Positions 1 to 64,000 of a stretch of DNA of 64,000 nt are shown here, one piece after another; the stretch's first letter is position 1; each line of letters begins with the position of its first letter. The stretch covers positions 124,001 to 188,000 of the forward strand of contig NZ_JAQKGV010000003.1 in the NCBI RefSeq assembly GCF_028617075.1, in the 5' to 3' direction. The notes beneath the pieces were generated by a model that saw only the letters and a list, made by a program, of their open reading frames with translations, was not told the DNA's origin and did not search any database. Origin of the DNA: Rubrobacter calidifluminis. Lineage in GTDB: Bacteria > Actinomycetota > Rubrobacteria > Rubrobacterales > Rubrobacteraceae. Both the position numbers and the translations under genes were made by a program.

Positions 1-612
1 GCTCTCCTCCCTCTCGTCGTGATGCTCGAGCAGCCGCTTGAACCAGTATCCCTCGTCGAAGAGCTCAATCACCCGGCGTCTCATGGTCCCCTGCCCTTCG
101 TCCATCAGACGGGGCAGCATCTCTTCGAAGTGGTCGAGGATTCTGACCATCTTGCGGTGCTCGTTGATGTAGAACTTCGGGTCCCCTCCCGGGATCTTCC
201 CGGCACGGGCGTACACCGGCAGCAGGATCTCCTCCTCGACCTTTATGTGTTCTCTCTGCCCCTCGCTCACCTGCTTCAAAAGCTCGGCGGCGAGAGGAAT
301 GTCCTGCGCGAGCAGGGCCTCCTGGTGCAGCAGGAAAAGCTCGTTCAGGTGCTCGTGGGTCTCCAGCAGCGCGAGGAAACTCGCCGGCGGCGGCTCGCGA
401 CGCGAGAGATCGAGCACCCGTTCGATCTCCCCGACCAACCTCTCCGGCGGGATGCCCCGCTCCCCGGCAAACCCCGCGACCGAACCCGCAGGCGGCTCCT
501 CATCCTCGTAAGATCCGAACCCGTAGCGGGAGAGCACGACCCTCACCGCCGGATACCTCGCAGCGAGCTCCGCTACCGGCGTATCCGGCCCGATGATGGC
601 ACCCTCACCCAT
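1..612 (-). CDS. Hemerythrin HHE-domain protein with DUF1858-like N-terminus (C-terminus cut by window edge)
   Basis: The minus strand reads open from an ATG at 612 to the window edge (204 codons, no stop seen). Residues 10-70 resemble a DUF1858/ScdA-N-type helical domain (TPVAELAARYPAV) but lack its usual cysteines. Residues 84-200 form a hemerythrin-like bundle with candidate di-iron ligands His86/His88, the HxxxE pair His122/Glu126, His152 and His197/His198. Such proteins bind O2 or NO, or serve iron-sulfur repair; the precise role here is inferred. The start overlaps the stop of the upstream cupin gene by 8 bases, so the two are probably translated from one message. Confidence 0.85.
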   Translation of the reverse strand, partial: MGEGAIIGPDTPVAELAARYPAVRVVLSRYGFGSYEDEEPPAGSVAGFAGERGIPPERLVGEIERVLDLSRREPPPASFLALLETHEHLNELFLLHQEALLAQDIPLAAELLKQVSEGQREHIKVEEEILLPVYARAGKIPGGDPKFYINEHRKMVRILDHFEEMLPRLMDEGQGTMRRRVIELFDEGYWFKRLLEHHDEREES

Positions 613-994
613 CTCCACCGTCTCTCTTGGCGATCGTGATGAGACCGACCGACTCCTCGAGCGCCTCCACCCTGTGCCTGACACCCGCATCACACGCCAC
701 CAGGGTCCCCGCCCCAGCCTCCATCTCCTCCCCGGCGGCCGCAAAGCGCACCCTGCCGCTCACCACGTTCAGGCTGAAAGGCCCCGGCGCCGCATGCTCG
801 TCCAGCACATCCCCGGCACGCATCACCAGAAGAACCACGTTCATCCCCTGCCCCTTGCGCAGCGTGATCGCGTTCCTCCCACCCCGCTTCCACGCCTCCT
901 CGGACCTGAGCCTGCCCGCCTCCTCCTCGATGTCGAACCTCTGTACCGGCCCGTGCAGCGCTCGACCGGATACAGGACGCTCCCTGCCACTCAT
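605..994 (-). CDS. Small cupin-domain protein
   Basis: 129 residues. A single beta-barrel cupin is suggested by the pattern VVLLVMRAGDVLDEH followed by GPFSLNVVSGRVRF and a later ACDAGVRHRVEALEES strand set. His and acidic residues sit where cupins bind a metal, but the ligand set is not complete enough to name an enzyme. The ATG at 994 is chosen because AAGGAG lies about 7 bases upstream; a GTG at 1021 and an ATG at 1015 are alternatives. It is first gene of a pair with the hemerythrin protein, which suggests a redox or NO-related role (inference). Confidence 0.75.
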   Translation of the reverse strand: MSGRERPVSGRALHGPVQRFDIEEEAGRLRSEEAWKRGGRNAITLRKGQGMNVVLLVMRAGDVLDEHAAPGPFSLNVVSGRVRFAAAGEEMEAGAGTLVACDAGVRHRVEALEESVGLITIAKRDGGDG

Positions 995-1033
995 CCTCCC
1001 ACTCCTTCCAGACATCCTCACACAACTATGATC

Positions 1034-1039
1034 ATTATA
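1034..1039 (-). promoter_or_regulatory. -10 box for cupin-hemerythrin pair
   Basis: Perfect TATAAT on the minus strand in an AT-rich patch (about 1025-1050) that contrasts with the surrounding high-G+C sequence. No clear -35 hexamer lies 16-18 bases upstream. The remainder of 1040-1219 shows no gene. Confidence 0.5.
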
Positions 1040-1219
1040 GTAATTCTATCGTCGAACCCTCCAGCCGGGAGAGAATTCGGGCACACCGGCGAGCGCAAAA
1101 GGCAAAACGGGGCTACTTCTCCAGGACCTTCGAACACATTCCTCACATCCTCAAAACCATTACGTTTTCCGAGCCTCTTTTCTGCTCCATCCTCCGTTGC
1201 TAGACTAACGGTGGTCGGA

Positions 1220-2272
1220 ATGAGAAAAACGGAATTATCAGAGGCTCTGAGCGGGCTGAACCCGGCATGGTTTTCTCTGGTCATGGCCACCGGAATCGTT
1301 GGACTTGCGGCTCACACGCAGGGGATTTCGGTCGTTCCGACGGTTTTGATGTGGGTCAACGTCGTTTTTTATGCTCTGTCGTGGGCAGTCTACATGGCCC
1401 GGCTGGTTTTGTTTCCGCGTGACTTCTTCGGAGACTTCCGCAAGCACATGAGGGCCATGGGATACTTCACCGTGGTCGCCGGCAGCGGCGTGTTGGGAAC
1501 GCAGCTCCTTCTGGTCGGCGGCTACCGTGGCGCGGCTCTGGCGCTGTGGGTCCTGGCGCTCGTACTCTGGTGTGTGCTCGTCTACGCCATCCCCGCCGCG
1601 CTGATCGCGCAGAGGGAGGGGAAGCCCACTCTGCAGCGGGGGATACAGGGCAACTGGCTCTTATGGACCGTTGGGACAGCCAGCGTCTCGGTGCTGGGCA
1701 CACGGGTAGCACCCTCTTTCGGATCAGGGGCGAGCCAGGTGGTGTTCTGGAGTTTTTTGCTCTGGCTCATCAGCGTGATCTTCTATCTGTGGGTCATAGC
1801 GATGATCATCCAGCGTCTCTTCTTTTACGACCTCGAGGCTGGAGACCTCCTTCCCACATATTGGATAGACATGGGTGCCTTTGCCATCGCCACGCTCGCA
1901 GGAGCCGTACTCCTCTCTTCCCACGTCTCTTCCCCCCTTTTGAGACAACTCGAGCCCTTCACGATGGGCCTGACGCTGGTGCTGTGGGCCATCGCATCCT
2001 GGTGGATACCCTGGCTCTTCCTAATGGGGATCTGGCGCCACTTCATCCTACGCTACCCCTTGTGGTTCAACGTAGGATGGTGGGGAATGGTCTTCCCTCT
2101 GGGAATGTACACCACGGCCACCGCCACCCTCGCCCAGGCCATGCCGTTGCCGGCCATACTGAAGTACATAGCCGCGGTCTTCGTCTGGATCGCGATCGCC
2201 GCCTGGGTGGTCACGTTCGTCAACATGCTGATCACGCTGTGGAGACGACCGCTGTCCTCGGGTTTGTCGTGA
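1220..2272 (+). CDS. TDT-family (TehA/Mae1/SLAC1) anion transporter
   Basis: 350 residues, almost wholly hydrophobic with about ten membrane segments. It begins with the family-typical LNPAWFSLVMATGIVGL and carries the late WWGMVFPLGMYTTATATL segment. TDT proteins are passive transporters or channels for dicarboxylates, sulfite, tellurite or, in plant SLAC1, chloride and nitrate. The substrate cannot be read from sequence. It lies directly upstream of and co-oriented with the nitrate reductase operon, and no NarK-type transporter is present in the window, so nitrate or nitrite passage is a plausible inference. ATG at 1220 is preferred; a GTG at 1211 is in frame. Confidence 0.85.
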   Translation: MRKTELSEALSGLNPAWFSLVMATGIVGLAAHTQGISVVPTVLMWVNVVFYALSWAVYMARLVLFPRDFFGDFRKHMRAMGYFTVVAGSGVLGTQLLLVGGYRGAALALWVLALVLWCVLVYAIPAALIAQREGKPTLQRGIQGNWLLWTVGTASVSVLGTRVAPSFGSGASQVVFWSFLLWLISVIFYLWVIAMIIQRLFFYDLEAGDLLPTYWIDMGAFAIATLAGAVLLSSHVSSPLLRQLEPFTMGLTLVLWAIASWWIPWLFLMGIWRHFILRYPLWFNVGWWGMVFPLGMYTTATATLAQAMPLPAILKYIAAVFVWIAIAAWVVTFVNMLITLWRRPLSSGLS

Positions 2273-2392
2273 TGCCCGATCCCAAACGGACATCTCCTCG
2301 TGACCTGCATCAATGAAATCCGTGCCCCATATCACCCGGATCAGGCAACGAGATCAAAATAAACGGAGAAATAATTACTGATAGTGTAGCTG

Positions 2393-2401
2393 TAATATAA
2401 A
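2393..2401 (+). promoter_or_regulatory. Possible -10 region ahead of nar operon
   Basis: The stretch 2360-2410 is strikingly AT-rich (TAATAT and TATAAA overlap at 2393-2401) in a high-G+C neighbourhood. It is the best promoter candidate upstream of narG. No convincing -35 or two-sided FNR-type site was found; only an isolated ATCAA half-site is present near 2352. Confidence 0.3.
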
Positions 2402-2444
2402 CTCCTATTTAGTGTCAGGTTGGCAACGAGAGGAGCATTCGCCG

Positions 2445-2524
2445 ATGACGAGGGTGATCAGCCCGTTGCCGGGGGTTTCGGTACCTGTGCAGGGGGCAAA
2501 ACGTTCGGGGGGCTGGGAACAGAC
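2445..2524 (+). pseudogene. Decayed duplicate of the narG 5' end
   Basis: An ATG at 2445 opens a short reading frame of 58 codons whose first 25-30 residues resemble the NarG amino terminus: an MTR start and a KRSGGWE segment align with MARTT and ERSGGWN. At DNA level GTACCTG.GCAGGGGGCA is shared with 2733-2750 apart from one base. It is preceded by GAGAGGAG, like a ribosome site. The similarity fades after about 2524 and the frame ends at 2621. Nothing else recognisable is in 2525-2696. Confidence 0.55.
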
Positions 2525-2696
2525 CTGCACACCGGTGGTGTCGGTGACACTTTCTCTCATGGACCCGGCGTTTTCTGTGTATAGATTCTCAACAGGTGCA
2601 GACATCACGCTGGTACATTGAGTTTGGGTCTCCGGCTGAAACCGGGGACCGAACCTGGCGTATGGGTATTTCAGGCGACCCGGAAAGAGGTGTGAG

Positions 2697-5600
2697 TTGG
2701 CCAGGACGACGAGTGCTCTGACCAGGGGGTTGCAGTACCTGCGCAGGGGGCAGGAACGCTCCGGAGGGTGGAACGAGATAAGCGCCCGGGACAGGGGCTG
2801 GGAGTACACCTACGAGAACCGCTGGCAGCACGACAAGGTGGTGCGCTCCACCCACGGGGTGAACTGTACGGGCTCGTGCTCCTGGCAGGTTTACGTGAAG
2901 GACGGCATCATAACCTGGGAGACCCAGGCGGTGGATTACCCTTCCAACGGTCCGGACTTCCCGGAGTACGAGCCGCGGGGATGTCCGAGGGGGGCATCGT
3001 TCTCCTGGTACACCTACTCGCCCCTGAGGATCAAACACCCCTACGTGAGGGGGGCTCTGCTCGAGCTGTGGCGCAGGGCGAAGGCCGAGAAGGGTGACCC
3101 GGTGGAGGCGTGGGCCTCTATCGTCGAGGATCCCGAGAAGGCGAGAAGCTACAAGAGCCGGAGGGGCAAGGGAGGGTTGGTGCGGGCCTCGTGGGAGGAG
3201 GTCGTCGAGCTCATAGCCTCCGCCCACGTCTACACCATAAAGAAGTACGGCCCCGACAGGGTCATGGGCTTCAGCCCGATCCCCGCGATGAGCATGGTCT
3301 CTTACGCGTCGGGGACGCGCTTTCTCTCGCTCATCGGCGGTGTGATCCCGAGCTTCTACGACTGGTATTCGGACTTGCCTACGGCCTCGCCGCAGATCTG
3401 GGGAGACCAGACCGACGTACCGGAGTCCGCCGACTGGTACAACGCAAGCTACCTCATCATGTGGGGATCGAACATCCCCATAACCAGGACCCCGGACGCC
3501 CACTTCATGACCGAGGCGCGCTACAAGGGACAGAAGACGGTCGTCGTCTCGCCGGACTACTCCGACCACACCAAGTTCGCCGACCACTGGCTGCCGGCGC
3601 ACCCCGGCACCGACGGGGCGCTGGCGCTGGCGATGGGGCACGTGATCCTCAAAGAATTCTACGTGCAGAGGCAGGTGCCCTACTTCGTGGAATACGCGAA
3701 GAAGTACACGGACCTGCCGTTTCTGATCACGCTTGAGGAGGGCGAGGGCGGCGCGCATCTCCCTGGCCGCTTCCTCCGTCTTTCGGACCTGGGTGGCAAA
3801 GAGGAGAACGCCGAGTGGAAGCCGGTCCTGCTCGACGGCGAAACCGGTGAGGTCAAGAGCCCGAACGGCACCCTCGGCACCCGCTACGGGGAAGAAGGAG
3901 AGGGTAGGTGGAACCTGGATCTCGGGGGGATCGACCCATCGCTCACCCTGCTGGGCCGCCACCACCAGCTCGTCGAGGTGAGCTTCCCCCGTTTCGATAC
4001 CAGAGAGGTGATCGTACGCGGGGTGCCTGCCAAGCGGGTCGGGGATCATCTGGTGACGACGGTCTTCGACCTGCTGCTCGCGCACTACGGCGTAAGGAGG
4101 GAAGGGCTCCCCGGCAAGTGGCCCGAGGGGTACGATGACCCCGAACCCTACACGCCCGGCTGGCAGCAGGAGATAACCGGTGTGGACTCGGGGAGGGCAG
4201 CACGCATAGCCCGGGAGTTCGCCCGCAACGCCGAGAGGACCAATGGCAGATCAATGATAGTGATGGGCGCCGGCACGAACCATTGGTATCACTCGGATCA
4301 GATCTACCGGGCCATGCTCACGCTCGTCCTGCTGTGTGGATGTCAGGGAGTAAACGGAGGGGGATGGGCGCATTACGTAGGCCAGGAGAAGGTGAGACCG
4401 TTCACCGGCTGGTCGACGATGGCCTTCGCACTCGACTGGAATCGTCCCCCGCGTCACATGGCCGGCACCTCGCTGTGGTATCTGGCCACCGATCAGTGGC
4501 GTTACGAGCCGGGCTCTCCGGAAGAACTCTCTTCGCCTACTGCGAAAGGCATGTTCTCCGGCATGCACTTCGTGGATTGTCTCGCCCTTTCAGCGCGCCT
4601 GGGCTGGCAGCCCTCCCATCCGACCTTCGACCGCAACCCGCTAGAGATAGCCGAGGCGGCCGGGAGAGAAGGCATCCCGGTCGAGGAGTATGTCGTGAGA
4701 GAGCTCAAGGAAGACAGGCTTCACTTCGCCTGCGAGGACCCCGACGCCCCGCAGAACTTCCCCAGGGTTCTGACGCTGTGGCGCTCGAACCTCCTCGGTT
4801 CTTCGGGCAAGGGGCACGAGTACTTCCTCAAGCACCTGCTCGGGGTGCCGGACGCAGCGGTGCGCAACGAGGAGACGCCCGAAGAGCTGAGGCCAAAGGA
4901 CGTGCGCTGGCGCGAGGAGGCTCCGGTCGGCAAGCTCGATCTTCTCGTCACGATGGACTTCCGCAAGAATGGCTCCTCCATGTACTCCGACATAGTGCTG
5001 CCGGCGGCGACGTGGTACGAGAAGCACGACCTCTCCTCCACGGACATGCATCCGTTTGTACACCCGTTCAACCCGGCGATCGACCCGCCGTGGGAGGCCA
5101 GAAGCGACTGGGACTCTTTCAAGGCCATAGCGAAGAGGTTCTCCGAGCTGGCGAAGGACCACCTCGGGGTGAGAAAGGACGTCGTGGCCACGCCCCTCAT
5201 GCACGACAGCCCGGATGAGATCGCACAACCATTCGGTGAAGTCAGGGATTGGAAGAAAGGTGAGTGTGAGCCGGTACCGGGCAAGACGATGCCCAGGCTC
5301 ACCGTTATAGAGCGCGACTACACCGCCGTCTTCCAGAAGATGTGCTCGCTGGGGCCTCTGGTCGAGGAGCTCGGCATCGGCAGCAAGGGCGTGACATGGA
5401 AACCGAAGCTCGAGGTCGACGAGATGCGCCGTCAGAACGGCGTCGTAAGGGAGGGTCCTGCCGCCGGCAGGCCGCGCCTGGAGCGCGCGGATCAGGTCTG
5501 CGAAGCCATCCTGGCGCTCTCCGGGACCACCAACGGGCGCCTCGCGGTGGAAGGCTTCAAAGCCTTGGAGAAGCGCACCGGCCTGAAGCTCGTTGATCTG

Positions 5601-6338
5601 GCGGAGGAGAGAGGCGATGAACGGATAACCTTCCGGGACATAACGGCGCAGCCGCGCAAGGTCATCGCCTCCCCGGAGTGGTCGGGGATGGAGAGCCGCA
5701 CCAGGCGTTACTCTCCTTTCACTATAAACGTCGAGAAAAAGAAGCCCTGGCACACGCTGACCGGGCGCCAGCACTTCTACCTGGACCACGAGTGGATGCT
5801 CGAGTATGGAGAGGCGCTCCCCATCTTCAAGCCACCGCTGGACCTCGGGTACGATGCCCGTTCTCTCGGAGATGGCAGAACCGAGGTTACGGTGCGCTAC
5901 CTCACCCCGCACTCCAAGTGGTCCATCCACTCCGAGTATCAGGACAACCTGAGGATGCTGGAGCTCTTCCGGGGAGGTCCCGTGGTGTGGATGAGCGTGG
6001 AGGATGCGAACAAGATAGACGTCAAAGACAACGACTGGATCGAGGTCTACAACGTGCACGGGGTCATCTCCGCCCGTGCAGTTGTCTCGCACCGGATCCC
6101 CGAGGGCACGGCGATCATGTACCATGCCCAGGACAGGCATGTCAACGTGCCCATCTCCGAGGTCAGCGGCACCCGCGGCGGAACCGACAACTCGACGACC
6201 AGGATAGTCGTCAAACCCACTCACATGATAGGCGGCTACGCGCAGTTCACGTTCGCACTCAACTACTACGGCCCGGCGGGATCGCAACGGGATACCGTGA
6301 CCGTCATCCGCAAGCGCCAGAGGGAGGTGGCCTACTGA
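2697..6338 (+). CDS. narG: Respiratory nitrate reductase alpha subunit
   Basis: 1213 residues, the usual NarG length. It reduces nitrate to nitrite at a molybdo-bis-MGD centre. The FS0 [4Fe-4S] ligands are visible as His53, Cys57, Cys61 and Cys96 (STHGVNCTGSCSW, EPRGCPRGAS). The SFYDWYSDLP segment (219-228) carries the Asp that coordinates molybdenum. Similarity to E. coli NarG runs end to end, including PTHMIGGYA near the C-terminus. The start is TTG at 2697, preceded by AAAGAGGTG. There is no obvious N-terminal twin-arginine signal. The stop overlaps the narH start (TGATG). Confidence 0.98.
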   Translation: MARTTSALTRGLQYLRRGQERSGGWNEISARDRGWEYTYENRWQHDKVVRSTHGVNCTGSCSWQVYVKDGIITWETQAVDYPSNGPDFPEYEPRGCPRGASFSWYTYSPLRIKHPYVRGALLELWRRAKAEKGDPVEAWASIVEDPEKARSYKSRRGKGGLVRASWEEVVELIASAHVYTIKKYGPDRVMGFSPIPAMSMVSYASGTRFLSLIGGVIPSFYDWYSDLPTASPQIWGDQTDVPESADWYNASYLIMWGSNIPITRTPDAHFMTEARYKGQKTVVVSPDYSDHTKFADHWLPAHPGTDGALALAMGHVILKEFYVQRQVPYFVEYAKKYTDLPFLITLEEGEGGAHLPGRFLRLSDLGGKEENAEWKPVLLDGETGEVKSPNGTLGTRYGEEGEGRWNLDLGGIDPSLTLLGRHHQLVEVSFPRFDTREVIVRGVPAKRVGDHLVTTVFDLLLAHYGVRREGLPGKWPEGYDDPEPYTPGWQQEITGVDSGRAARIAREFARNAERTNGRSMIVMGAGTNHWYHSDQIYRAMLTLVLLCGCQGVNGGGWAHYVGQEKVRPFTGWSTMAFALDWNRPPRHMAGTSLWYLATDQWRYEPGSPEELSSPTAKGMFSGMHFVDCLALSARLGWQPSHPTFDRNPLEIAEAAGREGIPVEEYVVRELKEDRLHFACEDPDAPQNFPRVLTLWRSNLLGSSGKGHEYFLKHLLGVPDAAVRNEETPEELRPKDVRWREEAPVGKLDLLVTMDFRKNGSSMYSDIVLPAATWYEKHDLSSTDMHPFVHPFNPAIDPPWEARSDWDSFKAIAKRFSELAKDHLGVRKDVVATPLMHDSPDEIAQPFGEVRDWKKGECEPVPGKTMPRLTVIERDYTAVFQKMCSLGPLVEELGIGSKGVTWKPKLEVDEMRRQNGVVREGPAAGRPRLERADQVCEAILALSGTTNGRLAVEGFKALEKRTGLKLVDLAEERGDERITFRDITAQPRKVIASPEWSGMESRTRRYSPFTINVEKKKPWHTLTGRQHFYLDHEWMLEYGEALPIFKPPLDLGYDARSLGDGRTEVTVRYLTPHSKWSIHSEYQDNLRMLELFRGGPVVWMSVEDANKIDVKDNDWIEVYNVHGVISARAVVSHRIPEGTAIMYHAQDRHVNVPISEVSGTRGGTDNSTTRIVVKPTHMIGGYAQFTFALNYYGPAGSQRDTVTVIRKRQREVAY

Positions 6339-7963
6339 TGCTGGTCAAGGCCCAGATCGGGATGGTGATGAACCTGGACAAGTGCATCGGGTGCCACACC
6401 TGCTCCGTGACCTGCAAGAACACCTGGACGAACCGGGAGGGTACTGAGTACATCTGGTTCAACGACGTGGAGACCAAGCCCGGGGTGGGCTACCCCAAAG
6501 AGTGGGAGAACCAGGACCGGTGGAACGGCGGCTGGCAGCTGAAGAAGGACGGCAAGCTGGAGCTCAAGGCCGGGGGGAAGCTCAAGAAGCTGGCGAACAT
6601 CTTCTACAACCCGGACCTTCCGGTCATAGAAGATTACTATGAACCGTGGACCTACGACTACGAGACCCTGACCAGCGCGAAGCCTTCAGCCCACCAGCCT
6701 GTTGCAAGGCCTCAATCGAGGATAACGGGGGAGCCGATGGAGCTCGAGTGGGGTCCCAACTGGGAGGACGACCTGGCGGGCTCGCAGGAGAGCGCCCCCC
6801 ACGATCCGAACATCTCCGAAGACATCCAGGAGCGGGTGCGCATGGAGTACGAGAAGGTCTTCATGATGTACCTGCCGCGCATCTGCGAGCACTGCCTCAA
6901 CCCCTCCTGCGTCGCCTCCTGCCCCTCTGGAGCGATGTACAAGCGGGACGAGGACGGGATAGTGCTGGTGGACCAGGAGCAGTGCCGGGGCTGGCGCTAC
7001 TGCGTCACGGGCTGCCCCTACAAGAAGGTCTACTTCAACTGGCACACGGGCAAGGCCGAGAAGTGCACGCTCTGCTACCCGCGCATCCAGAACGGCGACC
7101 CGACGATCTGCTCCGAGACGTGCGTGGGACGCATCCGCTACATAGGTGTTCTGCTCTACGACGCCGACCGGGTCGAGGAGGCGGCCTCCACCCCGGATGA
7201 GAAGGAGCTCCTCGACGCCCAGCGCTCCATCTTCCTCGATCCCCACGACCCCGAGGTCATAGAACAGGCGCGCTTCGACGGGATCCCGGAGGACTGGATC
7301 GAGGCAGCCCAGAGATCGCCCCTCTACAAGCTCGCGATCGAATGGGGCGTGGCGCTGCCCCTCCACCCGGAGTACCGGACGCTTCCCATGGTCTGGTACG
7401 TGCCGCCGCTCTCCCCGGTGATGAGCCTCATAGAAGACGGCGAGCCCGACCCGGACGCGGTCTTCCCGGCGATAGAGGAGATGCGCATCCCCAACAAGTA
7501 CCTGGCCAACCTGCTCACCGCGGGAGACGAGGAGGAGATAAAGCGGGTTTTGAGGCGCCTCGCGGCGATGAGGGCCTACATGAGGGAGCTGGACATAGCC
7601 GGAGAGGCAGACCCCCGGCTCGCCGAGGATGCCGATCTCGGCGAAGATCAGATAGTAGAGATGTACCGGCTCCTCGCCATAGCCAACTACGACGAGCGCT
7701 ACGTGATCCCGAAGGCCCACAAGGAGCTCGCCCTGGAGCTCGACGCGCAGGCGCAGGGCGCCTGCGGTCTGGACTTCGCCGGGGGCCCCGGAAGCTGCGC
7801 GAGCGTGGAAGGTACCCAGAGGAACGAAGCCTTCTACTCGATGAAGGAGGAGCTCGAGGAGAAGGCCCGGGCGATGGGCGGGAGGCTCAAGGCCCCGAAC
7901 GTCAACTTCTTCCGCTCCAAGGCAGACTTCGAGGCGTTCCACCTCAAGGGGGCGGGCGCGTGA
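6338..7963 (+). CDS. narH: Respiratory nitrate reductase beta subunit
   Basis: 541 residues. It carries electrons from NarI haem to NarG. Four cysteine clusters are visible: CIGCHTCSVTCK near the N-terminus, CEHCLNPSCVASCP, CRGWRYCVTGCP and CTLCYP with CSETC. The Trp in CRGW replaces a cysteine and marks the [3Fe-4S] cluster typical of NarH. The ATG at 6338 overlaps the narG stop by one base after AGGGAGG, indicating translational coupling. The C-terminal region interacts with the other subunits in the family. Confidence 0.97.
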   Translation: MLVKAQIGMVMNLDKCIGCHTCSVTCKNTWTNREGTEYIWFNDVETKPGVGYPKEWENQDRWNGGWQLKKDGKLELKAGGKLKKLANIFYNPDLPVIEDYYEPWTYDYETLTSAKPSAHQPVARPQSRITGEPMELEWGPNWEDDLAGSQESAPHDPNISEDIQERVRMEYEKVFMMYLPRICEHCLNPSCVASCPSGAMYKRDEDGIVLVDQEQCRGWRYCVTGCPYKKVYFNWHTGKAEKCTLCYPRIQNGDPTICSETCVGRIRYIGVLLYDADRVEEAASTPDEKELLDAQRSIFLDPHDPEVIEQARFDGIPEDWIEAAQRSPLYKLAIEWGVALPLHPEYRTLPMVWYVPPLSPVMSLIEDGEPDPDAVFPAIEEMRIPNKYLANLLTAGDEEEIKRVLRRLAAMRAYMRELDIAGEADPRLAEDADLGEDQIVEMYRLLAIANYDERYVIPKAHKELALELDAQAQGACGLDFAGGPGSCASVEGTQRNEAFYSMKEELEEKARAMGGRLKAPNVNFFRSKADFEAFHLKGAGA

Positions 7964-8592
7964 TCTTCAAGATCATCTCGATCCTCCTGAGCTACCCGGA
8001 CGAGGAGATGATCTCCTCGCGCGAGGAGATAGCACGGGTCGTGCAGGACCTCGAAGACTCCCCGGCCAGGGAGAGCATAGAGCGTTTTCTGCTCTACTGG
8101 CAGAACACCCCCCCGCTCAAGCTCCAGGCCGACTACGCCGAAACCTTCGACTTCGCGGCCAAGAACACCCTCTACCTCAGCTACTTCCGCTACGGAGACG
8201 AGAGAAGGAGAGGGCAGGCCCTCATAGACCTCAAATGGACCTATGCGAGGGCCGGATACGCCGTGGAGAGCGATGAGCTACCCGACTACCTGCCGCTCAT
8301 GCTCGAGTTCGCAAACGAAGATCCCGAGACAGGTATGAAGCTCCTCTCGGAGTATCGGGCGGGGCTCGAGGTGATGAGGAAGGCGCTCCTCCAGATGCGA
8401 AGCCCCTACACCCACCTCATCGACGCCCTGAGGAGCCTCCTGCCAGAGGTGAGCGAGCGGGAGATGGAGGAAGCCAGGGAACTGGTGGCCAAGGGTCCGC
8501 CCCGCGAGCTGGTGGGCCTGGAGGCCTACGGCTCGGAGGGACCTCAGGCCCCTCCTCAAAGCAAGGTCGTCTTCGACGGGAGAAGAAGATAG
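7960..8592 (+). CDS. narJ: Nitrate reductase assembly chaperone (delta)
   Basis: 210 residues, helical TorD/NarJ-type chaperone that holds NarGH for molybdenum cofactor insertion and is not part of the final enzyme. Recognisable features are the N-terminal FKIISILLSYPDEEM and the later LPDYLPLMLEFANED, a NarJ hallmark. The GTG start at 7960 overlaps the narH stop (GTGA). Confidence 0.95.
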   Translation: MIFKIISILLSYPDEEMISSREEIARVVQDLEDSPARESIERFLLYWQNTPPLKLQADYAETFDFAAKNTLYLSYFRYGDERRRGQALIDLKWTYARAGYAVESDELPDYLPLMLEFANEDPETGMKLLSEYRAGLEVMRKALLQMRSPYTHLIDALRSLLPEVSEREMEEARELVAKGPPRELVGLEAYGSEGPQAPPQSKVVFDGRRR

Positions 8593-9399
8593 ATGAACCT
8601 GCTGGACAACTTCACGTGGGTGATCTGGCCGTATTTGGCCATGGCGTCCTTCGTCGTGGGACACGCGTTCCGCTACCGCTACGACCAGTTCGGATGGACC
8701 TCCGAATCGAGCGAGCTTCTCGAGAAAAGATCTCTCAAGTGGGGCTCGGTCCTCTTCCACATCGGGATCATCTTTGCGTTTCTCGGGCACGTGATGGGCA
8801 TCCTCATCCCGATCCAGTTCTACCACGCCATAGGCTTCAAGGACCCCTGGTACGAGATACTCTCGCTGTGGGCCGGGACGGCCGCCGGGGCAGCCGCGCT
8901 CATCGGCATCCTGATCATAAACATGAGGCGCTGGCTGGTGAAGAAGGTGAGGCGCACGACCAAAAACAACATCAAGTTCTTCATAGACTTTCTGCTCCTG
9001 GTGGTGATAGCCATAGGCCTCGTAGTGACGCTCGGTTACAGGATATGGGTCGGGCTTCTGAACATGCCCGGTTCGTCGTTTTTCGGCAGCCCGACCTTCG
9101 ACTACCGCACCTCGATAGGGCCGTGGGCCAGGAGCCTCTTCTCCTTCGCTCCAGACCCCAACCTGATGTCCCCCGTGCCGGTGATCTTCAAGATCCACAT
9201 AATCCTTGCTTTCCTGCTCTTTGCACTGTGGCCCTACTCGCACCTGGTGCACGTGTGGAGCGCTCCGATAGGATACCTGCGACGCCGCCGCATCCAGTAC
9301 CGCAGCAGAAACCCCGAAGTTGCGATGGCCCAGGCACGTCGCCGGCCAGGAGAGACCACCAGTAAGCTACATGCTGCGGACAGGCAGGAGCTTGAGTAA
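8593..9399 (+). CDS. narI: Nitrate reductase gamma subunit, membrane cytochrome b
   Basis: 268 residues with five membrane segments. It oxidises quinol and passes electrons to NarH through two b haems. Likely ligands are His56 and His66 (FHIGIIFAFLGHVMG) and His202 and His220 (KIHIILAF, LVHVWSAP), matching E. coli His56/66/187/205 in order and context. The ATG directly follows the narJ stop. The C-terminal tail is basic and overlaps the next gene by 29 bases. Confidence 0.97.
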   Translation: MNLLDNFTWVIWPYLAMASFVVGHAFRYRYDQFGWTSESSELLEKRSLKWGSVLFHIGIIFAFLGHVMGILIPIQFYHAIGFKDPWYEILSLWAGTAAGAAALIGILIINMRRWLVKKVRRTTKNNIKFFIDFLLLVVIAIGLVVTLGYRIWVGLLNMPGSSFFGSPTFDYRTSIGPWARSLFSFAPDPNLMSPVPVIFKIHIILAFLLFALWPYSHLVHVWSAPIGYLRRRRIQYRSRNPEVAMAQARRRPGETTSKLHAADRQELE

Positions 9400-10021
9400 C
9401 CTGAAAGACAGGGTGGTGGCGGTGCTCGGAGCCCAGGACGAGCCAGGAACGTCCGTGGCCCTGGCATTGGCCAGGGAAGGCGCGGTCCTGGTCCTCGGCG
9501 GGCAGGACCGCCACCGCCTCGAAGCCTTGCAAAGAGAGGTCGAGGCCCACGACGGACAGGCGGCGGTCGTGGGTGTGCATCCGGCCAAGCGTCACCATCC
9601 GTCACGTCTCGTAGAGACGGCCACAGACGCCTTCGGGGGCCTCGACGCGCTGGTCTTCGCCGTCGAGGCCAGAGCATCCTCGCTCTCCTCTGGAGATCTC
9701 GACTCCTGGGAACGGGCGCTGGAGGCGGGCCTGAAGGGCTTTCTGTACGCGATCTCAGCGGCCATACCTGCGATGCGTAAAAGAGGTGGCCGTATCGTAT
9801 CCCTGAACAAAGCAGCACCCGATCCGATAACTGCCGCATCTCAGGAGGCACGCGGAGTAATTCTGAGAGAGCTGGCCCGGGAGCTATCCCCGGAAGGGAT
9901 TAAAACCGGGGAGATCACAGTCGAAGAGGGAGCGGCCTCCGAAGAGGTTGTAAGGGAGGTCATCTCTCTCCTGACCGATGAGAAGAGAGGGTTCTCAATC
10001 CGCCCGACGGGACAGGGATGA
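9371..10021 (+). CDS. SDR-fold protein lacking catalytic residues, last gene of nar operon
   Basis: 216 residues with a Rossmann pattern of short-chain dehydrogenases (VVAVLGAQDEPG, ALALAREGAVLVLGG, GGLDALVFAVEA, GRIVSLNKAA). The glycine-rich cofactor motif is altered (GAQDEPG instead of GxxxGxG). The catalytic Ser region reads SLNKAA, and the YxxxK pair is absent where ITAASQEARGVILREL stands. It is therefore probably not an active oxidoreductase. The start overlaps narI, so it is produced with the nitrate reductase. A non-catalytic or assembly role is inferred only. Confidence 0.7.
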   Translation: MLRTGRSLSNLKDRVVAVLGAQDEPGTSVALALAREGAVLVLGGQDRHRLEALQREVEAHDGQAAVVGVHPAKRHHPSRLVETATDAFGGLDALVFAVEARASSLSSGDLDSWERALEAGLKGFLYAISAAIPAMRKRGGRIVSLNKAAPDPITAASQEARGVILRELARELSPEGIKTGEITVEEGAASEEVVREVISLLTDEKRGFSIRPTGQG

Positions 10022-10132
10022 TCGGCTTGCCGAACAGATACCCCAGACCCTTCAAAATCCCGTGCGCCCGGTGAAGAGGTGGATAACGCCGATAGAAATT
10101 CCTCCCTCAGTTTGTTACACTCTCCGCTGCGC

Positions 10133-10206
<74 letters not shown>

Positions 10207-10217
10207 CCGACCAGCGA

Positions 10218-10290
10218 GGCGGGATAGCTCAGTCGGTAGAGCACGTGACTGAAAATCACGGTGTCCCCGGTTCGATTCCGGGTCCCGCCA
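10218..10290 (+). tRNA. tRNA-Phe (GAA)
   Basis: Acceptor GGCGGGA/TCCCGCC, anticodon loop CTGAAAA (GAA), T-loop GGTTCGATTCC. No CCA encoded. It is 11 bases after tRNA-Asp, likely co-transcribed. Confidence 0.97.
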
Positions 10291-10324
10291 CTTACAAAAT
10301 TCCTGCAGATAACGGGAAAGCAAG

Positions 10325-10354
10325 AAGGCCCCGGCGAATCGCCGGGGCCTTTTG
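10325..10354 (+). terminator. Rho-independent terminator after tRNA-Asp/Phe
   Basis: Twelve-base perfect stem (AAGGCCCCGGCG paired with CGCCGGGGCCTT) with a three-base loop and a short T run. It ends the plus-strand tRNA transcript. Confidence 0.9.
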
Positions 10355-10384
10355 ACAGTTGCCGAAACCAGGGGTTGCCGGCGT

Positions 10385-10552
10385 CTATCCGAGAACCTCC
10401 TCCATAGCATCCGCCAGGCCGCCTCCCATTCCGGAGAGAACGTTGGCTGCAGATATCCAGGTTACGGCGATGGTAGCGTGCCCCAGAAGCTCCTGAACAA
10501 AACTTCGGGTGCTGCCATTTGAGAGCAGCATAATGAAGGCAAATCCACTCGG
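10385..10552 (-). pseudogene. Tyrosine recombinase (phage integrase) C-terminal relic
   Basis: The minus strand encodes MLLSNG, then FVQELLGHATIAVT, then NVLSGMGGGLADAMEEVLG and a stop at 10385. This matches the C-terminal end of phage-type integrases (LLSNGxxxxxVQExLGHxxIxxTxDTYSHVLPGM). The block that should read DTYSHV is replaced by ISAANV, so the tyrosine nucleophile is lost, and no upstream catalytic domain is present. The fragment lies within a tRNA cluster, a usual attachment site for such elements. It is less G+C-rich than its neighbours. Upstream bases 10553-10634 hold nothing recognisable. Confidence 0.7.
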
Positions 10553-10634
10553 GTTGCAGCAGAGAGGCCTCGGAAATGCGGCCGAGATCTCTCTTTGCAT
10601 CTGCAGAACACCGCCGTTTGCAGGGAGTTTAGAG

Positions 10635-10706
10635 TGGGCGATGGTGGGTTCGAACCACCGACCTCCTCCTTGTAAGGGAGGCGCTCTACCCCTGAGCTAA
10701 TCGCCC
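10635..10706 (-). tRNA. tRNA-Val (TAC)
   Basis: Acceptor GGGCGAT/ATCGCCC, anticodon loop CTTACAA (TAC), T-loop GGTTCGAACCC. No encoded CCA. Last of a Lys-Glu-Val series on the minus strand. Confidence 0.96.
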
Positions 10707-10771
10707 CGCGAATAGACTACCAGACGGTCAATCATCGAACAATCGACGGTGCGGCGTCACCCGCCGCACCA

Positions 10772-10844
10772 TGCCCCCAACGGGATTCGAACCCGTGCCG
10801 CCGCCTTGAAAGGGCGGAATCCTAGGCCGCTAGACGATGGGGGC
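10772..10844 (-). tRNA. tRNA-Glu (TTC)
   Basis: Acceptor GCCCCCA/TGGGGGC, anticodon loop CTTTCAA (TTC), T-loop GGTTCGAATCC. Three bases after tRNA-Lys. No encoded CCA. Confidence 0.97.
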
Positions 10845-10847
10845 CCG

Positions 10848-10919
10848 TGAGCCAGGTAGGAATCGAACCTACGACACGAGGATTAAAAGTCCCCTGCTCT
10901 ACCACTGAGCTACTGGCCC
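10848..10919 (-). tRNA. tRNA-Lys (TTT)
   Basis: Acceptor GGGCCAG/CTGGCTC, anticodon loop CTTTTAA (TTT), T-loop GGTTCGATTCC. It lies 26 bases beyond the purH stop, on the same strand. Confidence 0.97.
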
Positions 10920-10945
10920 ACCCGAAAGTTTAACAAACAACGGCC

Positions 10946-12484
10946 CTAGTGCAGGAAATGTCTCCTTCCGGTGAAGATCATGGCGACACCGCGGCGCTCG
11001 GCGGCCTCCACGACCTCGGGATCGCGCTTCGATCCCCCTGGCTGGATGACGGCCGATACGCCGGCTTCGGCCAGGACTTCGAGCCCGTCCGGGAACGGGA
11101 AGAAAGCGTCGCTCGCGGCGGCGGCCCCCGTGGCGCGGTCCCCCGCCTTGCGCACGGCTATCTCCGCAGCCTCGACCCGGCTCATCTGCCCGGCCCCCAC
11201 CCCGACCGTCGCACCGTCCTTCGCCAGGACGATGGCGTTGCTCTTGACCTGCCGCGCCACCCGCCAGGCGAAGAGCAGATCCCGCATCTGTCCTGCGGTG
11301 GGGGCTTTTCTGGTGGCCGTCCGGTACTCGTCGGGGGGCTCCACCACGTCGGCCTGCTGCTGCAGCATGCCACCGCTGACGTACTTCGCGGAGAGAGGCG
11401 AGCGGGGGGGTGGGGTTCCTTCGAGCAGGATCATGTTGGGCTTGCCGGAGAATATCCGCCTGGCCTCGTCGGAGAAGCCGGGAGCAACGAGGATCTCGGT
11501 GAAGACACCCGAGATCTCCTCGGCCAGCTCCCCGTCGACCTCCTCCCCGAGGGCGACGATCCCGCCGAAGGCGGAGGTGGGGTCCGAGGCGAGCGCCCTG
11601 CGGTACGCCTCCACCGGGCTGGCGGCGACCGCCGCCCCGCAGGGGTTGGCGTGCTTGACGATCACGGCCGCGCTCTCGTCCGGGAATCCACCCATGAGGT
11701 CAGCGAGCAGCGTCCTCGCCGCGTCGAGGTCGTAGAGGTTGTTGAACGAGATCTCCTTGCCCTGAAGCTGCTCGAGGTCGGAGAGCAGGTGCCGCTCCCC
11801 GATGCGGGCGTAGAAGGCAGCCTCCTGGTGCGGGTTCTCCCCGTAGCGCAGCGGCATCACCCTGCGGTAGCCCTCGACCAGAACCTCCGGGAACGCCTCC
11901 CCCCGCCCGAGCCAGCCCGCGATGGCCGCGTCGTAGAGTGCGGTGCGGCGGAACGCGGCGAGCGCCAGGCGCCTGCGCGTCTCGCGCGAGACGCCTCCAT
12001 TCCTGAGCTCTGAGAGAACCTCCGCGTAGTGCTCCGGTCCGGGCACCACGACGACCGACTCGAAGTTCTTCGCCGCCGCCCGTAGCATCGCCGGTCCCCC
12101 GATGTCTATCTGCTCGATGGCCTCGGGCTCCGAAGCCCCGCCGCCGACGGTCCTCTCGAACGGGTAGAGGTCGATGCAGACGAGGTCCACCGGCTCTATG
12201 CCGAGCCCGGAGATCTCACGCAGGTGCTCCGGGTCTCTGCGGTCGGCCAGGATGCCGCCGTGGATCTTCGGGTGCAGCGTCTTCACCCTGCCGCCGAGGA
12301 TCTCGGGCTCCCCGGTCACCTCCGAGACGGAGACGACCTCGACGCCCGACGCCTTGAGATGGCGCGCCGTCCCCCCGGTCGAGACGATCTCGAAGTTTAG
12401 CTCCACGAGCCCACGGGCGAACCCCACGAGCCCGCTCTTGTCCGAGACGGAGATCAGAGCCCTCTTCCTGCCCCCATCGCTCAT
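10946..12484 (-). CDS. purH: Bifunctional AICAR formyltransferase / IMP cyclohydrolase
   Basis: 512 residues, full length. It carries the last two steps to IMP. The N-terminal cyclohydrolase half starts RALISVSDKSGLVGFARGL and holds STGGTA and VKTLHPKIHGGIL. The C-terminal transformylase half carries the KHANPCGAA motif and ends with the usual GGSKRDPEVVEAAERRGVAMIFTG stretch in shortened form (IQPGGSKRDPEV). Its start overlaps the purN stop by four bases (ATGA). Last gene of the purine operon. Confidence 0.98.
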   Translation of the reverse strand: MSDGGRKRALISVSDKSGLVGFARGLVELNFEIVSTGGTARHLKASGVEVVSVSEVTGEPEILGGRVKTLHPKIHGGILADRRDPEHLREISGLGIEPVDLVCIDLYPFERTVGGGASEPEAIEQIDIGGPAMLRAAAKNFESVVVVPGPEHYAEVLSELRNGGVSRETRRRLALAAFRRTALYDAAIAGWLGRGEAFPEVLVEGYRRVMPLRYGENPHQEAAFYARIGERHLLSDLEQLQGKEISFNNLYDLDAARTLLADLMGGFPDESAAVIVKHANPCGAAVAASPVEAYRRALASDPTSAFGGIVALGEEVDGELAEEISGVFTEILVAPGFSDEARRIFSGKPNMILLEGTPPPRSPLSAKYVSGGMLQQQADVVEPPDEYRTATRKAPTAGQMRDLLFAWRVARQVKSNAIVLAKDGATVGVGAGQMSRVEAAEIAVRKAGDRATGAAAASDAFFPFPDGLEVLAEAGVSAVIQPGGSKRDPEVVEAAERRGVAMIFTGRRHFLH

Positions 12485-13062
12485 ACCTTCACCCTCCCCC
12501 AGAAGTAGTCCGCGACCGCCCCGACGAGCAGCCGGTGCTCGACCGGGTGCAGCCGCTCGAGCAGCGTCTCCTCGGTGTCGCCGGGCAGGATCGGCACCCG
12601 CTCCTGAGCCAGGATCGGCCCGGCATCCACCTCCTCGACCATGAGGTGCACCGTCACCCCCGTCTCCCTCTCCCCGGCCTCGAGCGCCCGCCTCACCGCG
12701 CCCAGCCCGCGGAAACGCGGCAGCAGCGAGGGGTGCACGTTGATGATCGCCGGGAAGCGCTCCAGGAATACCGGAGAGAGTATCCTCATGTATCCGGCCC
12801 CCACCACGAGCTCCACGTCATACGCCGCGATCCTCTCGGCCAGCTCGGCGTCGTACTCTTCGCGGGTGGCGAAGCATGCCGGATCGACGTGCTCGACCGG
12901 CACCCCCGCCCTCCGGGCTCGCTCGAATGCGTAGGCATCTTTCCTGTCCCCGCCGACGACCGCGACGTGTCCCGGGTAGGCATCGAGAAGAGCCTGGAGG
13001 TTCGTCCCAGACCCGGAGACGAGCACCCCGAAGCGTGCCCCCTCGGGAAGCCGTCTACCCAA
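12481..13062 (-). CDS. purN: Phosphoribosylglycinamide formyltransferase
   Basis: 193 residues. It transfers formyl from 10-formyl-THF to GAR. Motifs: VLVSGSGTNLQALLD for phosphate binding, then GYMRILSP, NVHPSLLPRFRGL with the catalytic Asn-His, and the HLMVEEVDAGPI segment with the active-site Asp. The start is assigned to TTG at 13062, which overlaps the purM stop and is preceded by a strong GGAGGGGGG about 7 bases upstream. An extension to 13110 would lie inside purM and has no homology. Confidence 0.95.
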   Translation of the reverse strand: MGRRLPEGARFGVLVSGSGTNLQALLDAYPGHVAVVGGDRKDAYAFERARRAGVPVEHVDPACFATREEYDAELAERIAAYDVELVVGAGYMRILSPVFLERFPAIINVHPSLLPRFRGLGAVRRALEAGERETGVTVHLMVEEVDAGPILAQERVPILPGDTEETLLERLHPVEHRLLVGAVADYFWGRVKV

Positions 13063-14068
13063 ACGACACCCCCCTCCGCTCCACGACCTCCCCGATGCGC
13101 CATGCCACACACCCCGCCTCCCGCACCACGCCGACCGCCCGCTCCGCCTCCTCCGCGGGCACCACGGCGCAGAAGCCCACCCCGAGGTTGAAGACCCTGC
13201 GCATCTCGTCCTCGGGGATACCGCCTGCCCGGCGTATGAAGCCGAATACCTCCGGCTCCTCCCACGAGGAGGCTTCGAGGTGCGCCCCGAAGCCGCCGAG
13301 GGCCCGCGGCAGGTTCCCCGGGAGCCCTCCCCCCGTGATGTGCGCCATCCCGCGCACCTCGATTTTCTCCCTGAGCGCCAGGATCTCCTTCACGTAAGCC
13401 CGGTGCGGTTCCAGGTAGAGCTCGCCCAGAGGCCGGTCCAGCCCCTCCGGCACATCCGCGTAGGAGAGGCCCGCCTCCGAGACGATCTTCCGGGCGAGCG
13501 TATACCCGTTCGTGTGCAGCCCGCTCGAAGCGAGCCCGATCACCGCGTCCCCCGCCCTCACCCTCTCGCCCCGCACCAGCTCGTCCCGCTCGCAGGCGCC
13601 GACGCACACCCCCACGACCTCGAAGTCCCCCGCCCCGTAGAGCCCCGGCATCTCCGCCGTCTCCCCGCCGACGAGCGAGATCCCGAGCCTCTGGCAGGCC
13701 CCGGCGGCCCCGCAGGCGATCTCCGCGACGGCCTCGGGGTCGAGGACGCCCGTCCCCACGTAGTCCAGGAACAACAGCGGACGCGCCCCGGCGGCGAGCA
13801 CGTCGTTCGCGCAGTGGTTGACGATATCCTCCCCCAAAGAGGCGTACCGCCCCGTCTCCCTCGCGACGAGAACCTTCGTGCCCACCCCGTCTATCGTCGA
13901 GGCGAGGACGGGATCGCGATACCCGGAGAGCCCGTAGAGGCCGGCGAAACCGCCGGGGTAGGGGACGACGGAGGGGCCGTGGGTCGCCTCGACGGCCGAG
14001 CGCATCCGCGACAGGGCCTGCTCCGCGCGCTCCAGCGAGACGCCGGACTCCTCGTAGGCTCCGGACAG
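13055..14068 (-). CDS. purM: Phosphoribosylformylglycinamidine cyclo-ligase (CTG start)
   Basis: 337 residues. It closes the imidazole ring of AIR with ATP. Signature segments are STIDGVGTK, CANDVLAAGARPLLFLDY and GLASSGLHTNGYTL. Homologues begin with Met directly before an AYxxxGVDI-like stretch; here that position is CTG (codon 14068-14066) followed by SGAYEESGV. AGGAGGT at 14075-14081 sits 6 bases before the CTG. No ATG or GTG is available nearby, and the only alternative, a TTG at 14092 inside purF, has a poorly spaced ribosome site. Confidence 0.93.
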   Translation of the reverse strand: MSGAYEESGVSLERAEQALSRMRSAVEATHGPSVVPYPGGFAGLYGLSGYRDPVLASTIDGVGTKVLVARETGRYASLGEDIVNHCANDVLAAGARPLLFLDYVGTGVLDPEAVAEIACGAAGACQRLGISLVGGETAEMPGLYGAGDFEVVGVCVGACERDELVRGERVRAGDAVIGLASSGLHTNGYTLARKIVSEAGLSYADVPEGLDRPLGELYLEPHRAYVKEILALREKIEVRGMAHITGGGLPGNLPRALGGFGAHLEASSWEEPEVFGFIRRAGGIPEDEMRRVFNLGVGFCAVVPAEEAERAVGVVREAGCVAWRIGEVVERRGVSFG

Positions 14069-14072
14069 GGCG

Positions 14073-15482
14073 CTACCTCCTCTCCAGCGCAAACTTCTCC
14101 GCCGCTCCCTCGACGGGATACTCGCCGTCGAAGCAGGCCCGGCAGAGACGGCCCTTCGGGCGCCCGGTCGCCGCGACCATCCCGTCGACCGAGAGGTAGG
14201 CGAGCGAGGTCGCGCCGATCATCCGCCGGATCTCCTCGACCGAATAGCGGGCCGCGGCGAGCTGGTCCTCCGTGTCCATGTCTATCCCGTAGTAGCAGGG
14301 GCCGATCACCGGCGGCGAGGAGACGCGGAAGTGCACCTCCTTAGCCCCGGCCTCGAAGAGCATCCGGACCAGCTTGCGGCTGGTGTTACCCCGCACGATC
14401 GAGTCGTCCACCACGACGACCCGCTTACCATCGATGACCGAGGGAAGGGGGTTGAGCTTGAGGCGCAGCCCCAGCTGGCGCATCCCGTCGGTCGGCTGGA
14501 TGAAGGTCCTGCCGACGTAGCGGTTCTTGATGAGCCCCTCGGCGTACGGGATGCCGCTGCGGCGGGAGTAGCCTATGGCGGCCATGATCCCGGAGTCCGG
14601 CACCGGGATCACGACGTCGGCGTCGGCCGGGGCCTCCTCAGCGAGCCGCTCGCCCATCTTCTCGCGCGAGTCGGCGACCTCCTGGCCGCCGAAGCGGGAG
14701 TCGGGTCGGGCGAAGTAGACGTACTCGAAGACGCACAGCGCGGGGCGGGGCTGCTGCGCCCGGTGGCTGCGGAGCCCGCCGTCGTCGATCACGACGACCT
14801 CCCCCGGCTCGACCTCGCGCAGGAAACGCGCCCCGATGATGTCCAGACCACACGTCTCGCTCGAGACGGCGTACCCGCCCTCGACCTCCCCGATGCACAG
14901 GGGACGGAAGCCCTGCGGATCGCGGAAGGCGACGAGCGCATCCCGGCAGATCATCGCGACCGAGTACGCCCCCTTCAGACGGCCCATCGCGCTCCCCACC
15001 GACTCCTCGACCGGGTATCCCCTCTCCAGGAAGGCGACGACGCACGCCGCGATCAGGCTGGTATCCGAGGTGGAGTGGAACTCGAAGCCCTCACTCGCCA
15101 GCTCGTCGCGCAACGCGGCTGAGCCCACCAGGTTGCCGTTGTGCGCCACGGCGACGTTTATCTCCCCTCTCCCGTGGAACTCGGGCTGGGCGTTCTCCCA
15201 GGAGGCCGACCCGGTCGTAGAGTAGCGCACGTGCCCCAGAGAGATGTGCCCGTCCTCGAGCGCGGCGAGCTTCGCCTCGTCGAAGACCTGCGAGACGAGC
15301 CCCATCTCGCGCATCGCGGTCGTCCTCTCCCCGTCGGAGATGGCGATCCCGGCGGACTCCTGGCCCCGGTGCTGCAGGGCATACAGCCCGAAGTAGGTCT
15401 GCTGGGCGAGCTCGCCCGCGAGCGCCCGGGAGTACATCCCGAAGACCCCGCAGGCCTCCTTCGGCTTGTCTTCAAGGCTCAA
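14073..15482 (-). CDS. purF: Amidophosphoribosyltransferase
   Basis: 469 residues. It is the committed step from PRPP to phosphoribosylamine. An 11-residue propeptide precedes Cys11, the glutaminase nucleophile (EACGVFGMY). The PRPP loop VVVVDDSIVRGNTS is intact. Cysteines in ALCVFEY, GPCYYGID and CRACFDG match the Bacillus-type [4Fe-4S] ligands, so this is the oxygen-sensitive class. A 54-base gap separates it from purL, the longest in the operon. Confidence 0.97.
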   Translation of the reverse strand: MSLEDKPKEACGVFGMYSRALAGELAQQTYFGLYALQHRGQESAGIAISDGERTTAMREMGLVSQVFDEAKLAALEDGHISLGHVRYSTTGSASWENAQPEFHGRGEINVAVAHNGNLVGSAALRDELASEGFEFHSTSDTSLIAACVVAFLERGYPVEESVGSAMGRLKGAYSVAMICRDALVAFRDPQGFRPLCIGEVEGGYAVSSETCGLDIIGARFLREVEPGEVVVIDDGGLRSHRAQQPRPALCVFEYVYFARPDSRFGGQEVADSREKMGERLAEEAPADADVVIPVPDSGIMAAIGYSRRSGIPYAEGLIKNRYVGRTFIQPTDGMRQLGLRLKLNPLPSVIDGKRVVVVDDSIVRGNTSRKLVRMLFEAGAKEVHFRVSSPPVIGPCYYGIDMDTEDQLAAARYSVEEIRRMIGATSLAYLSVDGMVAATGRPKGRLCRACFDGEYPVEGAAEKFALERR

Positions 15483-15536
15483 AGCGGCTCACCTCGCTCC
15501 AGAGGGTGCACTGCAAAGGCTTACACACGGCTGATT

Positions 15537-17741
15537 CTAACCGCTCCTCCCGCCATCGCCGAAGAGATCCCGCCCGTAGGCCTCCTCCATCTCTTTGAGC
15601 GAGAGGTCGATCAGGGCGCCGACCCTGAAGCGCTCCCCGCCGGTGCGCCCGACCCGGCGGCAGTCGGCGCCGGCATCACCCGCGATCCGCTCGACCTCCT
15701 CCAGCCTCTCCCCGGGCAGGGCGACGAGAAACCCGGCCCCACGCTCCCCGAACAGCAGGACGTCCGGGCGGGCTCCTTCCGCCGGGTCTCCCTCGTACTC
15801 GAACCCGATCCCCCCGGCGAGCGCCATCTCGGCGAGCGCGAAGACCTCTCCTCCACCCGAGACGTCGTGGGCGGTATCGACGAGGCCGCGCTCTATGAGG
15901 CCGCGGACGAGGTCCGCGTAGCGCCTCTCCTCCGCGAGGTCGGGCTCCGGGGGAACGCCCGCGACCCGGCCGTGGATCACCTCGAGGTACTCCGAGCCGG
16001 CGAGCGAGGGCTCGACCGGCGCGCCGACCGCCAGTACGACATCCCCCTCCCGCTTGAAAGCCGGCGTTGCGTGCCGCCGCACGTCCTCCATCACCCCGAC
16101 CATCCCGACGACCGGGGTCGGGTAGATCGCACCGCGCGAGGTCTCGTTGTAGAGGCTGACGTTGCCACCCACGACCGGCGTCCCGAAGACCTCGCACGCC
16201 CGCGCCATCCCCTCGATGCAGCGGGCGAGCTGGTAGTAGGCGTCGGGCTTCTCGGGGTTGCCGAAGTTCAGGCAGTCGGTCACCGCCACGGGTCTCGCCC
16301 CGACGCACGAGAGGTTGCGGTACGCCTCGGCGACCGTGGAGGCAGCCCCACCCTCCGGGTCCAGGTAGCAGTGCCGCCCCCGACCGTCGGTCGTGAGCGC
16401 GTACCCGAGGTTGGTGCCCTTCACCCGCATCACCGCCGCGTCCGCCCCGGGCCGCACCACGGTGTCCGTCCCGACCTCGTGGTCGTACTGGCCGTAGACG
16501 CTCCTCCGCGAGCAGAGGTTCGGATGCGAGAGCATCCGGAGAAGCACCGCCCCGTAGTCCTCCGGAGGTGGGACGTCCCCGACCTCGAACCTTCGAACCT
16601 CCTCCAGGTACGCCGGTCGCACCACCTCCCGCTCGTAGGCCGGGGCGTCGGCGAGGTAGGAGGCGGGTACCGAAGCGGCAACCTCCCCGCCGGAGATCAC
16701 GCACAGCTCCCCGTGTCCCGCGACGCGTCCTATCGGGGCGGCGACGAGCCCGTAGCGCCCTGCGATCCCGATCACCCGCTCCACCTTCTCCGGCTCGACG
16801 ACCGCGAGCATCCGCTCCTGCGACTCGGAGAGCATTATCTCGTGGGGCTCCATCCCCTCCTCGCGCAGCGGCACCTCGTCCACGTCCACCTCGACGCCGA
16901 CGCCGCCCCTGGCGGCCATCTCGGAAGCGCTCGACGTGATCCCGGCCGCCCCCATGTCCTGCAACGCGACGAGCAAACCCCCGCGCACCAGCTCGAGACA
17001 GCACTCGATGAGCATCTTCCCGCAGAACGGGTCGCCGACCTGCACGTTGGAGCGCCGCATCTCGGAGTCCGAGGAAAGCTCGTCGGAGGCGAAGGTCGCC
17101 CCGTGGATGCCGTCCCTGCCGGTCTTAGACCCGATGAGGACGAGCACGTTCCCCTCCCCCGAGGCCCTCGCGCTCATGATCCCGTCCGTGCGCACGAGCC
17201 CGGCGCACATCACGTTCACGAGCGGGTTGCCGGAGTAAGCCGGGGAGAAGGCGAGCTCGCCCCCCACCGTCGGGACGCCGATCGCGTTCCCGTAGCCACC
17301 CACGCCGCGCACCACCTCCCCGAAGAGGTAGCGGCTGCGCTCCTCCCCCGGCGGTCCGAAGCGCAGCGAGTCGAGCAGCGCCACCGGCCGGGCGCCGAGG
17401 GCGAGGATGTCCCGGATGATCCCGCCGACCCCCGTCGCCGCCCCCTCGTAGGGCTCGACGGCGGAAGGGTGGTTGTGGCTCTCTATCTTGAACGCGAGCG
17501 CCCAGCCCTCGCCGAGCTCGACGACCCCCGCGTTCTCCCCCGGCCCCTGCAGCACCCGCTCCCCGCCGGTCGGCAGCCGCCGCAGGAGCGGTCGGGAGTT
17601 CTTGTAGCCGCAGTGCTCGCTCCACATCACGCTGAAGAGCGAGAGCTCGAGGAAGTTCGGCTCCCGACCGAGGAGGCCGACGATGCGCCCGTACTCGGCG
17701 TCGGAGAGCCCGAGCGTGGCGTGGGTCTTCTCCGCGCTCAA
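15537..17741 (-). CDS. purL: FGAM synthase large subunit
   Basis: 734 residues, the length of the small-form PurL that works with separate PurS and PurQ. It converts FGAR to FGAM using ATP and ammonia from PurQ. Motifs include [25 protein letters not shown], a GPxxNAG-like stretch, and [12 protein letters not shown]. Start chosen as TTG at 17741, overlapping the purQ stop (TTGA), giving the family N-terminus [21 protein letters not shown] longer frame to 18017 runs through purQ and is not homologous. Confidence 0.96.
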
Positions 17742-18400
17742 AGCGCCGCCCCCACCAGCACCGAGCGCAGTATCCCGAGCCCGTCCTCCGAGCCGAGGAG
17801 AGGGTCCGAGGCCCGCTCGGGGTGCGGCATCACCCCGACAACGTTTCGCCCCTCGTTGCAGACGCCCGCGATGTCGTTGACCGAGCCGTTGGGGTTCTCC
17901 AGGTAGCGCAACACGACGCGCCCCTCTTCTTCGAGCGCATCGAGTGTCCCGCCATCGGCGAAGTAGCAGCCGTCGTTGTGGGCGACGGGGAGGACGAGCT
18001 CCTCCCCGGCCCCACACCCCGAGGTCCAGGGGGTGTCCGTCCGCTCGACGCGCACCCGCACCCGACGGCAGACGAAGCGCAAAGCAGCGTTGCGTAGCAG
18101 CGCGCCGGGCAACAGATGCGCCTCGCAGAGCACCTGGAACCCGTTGCAGACCCCGAGCACCGGACCTCCCTCGCGGGCGAAGCGCTCGACGGACTGCATG
18201 ACGGGCGCGAAGCGGGCGATCGCGCCGGGCCGCAGGTAATCTCCATAGGAGAAGCCGCCGGGCAGGATCACGGCGTCTGAGCCCTTGAGGGTTCTTTCGG
18301 CGTGCCAGAGGGCGACGGGTTCGGCCCCCACCCTCTCGACCGCGTAGAGGGCGTCGCGGTCGCAGTTGGAGCCGGGGAAGACGACGACGCCTATCCTCAC
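17738..18400 (-). CDS. purQ: FGAM synthase glutaminase subunit
   Basis: 220 residues. Class I glutaminase supplying ammonia to PurL. Starts [15 protein letters not shown]. The nucleophile Cys is in [11 protein letters not shown] and the His-Glu pair in [10 protein letters not shown]. The GTG at 18400 overlaps the purS stop (GTGA). Confidence 0.97.
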
Positions 18401-18620
18401 CCCTCGAGCACCTCCCACTCGTACTCCTCGATGGTCGGGTTGGCGAGCAGCCGGCGGCACATCGCCTCGACCTCGTCGGCCCGCTCGACCTCGAGCTCCA
18501 CGAGACGTCCGACGCGCACGCTCTCCACCCCCTCGAAGCCGAGCGCGGGGAGCGCGCTCTTCACCGCCTCGCCCTGCGGGTCGAGGATGCCCCGCTTCGG
18601 CCGGACCAGCACCCGCACCT

Positions 18621-18624
<4 letters not shown>
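18397..18624 (-). CDS. purS: FGAM synthase small subunit
   Basis: 75 residues. Structural subunit bridging PurL and PurQ. Typical pattern: [19 protein letters not shown], then [12 protein letters not shown] and [12 protein letters not shown] start at 18624 overlaps the purC stop (TTGA) after GAGGGG. Confidence 0.95.
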
Positions 18625-19317
<693 letters not shown>

Positions 19318-19325
<8 letters not shown>

Positions 19326-20634
19326 CCTCGAGTCTCCTTCTGAGCTTCTGTACCCGCTCGTAGACGACCTCCAGGTTGCGCAGCGCGTAGGCGGGGTCGA
19401 AGAGGTCGTCGAGCCTTCCATCGAGCCTCTCCCTGACCTCCTCCCTCTTCTGCAGCAGCTCCCGGAAGCCCCCCTCGCCCCGCCAGGCCCGCATCGCGGC
19501 GTCCTGCACCACGGCGTAGGCGTCGTCGCGGTCCATCCCGCTCTCGACGAGCGCGAGCAGGACGCGCCCGGAGAAAACGATCCCGCCGCCGGAGTTCAGG
19601 TTCGCGAGCATCCTCTTCCTGTCGACCTCGAGCCCGCGCAGGATGCGCAGCGCGGTGCGCAGCATGTAGTAGGAGAGGATCGTCGCGTCCGGGAGCACCA
19701 CCCGCTCGGCCGAGGAGTGGGAGATGTCCCGCTCCTGCCAGAGGGCGTTGTTCTCGAACCCGACCATCGCGTAACCGCGCAGCAGGCGGGCCATCCCGCA
19801 CAGCCTCTCCGCGAGGATCGGGTTGCGCTTGTGGGGCATCGCCGAGGATCCCTTCTGTCCCCTCCCGAACGGCTCGGCCAGCTCGCGCACCTCGGTGCGC
19901 TGGGCTCCCCTTATCTCGAGCGCGATCTTCTCGATGGTCGAGCCGAGGACGGCGAGCGCCGAGAGCACCTCCGCGTGGCGGTCGCGCTGGACGATCTGGG
20001 TCGAGGCCGGCTCGTGGGAGAGCCCGAGCTCTTCGCAGGCCAGCTCCTCGACCGCAGGATCCACGTTCGCGTAGGTGCCGACGGCGCCGCTGATCTTGCC
20101 CACGGAAGCGACCTCCCGCGCCCGCTCGACGCGCTTCAGGTTTCGCTCCATCTCGAAGGCCCACACGGCGAGCTTGTGCCCGAGGGTGGTGGGCTCGGCG
20201 TGGACGCCGTGGGTCCTCCCGACCATCACGGTCTCGCGGTGCTCGAGGGACATCTGGCAAAGGAGGAGCGCGAGCTCCCTCGCCGCGTCCAGGATCAGAC
20301 CGAGCGCCTCTTTGAGCTGCAGCGCCCCGGCGGTATCCACCACGTCGGAGCTCGTCAGGCCGAAGTGGAAGTGACGGGCCACCGGGTCGTCCACCGTCTC
20401 GGCGACGTTCGAGACGAAGGCTATGACGTCGTGGTTGGTCTCCTTTTCTATCTCGTGGATGCGCCCGACGTCGAAGTTCGCCCTGCGGGAGAGTTCCTCG
20501 ACCTCCCCGGGCGGGATCTCACCGAGCTTCGCTCGCGCCCGGCAGACGGCGAGCTCGACCCTGAGCCAGGCGCGGTACTTCGCCTCCTCCGTCCAGATCA
20601 CACCGATCTCCGGGAGGGTGTAGCGTTCGATCAA
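19318..20634 (-). CDS. purB: Adenylosuccinate lyase
   Basis: 438 residues. It cleaves SAICAR and adenylosuccinate. Recognisable: FGLTSSDVVDTA, RTHGVHAEPTTLGHK and the signature SSAMPHKRNP loop with the catalytic serine. TTG start at 20634 preceded by GGGAGGACGC. Confidence 0.98.
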
Positions 20635-20653
20635 GCGTCCTCCCGCAGGATGT

Positions 20654-21928
20654 TCACAGATCCTCCAGCTCTATCGCCTCCAGCGCGATGTCCGTGCGGT
20701 AGTGCATGCCCTCGAAGTGGATCTGCTCGACGGCCGCGTACGCCCGGGCGCGGGCCTCCAGGATGCTCGGTCCCGTCCCGACGACGTTCAGGACCCGCCC
20801 TCCCGCGGTGTAGAGCCTGCCGTCACGCTCCTCGGTACCCGCGTGGTAGACGTAGACCCCCGCCGGCAGGTTCTCGAGGCCGGTTATCTCCACCCCGGTG
20901 TCGTAATCCTCCGGGTAACCCTCGGAGGCCAGGACGACGCACACGGTCTTCTCCGAGGACCACTCCACCTCGCGTCCCGAGAGATCGTGCTCCCCGCAGG
21001 CGATCATGAGCTCCAGCAGGTCGGATTGCATGCGGGGCAGGAGAACCTGCGTCTCCGGATCTCCGAAGCGGCAGTTGAACTCGAGCGCCTTCGGCCCCTC
21101 GGGGGTGACCATCACACCGGCGTAGAGCACGCCGGTGTAGGGAGAGCCGATGAGGGAGAGCTGGTGCAGCGTGGGGCGGATGATCTCCTCCAGGATCGCC
21201 GCGTAGGTCGCGGGTTCCATCCAGAAGATGGGCGAATAGGCCCCCATCCCGCCGGTGTTCGGCCCCCGGTTGCCGTCGTAAGCGGCCTTGTAGTCCTGAG
21301 CGGGGAGGAACGGGAGGACCTCCTCGCCGTCGGTGATGACGAAGACCGAGGCCTCCCGCCCCTCCAGGCACTCCTCGATCACGATGCGCCGGCCCGCCGG
21401 CCCGAACTTCCCGCCGAAGCAGGCCCTCACGGCCTCCTCGGCCTCCTCGCGCGTCCTGGCGACCGTCACACCCTTGCCCGCAGCAGCCCCATCCGCCTTG
21501 ACCACCAGCGGATAACGTTCGGTCGAGTACAGGTAGGCGAGAGCCGATTCCTCCCGGTCGAAGACCTCGAACTCGGCCGTCGGGACCCCGGCGTGATGCA
21601 TCAGTTCCTTGGCGAAGACCTTCGACCCCTCTATCCTCGCGGCGGCCCGCGAGGGACCGAAGACCGCGAGATCCTCCTCGGAGAAGCACTCCACGATCCC
21701 GCCGATGAGCGGGTCCTCCGGGCCGACGACGGTCAGGTCGATCTCGTTCTCCCTGGCGAAGTCCCGCAGGGCGGCGAGGTCCGAGGCGGGGATGTCCACG
21801 GTCTTGGCTATGCCCGCCATGCCGGGGTTGCCCGGCGCGGCGTACATCTCGGGCTCGAGACGGCTCGCGGCCAGCGCCTCGACCAGCGCGTGCTCGCGTC
21901 CCCCGCTGCCGACCACCATGACGCGCAC
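20654..21928 (-). CDS. purD: Phosphoribosylamine-glycine ligase
   Basis: 424 residues, ATP-grasp fold, makes GAR. Begins RVMVVGSGGREHAL; the ATP-grasp segment LVVKADGAAAGKGV and the signature FNCRFGDPETQ are present. GTG at 21928 fits the family N-terminus, though an ATG at 21919 has the better-spaced AGAGG. Four bases after purA. Confidence 0.97.
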   Translation of the reverse strand: MRVMVVGSGGREHALVEALAASRLEPEMYAAPGNPGMAGIAKTVDIPASDLAALRDFARENEIDLTVVGPEDPLIGGIVECFSEEDLAVFGPSRAAARIEGSKVFAKELMHHAGVPTAEFEVFDREESALAYLYSTERYPLVVKADGAAAGKGVTVARTREEAEEAVRACFGGKFGPAGRRIVIEECLEGREASVFVITDGEEVLPFLPAQDYKAAYDGNRGPNTGGMGAYSPIFWMEPATYAAILEEIIRPTLHQLSLIGSPYTGVLYAGVMVTPEGPKALEFNCRFGDPETQVLLPRMQSDLLELMIACGEHDLSGREVEWSSEKTVCVVLASEGYPEDYDTGVEITGLENLPAGVYVYHAGTEERDGRLYTAGGRVLNVVGTGPSILEARARAYAAVEQIHFEGMHYRTDIALEAIELEDL

Positions 21929-21932
21929 CTCT

Positions 21933-23219
21933 TCAGGCCCCTATCTTCTCGACGATCGCCTGCTCACGCTCGGGGCCGACGCTGATCATGCACAGCGGCA
22001 CCCCGACCTCCGCTTCGACGAAGCCGACGAACTCCTGCGCCGCCTCCGGAAGGTCACCGCGCATCCGGCAGCCGGTTATGTCCTCCTGCCAGCCGGGGAG
22101 CGTCTTGTAGACGGGCCGGGCGTGGTGCAGATCGGTCTGGCTCATCGGGAACTCGTCGGTACTCCTGCCCTCCACCTCGTATCCGACGCAGATCTTCACC
22201 TCCTCGACGGCCGAGAGCACGTCGAGCAGCGTGATCGCGAGGTGCGTGATGCCGTTGAGCCGGGCGGAGAACTTTATGGCGAGCAGGTCCAGCCACCCGA
22301 CCCGCCGGGGCCTTCCGGTGGTCGTGCCGTACTCGTTTCCGGCCTCCCTTATCCTGTCGCCGGTCTCGTCGAAGAGCTCGGTGGGGAACGGCCCGTCCCC
22401 GACCCGGGTGGTGTACGCCTTGGTGACCCCCACGATCCGGTCGAGGTAACGCGGCGGTATCCCCGCGCCGACGCACGCCCCTCCGATGGAGGGGTTGGAG
22501 GAGGTGACGAAGGGGTAGGTGCCGTGGTCGTTGTCCAGCAGCGTGGCCTGGGCGCCCTCGAGCAGGACCTGCTCCCCCCGGTCGAGCGCCCGGCGCAGCC
22601 TGGCGCCGGTGTCGTCTACCATCGGGGAGAGCAGATCCCTGAAGGAGAGCAGGTAGGAGGCGAGCTCCTCGACCTCGAAGGGCTCCTCGCCGTAGATGCC
22701 CTCGAAGATGGCGTTCTTCTCGCGCAGCGCGGCCTTCAGCTTGGTCCTCAGGATCCCCTCGTCGAAGATGTCCTGCACCCGGATGCCCACGCGCGAGACC
22801 TTGTCTTCGTAGGCAGGGCCTATGCCGCGGTTGGTCGTCCCTATCTTGGCCTTGCCGAGCGCCTTCTCGCGGTGGGAGTCGAGCCGGATGTGGTAAGGCA
22901 GGATCAGGTGCGCCCTCCCGTCCACCTTGAGGCGGCTGCGTACCTCCACACCACGCTTCTCGAGCGCCTCGACCTCCTGCTCGAGCACCTGCGGGTTGAC
23001 GACGACCCCGTTGCCGATGGTGCAGATGACCCCCTCGCGGACTATCCCCGAGGGGATGAGGTGCACCTTGAACTCCTCGTCGCCGACACGTACGGTGTGC
23101 CCGGCGTTGTTGCCTCCGGAGTACCGCCCGACGTATCCCGCGTCGGCGGCGAGCGCGTCGCAGACGCGCCCTTTGCCTTCATCCCCCCAGGCGAGCCCGA
23201 GCACGACCGTGGCCGTCAC
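21933..23219 (-). CDS. purA: Adenylosuccinate synthetase
   Basis: 428 residues. GTP-dependent conversion of IMP to adenylosuccinate. The N-terminal loop is WGDEGKGRVCD, where most homologues have GKGK. Other motifs are SGGNNAGHTV, the GTTNRGIGPAYEDK segment and TSSNPSIGGA. GTG start at 23219 after GAGAGAGGAG. First gene of the operon that then makes IMP itself. Confidence 0.97.
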   Translation of the reverse strand: MTATVVLGLAWGDEGKGRVCDALAADAGYVGRYSGGNNAGHTVRVGDEEFKVHLIPSGIVREGVICTIGNGVVVNPQVLEQEVEALEKRGVEVRSRLKVDGRAHLILPYHIRLDSHREKALGKAKIGTTNRGIGPAYEDKVSRVGIRVQDIFDEGILRTKLKAALREKNAIFEGIYGEEPFEVEELASYLLSFRDLLSPMVDDTGARLRRALDRGEQVLLEGAQATLLDNDHGTYPFVTSSNPSIGGACVGAGIPPRYLDRIVGVTKAYTTRVGDGPFPTELFDETGDRIREAGNEYGTTTGRPRRVGWLDLLAIKFSARLNGITHLAITLLDVLSAVEEVKICVGYEVEGRSTDEFPMSQTDLHHARPVYKTLPGWQEDITGCRMRGDLPEAAQEFVGFVEAEVGVPLCMISVGPEREQAIVEKIGA

Positions 23220-23338
23220 AGCAACTCCTCTCTCACAGACGGGATCATACGGAAAACTTCACAGCCTCACGCTGCCGGTGAACCGGCGGAGGATCTCCTG
23301 ATTCGTGAGGATACTACGGCCGCCTCTCACCATTGCAA

Positions 23339-23366
23339 TGTATCATATGCCCGGGTGGTTTTGAAA
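23339..23366 (-). promoter_or_regulatory. Probable purA operon promoter
   Basis: In the 158-base gap upstream of purA the minus strand has TTTCAA (23361-23366) and, 16 bases on, GATACA (23339-23344), overlapping TATGAT at 23342-23347. A small GC hairpin (GCCGG/CCGGC, near 23270-23285) follows in the leader. No known purine riboswitch core was recognised. Confidence 0.4.
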
Positions 23367-23377
23367 CTCGCCCGGTC

Positions 23378-24142
23378 CTACTCGAAAAGCACCACCGGTT
23401 CGTCGTAGCGCCGAACCTTTCCGCTCTCCCACCTCTCTTCCACGAAGCGTCGGAGCTCGGCGTTCCGCTCGTCCTCTGCACCGTCCTCCATCTTCTCCAG
23501 CGGAAAGCATACGCCGAGCACCCGCTCGCCGATGCGGAACCGGGTGATGCCGGCCGGCAGCACCTCCCCCTGCCCCACCACATCCAGCAGCTCACCGGGC
23601 GAGAACCTGCGGTAGCGGACGAGCGCCTCGCCGGGAGCAGGGTCCGGTGCCCGCTCGGGCTCGACCCGGCGCACCGGCGAATCGGCGCGGTAGGCGCGCT
23701 GCAGCTCCCAGAGCAGGCCGACTTCCCTCATCACGCCACCCTTCTCGGGCCTCACGAAGATCTCTTCCCCTCCCGAGAACCTCGCCGAGAACAGCCAGGG
23801 ATCATCACTCCTGCCGGAGAGCTCCACCCCTTCCAGTTCACCGAGTACCTCGCGCAAAGCGTCCTCCAAAACCAGATGCCCCCAGCTCTCGACCACGGCG
23901 GGCGGGCGCGCGAGCTGCACCAGGACCAGACCGCAACCGAGCTCGGAGAGCGCCCGGAACCTGTGCGCGCCGTCGAGTACCAGATAATCCTCCCCGAAGG
24001 GAGAGACGACGATCGGATTTCGCTGCACACCCTCCGCAAGGATGCGCTCCTTGAGAAGAGCCAGACGCCGGGGATCGTGGGCCTCGTGCAGAACGAGGCG
24101 GTCACCGGGAACCAGGCGGAGTTCGTGCAGAACCGGGATCAC
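23378..24142 (-). CDS. ParB/Srx-fold protein, SerK/SbnI-like
   Basis: 254 residues. The N-terminal ~110 residues follow the ParB/sulfiredoxin pattern: EAHDPRRLALLKERI, GVQRNPIVVSP and LVLDGAHRFRALSELG. This arrangement without a DNA-binding helix-turn-helix resembles the SbnI/SerK free L-serine kinases rather than chromosome-partition ParB. The C-terminal ~140 residues are not recognised. Biochemical activity is an inference. It lies between a tiny membrane-protein gene and purA on the same strand; the purA promoter separates it from the purine genes. Confidence 0.6.
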   Translation of the reverse strand: MIPVLHELRLVPGDRLVLHEAHDPRRLALLKERILAEGVQRNPIVVSPFGEDYLVLDGAHRFRALSELGCGLVLVQLARPPAVVESWGHLVLEDALREVLGELEGVELSGRSDDPWLFSARFSGGEEIFVRPEKGGVMREVGLLWELQRAYRADSPVRRVEPERAPDPAPGEALVRYRRFSPGELLDVVGQGEVLPAGITRFRIGERVLGVCFPLEKMEDGAEDERNAELRRFVEERWESGKVRRYDEPVVLFE

Positions 24143-24167
24143 ACGCCACGAAAGGAGGGCCGCAGGA

Positions 24168-24287
24168 CTAGAGGTCGCCGCCCCGACGCTCCCAGAGGAA
24201 GTCCAGAAGCAGGAAGCCGCCGAAGAAGAAGACCGCGATCAGGACCATGAACCCGACGATCCCCAGTAGAAGATCCAGCGTCCCCAA
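24168..24287 (-). CDS. 39-residue single-span membrane protein
   Basis: TTG start at 24287 preceded by AGGAG with five-base spacing. The product is a long hydrophobic helix (about residues 4-31, containing VFFFGGFLLLDFLWE) and a charged WERRGGDL tail. Its stop is 26 bases before the SerK-like gene, so the two may form an operon. Function unknown; coding status rests on the ribosome site and clean hydrophobic profile. Confidence 0.5.
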   Translation of the reverse strand: MGTLDLLLGIVGFMVLIAVFFFGGFLLLDFLWERRGGDL

Positions 24288-24331
24288 AGCTCTCCTGAGA
24301 CCTTTCCGTTACCGTTCACCGACACCGGAAG

Positions 24332-24405
24332 TCGGGACGGCCGGATTCGAACCGGCGACCACTCGGCCCCCAGCCGAGTGCGCTACCAGACTGCGCCACG
24401 TCCCG
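24332..24405 (-). tRNA. tRNA-Pro (GGG)
   Basis: Acceptor CGGGACG/CGTCCCG, anticodon loop CTGGGGG (GGG), T-loop GGTTCGAATCC. No encoded CCA. Confidence 0.96.
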
Positions 24406-24462
24406 ACGCCTTATTCCGTATTTCGAATCATATCAGACCGCACCCGTGATATCATCTGGCGC

Positions 24463-24843
24463 ATGGCACGAGCAGCATACTATGTAAGAACGGATCCGGA
24501 AGGCCGGCTGCCCTCGCGTGAGGAACAGCTGGCCATCGTGGGGGGGTACATCGAGAAGATGGGCTACCAGCAGGTGGCCTCCTACGAGGATCTCGAGGCT
24601 CCCGGCAAGCTCCTCTACCACAAGCCGGCGCTCAAGGAGGCGATAAACAACATCAAGGAAGAGGAGGACTGGGAGGTTCTTGTGGTGGCGCGGGTGCGCT
24701 GTATCTCGGACGACGAGACGGCCGTCCACGAGCTGGTGCACAAATTCTCCCTCTACGGCAACCGCATCGAGTCCCCAGAACGGAGCTGGGAGGAGATGCT
24801 CTCGGCCATGAAGGAGTACCGGCGCGCCATGGCGCGTCGGTAG
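24463..24843 (+). CDS. Serine-recombinase N-terminal-fold protein without catalytic Ser
   Basis: 126 residues covering only a resolvase-type catalytic domain: AAYYVRTDPEGR, SREEQLAIVGGYIEKMGYQ, a YEDL stretch, KPALKEAINNI and VLVVARVRCISD. In resolvases the motif is YxRxS; here YVRTD puts Asp at the nucleophile. No DNA-binding C-terminal domain follows. It is a single-gene unit with a -10 box (TATCAT, 24450-24455) only 7 bases before the ATG, implying a leaderless message. A regulatory or structural role is possible; fold assignment is from pattern only. Confidence 0.65.
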   Translation: MARAAYYVRTDPEGRLPSREEQLAIVGGYIEKMGYQQVASYEDLEAPGKLLYHKPALKEAINNIKEEEDWEVLVVARVRCISDDETAVHELVHKFSLYGNRIESPERSWEEMLSAMKEYRRAMARR

Positions 24844-24866
24844 TCCCCTCCGGCAAGGATGAGCCC

Positions 24867-24886
24867 AGCCGGTATACTACCCGGCT
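24867..24886 (+). promoter_or_regulatory. -10 box framed by an inverted repeat
   Basis: AGCCGG and CCGGCT flank TATACTAC, so the -10 hexamer TATACT (24873-24878) lies in the spacer of a perfect 6-8-6 palindrome. It would drive the small membrane protein at 24923, and the palindrome could be a repressor site. Confidence 0.45.
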
Positions 24887-24922
24887 GTGGGACGTAGAGA
24901 GTGAGGAAGGTATCCGGCACCG

Positions 24923-25207
24923 GTGGCGCTCATAAGGACCATACTCGTGCTCGTTATACTCGTGATCCTGCTACACCTGGGCGCCTCCTTCGTCGGTGTG
25001 TCCCCCTCTACCAATGGCTTCACCCGGGCCATCTACGGCCTTGGAGCGATACTGGAATCGCCGGCCGGTGCGCTCCTGAACGCCCTGCCACTCTCCGAAG
25101 GTGGACGCAGCCTCGTGCAGAAGAACCCGTTCTACGCCAGCGCGCTCGCCGCGGTGATAGGCTACTTCATCCTCTACCTGCTGCTCGGCGTGGGACGAGG
25201 CAAGTAG
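24923..25207 (+). CDS. Small two-span membrane protein, unknown
   Basis: 94 residues: membrane segment at about 5-25 (ILVLVILVILLHLGASF), a soluble middle with FTRAIYGLGAILESPAGA and a second span at about 72-88 (AAVIGYFILYLLLG). GTG at 24923 is the only start in frame. Not assigned to a family; the middle region vaguely recalls YggT-like proteins. It precedes the osmoprotectant importer on the same strand but is separated by a promoter. Confidence 0.65.
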   Translation: MALIRTILVLVILVILLHLGASFVGVSPSTNGFTRAIYGLGAILESPAGALLNALPLSEGGRSLVQKNPFYASALAAVIGYFILYLLLGVGRGK

Positions 25208-25237
25208 GAGCCGCCCGCAGAGGAGCCGAAACATCTC

Positions 25238-25261
25238 TATACTTATGCGGAACTGTCCGCA
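25238..25261 (+). promoter_or_regulatory. Promoter and palindrome upstream of osmoprotectant operon
   Basis: TATACT at 25238-25243 is a good -10 hexamer. The palindrome TGCGGA-ACTG-TCCGCA at 25246-25261 covers the predicted transcription start, an appropriate place for a repressor operator. No clear -35 is seen. Confidence 0.45.
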
Positions 25262-25284
25262 AGCAGGTCTCTGGAGGAGTCGTC

Positions 25285-25344
25285 GTGGCGAGCAAAAGTC
25301 TCAGGACCCGCAGGGGTGCCCGTTCCCCGTGGACGCGCAGGTGA
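25285..25344 (+). CDS. 19-residue arginine-rich leader peptide
   Basis: GTG at 25285 after GGAGGAG with six-base spacing, a better ribosome site than that of the next gene. The product is short and basic (SLRTRRGARSPWTRR at its end) and its TGA lies four bases before the ATG of the ATPase gene. It could couple translation or act as an attenuator; no homology is claimed. Confidence 0.4.
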   Translation: MASKSLRTRRGARSPWTRR

Positions 25345-25348
25345 TGCG

Positions 25349-26308
25349 ATGATCGAGTTTAGAGATGTGAGCAAAGTCTACCCCGGCTCGCGCAGCGCCG
25401 CGGTAAAGGAGCTCTCCTTCGAGGTTCCGGACGGGGAAATATGCGTGCTCGTGGGTCCATCCGGGTGCGGAAAGACGACGAGCATGCGGATGATAAACAG
25501 GCTCATCGAGCCCTCGAGCGGTGAGATACTCATCGGCGGCGAGCCGAACACCTCCATGAGCGGGACGGAGCTGCGGCGCAAGATAGGGTATGCGATCCAG
25601 CAGATAGGGCTCTTCCCGCACCGCACGATAGCCGGCAACATCGCCACCGTGCCGCAGCTTCTCGGCTGGAGCAAGGAGCGGATAAGAAAAAGGGTGGACG
25701 AGCTCCTGGAGATGGTCGGGCTCGACCCCGGCGACTACCGCGACCGCTATCCGTCGGAGCTCTCCGGCGGTCAGCAGCAGCGGGTCGGGGTGGCGCGGGC
25801 GATGGCGGCGGATCCCCCGATCATGCTCATGGACGAGCCGTTCGGGGCGGTGGACCCGATCACGCGCGAGAGGTTGCAGGACGAGTTCCTGAAGATCCAG
25901 CAGGAGATCCGGAAGACCATAGTCTTCGTCACCCACGACATAGACGAGGCGATAAAGATGGGCGACAGGATCGCCATAATGGAGCAGGGCGGCGTCCTGG
26001 CCCAGTACGATACCCCGGAGAACATCCTGACTCGACCCGCCTCCGACTTCGTCGCCTCTTTCGTCGGGGAGGACAGAATACTCAAGCGGCTCTCGCTCTC
26101 GCGCGTCTCGGAGATGGAGCTCGAGAGCGCGGAGGGTGCGGGGAAGGACCTTCCCCGCATAAAAGGCGACCCAACCGTACGGGACGCCCTTTCGCAGCTC
26201 GTCGGCGCGGGGGTGGAGGCCGCCGTGGTGGAGCGTGCCGGTGAGAGGAAGCTGCTCACGCTGCGAGCGATAGAGGAGACGCTCGGAAACCGGCGGGGTC
26301 GGACATGA
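25349..26308 (+). CDS. opuCA: Osmoprotectant ABC importer ATPase
   Basis: 319 residues. Walker A GPSGCGKTT, signature LSGGQQQRVGVARA, Walker B IMLMDEPFGAVDP and the switch His in VTHDIDEA are intact. The C-terminal ~80 residues are a short CBS-like regulatory region. Closest to OpuCA/ProV-type importers of glycine betaine, choline or carnitine. ATG at 25349 begins the family sequence IEFRDVSKVYPG. Confidence 0.92.
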   Translation: MIEFRDVSKVYPGSRSAAVKELSFEVPDGEICVLVGPSGCGKTTSMRMINRLIEPSSGEILIGGEPNTSMSGTELRRKIGYAIQQIGLFPHRTIAGNIATVPQLLGWSKERIRKRVDELLEMVGLDPGDYRDRYPSELSGGQQQRVGVARAMAADPPIMLMDEPFGAVDPITRERLQDEFLKIQQEIRKTIVFVTHDIDEAIKMGDRIAIMEQGGVLAQYDTPENILTRPASDFVASFVGEDRILKRLSLSRVSEMELESAEGAGKDLPRIKGDPTVRDALSQLVGAGVEAAVVERAGERKLLTLRAIEETLGNRRGRT

Positions 26309-26994
26309 CGATCCTGCTGCAGGGGCTCGAGGGGCCGCTCTTCGACTGGTCCTGGGTGCGCTCCCATCTCACCTCGGACATAATCCCGGCCCTCGTCGGG
26401 CACGTCTACCTCTCCTTCGTCTCGGTGGCGATAGCGCTCGCGATCTCACTCCCGACCGGCGTGCTCGTGGCCCGTTACCGCAAGGCCTACGCCCCGGTGA
26501 CGCTCGTGACGGGGGTGCTCTACACGATCCCGAGCCTCGCGCTCTTCGCCATCCTCGTCGTGGTGCCGGGGGTGGGGGTCGGGCCAAAGGCCGTGATCAT
26601 AGCGCTCGTGGCCTACTCGCTGCTGGTGCTCATACGCAACGTGGTCACCGGGATAGATTCGGTTCCCCCGGAGACTATAGACGCGGCGAGGGGGATGGGG
26701 CTGACCGAGGGTCAGATCCTGCTCAAAGTGGAGCTGCCGCTCGCGCTGCCCGTGATCGTCGCCGGCATCCGCATAGCCACCGTCACCGTGATCGGGATAG
26801 CAACCATCGGGGCGTACGTCGCGGGCGGGGGGCTCGGGGCGCTCATCTTCGACGGAATAGACCGCAGCTTCCCGACGATGGTGATCACCGGCGCCATTCT
26901 CGCAACCGCGCTCGCGGTGGCGGCCGACCTTCTGTTGCTCTGGGTCGAGCGCCGCTTCAGGCCCTGGGCCCGCGCCGCGGGAAGGAGGGGATGA
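26305..26994 (+). CDS. opuCB: Osmoprotectant ABC importer permease
   Basis: 229 residues, six membrane spans. The EAA loop reads IDAARGMGLTEGQILLKVELPLALPVI in part (ARGMGLTEGQILLKVELP). Typical of OpuCB/YehY permeases. ATG overlaps the ATPase stop (ATGA). Confidence 0.92.
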   Translation: MTILLQGLEGPLFDWSWVRSHLTSDIIPALVGHVYLSFVSVAIALAISLPTGVLVARYRKAYAPVTLVTGVLYTIPSLALFAILVVVPGVGVGPKAVIIALVAYSLLVLIRNVVTGIDSVPPETIDAARGMGLTEGQILLKVELPLALPVIVAGIRIATVTVIGIATIGAYVAGGGLGALIFDGIDRSFPTMVITGAILATALAVAADLLLLWVERRFRPWARAAGRRG

Positions 26995-27650
26995 TGGAGG
27001 GGCTGCTGCGGGTTTTCGGGCGTCCGGAATTCCCCGGGGCCGTCGAACGACACGTAGAGCTCTCGGCGGCGGCGCTTCTCGTGGCCGTCGCGATCTCGGT
27101 GCCTCTGGCGCTCCTGGTGAACCGCTCCCCCCTCGCCTCCCTCGTCGTCATAAACATCGGCAACATCGGGCGGGCGGTACCCTCGCTGGCGCTGCTCGCC
27201 CTCGCGATGCCGTTTCTGGGATTCGGGTTTGCACCCTCGCTTCTGGCGCTCGCGGCACTCGGCATACCCCCAATTCTGATCAACGCCACCACGGGTCTGC
27301 GGGAGGTCAGCCGGGAGGTGGTGGACGCTGCGAGGGGCATGGGGCTCTCGAACCTGCAGATCCTGACCCACATCCAGCTCCCGATAGCCGCCCCGGTCAT
27401 CTTCGCCGGAGTACGCACTTCGGCGGTGCAGATCGTCGCGAGCGCGACCCTGGCGACTTTCATCGGGGGCGGGGGGCTCGGTGACATCATCGTCGAGGGC
27501 TTTCAGCTGAGCAGCACCCCGGTGCTGCTCGCCGGGGCCCTCACGGTTGCGGCGCTCGCGATAGTAACGGAGGTCATCTTCGGAGTGCTCGAGAGGGTCT
27601 TCACCCCCGAGGGCCTGAAGGTGGCGGGCAAACGTCAGGCCAGAGACTAA
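26991..27650 (+). CDS. opuCD: Osmoprotectant ABC importer permease
   Basis: 219 residues, paralogue of the preceding permease, with the EAA loop ARGMGLSNLQILTHIQLP. Ends in a basic tail. Overlaps the preceding stop by four bases. Two permease genes with one ATPase and one binding protein is the OpuC layout. Confidence 0.92.
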   Translation: MMEGLLRVFGRPEFPGAVERHVELSAAALLVAVAISVPLALLVNRSPLASLVVINIGNIGRAVPSLALLALAMPFLGFGFAPSLLALAALGIPPILINATTGLREVSREVVDAARGMGLSNLQILTHIQLPIAAPVIFAGVRTSAVQIVASATLATFIGGGGLGDIIVEGFQLSSTPVLLAGALTVAALAIVTEVIFGVLERVFTPEGLKVAGKRQARD

Positions 27651-27660
27651 GGAGAAGAGC

Positions 27661-28632
27661 ATGATGCTACGTAGCGCGATGGCGGGCGGGAGGAAGTGGT
27701 TCCTACTGGCCACGGCACTGCTTGCGGTCCTGATCCTCGCCGGTTGCGGGAACGTGGGCTCGAGCAGCGGGGGCGGGCCCCAGGCGAACGAGGGCTCATC
27801 TGGTAACGGACCGGTGATCACCGTCGGCTCGAAGAACTTCACCGAGGAGATCATCCTCGGCAACATGTACGCCGACGCCCTCAAGGCCCACGGCTTCCGG
27901 GTGCAGAAGAAGATGAACCTCGGTTCGGTCGCCATCTGCGACCGGGCGCTGCAGAGGGGTCAGATAGACCTCTACCCGGAGTACACCGGGACCTCCCTCG
28001 AAGCGGTCTTCCACAAGAGCAAGACGCCGAAGACCCCGCAGGCGACCTACCAGGAGGCGAAGAAGCTCTACGCCGCGCGCAACCCCTCCGACACGATGCT
28101 CCAGCCCGCCCCCTACAACAACACCTACGGCATCTTCGTCAGGAAACCGGTGGCCGAGAAGTACCACCTCAAGACGCTCTCCGACCTCGCTAAAGCCTCC
28201 CCCCACCTGGTCTTCTACTCGTTCTCCGAGTTCCAGCACCGCCAGGACGGCTTCCCGAACATAAAGCGCAACTACCCGAACATGGACTTCAAGAAGACGG
28301 TCGTGGTCAACAGCATCGGGCTCCGCTACCAGGGTGTCCTGCGCGGCGAGGGGGACGTCGGGATAGGCTTCACCACCGACGGTCAGCTGCGCTCGCCGAA
28401 GCTCGTGGTCCTCGAGGACACCAAGCACATCTGGCCCTGGTACCAGCCGGCTCCGGTCGTGCGTACGAGCGTGCTCAAGAAGCACCCGGAGATAAAGAAG
28501 GTCCTGGACGAGGTCTCCTCGCACCTGAGCGCGAAGACCATGCGCCGCCTCAACGGCGAAGTCGACCTGGACCACAAGGATCCCGACCAGGTGGCCCGTC
28601 AGTTTCTCAAGGAGCAGGGTCTGATAAAGTAG
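27661..28632 (+). CDS. opuCC: Osmoprotectant-binding lipoprotein
   Basis: 323 residues. Lipobox ILAGC at about residues 25-29 after a short hydrophobic signal, then a Ser/Gly-rich linker, then the OpuAC-type domain starting ITVGSKNFTEEIILGNMYAD, with LYPEYTGTSLE. Anchored outside the membrane to deliver ligand to the permeases. GGAGAAGAGC precedes the ATG. Confidence 0.93.
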   Translation: MMLRSAMAGGRKWFLLATALLAVLILAGCGNVGSSSGGGPQANEGSSGNGPVITVGSKNFTEEIILGNMYADALKAHGFRVQKKMNLGSVAICDRALQRGQIDLYPEYTGTSLEAVFHKSKTPKTPQATYQEAKKLYAARNPSDTMLQPAPYNNTYGIFVRKPVAEKYHLKTLSDLAKASPHLVFYSFSEFQHRQDGFPNIKRNYPNMDFKKTVVVNSIGLRYQGVLRGEGDVGIGFTTDGQLRSPKLVVLEDTKHIWPWYQPAPVVRTSVLKKHPEIKKVLDEVSSHLSAKTMRRLNGEVDLDHKDPDQVARQFLKEQGLIK

Positions 28633-28636
28633 GGAC

Positions 28637-29005
28637 ATGCCGGCAAAAGCGCGGATAAAACCCGAGGTCCTCACCGAGAACCGCATGCGGATAGAGCTCT
28701 ACGACCTCGAAGACGAGGACGTGGAACAGACGATCCGGATGAAGGGCTGGGCGTGGGTGCTGGCGCGAAACTGCTGGGCCTACGCCGGCGAGCCGGACTT
28801 CATCTACCGTCAGCTCCGGGAGGTCATCATCGACATACCGGGGATCGTCTTCGACGAAGACTCCATCGAGGAGACCATCCGCACCATTGAAGAGAAGGCC
28901 CGCTCCGAGGAGGAGCGCGAGGAGGGGCGAGAGCTCCTGCGAAGGGCTTTCGAGAAGACCGGGCAGCCGGAGGGCCTCAGGCTCCTGGCCTCCTCTCAGG
29001 GCTGA
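28637..29005 (+). CDS. Hypothetical acidic helical protein
   Basis: 122 residues, start four bases after the importer operon. It is acidic, with GWAWVLARNCWAYAGEPDFIY in the middle (quoted in part as WAWVLARNCWAYAGEP) and a Glu/Arg-rich helix at 78-105. No family recognised. It overlaps the opposite-strand phosphoesterase by 10 bases at the stops. Co-transcription with the importer is likely from spacing. Confidence 0.7.
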   Translation: MPAKARIKPEVLTENRMRIELYDLEDEDVEQTIRMKGWAWVLARNCWAYAGEPDFIYRQLREVIIDIPGIVFDEDSIEETIRTIEEKARSEEEREEGRELLRRAFEKTGQPEGLRLLASSQG

Positions 29006-29808
29006 AACGGCAGCTTGTCGTAGCGAACGTAGCGCTCGATATCCGGGTAGAATCGGCTCGTCGAGGGGGCCTGGCGGGCGAAGCTCGCTAGCGGCTCCTC
29101 CTTTCCTCCGGGCTCTCGCAGGGTCACCCTCACGCTCTCCTCGTCGAGGTCTATGACGTTGTAGGTCGGTGGGCTGGTCCCGCGCACCCGCATGCACGAG
29201 ACGGTGCCGGAGTGCACTATCCTCACCCCCGAGATGCTCCAGACCCACGGCACGTGCCGGTGTCCGGCGAGCACCATGTCCACCCTGAGCTCGCGCAGGA
29301 TCGCCATCACGTCCCCCGCGTCGCGCAGGTTGTTGACGTCACGCCCGGTGCCGGGGACGGCGAGGATGTGGTGGTGGACGACGAGGATCTTCGGCCCCCT
29401 CTCCCAGCCGCGGAACTCGGAGTCCAGCCAGGCGTAGTGCTCCCGGCCGACCTCCCCCTCGTCGAGGTCAGGCTTGGTCGAGTCGAGCCCGACGACCTTC
29501 GCCTCCCCCTCCGGCACCTCAACGACCCTCGACCACTCCCGCATCCCGAAGATGTCCTCGAAGTGCCGGTATCCGACGCTGCGGGCGTCGTGGTTGCCCA
29601 TTATCACGCAGACGTTCTCGCACTCTATGCGGTCGAGGTAGCCTTTCGCCTCCTCAAACTCCCACCGGTAGCCGTCGGTGGTGAGGTCCCCGGCTATCGC
29701 TACGAGATCCGGCCGGAGCGCGTTCGTCTCCTCTATGGCCGCCTCGAGCAGATCGGGCCGGAACAGGCTCGTCCCGACGTGGATGTCCGACATCTGAACT
29801 ATTCGCAA
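28996..29808 (-). CDS. Calcineurin-like metallophosphoesterase
   Basis: 270 residues. All five metal motifs are present: SDIH, GDLT, GNHD, VHHH and GHRHVPW. This is the CpdA/3',5'-cyclic-nucleotide phosphodiesterase-like layout. The substrate is not determinable. ATG at 29808; followed closely downstream by the convergent hypothetical gene and preceded by the sortase on the same strand with 7 bases between. Confidence 0.9.
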   Translation of the reverse strand: MRIVQMSDIHVGTSLFRPDLLEAAIEETNALRPDLVAIAGDLTTDGYRWEFEEAKGYLDRIECENVCVIMGNHDARSVGYRHFEDIFGMREWSRVVEVPEGEAKVVGLDSTKPDLDEGEVGREHYAWLDSEFRGWERGPKILVVHHHILAVPGTGRDVNNLRDAGDVMAILRELRVDMVLAGHRHVPWVWSISGVRIVHSGTVSCMRVRGTSPPTYNVIDLDEESVRVTLREPGGKEEPLASFARQAPSTSRFYPDIERYVRYDKLPFQP

Positions 29809-29815
29809 GGCGAGA

Positions 29816-30613
29816 TCACCCTTTCTTCCCGGCCGGATGGATCGCCACCTGCTTCGCCTGTACTATGAGGCGGTCCAGGCTCGGCGAGGAGGAGTACATC
29901 GCCGGGCCTATGGTCCACCAGTCGTTGAGCGACGTGATGCAGGTCTGCAGCGTGACCGTGGTCTGCCCCGGGATCGGCTCGGTAACCGACACGTCCTGCG
30001 GGGTGACGGCGAACACCCGGGTGACGACGTAGTCGTAGGTGTTGCCATCGGCGTCTCTCAGTATGACCCTGTCCCCCGGCTTCATAGCTGGCAGCCTGTA
30101 GAACTGGTAGTAGCTCTGGGTGCCGGCGTACCCGATGCGGTGCCCGGCTATGTAGGTGTTGGCCCCCTTCTGCCAGGGGAAGCCGGTCGCGGGCAGCTTT
30201 ATCGCCTCCTGGTTCATGACCGCCTCGGAGTCGGTGTTGGCAACCGTATCCCCGTAGATACCGAGCCTGGGGATGGTAAGGTAGAGCGTGGGGTCGCTTG
30301 GGGGACTCTTTATCACCGCCGCGGAGGGTTTCTTCCCACCCTTGCGGGCCTGCTTCTTCTCGTGTACCTTCCCATGCCTCGCGGCCGGGTGCTCCTTATT
30401 CGCCACCCGATGCGCGGCCCGGTGGCGGGTGGCCTGCCCGTGCTCCACCCGATGGCCCGGGGTCGCAACCTGGTGCCGGGTATTCGCGTGCGACGCGGTG
30501 TGGGAGCGCTGCGCACTATGGTCCTGCCCGCAACCCGCGGCCACGAGGAGCACGATCGCGGCGAGGGCGGCCAGGACCAGCCGACCAGCAGTTCTATGAG
30601 ATCGCCCGCACAT
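29816..30613 (-). CDS. Class E sortase with lipobox and His-rich linker
   Basis: 265 residues. The C-terminal ~165 residues are a sortase: LTIPRLGIYGDTV, catalytic His in YIAGHRIGY, catalytic Cys in TLQTC (class E pattern), and the Arg in SLDRLIVQAK. The signal region ends in VAAGC (Cys28), which would make it a lipoprotein rather than a simple membrane-anchored sortase. Residues 29-95 are low complexity and contain eleven histidines plus many Arg and Lys. It would link proteins with an LAxTG-type signal at the cell surface; no substrate with such a signal is seen in this window. Confidence 0.88.
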   Translation of the reverse strand: MCGRSHRTAGRLVLAALAAIVLLVAAGCGQDHSAQRSHTASHANTRHQVATPGHRVEHGQATRHRAAHRVANKEHPAARHGKVHEKKQARKGGKKPSAAVIKSPPSDPTLYLTIPRLGIYGDTVANTDSEAVMNQEAIKLPATGFPWQKGANTYIAGHRIGYAGTQSYYQFYRLPAMKPGDRVILRDADGNTYDYVVTRVFAVTPQDVSVTEPIPGQTTVTLQTCITSLNDWWTIGPAMYSSSPSLDRLIVQAKQVAIHPAGKKG

Positions 30614-30779
30614 GGCCCGACCACCCTTCCTCTCTTCGCGTGCTCACAACCCGTGGGATTCAGGCTCTACATTCTACCAGCGGGCGTTCCCGGCCGGAAG
30701 CCGGGGATGGCTCGATGCCGGTCATGGGGTAGTATTCTTCTCCGGGCGAGAACCGACGAACGGAAAGGATCCCGAGAGG

Positions 30780-31745
30780 TTGGAGTCGATCCCCAGAGCA
30801 GAGACCCGCGAAGATACACGGGCCACGGTTTTGGCCCGCAACCTGCGCAAGAGCTACGACGAGTTCGAGGCCGTACGCGGGATCGACTTCGAGGTTCGCC
30901 GGGGGGAATGCTTCGGGTTTCTGGGCCCGAACGGTGCCGGCAAGACCTCCACGATGCGCATGATCTACTGCTCGGCGGTTCCGACCGGCGGCACCCTCGA
31001 GGTCGTGGGACTGGACGTACGCCGCGACGAGCGGGAGGTGAAGCGACGCATCGGGGTCGTCCCGCAGGAGAACAATCTCGACGACGACCTGAAGGTGCGG
31101 GAGAACCTCATCATCTACGGTCGTTACTTCGATCTCCCGAAGAAGGTCATCGAGCGGCGGGTGGACGAGCTCCTCGAGTTCATGGAGCTCAAGGACAAAG
31201 CCGATTCTGAGGTCGAGCACCTCTCCGGCGGGATGAAACGCCGGCTGGTGATCGCCCGGGCGCTCGTCAACGACCCGGACCTGCTCATCCTGGACGAGCC
31301 GACCACCGGCCTCGACCCGCAGGCCAGGCATCTCGTCTGGGAGCGCCTGCGCGAGCTGGCCGCCCGCGGTAAAACGCTAATCCTCACCACCCACTACATG
31401 GAGGAGGCCGCCCGCCTATGCGACCGGCTGGTCATCATGTGGGGCGGGAGGATAATCTCCGAGGGCACGCCCGAGGAGCTCATCGAGCGGCACGTGAGCC
31501 CGCAGGTCCTGGAGTTCAACGCCGATGCGGGCACGCTCGAAGCTCTCTCCAGACTGCTCGAGGAGGACGCCGACGCCGTGGAGTACGGCAGCACCCGGGA
31601 CACCCTGCTCGTCTACACGCAGGATGCCGAACCCGTCCTCGAGAAGGTGCGCGCCTCGGGGCTCGAGGCCGAGAACACCACCTACCGCAGGGCGGATCTC
31701 GAAGACGTCTTCCTCAGGCTCACCGGAAGGAGGCTCACCGACTGA
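30780..31745 (+). CDS. ABC exporter ATPase (NodI/DrrA-like)
   Basis: 321 residues. Walker A GPNGAGKTS, signature LSGGMKRRLVIARAL, Walker B LLILDEPTTGLDP, and a C-terminal ~80-residue domain typical of DrrA/NodI ATPases. TTG at 30780 gives the shortest frame including all homology. A -10-like TAGTAT lies about 50 bases upstream. Works with the overlapping permease; cargo unknown. Confidence 0.9.
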   Translation: MESIPRAETREDTRATVLARNLRKSYDEFEAVRGIDFEVRRGECFGFLGPNGAGKTSTMRMIYCSAVPTGGTLEVVGLDVRRDEREVKRRIGVVPQENNLDDDLKVRENLIIYGRYFDLPKKVIERRVDELLEFMELKDKADSEVEHLSGGMKRRLVIARALVNDPDLLILDEPTTGLDPQARHLVWERLRELAARGKTLILTTHYMEEAARLCDRLVIMWGGRIISEGTPEELIERHVSPQVLEFNADAGTLEALSRLLEEDADAVEYGSTRDTLLVYTQDAEPVLEKVRASGLEAENTTYRRADLEDVFLRLTGRRLTD

Positions 31746-32548
31746 TGAGGGGCGTGAGGTGGCCCTCGCCGCGCGGCTCCTACCGCGTCTGGCAACGGGA
31801 GATGACCATCTTCGGCAAGTACTGGAAGACCCTCACCTTCCCGAACTTCGTCGAGCCGATGCTCTACCTGGCCGCCATGGGGCTCGGGCTTGGAGCTTAC
31901 ATAAGGCAGGGCGGGATAGGCGGCGAGAGCTACGTGCAGTACATCGCGCCGGGGCTGCTCGCCTCCAACGCCATGTTCGCGGCCTCCTTCGAGAGCACCT
32001 ACAACACCTTCGTGAAGCTGAAGATCGACCGGATATTCGACGCCATAGTAGCAACCCCGGTCAACGCCGAGGACGTCGTCGCCGGAGAGTACCTGTGGGC
32101 CGGCACACGGTCCGCGCTCTACGGAACGGGCTTCCTCGCGGTGCTCGTGGCGATAGGCGAGATCTTCCTCTCCGGAAATCCCCTGATCACCTCGTGGTGG
32201 GGGCTTTTGATCCCGCCGTTCCTGTTCCTCGTCGGGATCACGTTCAGCGTGATGGGCATGCTCTTCACCAGCCTGATAGAGCGCATAGACTACTACGCCT
32301 ACTACTTCACGCTCGTGATCACACCGCTCTTTCTCTTCAGCGGCATCTTCTTCCCCGTGGACAACTTCCCCGCACCGGTGCCCCAGATAGCCTGGTTCAC
32401 CCCCCTCTACCACGCGGTGAACGTCTGCCGGGCCCTGGCGCAGGGCCCGTCCTCCGGCACCTTCGGCGACCTGCTCTGGATCGTCGTCTTCACCGCCCTG
32501 CTGGCGGCGCTGCCGGTACGCATCATGCGCCGCAGGCTCATCGGCTGA
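31745..32548 (+). CDS. ABC-2 type permease (NodJ-like)
   Basis: 267 residues, six membrane spans, with the conserved FLFSGIFFPVDNFP and IAWFTPLYHAV segments of NodJ/DrrB permeases. ATG overlaps the ATPase stop (TGATG). Confidence 0.9.
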   Translation: MRGVRWPSPRGSYRVWQREMTIFGKYWKTLTFPNFVEPMLYLAAMGLGLGAYIRQGGIGGESYVQYIAPGLLASNAMFAASFESTYNTFVKLKIDRIFDAIVATPVNAEDVVAGEYLWAGTRSALYGTGFLAVLVAIGEIFLSGNPLITSWWGLLIPPFLFLVGITFSVMGMLFTSLIERIDYYAYYFTLVITPLFLFSGIFFPVDNFPAPVPQIAWFTPLYHAVNVCRALAQGPSSGTFGDLLWIVVFTALLAALPVRIMRRRLIG

Positions 32549-32594
32549 GGGCAGGATACCTCCAGCGCGCTCTCTCTGGTAGTATCCTGAGAGG

Positions 32595-33215
32595 ATGCAC
32601 ACCGGACACCACACCGTGCGCCTCGCGACCCCGGAGGATCTCGACGCGGTGGCTACGCTCGTAATCGAGGGATTCCGGGACCAGTTCGAGCCCATCTTCG
32701 GCCGCCGGATGACCGAGGCCGGGGAGATCATGCGCCGGTGGATCGAGCTGGAGCACGAGCTCGGCGGGGTAAGCACGCTCGTGGTCGAAGACGCCGCCGG
32801 GGTGGTCGCGAGCGTCGGCGTCCGCACGGGGCGTTCCCGGGAAGAAGAGCTGGCGCAGGGCCTCTGGGAGACGCTCCGCGACTCCCTGGGCTTCTGGCGG
32901 GCGAGCTGGTCGATGTTCCTCCTCTCCTACCCCCGCTACAGCGTGGACCCCTCGGAGGCGTACGTCGAGCGCCTGGTGGTCGGCGAGGACTGTCGCAGGC
33001 GCGGCCTCGCGCGCAGGCTGCTCGACGGGGCCGAGAGGATCGGCCGCGAGGCCGGCAAGAGATCGGTGGGTCTGCACGTGAGCTGCACGAACCGCCCTGC
33101 GATCAGCCTCTACGAGAGCGCAGGTTACAGAGAACGCTCCAGGGAACGCTCTCTGGTGACCTCGCGCTTTCTGGGCGTTAGGTACTGGATCTACCTGCGG
33201 AAGCCCCTCTCCTGA
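32595..33215 (+). CDS. GNAT-family N-acetyltransferase
   Basis: 206 residues. The acetyl-CoA loop is RLVVGEDCRRRGLARRLLDGAE, quoted here as CRRRGLARRLL, followed by NRPAISLYESAGY. The acceptor is unknown. TAGTAT at 32580-32585 lies 9 bases before the ATG, so the leader is very short. Overlaps the convergent hydrolase by 25 bases. Confidence 0.85.
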   Translation: MHTGHHTVRLATPEDLDAVATLVIEGFRDQFEPIFGRRMTEAGEIMRRWIELEHELGGVSTLVVEDAAGVVASVGVRTGRSREEELAQGLWETLRDSLGFWRASWSMFLLSYPRYSVDPSEAYVERLVVGEDCRRRGLARRLLDGAERIGREAGKRSVGLHVSCTNRPAISLYESAGYRERSRERSLVTSRFLGVRYWIYLRKPLS

Positions 33216-34321
33216 TCATCCGGAGGCTCATCCAAGCCTCCACGCTCTCCCCGCTCGAACTCCGGGGGCCACTCGAAGATCTCGTCCGGTAGCCCTCCCC
33301 GATGTTCCTGCCCCCCTCCGAGGTCCATCGTCTCGTCCAGATCGGGCCGAGGTGGTCCGCCGGTGTCCTGACGTCCAGCCCACTCCGTCCGTTGCGCCCC
33401 CCCGTCTGTCCGCTCCCCGCTCAGGAAAGCGCGCACCAGCGAGCAGAACTCTTCGGGGTACTCGACCATGGGCAGGTGCCCGCACCCCTCCAAGACGCTG
33501 ATGCTGGCCTGCGGCATGCTCTTGGACCAGTCGTCGACCGCCTCAGGGTCGACTATGTAGTCCTCCTCACCGGTCACCACGAGCACCTCGCCCCTGATGG
33601 ACCGCGCCTGGCGCGGGATCCTGCCGCGCGAGAGTTCTCGCCTGGCCATGCTCAGTGTGCGGCGGACGGCGGTCGGGGTCGAACGCCCGGCATCCTCGAC
33701 GAGCTCCTGCCTCAGGCTCTTGCGGTCGGAGACGAAAGGCCGAAGCCACATCCTCCGCACCCATCCGGCGTGCTGCCCCAGGAAGTAGAACAGGGGCCCG
33801 ACCACGGGCAGGGTGGCGAGCCAGAGTGGGGTGGGCAGATCAATCTGTCTCCCGTCCGCGGGCGTCGAGACGAGCACGAGACGCTCGACCATCTCCGGGT
33901 GGTCTGCGGCCAGTTTCACCGCCATCGCTCCCCCGAGGTCGTGTCCGACCACAGAGACCCTACCCAACCCGAAGTGTGCGCAGAACGCGTAGAGCAGACG
34001 ACCGCCGTAGCGTATCCCGTACCTGCCATCCAGGGGCTTGTCCGAGGCCCCGAAGCCCTTGAGGTCCAGGGTGTAGATGGTGAACCCGTCCTCCAGGACC
34101 TCAACAAGATCCTCCCACACCCGCGAGGAAGAGAGCCAGCCGTGCACCAGAAGGACCGGAGGACCCTCACCCCGCACGTGGTAGCGGATGATGGATCCCT
34201 CGAGCTCCACGTAATCCTCACCTCTCGGGTTCTCGACCTCGAAGGCGGTGCGCCCGAGGACGAGCGCCGAGAAACCGAGCAGGCAGAATATAAGGACGAC
34301 TGCGGCGACGATCACGCCCAT
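33191..34321 (-). CDS. Membrane-anchored alpha/beta hydrolase
   Basis: 376 residues. An N-terminal membrane helix (VIVAAVVLIFCLLGFSALVL) is followed by an alpha/beta-hydrolase: oxyanion HGWLSSS, nucleophile region VGHDLGGAM where the central residue is Asp as in haloalkane dehalogenases and epoxide hydrolases, acid near EEDYIVDPEAV and His in CGHLPMVEYPE. The C-terminal ~65 residues are charged and of low complexity. ATG at 34321 chosen; a 34-residue extension has no support. Confidence 0.85.
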   Translation of the reverse strand: MGVIVAAVVLIFCLLGFSALVLGRTAFEVENPRGEDYVELEGSIIRYHVRGEGPPVLLVHGWLSSSRVWEDLVEVLEDGFTIYTLDLKGFGASDKPLDGRYGIRYGGRLLYAFCAHFGLGRVSVVGHDLGGAMAVKLAADHPEMVERLVLVSTPADGRQIDLPTPLWLATLPVVGPLFYFLGQHAGWVRRMWLRPFVSDRKSLRQELVEDAGRSTPTAVRRTLSMARRELSRGRIPRQARSIRGEVLVVTGEEDYIVDPEAVDDWSKSMPQASISVLEGCGHLPMVEYPEEFCSLVRAFLSGERTDGGAQRTEWAGRQDTGGPPRPDLDETMDLGGGQEHRGGLPDEIFEWPPEFERGERGGLDEPPDDQERGFRR

Positions 34322-34358
34322 CCAATCCCCCGCTTCCGGCCGGGTGCCGGAGCTCGGC

Positions 34359-34580
34359 CTAAGAGCTCCACCTCTTTCCAACGACGCTGCGCACGACGAC
34401 CGAGGCAGCAAGGGTGGCGGCAACCGTAAACCCAGCCCTGAGCAGGGCCTCCTTCACGTCGTCTTTGACACCCCGCTCCTCGGGCAGGTCTATGAGCCGC
34501 TCGGAGAGCCGGCTGGCCAAAATCGAGGAGAGAGCCGAAGAGAGTATGGTTATCAGCCGCTTCTGCACTTCCTCGCTCAT
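34359..34580 (-). CDS. Small hypothetical protein
   Basis: 73 residues, helical, with a hydrophobic segment at 49-66 (AGFTVAATLAASVVVRSV). Separated by 37 bases from the downstream hydrolase on the same strand, so likely co-transcribed. No family recognised. Confidence 0.6.
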   Translation of the reverse strand: MSEEVQKRLITILSSALSSILASRLSERLIDLPEERGVKDDVKEALLRAGFTVAATLAASVVVRSVVGKRWSS

Positions 34581-34678
34581 ACCAGAGAGCGCCTTTCCTT
34601 GAGAGCCTGCACAACCCGGCGGCGTGCCTCCGCCGCCAGTAGGGGATTCTAACCTCTATGCGTCCCGAAGTCCGGCCC

Positions 34679-34984
34679 TCAGCCGGCCTTCAGCCCCTCA
34701 CTGTAGAGTTCCCGCAACTGTCCGCGCAGAACCGCCCTTTCGTAGGGCTTCGCATAGCAGTCTATACAGAAGAGCACCTCCTCGGGACGCCCGGGATGCA
34801 AATCGTAGTCGATCATAAACTCCAGCAGCTCCCGGAAACCATCACCAGCCTGATCCACGAACTCGGAGAAGGATATCCTCCCGGAGATCAGAAGCTCACA
34901 CGCCTCCCGCCGGTCGAGACTCCCGAGGCGGCGGCTGGTGTGCCTCACTATGAACCCCGGGGTGCCCTCCACCTCCTTCTGCAT
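34679..34984 (-). CDS. Hypothetical protein with CxxC-like pair
   Basis: 101 residues starting at ATG 34984, which has AAAGGGG six bases upstream; a frame extending to 35053 is less likely. Contains GFIVRHTSRRLGSLDRREACE and FCIDCYAKPYERAVLRGQL (given here as FCIDCYAK). The CIDC pair might bind metal. Family not recognised. Confidence 0.65.
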   Translation of the reverse strand: MQKEVEGTPGFIVRHTSRRLGSLDRREACELLISGRISFSEFVDQAGDGFRELLEFMIDYDLHPGRPEEVLFCIDCYAKPYERAVLRGQLRELYSEGLKAG

Positions 34985-35195
34985 GGATGGCCCCTTTCTT
35001 TCAGGCCCGCCGCAGCGGGCTCGGCCCACCTGCTCCCCGTAAACCTCCCTCATACCGGATCACTCCATCCCGGCTCCCCAGTGTAATAGAGTTTACGTAT
35101 CATATGCGGTTTTGTAAAGCCGCTTTCTCCAATTCCAACCCGGAGGCTCTATACTCATTCCCTCCACGAGGAGGCGAAGAGACTCGGAGGCGATC

Positions 35196-36419
35196 TTGGA
35201 CCACAGAGCGCGGCTCGTGATCGTGGGGGCAGGTTTCGCGGGGGCCTCGCTGGTATGCAACCTCCCCGCCGCGCTGCGTCGTCCGGGCGCCACCCTGCTC
35301 ATCGACAGGGCGGACCGCTACTCCTTCATCCCGCTCGTCCACGAGGTGGCTTCTGGCAGGGTGCATCCCGAGAGCCTGATCTCCCCCCTGGAGCCGCTCT
35401 GCCGGGGGCGCTGCGGCTTCCTGCAGGCGGAGGTGGAAGGGGTGGACCTCGAAAGGCGCACGATCCACACCTCGGATGGGAGGATCATCGGCTACGAGAC
35501 GCTGGTCCTGACTCCGGGCAGCGTCCCCGCCGCCCCTCCAGGACATCTGGAGGGGCACGTCAGGACGTTCTGGTCGCTTGAGGACGCGCTCTGGCTCCGC
35601 GACGAGCTGGCCCGGAGGTGGGAAGCCGCCCGCCGGGGTGGTAGTGCACCCCCTTCCGTGGCCATCGTCGGTGGCGGGGCCACCGGCGTCGAGCTCGCCG
35701 CCGAGGTGGCGATCCTGTTCTCCCACCTGCAGAAGCTGCCCGGCAGAAAGCCATACCCATCGCCAGTGGTACACCTCATCGAGGGCGAGCGCAGGCTCCT
35801 CGGGTGGCTCTCCCCTTACTTCCATTCGGTCGCGGTGGAGGAGCTGCAGCGCATGGGCGTGGAGGTCAGGCTCGGGCACTTCGTCGACGAAGCCGACCCG
35901 GAGGGGGTGAGGGCCGGCGGCGAGAAGATCCCTGCCCCGGTGAAGATCTGGACGGCCGGAGTCGAGGCCAGCCCGCTCGTCAGGTCACTCCCCGGCGAGC
36001 ACGACGGCATGGGGCGGGTGCGGGTGAGCGGCAACCTCACCCTCCCTGATCACCCGGAGGTCTATGTTCTCGGTGACTCGGCGCTCTGCGAAACCCTAAA
36101 CCACGAACCCCTTCCCCCCACGGCCTCCGTTGCCGTCCAGCAGGGTCCGTACGCAGCCCGGAATCTGGGCCGCAGGCAGAGGAGGATCAAACAACCCCCG
36201 TTCCGCTTCTTCGACCGCGGCTATGTGGTTGGGCTGGGGCCCGGCAACGCCGTGGCGGAGGCGCTGGGGGTCCGTCTGAGAGGACCCGCGGCACAGGCGC
36301 TCTACCGCAGCATACTCCTGTACTACATGCGGAGCAGGGAGGGCCGCCTGCTCACCCTCTCCGACTGGACCTTCGATCCCGTGCTGGGGAGGCTGGGCTT
36401 TTCATCCTCATCCGTCTGA
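35196..36419 (+). CDS. Type II NADH dehydrogenase-like FAD oxidoreductase
   Basis: 407 residues. FAD motif LVIVGAGFAGASLV near the N-terminus, NAD motif SVAIVGGGATGVELAAEV at about 151-168, and the FAD-ribityl motif EVYVLGDSALC. The TASVAVQQGPYAARNL segment matches NDH-2. It would transfer electrons from NADH to quinone without proton pumping and could feed the nitrate reductase (inference). TTG start with GGAGG. A -10 TATACT is at 35150-35155. Confidence 0.88.
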   Translation: MDHRARLVIVGAGFAGASLVCNLPAALRRPGATLLIDRADRYSFIPLVHEVASGRVHPESLISPLEPLCRGRCGFLQAEVEGVDLERRTIHTSDGRIIGYETLVLTPGSVPAAPPGHLEGHVRTFWSLEDALWLRDELARRWEAARRGGSAPPSVAIVGGGATGVELAAEVAILFSHLQKLPGRKPYPSPVVHLIEGERRLLGWLSPYFHSVAVEELQRMGVEVRLGHFVDEADPEGVRAGGEKIPAPVKIWTAGVEASPLVRSLPGEHDGMGRVRVSGNLTLPDHPEVYVLGDSALCETLNHEPLPPTASVAVQQGPYAARNLGRRQRRIKQPPFRFFDRGYVVGLGPGNAVAEALGVRLRGPAAQALYRSILLYYMRSREGRLLTLSDWTFDPVLGRLGFSSSSV

Positions 36420-36671
36420 GAGATGCCTCTCGGCTATCTCCGGCACGTCCTCCGGACGGACGCGGGTGTACCACACGTCGTCCGGGAAGACGAAGACCAC
36501 AGGCCCCTCGTGGTGCCGCCGGGTGCAGACGTTGGGGAGCACCACCGAAGGCGAGAGCCCCCGGCGCTTCGCCTCTTCTCTGAGGAGGCCCAGGATCTCG
36601 CCGCCCCCCTTCGACCCGCACCGGCCCTCTCCCTCGTTGGCGCAGACGAATATCTGGCAGAACCTCGCCAC
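36408..36671 (-). CDS. Thioredoxin-like [2Fe-2S] ferredoxin with a Cys-to-His ligand change
   Basis: 87 residues, the length of a minimal thioredoxin-like ferredoxin. The family has ligands CxnC and CxxxC, the second pair in a GCMNACMMGP-type loop. Here the ligands would be Cys10, Cys18, Cys49 and His53: the loop reads NVCTRRHHEGPVVFVFPDD, with His at the usual fourth cysteine. The rest (DVWYTRVRPEDVPEI, ERHL) is canonical. Convergent with the NDH-2 gene, overlapping 12 bases; 28 bases after the malic enzyme gene on the same strand. Confidence 0.85.
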   Translation of the reverse strand: MARFCQIFVCANEGEGRCGSKGGGEILGLLREEAKRRGLSPSVVLPNVCTRRHHEGPVVFVFPDDVWYTRVRPEDVPEIAERHLSDG

Positions 36672-36699
36672 ACCGAGATTTTAAGCCCGCCAGCGGAGC

Positions 36700-38145
36700 T
36701 CAGAAGCCCGAAGAAGTGATCCCCATCTCGTTCCTGTCCTCGACCTTGCGCGCCAGTCCGCTCCTCTGGGCCGCCTCGGCCACCGCCCCGGCCACCGCCG
36801 GCGCCACCCGCTCGTCGAAGACGGAGGGGATTATGTAGTCCTCCGAGAGCTGATCCTCTGAGATCACCCCGGCTATCGCCCGGGCCGCGGCCAGCTTCAT
36901 CTCCTCGTCGATGCCGCGCGCCCGCACGTCGAGCGCCCCCCGGAAGATTCCCGGGAAGCAGAGAACGTTGTTGATCTGGTTCGGGTAATCGCTCCTGCCG
37001 GTGGCGACGATCCTGGCGTGCCCGGCGGCCTCCTCGGGCCTTATCTCCGGGTCCGGGTTGGCCATCGCGAAGACGATCGGATCCCGAGCCATCTTCTTCA
37101 CGTGCTCCACACTCAGCACCCCGGGCGCCGATAGCCCGAGGAAGACGTCGGCCCCCTCTATGGCGTCCGCGAGCGTGCCCCTGAGACCCTCGAGGTTGGT
37201 GTTCTCCGCGAACCATCCCCCCGAGGTGTCCGCCGCCTCCCTGCCGCGGTAGACGATGCCGTCCCGGTCGCAGCCGATTATGTTGCGCGCGCCGGCGGAG
37301 AGCAGGATCTTCGCGCACGCGACCCCGGCCGCTCCCACGCCGGTTATGACGATCTTGAGATCCTCGATCCTCTTGCCCACGATCTTCAGCGCGTTTATGA
37401 GCGCGGCGAGCATCACCACCGCCGTGCCGTGCTGGTCGTCGTGGAAGACCGGGATCTCGAGCTCCCGCTTGAGACGCTCCTCGATCTCGAAGCACCGCGG
37501 CGCGGAGATGTCCTCCAGGTTTATCCCGCCGAAGGTGGGGGCGATGCTCCTGACGACGGAGACGATCTCGTCCGGGTCTCTGGTATCCAGGCAGATCGGG
37601 AAGGCGTCCACGTCTGCGAAGGTCTTGAAGAGCATCGCCTTCCCCTCCATCACCGGAAGCGCCGCCTCGGGTCCTATGTCCCCGAGCCCCAGAACGGCCG
37701 TACCGTCGGTCACCACCGCTACCGTGTTGCGCTTTATCGTCAGGTTGAAGGCGCGTTCGGGATCCTCGGCTATCGCCCGGCAGACCCTCGCCACCCCCGG
37801 CGTGTACGCCATCGAGAGGTCGTCGCGGGTGGCGAGCTGGCGTTTGGGCGTGACCTCTATCTTGCCGCCGAGGTGGATGAGGAAGGTCCTGTCCGAGACG
37901 TTCACCACCTCGACCTCGGGCAGCCCTTCTATGGCCTGGATGATCCTGCGCCCGTGCTCGGAGTCGCGGGCGTTGACCGTTATGTCCCGGATGGAGCGCT
38001 TCTGCCCCATCCTGACGATGTCCACCGCCCCGACTATCCCCCCCGCCCCGCCTATGGCGGTCATGATCTGGCCCAGCGCTCCCGCCCGGTGCGGATATTC
38101 GACCCTTATGGTAAGACTGTAGCTGGCGCTCGGTATCGCCTCCAC
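36700..38145 (-). CDS. NAD(P)-dependent malic enzyme with N-terminal ACT domain
   Basis: 481 residues. The N-terminal ~75 residues are an ACT domain (SLTIRVEYPHRAGALGQIM), a likely allosteric sensor. Then the malic enzyme: LSMAYTPGVARVCRAI, VTDGTAVLGLGDIGPEAALP, FHDDQHGTAVV for metal binding, and the Rossmann GVGAAGVACAKILL. It decarboxylates malate to pyruvate. GTG at 38145 is preferred because GGAGAAGG lies six bases upstream; GTG at 38151 and a TTG at 38202 are alternatives. Confidence 0.93.
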   Translation of the reverse strand: MEAIPSASYSLTIRVEYPHRAGALGQIMTAIGGAGGIVGAVDIVRMGQKRSIRDITVNARDSEHGRRIIQAIEGLPEVEVVNVSDRTFLIHLGGKIEVTPKRQLATRDDLSMAYTPGVARVCRAIAEDPERAFNLTIKRNTVAVVTDGTAVLGLGDIGPEAALPVMEGKAMLFKTFADVDAFPICLDTRDPDEIVSVVRSIAPTFGGINLEDISAPRCFEIEERLKRELEIPVFHDDQHGTAVVMLAALINALKIVGKRIEDLKIVITGVGAAGVACAKILLSAGARNIIGCDRDGIVYRGREAADTSGGWFAENTNLEGLRGTLADAIEGADVFLGLSAPGVLSVEHVKKMARDPIVFAMANPDPEIRPEEAAGHARIVATGRSDYPNQINNVLCFPGIFRGALDVRARGIDEEMKLAAARAIAGVISEDQLSEDYIIPSVFDERVAPAVAGAVAEAAQRSGLARKVEDRNEMGITSSGF

Positions 38146-38249
38146 GATCACCCTTCTCCGACTCGACAACACCCCTCTCAACAGTATCTTCGCATATCCC
38201 AACCACCATGGCCCCGGTTAATCCCACCCTCTAGACGGTTCCCTGCGTC

Positions 38250-38390
38250 ATGCCCGTCGCAATGTTCTCTTCGAACCTCTCCGGGGTGCGCGGCATCCTC
38301 CCCGCAACCCTTGCCGGGCCGCGTATGGAACACGCTGCGGCCGCGATAGACTTCCTCAGGGGAAGCGGAGCACCCTACACAGGTAGGTAG
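38250..38390 (+). CDS. Possible 46-residue small protein
   Basis: In the 229-base gap between the malic enzyme start and the next gene, the plus strand has an ATG frame of 46 codons with protein-like composition (GILPATLAGPRMEHAAAAI). No ribosome site precedes it, and its last 16 bases overlap the stop of the minus-strand gene. It may be a fragment of something larger. Otherwise 38203-38374 holds nothing recognised. Confidence 0.2.
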   Translation: MPVAMFSSNLSGVRGILPATLAGPRMEHAAAAIDFLRGSGAPYTGR

Positions 38391-38848
38391 CCGGTATCGT
38401 CGGGGAGGTCTCTGCCTGGCAGAGCGTCGCGGCGGGCCAGAAACCACCTCCCGAGCGGCGTGCGCTCGCCGGCCTCCTCCGCGGCCTTCTCGAGCCCGGC
38501 CCGGAGCTCCTGCAGGATCGGCGGTCGCTCTCCGTAGGAGACGACCTCGAGCTCCGCGACGAGCGCGGCGTCGATGAAATCTCCCCACGCGGAGGAGGTA
38601 TCCTCATCCTCGGGCTCCGGCGGGGAGGCGAAGGCCCGCCTTATCTCCTCCGGGAGCGAGGCCCGGGAGATGATCTCCACCCGCTCCGGCAGCTCGGGAC
38701 GGCCGGAACGTTCCAGGTACGCCCTCGCCCGGATCAGCAACATCCGCGAGGGCAGGGTGCGCTTCTGCCAGGACTCCCCCACGGCCTCCCAGTTCACGAA
38801 CGATCCCCCGTAGAGGGCCTCGAGATCCACCGCGAACACCTCCCGCAT
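38375..38848 (-). CDS. Hypothetical protein
   Basis: 157 residues from ATG 38848. Helical and charged; contains GGSFVNWEAVGESWQKR, and near the C-terminus TPLGRWFLARRDALPGRDL. Family not recognised. Divergent from the next gene with a 57-base intergenic promoter region. Start is uncertain because GAGAGG directly abuts the ATG. Confidence 0.6.
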   Translation of the reverse strand: MREVFAVDLEALYGGSFVNWEAVGESWQKRTLPSRMLLIRARAYLERSGRPELPERVEIISRASLPEEIRRAFASPPEPEDEDTSSAWGDFIDAALVAELEVVSYGERPPILQELRAGLEKAAEEAGERTPLGRWFLARRDALPGRDLPDDTGYLPV

Positions 38849-38905
38849 CCTCTCTTCGGGAACTAGTTTAGCCCGAAGATCGCCCGCAGATGCTAGTATC
38901 TGCGT

Positions 38906-39211
38906 ATGGCTACCCTGATCTGCACCGCAAAACGGGTGGGTGACCTCGAGAGCCGGACCGAGGAGTACCAGCTCGCCTTCGCCGTGGACGGCTCTCCCAA
39001 ACAAGAGCTCCGGATAAGGTACCAGGCCGCGCGAGCCTACGAGATAAACGCGGCGCTGGACGCAGCGGTCGAGAAGGCCCGGCGCGCGATCTCCGAGGCC
39101 GGGTCCGAGTCCCACCCCACCGACGAGGCCCTCTCCCAGCTCGCCTGGCGCACCCTGCAGTCGGCCAAGTACGAGCGGGGAGAGGAGAAGCGCAACACGC
39201 TGGAGCTCTGA
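38906..39211 (+). CDS. Hypothetical protein, leaderless message
   Basis: 101 residues, mixed alpha/beta composition with KQELRIRYQAARAYEINAAL. Family not recognised. TAGTAT at 38894-38899 is six bases before the ATG, so transcription should start at the initiation codon. Confidence 0.65.
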   Translation: MATLICTAKRVGDLESRTEEYQLAFAVDGSPKQELRIRYQAARAYEINAALDAAVEKARRAISEAGSESHPTDEALSQLAWRTLQSAKYERGEEKRNTLEL

Positions 39212-39218
39212 GTCCCTC

Positions 39219-39950
39219 CTACGGCCGGTCCGCGGCCTCCAGAAGCTCCTCCAGCGTGACCTTACCCTCGTAGAGCGCGGTCCCGACCACAGCCCCGATC
39301 ACCCCCGGCGTGCGCGCGAGCGCCTCCACGTCCTCCCTGCCGCGCACCCCACCGCTCGCTATGGTCGGTATGATCCCCGCCACCTCCGCCGTCTCCTCGA
39401 GCGCCGCCCCCGCGCCCATCCCGTCGCGCTCGATGTCGGTGAAGAGCACCGAGGCGACCCCTTCCGCAGCGAGCTCCGCCGCGAGCTCTCTCACCCCCAC
39501 CCCGCTCTCCTGGAGCCAGCCGTGGGTCGCGACGACGCCCCCGCGCCCATCCACGGCGACGACGAGCGCGTCCCCCAACTCGTCCAGCAGCCGCAGCCGT
39601 AGCTCCCTGTCCTCCACCGCCGCCGTCCCGACCACTACCCTCTCCGCCCCGGCCTCCCGCACGCTCCGCGCATCTTCGAGGGTGCGGATACCCCCGCCGA
39701 CCTGCAACGGCACTTCGACCGCGCGGGCGATCTCTCGGATGATGTCGAGCTGCGCCGGACGACCTCCCCGGGCCCCGTCGAGATCCACGACGTGTATCGC
39801 CCGCGCGCCACGCCTCTCCCACTCGCGGGCGCGTGAAGTGGGGTCGGCGTCGTAGGTCCGCTCGCGCTCGAAGTCGCCCCGCACGAGCCGCACGCAGCGG
39901 CCGCCGCGCAGGTCTATCGCGGGGAATACGGTGAACGTGCCGCCTTCCAC
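39219..39950 (-). CDS. hisA: ProFAR isomerase
   Basis: 243 residues. Beta/alpha barrel isomerase of histidine synthesis. FPAIDLRGGRCVRL with the catalytic Asp, LQVGGGIRT, and the C-terminal phosphate loop IASGGVRGREDV are clear; the second Asp is in LFTDIERDG. GTG start at 39950, nine bases after the uppP stop. Confidence 0.95.
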   Translation of the reverse strand: MEGGTFTVFPAIDLRGGRCVRLVRGDFERERTYDADPTSRAREWERRGARAIHVVDLDGARGGRPAQLDIIREIARAVEVPLQVGGGIRTLEDARSVREAGAERVVVGTAAVEDRELRLRLLDELGDALVVAVDGRGGVVATHGWLQESGVGVRELAAELAAEGVASVLFTDIERDGMGAGAALEETAEVAGIIPTIASGGVRGREDVEALARTPGVIGAVVGTALYEGKVTLEELLEAADRP

Positions 39951-39959
39951 GCCTCTACT

Positions 39960-40799
39960 CTACCGCAGCCCGAGCACGACCGCCGCGACGAGCCCCGCCG
40001 CGATGCAGTAGTACCCGAACGGCCCGAGGGCCTCTATCTCCCGTCTCTTGAACAGGTACATGAGGGCCGCCGTAGAGAGGTAGGCCGCGATCCCCGCCAC
40101 CACCCCGCCGAAGAGCGCCACCTCGAGCGTGTGGGCGGTGCCGTAGCGGACGAGCTTCGGCACCTCCAGGACCCCGGCGGAGAGTATTATCGGGGTGGCG
40201 AGCAGGAAGGAGAAACGCGCCGCGACCTCCGCCTTGAGCCCGGAGGCCATCCCTCCGACCACCGTCACGCCCGAGCGCGAGATGCCGGGGATGAGCGCCA
40301 GGACCTGCGAGGTTCCGACCGCCACGGCCTGCCAGAACGAAAGCTGGGCGGCTCCCTCCTTGATCCGCTTGCGCCTGATCCTCTCCCCGGCGAGGAGGAA
40401 GATCCCGTTGAAGACGAGAACTATCGCCGCGAGCATCGGACGGCCGAAGTTGGCCGAGAGGCCCTTCTCGAAGAGAAGCCCGACGAGACCGGCGGGTATG
40501 GTCCCCACGATCACGAGCCACGCGAGCCGCCCGTCCTCGTTGCCCCTGAGACTGCGCTCTGATAGAGAGAGGAAGAACCCCCGAATGATCGCCCACCACT
40601 CCCGCCGGAAGAACGCGAAGAGCGCGGCGGCGGTTCCGAGATGCAACACGACGAAAAACGGCAGGAAGGTGGGGCTGTCCTGGTTCACGTCCCAGCCGAG
40701 CAGCGAGGGAAGTATCACCCCGTGCCCCAGGCTCGAGACCGGCAGTATCTCCGTCGCCCCCTGCAGCAGCGCCAGAACGAACGCTTCCCAGATGCTCAA
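39960..40799 (-). CDS. uppP: Undecaprenyl-diphosphatase
   Basis: 279 residues, about eight membrane spans. Recycles the lipid carrier of cell-wall synthesis and underlies bacitracin tolerance. Signature ATEILPVSSLGH (usually EFLPVSSTGH) near residue 16 and PGISRSGVTVVGGM later. TTG start at 40799 after GAGGAC. It sits between hisH and hisA, 103 bases after hisH. Confidence 0.94.
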   Translation of the reverse strand: MSIWEAFVLALLQGATEILPVSSLGHGVILPSLLGWDVNQDSPTFLPFFVVLHLGTAAALFAFFRREWWAIIRGFFLSLSERSLRGNEDGRLAWLVIVGTIPAGLVGLLFEKGLSANFGRPMLAAIVLVFNGIFLLAGERIRRKRIKEGAAQLSFWQAVAVGTSQVLALIPGISRSGVTVVGGMASGLKAEVAARFSFLLATPIILSAGVLEVPKLVRYGTAHTLEVALFGGVVAGIAAYLSTAALMYLFKRREIEALGPFGYYCIAAGLVAAVVLGLR

Positions 40800-40902
40800 A
40801 AGTCCTCATTCCTTTCGATCCGACCCGCCCAAGCAGCCGCAAGGATAAACCAGCCGTACCCGCCCGTGATGGGCCGGAAGGGGGATCTTACGCAGGGTTA
40901 AC

Positions 40903-41544
40903 CTACCTTTTACCTTCGTTTAACCCTCGGGCCCAGCGCAGGAAGTTCTCGTAGAGAGCGAGCCCGGCCCGGCTGGACTTCTCCGGGTGGAACTGCACCG
41001 CTACCAGGCTGCCCCGCGCCACGGCGGCGCAGAAGGGACCACCGTATTCGCTCTCCCCGAGCAGATCCTCCCCCCTATCCGGCACCGGATAGTAGGAGTG
41101 GACGAAGTAGAAATGCTCGCCATCGAGGCCCTCGAGCACGGGATGCTCCCGGACCACCGAGAGGGTGTTCCAGCCCATGTGCGGCACCCTGAGCTCCTCG
41201 CCGTGGAACCGGACCACCCGTCCGGGCAGGATCCCGAGCCCCTCCACCCCCGGCGACTCCTCGGAGGTCTCGAAGAGGACCTGAAGCCCGACGCACACCC
41301 CGAGGAAGGGCTTCCCGGAACGGTACGCCTCCCGGCACGCTCCATCCAGCCCCCGTTCACGCAGCTTCCTGACGCAGTCCCCGAACGCCCCCACGCCCGG
41401 CAGGACCACCGCGTCGGCGGCGAGGAACCGCTCCGGGTCCGGGGTGAGCTCCACCCGAGCGCCCACCTTCTCCAGCGCCCTCCTCACCGAGAGGGTGTTC
41501 CCCGCTTCGTAGTCGGCGACCGCGACCCGCAGCTTCTCAGCCAC
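40903..41544 (-). CDS. hisH: Imidazole glycerol phosphate synthase glutaminase
   Basis: 213 residues. Cys nucleophile in FLGVCVGLQVLF, His and Glu in AVQFHPEKSS, PGVGAF near the N-terminus. Partner HisF is not in the window. GTG start overlaps the HAD stop by 8 bases. Confidence 0.96.
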   Translation of the reverse strand: MAEKLRVAVADYEAGNTLSVRRALEKVGARVELTPDPERFLAADAVVLPGVGAFGDCVRKLRERGLDGACREAYRSGKPFLGVCVGLQVLFETSEESPGVEGLGILPGRVVRFHGEELRVPHMGWNTLSVVREHPVLEGLDGEHFYFVHSYYPVPDRGEDLLGESEYGGPFCAAVARGSLVAVQFHPEKSSRAGLALYENFLRWARGLNEGKR

Positions 41545-42160
41545 CGGCCCTTACCCCGCTCTCCAGCAGTCCGAGGCGGGCGAGCTCCCCGGCCAGGGCC
41601 TCTGGGCCCCGGAAGACGACCCCGTAAAAGCCCAGGGAACGCGCGGCCGCGACGTTCTCCTCCACGTCGTCCACGAAGAGCGTGCTCCGAGGATCCAGGC
41701 GGCACCGCTCGACGAGCCGCCAATAGATCTCGGCGTCCGGCTTGGCGACCTTCTCCTCGCCAGAGACCACGATCTCCTCGAACCACCCGAGAAATCCGTA
41801 CCTTTCTCTGGCGATCGCGAACGTCTCCGAGGACCAGTTGGTCAGCGCGTAGAGCGGCACGCCCCGCCCGCGCAGCCTCCCGAGGAGCTCTACGCTCCCG
41901 GCGATGGGCCCGCCGAGCATCTCGCCCCACCGGCTGCGGTACGCCTCTATCTCCCGGGCGTAGCGCGGATGTCTCGCGCGCAGCTCCGCGACGGCCTCCT
42001 CGAACGGGCGCCCCAGGTCGAGCTGCCGGTTCCACCGCGGCGAGCACACCTCAGAGAGGAAACGCTCCATCTCCTCCTCGTCGGAGAAGAGCTTGCGGTA
42101 GAGGTAGCGCGGGTCCCAGTCGACGAGGACACCCCCGAGGTCGAAGACCACGCTCCTCAA
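41537..42160 (-). CDS. HAD-family phosphatase within his operon
   Basis: 207 residues. HAD motif I VFDLGGVLVDWD, motif II in ALTNWS, motif III Lys in EEKVAKPD, motif IV FVDDVEENV. Cap of the helical class I type. It is translationally coupled to hisB (TTGA) and to hisH, and HisB here is the dehydratase only, so histidinol-phosphatase activity is a reasonable inference. Annotated homologues are often called generic HAD hydrolases or epoxide-hydrolase-like phosphatases. Confidence 0.88.
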   Translation of the reverse strand: MRSVVFDLGGVLVDWDPRYLYRKLFSDEEEMERFLSEVCSPRWNRQLDLGRPFEEAVAELRARHPRYAREIEAYRSRWGEMLGGPIAGSVELLGRLRGRGVPLYALTNWSSETFAIARERYGFLGWFEEIVVSGEEKVAKPDAEIYWRLVERCRLDPRSTLFVDDVEENVAAARSLGFYGVVFRGPEALAGELARLGLLESGVRAGG

Positions 42161-42741
42161 TCGATCACCCCCTTCGTCGAGGCGCTGCCCGAGGTACGGC
42201 GGGCGGCCGCGGCCTTCAGGGCGAGCGCGAGGGCCTTCACCCCCGACTCGACCTTGTGGTGGGCGTTCTCCCCGTAGTGACAGTTGAGGTGCAGCGTGAA
42301 CCGCCCGTACTGGGTGAACGCCCGCAAGAATTCCGGGAAGAGCTCTGTATCGAACGTCCCGATCTTCTCGGGCATCCCCCCCAGGTTGCAGGTGAGGTGG
42401 CTCCGGCCGCCGAGGTCCACCACCGCCGTGGAGAGCGCCTCGATGAGCGGCGCAGAGGCGTCGGCGAAGCGCACCAGTCCCGACCGGTCACCGAGAGCTT
42501 CATCGAGAGCCCGCCCCAGCACGAGCCCGGTGTCCTCGACGGTGTGGTGGTCGTCCACCCACGTGTCGCCCTCTGCCTCCACCTCAAGAGCCATCCCGGA
42601 GTGGTGCGCCAGCAGATGCAGCAGATGGTCGAAGAACCCCACGCCCGTGGAGATCTCCGCCCGTCCCTCCCCGTCGAGCTCCAGCCTCACCCGGACGAAC
42701 GTCTCGCCCGTCTTCCGCTCCACGCTCCCGCTGCGCCCCAT
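42157..42741 (-). CDS. hisB: Imidazoleglycerol-phosphate dehydratase
   Basis: 194 residues, monofunctional. Metal-binding motifs DHLLHLLAHHSG, DDHHTVEDTG and NCHYGENAHHKVES are intact. ATG at 42741; a longer frame to 42771 is not supported. First gene of the second his block; possible -10 TAAAAT at 42779-42784 on the minus strand. Confidence 0.97.
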   Translation of the reverse strand: MGRSGSVERKTGETFVRVRLELDGEGRAEISTGVGFFDHLLHLLAHHSGMALEVEAEGDTWVDDHHTVEDTGLVLGRALDEALGDRSGLVRFADASAPLIEALSTAVVDLGGRSHLTCNLGGMPEKIGTFDTELFPEFLRAFTQYGRFTLHLNCHYGENAHHKVESGVKALALALKAAAARRTSGSASTKGVID

Positions 42742-42806
42742 CACGCTCCTTCTGCTCTCTGGCCTGCGCAAAGAGGCATTTTAGCCGACCAGTCCGAAAA
42801 ACAATC

Positions 42807-42850
42807 GTCAACCGGGGTTGACAAACACCCGTGCGTCAACTACAGTTGAC
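42807..42850 (+). promoter_or_regulatory. Twin palindromic operators containing the HTH-ClpN promoter
   Basis: Two perfect palindromes, GTCAAC-CGGG-GTTGAC (42807-42822) and GTCAAC-TACA-GTTGAC (42835-42850), have centres 28 bases apart. The right arm of the first supplies -35 TTGACA (42818-42823); after exactly 17 bases the second supplies -10 TACAGT (42841-42846). The ATG at 42853 is then about the transcription start. The same region is upstream of divergent hisB. No third copy was seen elsewhere in the window. Confidence 0.75.
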
Positions 42851-42852
42851 AC

Positions 42853-43110
42853 ATGGACGGGAGAAAGAGGGCGCAGGTCGGTGGGCCGCAGGACCCGCGG
42901 GAGGGGCTCGAGGCGGTCGTGGCGTTGAGGCGGACGCTGGAGGCTCTGGAGGCGGCGCAGGTGGAGAACGCAATACTTGCGGGGTGGTCGTGGGCGCAGG
43001 TAGCCGAGGTCCTGGGTGTGAGCAGGCAGGCGGTGCACAAGAAGCACGCGAGAAGGATAAAGGAGAAGTACCCCGGAGAGCCGCCGGGGAGGAAGGAGAA
43101 TGGCGAGTGA
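42853..43110 (+). CDS. Helix-turn-helix regulator paired with ClpN protein
   Basis: 85 residues. Residues 46-68 (WSWAQVAEVLGVSRQAVHKK) are a clear helix-turn-helix; the N-terminal part (20-40) is a helix. A basic tail follows. ATG at 42853 lies directly after the second operator, with no room for a ribosome site. It is the natural candidate to bind the twin palindromes and autoregulate. The stop overlaps the ClpN start (GTGA). Confidence 0.85.
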   Translation: MDGRKRAQVGGPQDPREGLEAVVALRRTLEALEAAQVENAILAGWSWAQVAEVLGVSRQAVHKKHARRIKEKYPGEPPGRKENGE

Positions 43111-43610
43111 TCTTCAACCGTTTTGCCAAAGAAGCCCGGGTGTGCGTCGAGGCTGCCGTGGAGGAGGCCAAGATGCTGGGGCACGACTCCATCGGAGACG
43201 AGGACCTCCTGCTCGGTATACTGCACGCCAACGAGGGAGTCGCCGCGGAGGCGCTCTCTTCGCTGGGGGTGACGCTCGAAGCCGCGCGGGAGGAGTCCGA
43301 GGCGATGCTCTCCGACGCGCTCTCTTCGGTCGGGATCTCCTTCGAAGACATCCGCCAGCAGGCGGGTGACGCCTTCGAGATGCGCATCCCGGAGGGCCGC
43401 CGCATACCTTTCTCTCCCCGGGCGAAGAGGATCCTCGGGCAGGCGCTCAAAGAAGCCAGGAGGCTGGGAGACAACTACATCGGCACCGAGCACGTTCTTC
43501 TGGGGATTCTCGGCAACGACGGGACGGCCGTCAGGCTGCTGGCGAGGCTGGGCGTCCCGGCTGAGGCGCTGGAGGAGCGATTGTACGAGGTGCGCGGGGC
43601 CGAAGGCTAG
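43107..43610 (+). CDS. Stand-alone Clp N-terminal domain protein (ClpC2-like)
   Basis: 167 residues made only of the double ClpC N-domain: repeat 1 with GHDSIGDEDLLLGIL (25-39), repeat 2 with GDNYIGTEHVLLGIL (121-135). No AAA+ ATPase follows. In ClpC these repeats receive adaptors, phospho-arginine and peptide antibiotics; free copies in actinobacteria (ClpC2) can sequester such ligands. Here it is coupled to an HTH protein, so it may sense a ClpC ligand and control the HTH. GTG start after GGAAGGAG. Confidence 0.88.
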   Translation: MIFNRFAKEARVCVEAAVEEAKMLGHDSIGDEDLLLGILHANEGVAAEALSSLGVTLEAAREESEAMLSDALSSVGISFEDIRQQAGDAFEMRIPEGRRIPFSPRAKRILGQALKEARRLGDNYIGTEHVLLGILGNDGTAVRLLARLGVPAEALEERLYEVRGAEG

Positions 43611-44038
43611 AGTTCCATCGCGAAGTGGTAGTGGCGGATCTCCATCCCCTCCCGGAAGTAGAAGCGGTGCGCCCTTCCCCGCTGCACGCCCGAGTCGAGG
43701 TGCAGCTCCCGGCAGCCCTCCCTGCGCGCCTCCTCAGCGAGCCAGAGGAAGAGCATCCGGCCGTAGCCCCGCGAGCGGGCATCATCGGCGGTGACGAGGT
43801 CGTCCACGTAGAGGTGCCGGCCGGAGATCAGGGATTCCTGCACCCTGAAACCCGCGACGCTCCTGACCTCCCCGTCCTCCAGGACGGCGGCGAGCCGGTA
43901 GCCCTCCTTTCGCATCCTGCGCACCCGCCGCAGATAGTCCTCCGCCGAACCGAGGTGCGGCCGTAGCTGGCGCATCACGCCGAAGGTCGCCGCGACCTCT
44001 TCGTCGGAGAGCATCTCCCTCACCTCGACGGGGCTCAA
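43607..44038 (-). CDS. GNAT-family N-acetyltransferase coupled to hisD
   Basis: 143 residues. Acetyl-CoA loop DDARSRGYGRMLFLWLAEEA, cited as RSRGYGRMLF; also LYVDDLVT and a late HRFYFREGMEI. TTG start at 44038 overlaps the hisD stop (TTGA). Its stop overlaps that of the convergent ClpN gene by four bases. Acceptor unknown. Confidence 0.85.
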   Translation of the reverse strand: MSPVEVREMLSDEEVAATFGVMRQLRPHLGSAEDYLRRVRRMRKEGYRLAAVLEDGEVRSVAGFRVQESLISGRHLYVDDLVTADDARSRGYGRMLFLWLAEEARREGCRELHLDSGVQRGRAHRFYFREGMEIRHYHFAMEL

Positions 44039-45273
44039 TCCAGCCTCACCCGGACGCTTCCCGCGTGGTTCTCGAAGCCTTCGAGCCGGGCGAGCCGCTC
44101 TACATGCGGCCCGAGCGCGGCGAGCCCGCGGCTTTCGTAACGCATGTAGCTGGTACGGGCGGTGAATTCGTGGGTCCCGAGCGGCGAGGCCCAGACGGCG
44201 GCCCCTCCGGTCGGCAGGGCGTGGGAAGGACCGGCGGCGTAGTCCGAGAGGGCGACCGGGCTCGCGTCGCCCACGGCCAATAGTCCGACCGCGTCGAGGC
44301 CGCGGGCGACCCCCCCGGCATCCGCGCAGATCACGTGCGCGTGCTCCGGGGCGTAGAGGTTGGTGAGCTCGACGGCCTGATCCAAGTCGCGCACCAGCAC
44401 GAGCGTCACGTGCTCCGCCGGCTCGCCAAAGAGTAGGGGCGAGACCTCCTTGATGAGACCACTTTCCGGAGTGAGCAGGATCGAGGAAGCCCCGGAGAGG
44501 TGTTCAGCCTGGGCCATCAGGTCGCGGGCGACGTGCTCCGGGCGGGCGGAGGAGTCCGCGAGGACGACGAGCTCGCTCGGCCCCTGCGGGGCATCGATCC
44601 CCACCACCCCGAAGACCTCCAGCTTGGCGGCGGTCACGTAGTCGTTGCCGGGTCCGACGATCTTGTCCACCTTCGGGATGCTCTCGGTGCCGAAGGCCAT
44701 CGCGGCTATCGCCTGCGCGCCTCCGACGCGGTATATCTCGCGCAGCCCGAGCATCCGGGCGACCGCGAGGACGAGCGGGCTTACCCGTCCGTCGGGGCCC
44801 GGTGGGGCGCACACGCAGACCTCCCGCACCCCGGCAACCTGCGCCGGGACGGCGCTCATCACCAGCGTGCTCGGGTAGGCCCCGTGGCCGCCGGGGACGT
44901 AGAGGCCCGCCCGCCGCAGCGGGCGGACGCGCTGGCCCACAACCGCCCCCTCCCGCCGCAGCTCCCAGCCCCGGTCGAGCTCCCGTTCGTGGAAGGCGCG
45001 CACGTTCTCGATCGCGACCCGGAAAGACTCCTCGATCTCCGGCGGTAGACCGGCACCCTCCACTTCCTCTTCGGGCACCCTCAGCGGATCCGGGCGCAGC
45101 CCGTCGAACCTCTCGGCGTACTCCAGGACCACCGCATCCCCGCGATCTCGCACGTCCTCCACGATCCTGCGGGCCGCCTCGCGCACCTTCCCGGCGAGGA
45201 AGCCCCCGGGCCGGCGCAGCCGCGCGAGCAGCTCCTCCATATCGAGCGTGCGGGCGTCCAGCGTCTCAGCCAA
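44035..45273 (-). CDS. hisD: Histidinol dehydrogenase
   Basis: 412 residues. Two-step NAD-dependent oxidation of histidinol to histidine. Motifs: GLYVPGGHGAYPSTLVM, VDKIVGPGNDYV, DAPQGPSE, LMAQAEHLSGA, NLYAPEHAHV, and SDYAAGPSHALPTGG (usually AGPNHVLPT). TTG start at 45273 overlaps the hisG stop by 8 bases. Confidence 0.97.
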   Translation of the reverse strand: MAETLDARTLDMEELLARLRRPGGFLAGKVREAARRIVEDVRDRGDAVVLEYAERFDGLRPDPLRVPEEEVEGAGLPPEIEESFRVAIENVRAFHERELDRGWELRREGAVVGQRVRPLRRAGLYVPGGHGAYPSTLVMSAVPAQVAGVREVCVCAPPGPDGRVSPLVLAVARMLGLREIYRVGGAQAIAAMAFGTESIPKVDKIVGPGNDYVTAAKLEVFGVVGIDAPQGPSELVVLADSSARPEHVARDLMAQAEHLSGASSILLTPESGLIKEVSPLLFGEPAEHVTLVLVRDLDQAVELTNLYAPEHAHVICADAGGVARGLDAVGLLAVGDASPVALSDYAAGPSHALPTGGAAVWASPLGTHEFTARTSYMRYESRGLAALGPHVERLARLEGFENHAGSVRVRLD

Positions 45274-45910
45274 GGATGCTCCTCTCCATCCGCTCCGTCA
45301 GCGCCGCGACCTCCGCGTTGCGCAGCCGGTAGGAGCCGTGGTTCGCGATCAGGCGTGCGGTGGAGCGGGAGATCTCGTCCAGCACGACTAGGTTGTTCTC
45401 GCGCAGGGTGGTCCCGGTGGCGGTGAGGTCGACGATACCCTCGGCGAGCCCGACGAGCGGGGCGAGCTCTATCGAGCCGTGCAGCGCGATGATCTCGGCC
45501 TGCCGGCCCATCCCCTCGAAGTAGCGGCGGGCGGTCCTGGGGAACTTGGTCGCGACCCTTATCACCTCGGCGTGCGAGATCCTCTCCTGCACCCGCCCGG
45601 CGGTCTTCTCCGGTACCGCGAGTACCATCCGGCAGGCCCCGACCCTGAGGTCGGCGAGCTCGATGACGTTGGGCTCCTGCTCGTCGAGGACGTCCTTGCC
45701 GACGATCCCGACGTCCGCCGCCCCGTACTCGACGAAGACGGGGACGTCGGAGGGACGGCTCACGATGAAACGGAAACCCTCCCTCTCGTGCACGAGCCGG
45801 CGCCCGTTCTCGCGCAGGATCCCGGCCGGAACCCCGGCCCCCTCGAGCACCCGTAGGGCATCCTCGAAGATCGCACCCTTCGGCACGGCGACCCGCAGAG
45901 GCCCGCTCAC
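45266..45910 (-). CDS. hisG: ATP phosphoribosyltransferase, short form
   Basis: 214 residues, the short HisG that lacks the regulatory C-terminal domain and needs HisZ. Begins LRVAVPKGAIFEDAL; EYGAADVGIVGKDVL and the PRPP-binding DLTATGTTLRENNL are present. GTG at 45910 overlaps the hisZ stop (GTGA). Confidence 0.96.
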   Translation of the reverse strand: MSGPLRVAVPKGAIFEDALRVLEGAGVPAGILRENGRRLVHEREGFRFIVSRPSDVPVFVEYGAADVGIVGKDVLDEQEPNVIELADLRVGACRMVLAVPEKTAGRVQERISHAEVIRVATKFPRTARRYFEGMGRQAEIIALHGSIELAPLVGLAEGIVDLTATGTTLRENNLVVLDEISRSTARLIANHGSYRLRNAEVAALTERMERSILG

Positions 45911-47154
45911 GCCGAGACCCTCCCCGCCGCCTCCTCGGGCGAGAGCTCCTCGAACCCGCCAACACCCCGTTCCGAGACCGGGGCGAGCTTCACCCTCTCC
46001 CCGGCGGGATATGCGAGCCAGGAGGCCTCGACCGCGCGAGCGTAGCGGGCGGCCTTCTGCGGCGGCTCCTCGGCGGCGAGCTGCAGCACGGCCACGCCGA
46101 GGGCGCGCAGGGTGCGTGCGGCGGCCGTCGCCCCGGGCGAGGAGCCCACCAGGACGACGAGGGGATCGGGATCCCTCTCCGGCAATACCGCGAGAAGCCG
46201 CTCGAGTGAGATCGCGAACCCCGTCGCCGGCATCGGCGCCCCGAAGCGGGAGAGCAGCTCGTCGTAGCGTCCGCCGCTCGCGACGCTGAAGCCCAGGCGC
46301 GGAGAGTAGGCTTCGTAGACCACTCCCGTGTAATATCCGAAGCGCCCGATGAGCCCGAGGTCGAGGATCACCGAATCCAGGCACCCGTGGACGTCGAGGT
46401 GTACGAGGATCTCGCGCAGGTTCTCCAGCGCCCCCCCGGCCTCCCCCAGGGCATACCTCCGCGCCCTCTCCAAAACCTCTCCGGAGACCGGCCCGACGAG
46501 TCGCGGGATCTCATGGGCCCCGGCCGCGGCTTCGTCCGGCAGGGAGGCTGCGAGGGCGTCCACCCGCGCCAGGTCCTTGTCGGCGAGCGCCGAGAGTATT
46601 CCGGGTGCGGCCTCCGGGGCGACGTGGCGCAGCCACCCGGCGTAGAAGCCGCTCTGGCCGACCACGATGGCGAAATCCTCCCCGGGACGCAGCCCCACCG
46701 AAGAGAGCACGTCGGCGAGCAGGGCTATCGCCCCGGCGTCCTCCGCCGCGCTCGCCGACCCGACGACCTCGACCCCGGCCTGATGGAACTCCGCGCTCTG
46801 ACCCCGCCCCACCCCAGTCCTGCGGTAGACGGGCAGCACGTAGGAGAGCCTGTGCGGCGGCGGGCTGTTGCGCAGCCTTTGCGCGACGAGCCGGGCTATC
46901 GGGGAGGTCATCTCCGGGCGCAGGAGGAGCATCTGGTTGTCCGCGTCGAAGAGCTTGAAGGAGGCGTCGCGAAGCCGCGGTTCTTCTATCACCTCCGAGT
47001 ACTCGAGCGCCGGGGTGATGACCTCTCTGAAACCCCACGCCGCGAAGCGCCCGCGCACCCGACCCTCGAGCTCCACGAGACGCGTGGATTCCGGGGGCAG
47101 GACGTCGCGGGTGCCCGGCGTGGTGGCGAACCTGCTGCGTGCCCTGCGCTCCAT
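45907..47154 (-). CDS. hisZ: ATP phosphoribosyltransferase regulatory subunit
   Basis: 415 residues, HisRS-like fold lacking aminoacylation residues but with class II motifs (TPALEYSEVIEE, LRPEMTSPIARLVA, YRRTGVGRGQSAEFHQAGVE in part). Adjacent short HisG identifies it as HisZ rather than HisS. TAAGAT on the minus strand at 47165-47170 lies 10 bases before the ATG at 47154, giving an almost leaderless message. First gene of the first his block. Confidence 0.94.
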   Translation of the reverse strand: MERRARSRFATTPGTRDVLPPESTRLVELEGRVRGRFAAWGFREVITPALEYSEVIEEPRLRDASFKLFDADNQMLLLRPEMTSPIARLVAQRLRNSPPPHRLSYVLPVYRRTGVGRGQSAEFHQAGVEVVGSASAAEDAGAIALLADVLSSVGLRPGEDFAIVVGQSGFYAGWLRHVAPEAAPGILSALADKDLARVDALAASLPDEAAAGAHEIPRLVGPVSGEVLERARRYALGEAGGALENLREILVHLDVHGCLDSVILDLGLIGRFGYYTGVVYEAYSPRLGFSVASGGRYDELLSRFGAPMPATGFAISLERLLAVLPERDPDPLVVLVGSSPGATAAARTLRALGVAVLQLAAEEPPQKAARYARAVEASWLAYPAGERVKLAPVSERGVGGFEELSPEEAAGRVSA

Positions 47155-47229
47155 GAACGAGGCTATCTTAACCGATACAGCCACCGGCGTGCCCCGAATC
47201 TGCCGGACGGGTGAGGTAGCATTCTCCCC

Positions 47230-48717
47230 ATGAACGAGATATCCGATTCCCTAAAACAGCGATTCGCCACGATAGCCGACCTGGACGCCGCCTCGGCCGT
47301 CCTCTCCTGGGACCAGCAGACGCACATGCCGGAAGGCGGGCTCGCGGCGCGGGCGGAGCAGCTCTCTACCCTGAGCCGCATCTCGCACGATATGCTCGTC
47401 TCGGAGGAGACCGGGGCTCTGCTGGAGGAGACCGGCAACCCGGATCCCACCTCGGTGGCGGGGGCCTTTCTGCGGGTGGCCCGGCGGGAGTACGAACGGG
47501 CGGCGAGGCTCCCCTCGCGGCTGGTCGGGGAGCTCTCGCGCACCCGCTCGCTCGCGCAGGGGGCCTGGGAGAAGGCCCGGGCAAACTCGGACTGGGAGCT
47601 TTTCGCCCCGCACCTGGAGCGGATGGTCGCGCTGCAGCGGGAGGCGGCGGAACACCTGGGCTACGAGGAGCACCCCTACGACGCCCTGCTCGACGCCTAC
47701 GAGCCCGGGATGCGCAAGTCACAGCTGGACGAGCTCTTCGCCCGGCTCAGAGAGGAGCTCGTCCCGATCGTGAAGAAGCTGCCGCGCGAGGCAACCGGCG
47801 AGGAGCCCTTCCGCGGCAACTTCGACGAGGAGAAGCAGGAGGAGTTCAGCACCCGCGTCATAACGGACTTCGGCTACGACTGGAGCCGGGGCCGGCAGGA
47901 CCGGGTGACGCACCCGTTCTGCACCTCGCTCGGCGGCCCAGCCGACGTGAGGATCACGACCCGCTTCGATCCCACATGGTTCTCCTACCACTTCTTCGCC
48001 ACGCTGCACGAGACGGGCCACGCCCTCTACGAGCAGGGCGTCGACCCCGCCTACACCCGCACTCCGCTCGCGGGCGGCGCCTCCCTCGGGGTGCACGAGA
48101 GCCAGTCTAGGCTGTGGGAGAACATCGTGGGGTGCAGCAGGGAGTTCTGGAACCACTACCAACCGCTGTTCGGGAAGATCTTCCCACAGGCCGCGGGGGC
48201 GAGCGCCGAGGATCTCTACCGGGCGGCGAACGTCGCCTACCCCTCCGAGATCCGCACCGAAGCCGACGAGCTCACCTACAACCTGCACATCCTCATCCGT
48301 TACGAGATAGAGACAGCTCTCCTCGAGGGTGATCTGGAGGTCTCTGGGCTGCCCGGGGTCTGGAACGAGAAGACGAGGAGCTACCTGGGCTTCGTCCCGT
48401 CGAGCACCTCTCGCGGCGTGCTGCAGGACGTCCACTGGGCGAAGGGCCTCATCGGGTACTTCCCGACCTACACTTTAGGCAACGTGCTCTCGGCTCAGAT
48501 CTTCGAGGCGGCAGAGAGTGCACACCCCGAGATAAGGGAGCAGATCTCCGAGGGCCGCTTCGAGACGCTCCTCGGCTGGCTGAGGGAGAACATACACCGC
48601 CACGGCCGGCGCTACGAGCCGCGGGAGCTCATCGAGCGCGCGACCGGTCGCCCGATGGAGAGCGGCCCCTACGTCTCCTACCTGAAAAAGAAATACGGAG
48701 AGATCTACGATCTCTGA
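47230..48717 (+). CDS. M32 family carboxypeptidase (Taq type)
   Basis: 495 residues, full family length. Zinc site HETGH at residues 260-264 and the downstream HESQSRLWEN (289-298) are characteristic, as is the FCTSLGGPADVRITTRF segment. Removes C-terminal residues from peptides in the cytosol. TAGCAT at 47217-47222 is 7 bases before the ATG, so the message is predicted leaderless. Confidence 0.96.
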   Translation: MNEISDSLKQRFATIADLDAASAVLSWDQQTHMPEGGLAARAEQLSTLSRISHDMLVSEETGALLEETGNPDPTSVAGAFLRVARREYERAARLPSRLVGELSRTRSLAQGAWEKARANSDWELFAPHLERMVALQREAAEHLGYEEHPYDALLDAYEPGMRKSQLDELFARLREELVPIVKKLPREATGEEPFRGNFDEEKQEEFSTRVITDFGYDWSRGRQDRVTHPFCTSLGGPADVRITTRFDPTWFSYHFFATLHETGHALYEQGVDPAYTRTPLAGGASLGVHESQSRLWENIVGCSREFWNHYQPLFGKIFPQAAGASAEDLYRAANVAYPSEIRTEADELTYNLHILIRYEIETALLEGDLEVSGLPGVWNEKTRSYLGFVPSSTSRGVLQDVHWAKGLIGYFPTYTLGNVLSAQIFEAAESAHPEIREQISEGRFETLLGWLRENIHRHGRRYEPRELIERATGRPMESGPYVSYLKKKYGEIYDL

Positions 48718-48801
48718 CCCAGGAGGCCGTCGGAACCCGCTAAAGCCCGCCAGAGATCCTGACGAAAATCCCTCCAAAGGTCCCGCGATCAGGGAGGGAA
48801 C

Positions 48802-49332
48802 ATGAGAAGCAGGTTGGCGACGTACGTACTGCTGGCGGTGCTCGTGCTGGTCTTCTCGACACCGGTGGTAGCGCCCGCGGCGGGTGCGCAGGCCTCTCCG
48901 CAGCGTCCGGGGGCGTACATCAAGGGTTGCGGCAAACTCAGGATCTACCTGACCGCCAGGGAGAAGACCATCTACTACGCACAAAACCAGGTCAGGGAAT
49001 CCCACGGGCTCAAACCTCTGTGCCTGAACAACAAGCTGGTCAAGGCAGCCTACCAGCACGCGACGAAGATGACGCGCTACGACCGCCTCTGGCACGGCAA
49101 CGTCGGCAGGCGCCTGCACGAGTTCGGTTACGACTGGAAGATCTACGGCGAGAACATAGGCGTAAAACACTTCGACCCCGATGACATGTTCCACGCCTGG
49201 ATGCGCTCGAAGCGGGATCGAGGCAACATCCTGAACCCTAAGTTCACCCAGGTTGGTGTTGGGGTGCAGTACGGCGTCTACAAGGGCGTCAGGCAGCCGG
49301 TCTACTGCGTGGACTTCGCAACGCCCAGATAA
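48802..49332 (+). CDS. Secreted CAP/SCP-domain protein (YkwD-like)
   Basis: 176 residues with a signal peptide (hydrophobic 8-22, cleavage near AGAQA). The CAP fold follows: HATKMTRYDRLWHGNV, YGENIGVK, HAWMRSKRDRGNILNP and FTQVGVGVQYG. Bacterial CAP proteins are extracellular with unclear function. The HGNV and GEN motifs supply the usual His and Glu of the cavity. Confidence 0.9.
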   Translation: MRSRLATYVLLAVLVLVFSTPVVAPAAGAQASPQRPGAYIKGCGKLRIYLTAREKTIYYAQNQVRESHGLKPLCLNNKLVKAAYQHATKMTRYDRLWHGNVGRRLHEFGYDWKIYGENIGVKHFDPDDMFHAWMRSKRDRGNILNPKFTQVGVGVQYGVYKGVRQPVYCVDFATPR

Positions 49333-49361
49333 ACGCCCGGACGGGAAGCCAACCCGGGCGT
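49333..49361. terminator. Inverted repeat between convergent genes
   Basis: ACGCCCGG paired with CCGGGCGT, eight bases, loop of 13. No T run follows on either strand. Its position between the convergent CAP and NiCoT genes suits a bidirectional terminator. Confidence 0.45.
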
Positions 49362-49364
49362 GAG

Positions 49365-50411
49365 CTACTCCCCCAAACGCCGGGTGGAGGTTCCCCAGCG
49401 CTCCTCTATCCGGCCCAGCCTCCAGACCAGGTAGGAGACCGCCCAGGCGCCGAGGAAGACCACGACGACCGCATACCCCAGATAGCCGAAGTCCAGCCGC
49501 TGTACCTCCCCCAGGAACCCACCGAGCTCCACCCGTGAAGTCGCGACCTGGAAGAGCTCCACGGTGCCGATGAGGAGCGCCACCGCAACCGAGAGCCCGG
49601 TGACGGTGAGGTTGTAGTAGACCTTGCGCACCGGGTTGGTGAAGGCCCACCCGTAGGCCTGGGCCATGAAGGCCCCGTCGGCTGTGTCCATCAGACACAT
49701 CCCGGAGGCGAACAGAACCGGCAGCGTGAGCACCACCCAAACGGACATCCCCTGCGTCGCGACCCCGGCCGAGAGCGCGAGCAGAGCTATCTCGGAGGCG
49801 GTGTCGAACCCGAGCCCGAAGAGCAGCCCGATGGGGTACATCTGGTAGCTGCTCCGGATGGAATCGAAGAGCCTGCCGAAGAAGCGGCCGGCGAGCCCCC
49901 TCCCGGCGAGCAGGCCCTCCAGTTCTTCCCGGTCGTACGTCCCCCGCCGCATCCCGCGGAAGACTTTCCAGATCCCGACGAGCACGACGAGGTTCAAAAC
50001 CCCGATCATGTACAGAAACCCACCCGAGACCACGGTCCCTATCACCCCGCCGACGGCCCTGAGAGCCGGCAGGTCCCTCTGCGCCTGACGCGTAGCGAGC
50101 GCGAGCCCGAGCGCCATGGCCGCGACCACGGTAGAGTGCCCTAAAGAGAAGAAGAACCCCACCCCGACCTGCTTCCTGCCTTCCTGCAGGAACTTCCTGG
50201 TGGTGTTGTCTATGGCGGCGATGTGGTCGGCGTCGAAGGCGTGCCTGAGGCCGAGCGTGTACGCGAGCACGCCGAGCCCGAGCATCTTCGGGTGCTGCGG
50301 AGCGACGACGAGAAACAAAAGCCCCCACCCCACGAGGTGCAAAAGCCCGGCCACCCCGAACACCCCTCCGAGCCGCAGCCGCACATCCCTGCCCCAGGAG
50401 ACGCTCCTCAC
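49365..50411 (-). CDS. NiCoT-family nickel/cobalt permease
   Basis: 348 residues, about eight membrane spans. Signature RHAFDADHIAAIDN (HX4DH) in the second span, then FSLGHSTVV and LGFDTASEIALLAL. These three motifs define HoxN/NixA-type transporters. GTG at 50411 overlaps the regulator stop (GTGA) and has GGAGGAAGCC upstream. Translational coupling to a Nur-like regulator favours nickel as substrate. Confidence 0.94.
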   Translation of the reverse strand: MRSVSWGRDVRLRLGGVFGVAGLLHLVGWGLLFLVVAPQHPKMLGLGVLAYTLGLRHAFDADHIAAIDNTTRKFLQEGRKQVGVGFFFSLGHSTVVAAMALGLALATRQAQRDLPALRAVGGVIGTVVSGGFLYMIGVLNLVVLVGIWKVFRGMRRGTYDREELEGLLAGRGLAGRFFGRLFDSIRSSYQMYPIGLLFGLGFDTASEIALLALSAGVATQGMSVWVVLTLPVLFASGMCLMDTADGAFMAQAYGWAFTNPVRKVYYNLTVTGLSVAVALLIGTVELFQVATSRVELGGFLGEVQRLDFGYLGYAVVVVFLGAWAVSYLVWRLGRIEERWGTSTRRLGE

Positions 50412-50836
50412 CCGGCTTCCTCCCCCGAGCATCGTGAGCACACCCCGACCGCGACCAGGTGCACCTCCTCAACCTCGAATCCTCCCGAGACCCCGCCGAG
50501 GACCTCCACCAGCCGCCTCTCGGCCTCCCTCTCCGGGTGGAAGACCCCCCTGCACTCCCTGCACACCAGATGCGGGTGCCTCTCCCCCCGGGCCTCGAAG
50601 AGACGGGGGCCCTCCGGCGGACGGCTCTCCACCACGAGCCCGGCATCACACAGCGCATCGAGCGAGCGGTAGACCGTAGAGAGCTCGAGCCCCGGCAACG
50701 TCCCGGACACCTCCCTCCATACCTCCTCAGCCGTGAGGTGCCGGCCGGAGCCGGCCAGAACCTCCCAGATCCTGACCCGCTGCGGCGTGACCCTCAAACC
50801 CCGCTCGCGCAGCGTCTCGTCTATGTTCCCGGCCAT
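50408..50836 (-). CDS. Fur-family regulator, probably nickel-responsive (Nur)
   Basis: 142 residues. Winged helix: LRERGLRVTPQRVRIWEVL, LTAEEVW, LELSTVYRSLDALCDAGLV; then HPHLVCRECRGVFHPE, CxxC, and a second CSRC pair near the C-terminus. Coupling to NiCoT and the adjacent Nur-type box suggest nickel. Zur or Fur function cannot be excluded by sequence alone. ATG at 50836; a longer frame crosses the operator. Confidence 0.85.
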   Translation of the reverse strand: MAGNIDETLRERGLRVTPQRVRIWEVLAGSGRHLTAEEVWREVSGTLPGLELSTVYRSLDALCDAGLVVESRPPEGPRLFEARGERHPHLVCRECRGVFHPEREAERRLVEVLGGVSGGFEVEEVHLVAVGVCSRCSGEEAG

Positions 50837-50840
50837 TGTG

Positions 50841-50855
50841 TGCAAATTATTTGCA
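50841..50855. promoter_or_regulatory. Nur-type operator
   Basis: TGCAA-ATTAT-TTGCA is a perfect palindrome matching the Streptomyces Nur consensus (TTGCAA-N5-TTGCAA) at the core. It overlaps AATAAT, the likely -10 on the minus strand (50846-50851), and ends four bases from the regulator ATG. It should mediate autoregulation of the regulator-permease pair. Confidence 0.7.
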
Positions 50856-50941
50856 GAAGCCTGGTCCTGGCGCAAGAGTCTCTGGCCGGGGAGGATTTAG
50901 AATTTTCATGGGGATAACGGGCGCGAGAGATCGGAGGCGGA

Positions 50942-51514
50942 TTGCGTCTGAGTCCGGAGCTGCTGGAGCTGGCCTACCGGCAGGGGGCCTTCCCGATGGC
51001 GGACGAGTCCGGGAAGGTGCGCTTCTACCGCTGCGACCCGCGGGCGGTGCTGGAGTTCGGGGATCTGCACGTCTCGAAGTCGCTCGCGCGCGTGCTGCGC
51101 AAAGGGGTGTACGAGGTACGGGTGGACGAGGATTTCGAGGCGGTGATCCGGGGCTGCGCCGACCGGCCCGAGACCTGGATCGGCGAGGAGATCATCGAGG
51201 GCTTCCTGGGGCTCTACGAGCGGGGTCTGGCGCACAGCGTCGAGGCCTACCGGGAGGGCGAGCTCGTCGGGGGGCTCTACGGGGTCGCGCTCGGGGGGGC
51301 GTTCATGGGTGAGTCGATGTTCAGCCGGATGCCGGACGCCTCGAAGGTCTGCCTGGTGCATCTGGTGGAGCGTCTCGAGGAGCGCGGGTACGTGCTGCTC
51401 GACTGCCAGATCCAGAACGACCACCTCGCCCGCATGGGTGCCACCGAGATCCCGGAGGCCGAGTACATGAGGCGGCTCGAAGAAGCGCTCGGGCTCCGGA
51501 GGAGCTTCGTGTGA
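50942..51514 (+). CDS. aat: Leucyl/phenylalanyl-tRNA-protein transferase
   Basis: 190 residues. Adds Leu or Phe to N-terminal Arg/Lys, creating N-degrons for ClpS/Clp proteases. Typical AYRQGAFPMADESG, FYRCDPRAVLEF, then ETWIGEEIIEGFLGLYERG and GGAFMGESMFSR. TTG start with GGAGG five bases upstream. A TAGAAT -10 is near 50897. Confidence 0.95.
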   Translation: MRLSPELLELAYRQGAFPMADESGKVRFYRCDPRAVLEFGDLHVSKSLARVLRKGVYEVRVDEDFEAVIRGCADRPETWIGEEIIEGFLGLYERGLAHSVEAYREGELVGGLYGVALGGAFMGESMFSRMPDASKVCLVHLVERLEERGYVLLDCQIQNDHLARMGATEIPEAEYMRRLEEALGLRRSFV

Positions 51515-51537
51515 GGCCGGCGTGGTAAGCTAGCCCC

Positions 51538-52419
51538 ATGGACGAGAGATATCTCAAGCTGGACCGGAGACCGGATCTGGAACGCCCCGTACTCGTGTGC
51601 GCCTTCACCGGATGGAACGACGCGGCCGAGGCGGCGAGCGTCGCGGTCGCCACGCTCGGCAGTTCGTGGGGGGCGGAGCGCATCGGCCGCTTCGAGAGCG
51701 AGGAGTTCTTCGACTTCCAGGCCACCCGGCCGCAGATAAAGCTCATCGACGGCATAACGCGCGAGATAGAGTGGCCGGAGAACGTCCTGTGGGCCACGTC
51801 CCGCAGCGTCGAGGCCGCCGGCGGGCGCGGGGCGGTATTCCTTTCCGGTCCCGAGCCGAACCTGCGCTGGCGGACATTCTCGCGTACGGTGGTGGAGCTC
51901 GCGCGAGAGCTCGGCGTCGAGATGGTCGTCACCCTCGGCGCGCTGCTCGCCGACGTTCCGCACTCGCGCCCGATCGCGGTGAACGCCAACTCCCAGGATC
52001 CCGCGCTGATAGAAGGGCTCGGCCTCAGCCCCTCACAATACGAGGGCCCCACGGGGATAACCGGCGTACTGCACCGGATGTGCGCCGACGCCGGGCTGCC
52101 CTCGGTGAGCTTCTGGGCCTCCGTGCCGCACTACCTGCCCGCGGTCCCCTCCGCCCCGGCGGCGCTCGCCCTCCTGGAGAGCTTCTCCGAGCTGCTCGGG
52201 GTCGAGGTGGAGGTCGGCGGCCTGCGCAAATCCGCCGAGGAGTACCAGGAGCAGGTCTCCGCCGCCGTCGCGCGCGACCCGGACCTCACCTCCTACGTCA
52301 GGATGCTCGAGGAGCGCTACGACGCGCAGGGGCCCGGGGAGCCGAACATACCCTCGGGAGACGATCTCGCCCGGGAGCTCGAGGACTTCCTGCGCAACCA
52401 GCGCAGGGAGGACGGCTAG
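51538..52419 (+). CDS. PAC2-family protein
   Basis: 293 residues. Starts with VLVCAFTGWNDAAEAAS, the PAC2 signature, followed by IKLIDGITREIEWP, LGALLADVPHSRP and GPTGITGVLH. Eukaryotic PAC2 assists proteasome assembly; the actinobacterial function is unknown. TAAGCT (51526-51531) six bases before the ATG suggests a leaderless message. Its stop overlaps larE by four bases. Confidence 0.9.
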   Translation: MDERYLKLDRRPDLERPVLVCAFTGWNDAAEAASVAVATLGSSWGAERIGRFESEEFFDFQATRPQIKLIDGITREIEWPENVLWATSRSVEAAGGRGAVFLSGPEPNLRWRTFSRTVVELARELGVEMVVTLGALLADVPHSRPIAVNANSQDPALIEGLGLSPSQYEGPTGITGVLHRMCADAGLPSVSFWASVPHYLPAVPSAPAALALLESFSELLGVEVEVGGLRKSAEEYQEQVSAAVARDPDLTSYVRMLEERYDAQGPGEPNIPSGDDLARELEDFLRNQRREDG

Positions 52420-53306
52420 GAGAGAACGGGCAGGCTCCTCTTCTTTCTCTTCAGCCCTTCGTTGAGGCTGCCGGAGCGGTACCCGGAGAGGTCGAGCGCG
52501 ACGTAGAGGAAGCCGGCCTCCTTGAGCTCCGCGGAGATCTCCTCGCGCATCGCGAAGGCCCGCTCCATCTCCTCCTCGCCGACCTCGAGGCGGGCGATCT
52601 CGCCGTGGTGGCGCACCCTCACCTGCCGGAAGCCCTCCCGGCGCAGGAACTCCTCCGCCCGGGCCACCTGGGCGAGCTTCTCGGGGGTTATCTCCTGCCC
52701 GTACGGGAAGCGGCTCGAGAGGCAGGCGAGCGCGGGCTTGTCCCAGGTGGGGAGCCCGAGGTGACGCGCGAGCGCCCTCACCTCCTCCTTGCCCATCCCG
52801 GCCGCGGAGAGCGGGGAGAGGACCCCGAGCTCGCGTGCGGCCTTCCTTCCGGGCCGCCAGTCGCCCTCGTCGTCGGCGTTCGCGCCGTCCACGATGCAGC
52901 TGTAGCCGCGTTCCTCGGCGATCTTCTTCAGGTCGGTGTAGAGCGTGCTCTTGCAGAAGTAGCAGCGGTTGGTCGGGTTGCTCGCGTAGTTGGGGTCGTC
53001 GAGCTCGCGGGTGTCTATGATCACGTGCTCGACCCCGAGCGAGGCTACGAACCGCCTGGCCTCCTCGAGCTCCGAGGGCAGGTAGGTCTCGTTGTCCGAG
53101 GTGACCGCGAGCACCCGCTCCTTCGGGAGGGCCCGCGCGGCGACCGCGAGCGCGAGCGAGGAGTCCACCCCGCCGGAGAACGCGACGAGCGCGCTCCCGT
53201 GGGGACGGACGATCCCTTCGAGCTGCTGCAGCCTGCGCTCGAGCTCCTCGGGGGAGAAGTCGTGGTCCGGCACCTGGCACCCTCCTTCCGTCCGGCCTAC
53301 GGTCAC
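52416..53306 (-). CDS. larE: ATP-dependent sacrificial sulfur transferase
   Basis: 296 residues. PP-loop AFSGGVDSSLAL, then TSDNETYLPSELEEA, NPTNRCYFCKSTLY and ACLSSRFPYG. LarE gives its own cysteine sulfur, or an iron-sulfur bound sulfur, to build the nickel-pincer cofactor of LarA-type racemases. Three cysteines (two in CYFC, one in ACLS) would permit the Fe-S variant. No larA, larB or larC in the window. GTG start overlaps the peroxiredoxin stop (GTGA). Confidence 0.93.
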   Translation of the reverse strand: MTVGRTEGGCQVPDHDFSPEELERRLQQLEGIVRPHGSALVAFSGGVDSSLALAVAARALPKERVLAVTSDNETYLPSELEEARRFVASLGVEHVIIDTRELDDPNYASNPTNRCYFCKSTLYTDLKKIAEERGYSCIVDGANADDEGDWRPGRKAARELGVLSPLSAAGMGKEEVRALARHLGLPTWDKPALACLSSRFPYGQEITPEKLAQVARAEEFLRREGFRQVRVRHHGEIARLEVGEEEMERAFAMREEISAELKEAGFLYVALDLSGYRSGSLNEGLKRKKRSLPVLS

Positions 53307-53872
53307 TGTTTTACCGCATCTCTCGAGAGCCAGCGCACGACCTCCTGCGCGTGGGCGTCCGGCGGGAAGACCGGGTAGAAGACGTGCCCGACCGCGCCGT
53401 CGCGCACCACGAGGGTGAGGCGCTTTACGAGGACCATCCCCTCCACCTCGAAGGTCGGGAGCCCGAGCGCGCGGCAGAAGCCCAGCCCCTCGTCGCTCAA
53501 AAGCTCGTACGGCAGGGTGAGCCTCTCCTTCGCCTCCCGCTGGTAGTCGGTGTCCTGGGTGCTCAGGCCGAAGACGCGGGCCCCGAGGGCCAGGATCTCA
53601 TCGTGGTGGTCGCGGAAACCGCAGGACTCCGGGGTACAGCCGCGGGCGCCCGGGATACTGTCCCACCCCTCGGGCAGCGGCACGCCGGGGCGTCCGGTCA
53701 TCGGGTAGCAGTAGACGACGGTCGTTCCCGGGAGCGAGGAGAGATCGACCCTCTCCCCGGAGGTGGCCGGAAGGGCGAGGGACGGCATCCGAGCGCCGGG
53801 GAGGTGGTCGCAGGCGCCGTCGTCTTCGGGGACGGGCAGGTCTTCCGGCAGATGTTCGTAGCCGCCCGCCAC
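53303..53872 (-). CDS. Peroxiredoxin-like protein
   Basis: 189 residues. Thioredoxin fold with PMTGRPGVPLPEGWDSIPGA cut by an insertion before GCTPESCGFRDHH, then ARVFGLSTQDTDYQREA. The cysteine pair CTPESC replaces the simple PxxxTxxC of most peroxiredoxins. Likely a peroxide reductase of the AhpC/TSA superfamily. GTG start immediately after the fabF stop. Confidence 0.85.
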   Translation of the reverse strand: MAGGYEHLPEDLPVPEDDGACDHLPGARMPSLALPATSGERVDLSSLPGTTVVYCYPMTGRPGVPLPEGWDSIPGARGCTPESCGFRDHHDEILALGARVFGLSTQDTDYQREAKERLTLPYELLSDEGLGFCRALGLPTFEVEGMVLVKRLTLVVRDGAVGHVFYPVFPPDAHAQEVVRWLSRDAVKQ

Positions 53873-55114
53873 CTACACCCTCTCCAGCACGACCGCCGCG
53901 TTGTGTCCGCCGACGCCGAGGTTGGCGCAGAGGGCGACCTCGAGGTCGGGGGCCTCTCGCGGCTCGTCCACGACGTAGTCGAGCTTCGCGCAGTCGGGGG
54001 CGAGCTCTTCGAGGTTGCGCATCGGCGGGACCGTCCTCTCCTTGAGCGCGAGCGCGCACACCGAGGCCTCTATCGCGCCGGTCGCCCCCATCGCGTGCCC
54101 CAGCGTCGACTTCGTCGCCGAGACCATGGCGTTCGGGTTGATCTGGTACATCGCGCGCGACTCGGGGCCGTCGCCGGCCGGGGTGCCCGCACCGTGGGGG
54201 TTGATGTACCCGACGCGCCCGCCCTCGACCCCGGCCCGTTCCAGCGCGAGCTGCATCGCCCGCAGGATCCCGCGCCCCTCCCTGTCCGGGTCGACGGTGC
54301 TGTAGGCGTCCGTGGTGCGCCCGACCCCCGTTATCTTGGCGTAGGGGTCGGCGCCGCGGCACGCGGCGGATTCCTCGCTCTCCAGGACGAAGACCGCCGC
54401 GCCCTCCCCGAGCACGAACCCCCGGTGGTCGCGGTCGTAGGGCCGGCAGGCCCCCTCGGGGTCGTCGTTGAGGTCGCTCATCGCCCGCATCGAGATGAAC
54501 CCCGCCAGGAAGACCGGCGTTATCACGGCCTCGGTGCCGCCGCAGAGCACCATGTCCGCGTCCCCGCGTCGGATCAGGTCGAACCCGAAGCCCAGGGCAT
54601 CGGTGCCGCAGGCGCAGGCGAGCGCAGGGGAGGCGGAGGGTCCCTGCACGCCATACTGGATCGCGACGTGCGCCGCCGCGGCGTTCGGCATGATCTTGGT
54701 GACCGCGAACGGGTTGACCCGGGTGGGACCCTTGGTGTCCATCGTGCGCTGGGTCTCCTCCATGCTCGCCACCCCGCCGATGCCGCTGCCGAGGACCAGC
54801 CCGACCCGCTCGGGGTTGCTCTCGAGCTCCCCCCAGGCCCCGGCGTCGTCCAGCGCGAGCTTCGAGGCCGCGAGTCCGAAGTGGGTGAAGCGGTCGGTCC
54901 TCTGCACCGCCTTGCGGTCCATGAAGTCCCTCGGGTCGAATGAGCGGCACTCGGCGGCGATCCTCACGGCGAAATCCGAGGCGTCGAAGAGCGTGATCGG
55001 ACCGACCCCGCTCTCCCCCGCGAGCAGGGCCTTCCAGAAGTCCTCGCGCCCCACGCCGAGTGGGCTCACGACGCCTATCCCCGTTATGTACGCCGCCGGA
55101 CGACCGTTGTGCAT
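53873..55114 (-). CDS. fabF: Beta-ketoacyl-ACP synthase II
   Basis: 413 residues. Condensing enzyme of fatty acid elongation. Catalytic triad: Cys in ACACGTDALGFG, His in NPHGAGTPAGD, His in KSTLGHAMGATG. ATG at 55114. Not accompanied by acpP or fabG, so it may be an accessory copy. First gene of fabF-prx-larE. Minus-strand TAAGAT at about 55150 may be its -10. Confidence 0.95.
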   Translation of the reverse strand: MHNGRPAAYITGIGVVSPLGVGREDFWKALLAGESGVGPITLFDASDFAVRIAAECRSFDPRDFMDRKAVQRTDRFTHFGLAASKLALDDAGAWGELESNPERVGLVLGSGIGGVASMEETQRTMDTKGPTRVNPFAVTKIMPNAAAAHVAIQYGVQGPSASPALACACGTDALGFGFDLIRRGDADMVLCGGTEAVITPVFLAGFISMRAMSDLNDDPEGACRPYDRDHRGFVLGEGAAVFVLESEESAACRGADPYAKITGVGRTTDAYSTVDPDREGRGILRAMQLALERAGVEGGRVGYINPHGAGTPAGDGPESRAMYQINPNAMVSATKSTLGHAMGATGAIEASVCALALKERTVPPMRNLEELAPDCAKLDYVVDEPREAPDLEVALCANLGVGGHNAAVVLERV

Positions 55115-55197
55115 AAAACCTCCAGAGAGCGCCAAACCCAGCCGTCAATCTTAGCATCCCGCAGCCGGGCTTACCCCGCCGCTACAATGTATCCACG

Positions 55198-55437
55198 ATG
55201 GAAGGCGAGCACGGAACCGTGGACGATTTCGCGAGGAGATACCCGGGGATGTGGCTCGCGGTGGTGCTCGACGGCCCGGGGAGCCGTTCGGGGACCCTCA
55301 TACTGGCCACGCCCTCCCGCGAAGAGGCGGGCCGGGCGGTGATGCGCTACGCCGCCGAGAGGCGCCCCGTCTACTTCGGACGGGCGCCGGAGAGGGAGGG
55401 CGGCCCTGGCGGCGCCACCGGCCCGCGGCTAGGATAG
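55198..55437 (+). CDS. Small hypothetical protein
   Basis: 79 residues: DDFARRYPGMWLAVVLDG and ATPSREEAGRAVMRYAAERRPVYF (cited in part as RAVMRYAAERRPVYF). Has the look of a small alpha/beta domain. Not recognised. TACAAT (55183-55188) is nine bases before the ATG. Confidence 0.6.
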   Translation: MEGEHGTVDDFARRYPGMWLAVVLDGPGSRSGTLILATPSREEAGRAVMRYAAERRPVYFGRAPEREGGPGGATGPRLG

Positions 55438-55481
55438 GGTCACGGTAGAAGTGGCTGCAATCCGCTCGGAGGGAGCTTTCG

Positions 55482-56750
55482 ATGTTGGATCTCAGATACA
55501 TCCGCGAGAACGCAGCGGCGGTGAAGGAGAACTGCAGGAACCGGGGCGTCGAGGCAGACGTGAACCTCGTCGTCGAGCTCGCCGGGCGGCGCTCGAAGCT
55601 CATAACCGATCTGAACGAGTTGAGACAGAACCAGAACCAGCTCGCCAAGCGCATCGGCAGGGAGAGAGACCCCGCAGCCCGGGAGAGGCTCATAGAGGAG
55701 TCGCGCGCCCTGAAGGACGAGATCCCGAGGAGGGAGCAGGAGCTGGCGGAGGTCGAGGAGAGGCTGCGCGAGGAGCAGCTCAAGATCCCGAACATGACCC
55801 ACCCCGACGCCCCCATCGGGAAGGACGACACCGAGAACGTCGAGATCAGCCGCTGGGGCGAACCGAAGGAGTTCGACTTCGAGCCGAAGGACCACGTCGA
55901 GATCGGGGAGTCTTTGGGGATCATCGACTTCGATTCCGGGGCGAAGACGACCGGCAGCAAGTTCTACTTCCTGCGCGGCGAGGCGGTCCTGCTCGAGCTC
56001 GCGCTCGTGCGCTACGCGCTGGATGTGCTCGTGGCGCGCGGCTTCGAGCCCGCCATAACCCCGGATCTGGCCCGCGACGAGGCGCTCGTCGGGACCGGGT
56101 TTATCCCGCGCGGGCCGGAGACCCAGATCTACTCGGTCGAGGACACCGACCTCTCGCTCATCGCGACCGCCGAGATAACCCTCGCCGCCCAGCTTCAGGA
56201 CGAGATCGTCGAGGAGGAGGATCTCCCGCTGCGCTTCGCCGGGCTCTCGCACTGCTTCCGCACCGAGGCCGGCTCCCACGGCCGGGCGAGCCGGGGCCTC
56301 TATCGGGTGCACCAGTTCACCAAGGTCGAGATGTTCGCGTTCACCACGCCCGAGGGCTCGGAGGAGATGCACCGCGAGATGCTCGCAACGGAGGAGGAGA
56401 TCTTCCGCAACCTCGAGATCCCCTACCGGGTGGTGGACATCTGCACCGGGGATCTCGGCGGGGCCGCCTACCGGAAGTACGACGTCGAGGCCTGGATGCC
56501 GGGCCGGGGCGACTACGGCGAGGTCACCAGCACCTCGAACACCACCGACTACCAGGCACGCCGGCTGCGGATCCGCTACCGCCCAGAGGGGGGGTCCCCC
56601 AGGCTCCTGCACACCCTGAACGGCACCGCGATAGCGGTCAGCCGCGCCCTGATCGCGCTGCTCGAGAACCACCAGCAGCCGGACGGCTCGGTGGTGCTCC
56701 CGGAGAAGCTCGTCCCCTACACAGGCTTCGAACGCATAGGGATGAAGTAG
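55482..56750 (+). CDS. serS: Seryl-tRNA synthetase
   Basis: 422 residues. N-terminal coiled coil (about 28-105) that grips tRNA, then class II core: TGFIPRG, ATAEITLAAQ, the motif 2 FRTEAGSHGRASRGLYRVHQF region and motif 3 near LNGTAIAVSRALIALLEN. GGAGGGAGC precedes the ATG. Confidence 0.98.
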   Translation: MLDLRYIRENAAAVKENCRNRGVEADVNLVVELAGRRSKLITDLNELRQNQNQLAKRIGRERDPAARERLIEESRALKDEIPRREQELAEVEERLREEQLKIPNMTHPDAPIGKDDTENVEISRWGEPKEFDFEPKDHVEIGESLGIIDFDSGAKTTGSKFYFLRGEAVLLELALVRYALDVLVARGFEPAITPDLARDEALVGTGFIPRGPETQIYSVEDTDLSLIATAEITLAAQLQDEIVEEEDLPLRFAGLSHCFRTEAGSHGRASRGLYRVHQFTKVEMFAFTTPEGSEEMHREMLATEEEIFRNLEIPYRVVDICTGDLGGAAYRKYDVEAWMPGRGDYGEVTSTSNTTDYQARRLRIRYRPEGGSPRLLHTLNGTAIAVSRALIALLENHQQPDGSVVLPEKLVPYTGFERIGMK

Positions 56751-56764
56751 CGCGGGGGCATCCG

Positions 56765-57724
56765 ATGCCGGAGCGGGACCCGGCGGGCGCGCTGATCCGA
56801 CGCTCCCGCACCTGGTCGCAGGCAGCCGACGAGGGAGAGCTCTTCCGGGCCGCCTCTAGCATGCTCCGGGAGGTCTTCGGCGTGGATACCGGCTACTTCG
56901 TCTACCGCCGGGGATCGATCCTGGGCGAACCGGCGGGCCCTCTGCAGGTGTACGAGCCGTGGGGGGTGCTCTCGGGGAGGCGCGAGGAGATCGCACGCCG
57001 GGTGGTCCGGCAGGATGAAACCCCGGGGGCACTCTCCGGTCTGAGCGAGCGCTGGATGGACCTCTCCGAGGTCCCGCCGGAGGTACGCTCCGACTGGAAG
57101 CGCTGGGGCGTGGAGCAGGGAGGTTCCTGGGCGCTCACCTTCCGCGGGGAGCGCGTGGGCGCGATGGTGCTGCGCCGCGCCCGGCGCGCACAGGACGACG
57201 ACAGGGATCTGGTATCCCTGTGCGCGGTGCAGACCTCGCTGGTTCTGGAACTCATCTCCGCCCGCCGGGCCGCGGAGGAGGCGAGCGAGCGGGACTTCCT
57301 GACCGGGCTGTGGAACCGGCGGGGTTTTCTGGAACGGATCGCCGGAGCCACCTCCGGCGGGCACCCTGCCCTGTTCATCGGGGTCGTCGACCTGGACAAC
57401 CTCAAGGAGACCAACGACGAGCTCGGCCACCCGGAGGGAGACCGCCTGTTGCGGAAGACGGCTCGCCTGCTGCGCGAGCACCTCGGCGGCAGCGGGATCG
57501 CCTGCCGGTGGGGTGGGGACGAGTTCGTGATCCTGCAGAGCGCGGCCGCACCGTGCAGCCCGCACCACGCGGCGCGTCGGCTGGAGGAACATCTCGCCGC
57601 CGGCGGGGTGACGGCCAGCGCCGGGATCGCAGTCTGGGGCGAGGACGGAACGAGCTGGGAGGAGTGTTACGCCGCCGCCGACCGCAGGCTCTACGCGCGC
57701 AAGATGGCCCGGCAGCCCGGCTGA
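56765..57724 (+). CDS. GAF-GGDEF diguanylate cyclase
   Basis: 319 residues. Residues 15-165 form a GAF-like sensor; a short helix leads into the GGDEF domain (about 178-315) with DFLTGLWNRRGF and an intact RWGGDEFVIL active site. The RxxD inhibitory site five residues before GGDEF is absent, so product inhibition there is not expected. It makes c-di-GMP. Starts 14 bases after serS, so probably co-transcribed. Confidence 0.92.
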   Translation: MPERDPAGALIRRSRTWSQAADEGELFRAASSMLREVFGVDTGYFVYRRGSILGEPAGPLQVYEPWGVLSGRREEIARRVVRQDETPGALSGLSERWMDLSEVPPEVRSDWKRWGVEQGGSWALTFRGERVGAMVLRRARRAQDDDRDLVSLCAVQTSLVLELISARRAAEEASERDFLTGLWNRRGFLERIAGATSGGHPALFIGVVDLDNLKETNDELGHPEGDRLLRKTARLLREHLGGSGIACRWGGDEFVILQSAAAPCSPHHAARRLEEHLAAGGVTASAGIAVWGEDGTSWEECYAAADRRLYARKMARQPG

Positions 57725-57726
57725 CC

Positions 57727-60435
57727 CTACAGAGAGACGCCGAGGAGACCCCGCGTGAGCTGGAAGGCGACATTCCCCCTCCCGAAGAGCTTCGGCAGGT
57801 AGCGGCGGGAGGCGACCAGCATGATCGCCTCCATCAGCGATTCGGTCCACCTCCCCGCCTCCCCCGCGAGCACCGCGTCGAGATCCTCCACGTACCGCTC
57901 TACCGTCCCCGGGTCGGAGGAGACCTGAACCAGCGGGACCATCCGGTGCGCCTGAAGCGGGCGGCCCGCCACGTGCGCGAGCATCACCTCAACCCCCGTC
58001 GCACCCATCCCGGTCGCGGTCTCGACCCAGTGCGTGGTCGGTGTCTCCATCACGTGCAGCCCCGGATTCTCCGCGACCTGTCCGTAGGCGAGGGTGATGC
58101 GGGGCCTCACATCCCCGAGAACCGCTCTGCGGTAGGCCCGGCTCTCGAGCAGGGCTCCGCGCCCCGGCACCACCACGGTCCCTCCCGCCCCGACCACGGC
58201 GAGCGTCACACCGGCCAGCGCGAGCGCCGCTCCCTCGGAGAGGTGCCCTGCGGCATGCAGCCCCAGACGGAGGTTCTCTAGCCCGACCTCGAAGCCCTCC
58301 ATCTCCCCCATCCCCGCGAGCGCCGCCTCGAACCACTCCTCCACGCGGCGCGTCACACGCTCTATCCCGCCGTCGAGCTGGATGCTCGCCCAGCCGAACG
58401 CCTCCGGGTCGAGCCCGCGGGAGGAGAGGAGTGCCCGGAAGTAATCGTTGTGGGTCTTCTCGCAGCCGTGCTCCAGGAGCAAAGCGGCTCCGACGAGCGG
58501 ATGGGCGAGGTAGCCGAGGACGGTGCGGGCGTAGATCTCCTCGGAGGAGCCGCCCGAGACGCCGCACCCCTCGGTGTGCGGCAGCGCGACGAACCGGGAG
58601 AGCTTCCCCTCGCCGAGGCCGCTTTCGTCGAGCTTCTGCGCGATGCGCAGCGCGATCTGCCCCGAGCACAGGCTGGTCGGCATGATGAGCCCGACCCTGT
58701 CCGCGGCGGGCCCGCGCCCGCCCCGCACGGCCTCGTAGGTCCATCCCCCGGAGGGCCGGGAGCCCACCACCGCGAGCGGCTCGCCGTCCGGGGTGGGCGA
58801 ATCCAAAAGACGGTCGAGGTTCCCCGGGCCGGTCTGCCTCCACTCGCGCCAGATCGAGACCTGGGAGTGCCCGGCCCTCTCCCCGGCGGTCCTCTCTCCG
58901 GATGCGACGCGCAGGGTGAGATCGAAGGTCCTGCGGCCGAGCTCTTCCATCGGGGTGCCGTCCAGGTAGGCCCCGGCGTTCACGTCCATCTCGTCCTCGA
59001 GCAGCCGGTAGCGGCCCGTGGTGGTGACGAACTTGATGGTGGGTACGAACGGGAAGTTGGTGATCGATCCGTTGCCGGTGGTGAAGAAGATCATGTTCGC
59101 CCCCGAGGCGACCTGACCGGCGACGCTCTCCAGGTCGTTGCCGGGGCTGTCCATGAAGTAGAAGCCCGGTGCGTCCATCCTCTCGCCGTACTCGACGACC
59201 TCGTCGAGCCTGACCTCCGGGTCCTTCTTGCGCGCCGCCCCGATGGACTTTATGGAGATGTTGTAGAGCCCGCGGAGGTTGTTCCCGCCGGAGGGGTTGC
59301 CCTCGGCGGTGTGCCCGTGCCAGGCGGCGCGCTCTTCGAACCTCTCCACCATCGAGAGGAAGCGGCGGGCGACATCGAGGTCGCGCACCCGCGAGAGGAC
59401 GTACTCCTCCGCCCCGATCAGCTCGTCGGTCTCAGCCAGGTTCGCGCTCCCGCCGTTCCGGAGCACCTCCTTCGCCACCCATCCGGCGAGCGGGTTGGCC
59501 GAGACGCCGGAGAAGGCGTCGGAGCCCCCGCACTGCAGCGCGACCCTGAGCCCCGAAAGCAGCTCCTCGGTGCGCCGGGCGCGTCCCACCTCCCCGAGCC
59601 AGCCCGCGGCGATCTTCTCCGCCCGCCGCAGCCCGGTCTCGAAGGGACAATCGAGCGTCATGAAGCGGTGCGGGACGTCGCCGAGCGGGTAGCCTTCCTG
59701 CCAGGCGTAGCGGCGCACCATCTCGCCGGTCACGGGCGACCCCGGCTCGTCCACCGCGAGCACGGCCCCGACGTTGGGGTGGACCATGAACCCCGCGAGC
59801 GTCCGGAGCAGGAGGTCGAGGTTGTTGGGCGTGCGGTCCTCGCCGCCCTCGGTGTGCGCGACGGCGACGACGCCGTCCAGGCCGGGATGCCCCTCCGCCA
59901 CATCGCCCATCCTGCGCTCCAGAGCCTTCGCGAAGGAGCCGGTGCGCGAGGTTATCCCGAGGACCACGACGTAGTTGCGGGTCCCGACCCCGCGTCCGCC
60001 GCCACGCCGGTACCCGTAGAACGTGGCGCGATCCCGGTGCAGGGGCACCTGCTCCGCCGGGCGGAAGCGCTCCTCGTCGAGCCGGTAGGGCAGAAGCGGC
60101 GCGTCGGTGAAGTTGGCCTCCCGCGGGAGCCCGAAGCCCACGCGCCGCTCCTTCAGAACCCGCAGGATCTTCTCGTTGCACAGGTACCCTCCGGGCGGTA
60201 TCCCGCGCACCGCCTCCCCGAACGGGAGCCCCCAGGAGAGGAGCGGCTCCCCCCTCCGGATGGCGCGCACGGCGAAGCGGTGCCCCTCGAGGACGGTGTG
60301 CCGGATCACGATCTCATCTTCGCCGCACATCACCCGCATCCCGGCCTTCAGGGTGCGCACGGCGATCGCAGCGTTGTCCCGAGGGTCCGGGAGCCGTCCG
60401 ACGTCCTCGAAGCCGACCCGCTCGTACGCATCCAA
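57727..60435 (-). CDS. UxaA/GarD-family dehydratase with duplicated N-half domain
   Basis: 902 residues, about twice the usual altronate dehydratase. Order: SAF domain (15-95); UxaA N-half (140-265) in which the usual HxxGCG and GCE are degraded (HTEGGED at 194-200); canonical UxaA/GarD C-half (295-490) with LQCGGSDAFSG, NPSGGNN and GFYFMDSPGNDLES; then an added region (575-890) that resembles the N-half again and keeps HTEGCG (620-625) and GCE (657-659). Substrate is probably a sugar acid. TTG start at 60435 after GAGGAGGGG. Convergent with the GGDEF gene. Confidence 0.85.
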   Translation of the reverse strand: MDAYERVGFEDVGRLPDPRDNAAIAVRTLKAGMRVMCGEDEIVIRHTVLEGHRFAVRAIRRGEPLLSWGLPFGEAVRGIPPGGYLCNEKILRVLKERRVGFGLPREANFTDAPLLPYRLDEERFRPAEQVPLHRDRATFYGYRRGGGRGVGTRNYVVVLGITSRTGSFAKALERRMGDVAEGHPGLDGVVAVAHTEGGEDRTPNNLDLLLRTLAGFMVHPNVGAVLAVDEPGSPVTGEMVRRYAWQEGYPLGDVPHRFMTLDCPFETGLRRAEKIAAGWLGEVGRARRTEELLSGLRVALQCGGSDAFSGVSANPLAGWVAKEVLRNGGSANLAETDELIGAEEYVLSRVRDLDVARRFLSMVERFEERAAWHGHTAEGNPSGGNNLRGLYNISIKSIGAARKKDPEVRLDEVVEYGERMDAPGFYFMDSPGNDLESVAGQVASGANMIFFTTGNGSITNFPFVPTIKFVTTTGRYRLLEDEMDVNAGAYLDGTPMEELGRRTFDLTLRVASGERTAGERAGHSQVSIWREWRQTGPGNLDRLLDSPTPDGEPLAVVGSRPSGGWTYEAVRGGRGPAADRVGLIMPTSLCSGQIALRIAQKLDESGLGEGKLSRFVALPHTEGCGVSGGSSEEIYARTVLGYLAHPLVGAALLLEHGCEKTHNDYFRALLSSRGLDPEAFGWASIQLDGGIERVTRRVEEWFEAALAGMGEMEGFEVGLENLRLGLHAAGHLSEGAALALAGVTLAVVGAGGTVVVPGRGALLESRAYRRAVLGDVRPRITLAYGQVAENPGLHVMETPTTHWVETATGMGATGVEVMLAHVAGRPLQAHRMVPLVQVSSDPGTVERYVEDLDAVLAGEAGRWTESLMEAIMLVASRRYLPKLFGRGNVAFQLTRGLLGVSL

Positions 60436-60509
60436 GATGGCGCCCCTCCTCTCTCCCCGACGTTACCGGCTCCAGTGTAACCCGGATGCGGGGGCCGGCA
60501 CCCGGAAGA

Positions 60510-60515
60510 TATACT
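60510..60515 (+). promoter_or_regulatory. -10 box for proS
   Basis: TATACT within the small palindrome GAAGA-TATAC-TCTTC. Lies 44 bases before the proS ATG. No clear -35. Confidence 0.4.
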
Positions 60516-60558
60516 CTTCACCCAGCAGGGCAGGCTCGCATCGAGAGAGGAGACGCGC

Positions 60559-61989
60559 ATGGCCGAAGTCGTCGAAAAGCTCACCAAGAAGAGCGAGGAC
60601 CCCAGCCGCTGGTATCTGGACGTGATCCGGATGGCCCGGCTCGCCGACTACGGCCCGGTGCGCGGAACCTTCGCGATAAGACCCTACGGGTACGCGATCT
60701 GGGAGAGGATGCAGCGGGACCTCGACGACCGCTTCAAGGCGACCGGCCACACCAACGCCTACTTCCCGCTGTTCATCCCTGAGAGCTACCTGAAGAAGGA
60801 GGCCGAGCACGTCGAGGGATTCAACCCCGAGGTGGCCTGGGTGACCCGGGCCGGGAGCGAAGAACTCGAGGAACCCATCGCCGTCCGCCCGACCTCCGAG
60901 ACGATAATCTGCGACTTCTACCGCAAATGGATCGACTCCTACCGCGACCTGCCCATCCTGATAAACCAGTGGTCCAACTTCGTGCGCTGGGAGAAGGTGA
61001 CCCGGCCCTTCCTGCGCACCACGGAGGTTCTCTGGCAGGAGGGTCACACGGTGCACGCCACCGCCGAGGAGGCGCGCGAGGAGGCCCTGCGGATGCTCGG
61101 GGTCTACAGGGACTTCTACGCCGAGACCGCGGCCATCCCGGTACTCACCGGGGCGAAGAGCCCCTCGGAGCGCTTCGCCGGGGCCGTCGAGACGTTCACC
61201 TGCGAGGCGCTGATGGGCGACGGGCGGGCGCTGCAGGCCGCCACCAGCCACGACCTCGGGCAGAACTTCGCGAGGGCGTTCGACATCACCTTCCTGGACG
61301 AGAACCAGGAGCGGGTCTACCCCTACCAGACCTCGTGGGGCTTCTCTACCCGGGCGGTCGGCGCGCTCATCCTGGTCCACGGCGACGACCGGGGGCTGAA
61401 GCTCCCGCCGCGCCTGGCCCCCACCCAGGCGGTCATCGTCCCGATCTACCGGGGCAAGAGCAAGGGAGCGGTGCTCGAAGAGGCGCGGAAGCTCCTCTCG
61501 GAGCTCGAGAGCCCGGACCTCAGGGTCGAGGCCGACCTGGACGAGGAGCACTCCCCCGGCTGGAAGTTCAACGAGCACGAGGTACGGGGGGTGCCGGTGC
61601 GCATCGAGCTCGGGCCGAAGGACATCGAGAAGGATCAGGTCGTCCTGGTGCGCCGCGATACCGGCGAGAAGGAACCCGCAGGCCGCAGGGACCTGGCACG
61701 TCGGTTGCCGGAGCTCCTGGAGGAGATCCAGGAGAACATGCTGCGTCAGGCGCGCTCGTTCCTCGAGGAGAATACCCGCCACGTCGAGAGCTACGAGCAG
61801 ATGAAGGAGACCATCGCCGAGAAGCGCGGCTTCGTCGTCGCCCCGTGGGACGGCACTGAAGAGACCGAGCAGCGGATAAAGGAGGAGACGAAGGCGACGA
61901 TCCGCCTCCTGCCCTTCGAGCGGGAGGAGGGCAAAGACCCGGTCTCCGGCCGGCCGGGGAAGACCGCTGTCTTCGCCCGGGCCTACTAG
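60559..61989 (+). CDS. proS: Prolyl-tRNA synthetase, archaeal/eukaryotic type
   Basis: 476 residues, no editing insertion between motifs 2 and 3, and a C-terminal zinc-like domain: the short type-3 ProS. Class II motifs: GTFAIRPYGYAIWERMQ, RPTSETIICDFYRKW, INQWSNFVRWE, TREVLWQEGHT-like TTEVLWQEGHTVHAT, and the TSWGFSTRAVGALI motif 3. AGGAGA six bases before the ATG. Confidence 0.97.
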   Translation: MAEVVEKLTKKSEDPSRWYLDVIRMARLADYGPVRGTFAIRPYGYAIWERMQRDLDDRFKATGHTNAYFPLFIPESYLKKEAEHVEGFNPEVAWVTRAGSEELEEPIAVRPTSETIICDFYRKWIDSYRDLPILINQWSNFVRWEKVTRPFLRTTEVLWQEGHTVHATAEEAREEALRMLGVYRDFYAETAAIPVLTGAKSPSERFAGAVETFTCEALMGDGRALQAATSHDLGQNFARAFDITFLDENQERVYPYQTSWGFSTRAVGALILVHGDDRGLKLPPRLAPTQAVIVPIYRGKSKGAVLEEARKLLSELESPDLRVEADLDEEHSPGWKFNEHEVRGVPVRIELGPKDIEKDQVVLVRRDTGEKEPAGRRDLARRLPELLEEIQENMLRQARSFLEENTRHVESYEQMKETIAEKRGFVVAPWDGTEETEQRIKEETKATIRLLPFEREEGKDPVSGRPGKTAVFARAY

Positions 61990-61997
61990 GCCGCCAC

Positions 61998-62067
61998 TTG
62001 ACCGGGGCGCTGAGAGAGGCTAGGATTCCCGAACGCATGTTGTAAGCGGAGTTCTATTCATAGAACT
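61998..62067 (+). promoter_or_regulatory. Strong promoter followed by palindrome in 5' leader
   Basis: TTGACC (61998-62003), exactly 17 bases, then TAGGAT (62021-62026). Predicted start near 62033. The leader contains AGTTCTAT-TC-ATAGAACT (62050-62067), a perfect 8-2-8 palindrome that could be a DNA operator or a tight RNA hairpin just before the ribosome site. Confidence 0.65.
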
Positions 62068-62090
62068 TAGTACCCTTGGAGGGGGGAAAA

Positions 62091-63038
62091 GTGTACGATC
62101 TTCGTGGTGCCCCCGGGTCATCCGGCGCCCGGGCGAGGCTTTTTTGGATCATGGCCCTCGCGCTCGCCGTATCGCTCTCCGCAGTCGTGCTCGCGACCTC
62201 GGACCGAAAGGTCGAGGCACGCCAGCGGCCCGCGCTTCCCCCGGCGGGGAAGCCGGTGATTCCCTATCTTCTCTCCGATCCTGGAACCGTGACGGCCCTC
62301 GAGAAGAAGTTCGGTCTCGGCCAGGATGAAAAGGGCCGGCTCCTGCTCGCCGTCCGGCGCGAGAACCGCACCATCGCCGGCGCCTACGCCCGGAGCGAGC
62401 GGGTCCTGGGAGCCGGGAGGAACTCCATGGCCCGCAGCGGAGATGCCGTCGTCGTCTCCGCGTACAACCGCCGGGTGAGCCGGGCGGAGGAGCGGGCCAG
62501 AGCCGAGATCCTGGGGCTCGTCCCCGCCCGGGAGCGCCCCGCCCTGAGGAGCTGGCTCGGGAGCCGGTGGAGCCAGGCGGTGCAGCAGAACTGCGGGGGC
62601 TACACGCGGCTCACGTACAACACCAGATCCTCCCTGGGGGTCACCGACAGGGTCTACGCCACCCAGTACAACGGCTACACCAGCTTCGAGGTCGCCCTGC
62701 CGCACCAGGCGCTCAAACAGAAAGGAGGCTTCAGGGTCCGCCTGAGCTACGGCGGGCACAGCGTCTGGGTCCCGGTCAGGGAGGTCGGGCCGTGGAACAC
62801 CCGCGACAACTACTGGCAGAGCAGCAGATACCGCACCATGTGGCGCAACCTCCCCCGGGGCGTGCCGGAGGCCAAAGCCGCCTACTGCCGGAACTACAAC
62901 CGGGGGGAGGACGAGTTCGGCCGCACCGTCGCCAACCCCGCCGGCATAGACATAACCCCGGCCGTCGCGCACCGGCTCGGGCTCGCGACCTACGAGAACG
63001 CCAGGATCACGGTCTACTACCCCTGGGTCGGACACTAA
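62091..63038 (+). CDS. Secreted/membrane-anchored protein, unknown domain
   Basis: 315 residues. Cytosolic stub, one membrane helix (about 24-40, WIMALALAVSLSAVVL), then an extracellular part. The region around 170-250 (YATQYNGYTSFEVALPH, VWVPVREVGPWN) and the ending GIDITPAVAHRLGL recall double-psi barrel proteins associated with cell-wall metabolism. GTG at 62091 is preferred to TTG at 62076 because GGAGGGGGG is four bases before it. Single gene under its own promoter. Confidence 0.75.
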   Translation: MYDLRGAPGSSGARARLFWIMALALAVSLSAVVLATSDRKVEARQRPALPPAGKPVIPYLLSDPGTVTALEKKFGLGQDEKGRLLLAVRRENRTIAGAYARSERVLGAGRNSMARSGDAVVVSAYNRRVSRAEERARAEILGLVPARERPALRSWLGSRWSQAVQQNCGGYTRLTYNTRSSLGVTDRVYATQYNGYTSFEVALPHQALKQKGGFRVRLSYGGHSVWVPVREVGPWNTRDNYWQSSRYRTMWRNLPRGVPEAKAAYCRNYNRGEDEFGRTVANPAGIDITPAVAHRLGLATYENARITVYYPWVGH

Positions 63039-63043
63039 CCTCC

Positions 63044-63072
63044 TTGACCGCGGGGCGATGATGCTTTAGCAT
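63044..63072 (+). promoter_or_regulatory. metX promoter
   Basis: TTGACC (63044-63049), 17 bases, TAGCAT (63067-63072). Start expected near 63079, just ahead of the riboswitch. Confidence 0.7.
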
Positions 63073-63089
63073 CTCTGCCCAAGCGCGAA

Positions 63090-63218
63090 CCCGCATCGAG
63101 AGCGGTGGAGGGAACTGGCCCTGCGAAGCCGCGGCAACCGGCGGAGCCCCGGAGGGCTCCGTGAGGTGCCAAATCCAGCAGGCGGCGGCCCGGTGGTCTC
63201 CGGCCTGGAAGATGTGGG
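63090..63218 (+). ncRNA. SAM-I (S-box) riboswitch
   Basis: P1 stem CCCGCATC/GATGTGGG closes the aptamer. The conserved core matches S-box: GAGGGAACTGGCCC, GAAGCCGCGGCAACC, and GGTGCCAAATCCAGC. It senses S-adenosylmethionine and should lower metX expression when it is abundant. A hairpin GAAGAG/CTCTTC follows (63218-63242) without a T run, so control is probably translational or by a non-classic terminator. Confidence 0.95.
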
Positions 63219-63283
63219 AAGAGCCTGAAAAGCGGCCTCTTCTGCGAGCGGGTTAGCGCGCCGGGCGGCGGGAAAGCCGCACC

Positions 63284-63400
63284 ATGACGTGTAGACCCGA
63301 CGAGGGAAGGAGGCTGTATTACTCCGCAGCATGGCACAAGATCCGGGGGCCGGGGCTAAGGAAGCCCCGGCCCGTTCGGGCAGGGCTCTCTGCCGCATAG
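63284..63400 (+). CDS. Possible 38-residue upstream ORF overlapping metX
   Basis: ATG at 63284 in the riboswitch expression platform opens a 38-codon frame (begins MTCRPDEGRRLYYS) that overlaps the metX start in another frame. No strong ribosome site. It could couple or compete with metX translation. May be chance. Confidence 0.2.
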   Translation: MTCRPDEGRRLYYSAAWHKIRGPGLRKPRPVRAGLSAA

Positions 63401-64000
63401 GACCCTTCGAACCGGAGCTCGGCGGCCATCTCCCCGAGGTCGTTCTGGCCTACGAGACCTGGGGCGAGCCCAACGAGGCGAGGGACAACGCGGTTCTCAT
63501 CGTCCACGCCCTCACGGGCGACTCGCACGCCGCCGGGGAGCCGGACGAGGAGTACAGGCGCGGCGGCTGGTGGCATCCCCTGATCGGGCCGGGGCGTCCG
63601 GTGGACACGGAGCGGTACTTCGTGGTCTGCTCGAACGTGCTCGGCGGATGCTCCGGGAGCACGGGGCCGGCCTCCCGCGACCCGATCTCCGGCAGGCCCT
63701 ACGGGATGCGCTTCCCGCTCGTCACGATCCGGGACATGGTGCGGGCCCAGAAGCGCCTGCTCGAGGAGCTCGGCATAGAGCGTCTCGAGCTGGTCGCCGG
63801 GGGCTCCATCGGCGGGCAGCAGGCGCTCGAGTGGGCCGTGGAGTTCCCCGGGTTCGCGAGGAGGGTGATCCCGGTCGCCGCGACCGGCGCCCTCGGGCCG
63901 CAGGGGATCGGGATGAGCGAGATCGGACGCCGGGCGATCATGTCCGACCCCGACTGGCAGGGGGGCGACTACTACGGCACGGGGCGCTCGCCGGAGCGGG
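63331..64000 (+). CDS. metX: Homoserine O-acetyltransferase (C-terminus cut by window edge)
   Basis: 223 codons to the window edge. Alpha/beta-hydrolase fold; LAYETWGEPN, VLIVHALTGDSHAAG, SNVLGGCSGSTGP, and nucleophile Ser in VAGGSIGGQQALEW. Activates homoserine for methionine synthesis; acetyl versus succinyl donor is not certain. The riboswitch upstream fits. The GGAGG at about 63308 is rather far from the ATG at 63331, so the start is moderately secure. Confidence 0.93.
   Translation, partial: MAQDPGAGAKEAPARSGRALCRIGPFEPELGGHLPEVVLAYETWGEPNEARDNAVLIVHALTGDSHAAGEPDEEYRRGGWWHPLIGPGRPVDTERYFVVCSNVLGGCSGSTGPASRDPISGRPYGMRFPLVTIRDMVRAQKRLLEELGIERLELVAGGSIGGQQALEWAVEFPGFARRVIPVAATGALGPQGIGMSEIGRRAIMSDPDWQGGDYYGTGRSPER

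Follow-up and report, generated by a model that had tools for sequence, protein, structure and literature searches.

A thioredoxin-like ferredoxin of the Rubrobacteraceae with a predicted 3Cys:1His cluster site

The ferredoxin locus

The window, by which we mean the whole 64,000-nucleotide stretch of Rubrobacter calidifluminis DNA analysed here, carries on its reverse strand a gene for an 87-residue ferredoxin (Table 1). An earlier sequence-only reading had given the same open reading frame, which starts with GTG. The product has cysteines at positions 5, 10, 18 and 49 and histidines at positions 53 and 54. The putative ligands are spaced C10-x7-C18-x30-C49-TRR-H53-HEGP and lie in the stretches FVC10ANEGEGRC18GSKG and NVC49TRRH53HEGPVVFVFPDDVWY. 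That the gene follows a malic enzyme and faces a type II NADH:quinone oxidoreductase (NDH-2), as had been noted from the letters, is borne out by the annotation of both neighbours. The malic enzyme and the ferredoxin probably form an operon. The TTG start listed for the malic enzyme is mechanical and the true start probably lies about 18 codons later.

Table 1 Features of the locus (positions are those of the window)
Feature	Position	Strand	Evidence or remark
73-aa protein	34359..34580	-	conserved neighbour in syntenic block; no Pfam match
124-aa protein	34679..35053	-	divergent to NDH-2; C-x-x-C motif (FCIDCYA); locus-conserved across family; no Pfam/NCBIfam match
NDH-2 family flavoprotein	35196..36419	+	PF07992; PDB NDH-2s to E 6.5e-36; convergent, 12-bp tail overlap
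87-aa TLF, predicted His-ligand variant	36408..36671	-	GTG start, stop included; PDB relatives, AlphaFold/Foldseek, orthologues in 31 genomes
His53 codon (CAC), predicted fourth ligand replacing Cys	36513..36515	-	H 31/31; C in all-Cys relatives examined; second H of Suc_Fer HxGGH
Arg51-Arg52 codons, ligand loop C-x-R-R-H	36516..36521	-	31/31; all-Cys relatives have E-P/A or G-L/F/Y
Cys49 codon, predicted ligand 3	36525..36527	-	31/31; aligns with A. aeolicus Fd Cys55 and first His of Suc_Fer HxGGH
Cys18 codon, predicted ligand 2	36618..36620	-	31/31; aligns with second ligand Cys
Cys10 codon, predicted ligand 1	36642..36644	-	invariant in orthologues; matches the first Cys ligand across all TLFs
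Cys5 codon, unconserved	36657..36659	-	C 9, R/V/K 11 among 20 covered
ACT-domain malic enzyme	36700..38202	-	PF00390/PF03949/ACT_4; upstream of ferredoxin, same strand, 28-bp gap
246-aa protein	38375..39115	-	conserved neighbour in syntenic block; no Pfam match

Neighbours were counted over 30 orthologous loci with flanks (L085-L114). NDH-2 lies convergent beside the ferredoxin in all 30. The malic enzyme adjoins it in 26; in two loci the contig ends, and in the remaining two the gap holds an aldehyde dehydrogenase gene (L067) or other genes over about 3 kb (L077). The window's genome (G000) encodes two further, more distant NDH-2-like proteins, making three such flavoproteins in all. Neither NuoE (PF01257) nor a Suc_Fer protein was detected in it, and the 87-residue protein is thus the only one of thioredoxin-like ferredoxin (TLF) type detected in this genome. 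Complex I may lack its NuoE module or be absent altogether. The neighbourhood is suggestive only of a role for the ferredoxin in NAD(P)H/quinone metabolism and of a link to the malic enzyme or NDH-2. Against a functional link, NDH-2 is on the opposite strand, the malic enzyme is separated in two genomes and one genome (G062) has NDH-2 without an adjoining ferredoxin.

Fold and conservation of the ligand positions

Sequence comparison and the structural model assign the product to the superfamily of thioredoxin-like [2Fe-2S] ferredoxins. A search of PDB sequences returned the Aquifex aeolicus TLF (1f37, 1m2a, 1m2b, 1m2d) at E values of about 1e-12 to 1e-14, as well as HydB-type domains; the NCBIfam model fdxn_Clost also matched (E 2e-12), under its own cut-off. 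An AlphaFold monomer, modelled without a cluster, has a mean pLDDT of 91 and a pTM of 0.83. Its best Foldseek matches are the A. aeolicus TLF as wild type, C55S and C59S (E 9e-7 to 1m2b; TM 0.76-0.82), with Azotobacter vinelandii FeSI (5abr) in the top ten. GPVV, PDDVWY and the C-terminal helix of the TLF scaffold are all kept, and the suggestion that the rest of the fold is intact agrees with this model. In the alignment from the PDB search C10, C18 and C49 fall on ligand cysteines of the A. aeolicus protein. The C-terminal stretch aligns in gap-free register and puts H53 at the position of Cys59, which upholds the original proposal that His occupies the fourth ligand site. The C59S variant of this protein (1m2d, 1.05 Å) was deposited as a [2Fe-2S] ferredoxin, a hint that a non-Cys residue is tolerated at the position homologous to H53.

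The gene is present in 31 of 39 Rubrobacteraceae genomes, and all 31 encode C49-x-R-R-H53. Alignment of homologues at position 53, which the sequence-only reading had put forward as a check, thus gives His in each of the 31 orthologous genomes. Compared codon by codon over this set, C18, C49, R51, R52, H53, G56 and P57 are identical throughout. Asp65 is invariant as well in the alignment of orthologues. C10 is found in all 30 copies that cover it; the remaining copy, that of R. marinus, is frame-disrupted upstream. His53 is encoded by CAC in 30 genomes and by CAT in one, the arginine codons differ synonymously and pairwise dN/dS for the gene is about 0.1-0.3. Purifying selection acts on the ferredoxin gene, including its ligand set. 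The invariant ligand positions, the synonymous codon change and the low dN/dS together mark His53 as a fixed, selected feature, and with His encoded in 31 genomes a sequencing error at this codon is excluded. Other residues were considered as the fourth ligand and rejected. Cys5 is Cys in just 9 of the 20 orthologues that cover it (otherwise R, V or K) and is therefore no candidate. Position 54 is E in 20, H in 9, K in 1 and D in 1 of the 31 genomes, so His54 was likewise set aside.

Genomes of the family without the gene are mostly incomplete assemblies. In G014 the contig breaks off within NDH-2, and G062 (79% complete) has other genes where the ferredoxin would be. The complete genome of Rubrobacter marinus (CP045121) has both the ferredoxin and the NDH-2 gene frame-disrupted (L083, 5960-7500), the latter lying in several frames. 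These disruptions are probably assembly indels, not biology, and we do not count the R. marinus copy without C10 as a real exception.

Relatives and the origin of the histidine

The protein stands between two groups that share its fold. With the all-Cys TLFs (A. aeolicus Fd, 1f37/1m2a; A. vinelandii FeSI, 5abr; Clostridium pasteurianum 2Fe Fd) it has in common its length, three of four ligand positions, the GP behind the ligand loop, the PDxVWY strand and the C-terminal helix; identity to A. aeolicus Fd is 33-36% in a structural alignment. The ligands of FeSI are Cys11, 24, 56 and 60 (PMC8561814). It differs in having His at the fourth ligand position, within C-x-R-R-H rather than C-x-E-P-C, C-M-N-A-C and similar, and in a first loop that in this family is usually C-x7-C, as against C-x10-12-C. 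Members from genus g4 (L027/L029) of the His family do have a first loop of x11-12. With C10-x7-C18-x30-C49-x3-H53 the window's protein departs from the all-Cys pattern C-x10-12-C-x29-34-C-x3-C, and by sequence it is a variant of the TLF superfamily and not an all-Cys member. The TLF domains of NuoE, HydB and HydC, which are structural matches to the model, share the fold; unlike the free 87-residue protein they are all-Cys with a C-x3-C pair and are parts of multi-subunit flavin complexes.

The second group consists of Apd1, Aim32 and the Suc_Fer proteins (PF06999). The sequence-only reading gave four cysteines as the rule for minimal ferredoxins of this family, which leaves this 2Cys:2His branch of the fold out of account (PMC11138216, PMC11126956). 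In the TLF domains of yeast Apd1 and Aim32 two Cys bind the ferric iron of the [2Fe-2S] cluster and two His the reducible one; both proteins perform proton-coupled electron transfer (PMC11138216). The 2Cys:2His pocket of an Apd1 AlphaFold model superposes on the 4Cys site of FeSI (PMC11126956). These proteins share with ours the fold, a His at the fourth ligand position and a short first loop (C-x7/8-C). However, their third ligand is a His too (H-x-G-G-H), and they run to about 300 residues, whereas the 87-residue protein has Cys third, and its GPVV motif is of the all-Cys type. In place of H-x-G-G-H it reads C-T-R-R-H, and the position of the first His is Cys in 31/31. Aligned with bacterial Suc_Fer sequences, H53 falls on their second His and C49 on their first, so the ligand set appears half-way between 4Cys and 2Cys:2His.

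Comparison across Rubrobacteraceae and other actinobacteria gave Suc_Fer proteins with H-x-G-G-H or H-V-G-Q-H at both C-terminal ligand positions. The all-Cys TLFs examined from the nearest class, like the more distant paralogues examined within Rubrobacteraceae, have C at both (C-x3-C). Between these ligands R-R of the His family contrasts with E-P/E-A or G-L in the all-Cys TLFs. The His-family profile scores E 8e-25 against the all-Cys TLFs and 2e-11 against the bis-His group, and the 87-residue protein matches PF06999 below threshold (15.6 bits against a gathering value of 34.9; E 0.018). A tree was computed on 84 columns, few as these are, with the ligand-loop columns left out. In it the His family is a single clade (100/100) on a long branch, grouping with the all-Cys TLFs apart from the bis-His proteins (100/98). 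This grouping speaks against close descent from the 2Cys:2His branch, although a union of the His clade with the bis-His group survives an AU test (p 0.41). On the profile scores and the tree grouping, His53 is more probably an independent gain than a residue shared with the bis-His branch; one or two origins are both allowed.

Further TLFs turned up in the comparison. Many Rubrobacteraceae have a second, all-Cys TLF with CLGLCK[HQR]GP and a short first loop (L115-L119, L123, L124, L126-L130), no copy of which was detected in the genome that contains the window. Two genomes of the same phylum (G056, G042) encode two-domain, Suc_Fer-like proteins (L122, L125) whose C-terminal TLF half has C-x8-C ... 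SHVG[QG]H and keeps the free-TLF ending WYG..TPD[DE]VPRIV. In sequence these seem nearer to the free TLFs than the other bis-His proteins are, and they may bridge both branches.

Genomes were surveyed for the His-type TLF with a strict DNA pattern, C-x3-H-x2-GP...[FY]P. It was absent from 358 other Actinomycetota and from 300 genomes of the phylum to which L084 belongs; a plasmid search gave weak partial matches at best. The all-Cys control form matched just 8 of 120, so the pattern is insensitive: absence outside the Rubrobacteraceae is not absolute, and rarer or looser cases are possible. Among the genomes searched with this insensitive pattern, the C-x-R-R-H ferredoxin is confined to Rubrobacteraceae. 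We found no report of a 3Cys:1His TLF in the literature searched, which did not include the key Apd1/Aim32 study.

Predicted coordination and possible role

His at the fourth ligand position, its invariance in 31/31 and the intact fold make a 3Cys:1His [2Fe-2S] site formed by Cys10, Cys18, Cys49 and His53 the best reading. The ligand set had been likened to that of mitoNEET. This predicted set is indeed common to both, but the fold and motif of mitoNEET/CISD proteins (C-x-C-x2-S/T-x3-P-x-C-D-G-S/A/T-H) are unrelated and no homology was seen. The 87-residue sequence contains no CDGSH motif, gave no CISD match in a Pfam scan and has no Rieske-type C-x-H ... C-x2-H. Apd1, Aim32 and Suc_Fer, which have the same fold, are the closest precedent, much nearer than mitoNEET. 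The pH-labile cluster put forward in the sequence-only reading would follow only by analogy with NEET proteins, a weaker case than the Apd1/Aim32 parallel.

We propose that the product is a small [2Fe-2S] electron carrier of the cytosol with the TLF fold, probably dimeric, in which the Rubrobacteraceae have fixed a His for the fourth Cys beside a new Arg-Arg pair. From the chemistry of Apd1 and Aim32 and the intermediate ligand set we infer that the C49/H53 pair holds the reducible iron. With one imidazole and two nearby arginines the reduction potential would be higher than in all-Cys TLFs, and the His ligation together with the arginines would make reduction proton-coupled. The protein would then most likely serve as a single-electron shuttle in aerobic NAD(P)H/quinone metabolism, with the neighbouring malic enzyme and NDH-2 as presumed partners. 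We consider this explanation, taken as a whole, reasonably likely. That one bacterial family holds a natural 3Cys:1His site in the TLF fold, put to use in proton-coupled electron transfer where NAD(P)H and quinones meet, has, in our view, an even chance of being right.

With the same coordination the role could instead be sensing, or cluster or thiol regulation: a cluster that is labile or redox-tuned, like those of IscR, RsrR and NEET proteins, would signal the redox state to the malic enzyme or NDH-2. [2Fe-2S] clusters with His ligands are frequent among sensors and transferable clusters (PMC11138216), the invariant basic RR pair adjoins the site and no other TLF-type protein was detected in the genome. 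We nonetheless regard such a role as unlikely: the 87-residue protein has no DNA-binding or other effector domain, and small TLFs, little known as their function is, are generally taken to be electron carriers (PMC11138216). Still less probable is a fourth ligand other than His53, with Arg51 or Arg52, an acidic residue, water or a small molecule completing a site of three Cys. Arg51, Arg52 and Asp65 are also invariant and biotin synthase has an Arg ligand (PMC11138216), but His53 sits exactly at the ligand position of the all-Cys TLFs and at the second His of Suc_Fer, and nothing else is required there. A CCCH site for zinc or another mononuclear metal on a former ferredoxin scaffold seems very improbable. 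Zinc is commonly bound by a CCCH set, and NEET proteins were initially mistaken for zinc proteins (PMC11138216); against this, the TLF scaffold is kept with its GPVV and PDDVWY motifs and C-terminal helix, the 2Cys:2His relatives with this fold bind [2Fe-2S] (PMC11126956), and our searches gave no zinc TLF. A degenerate TLF or sequencing artefact that binds no cluster has a negligible chance, contradicted as it is by 31 genomes, the invariant ligand set and dN/dS of about 0.1-0.3; no support for it was found, the R. marinus copy (L083) being the sole frame-disrupted one.

Returning to the 3Cys:1His electron carrier, such proteins are easily missed, as the Pfam match is sub-threshold and the NCBI models fall under their cut-offs. 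A 3Cys:1His site in the TLF fold would be the missing ligand set between the 4Cys and 2Cys:2His branches. If true, one small soluble scaffold occurs naturally with all three ligations, and within one fold it would become possible to compare directly what each histidine does to potential, proton coupling and lability, a comparison that Rieske and NEET proteins cannot give because their folds are unrelated. The little-understood role of free-standing TLFs would also become testable in an organism whose genome has, as detected, a single TLF.
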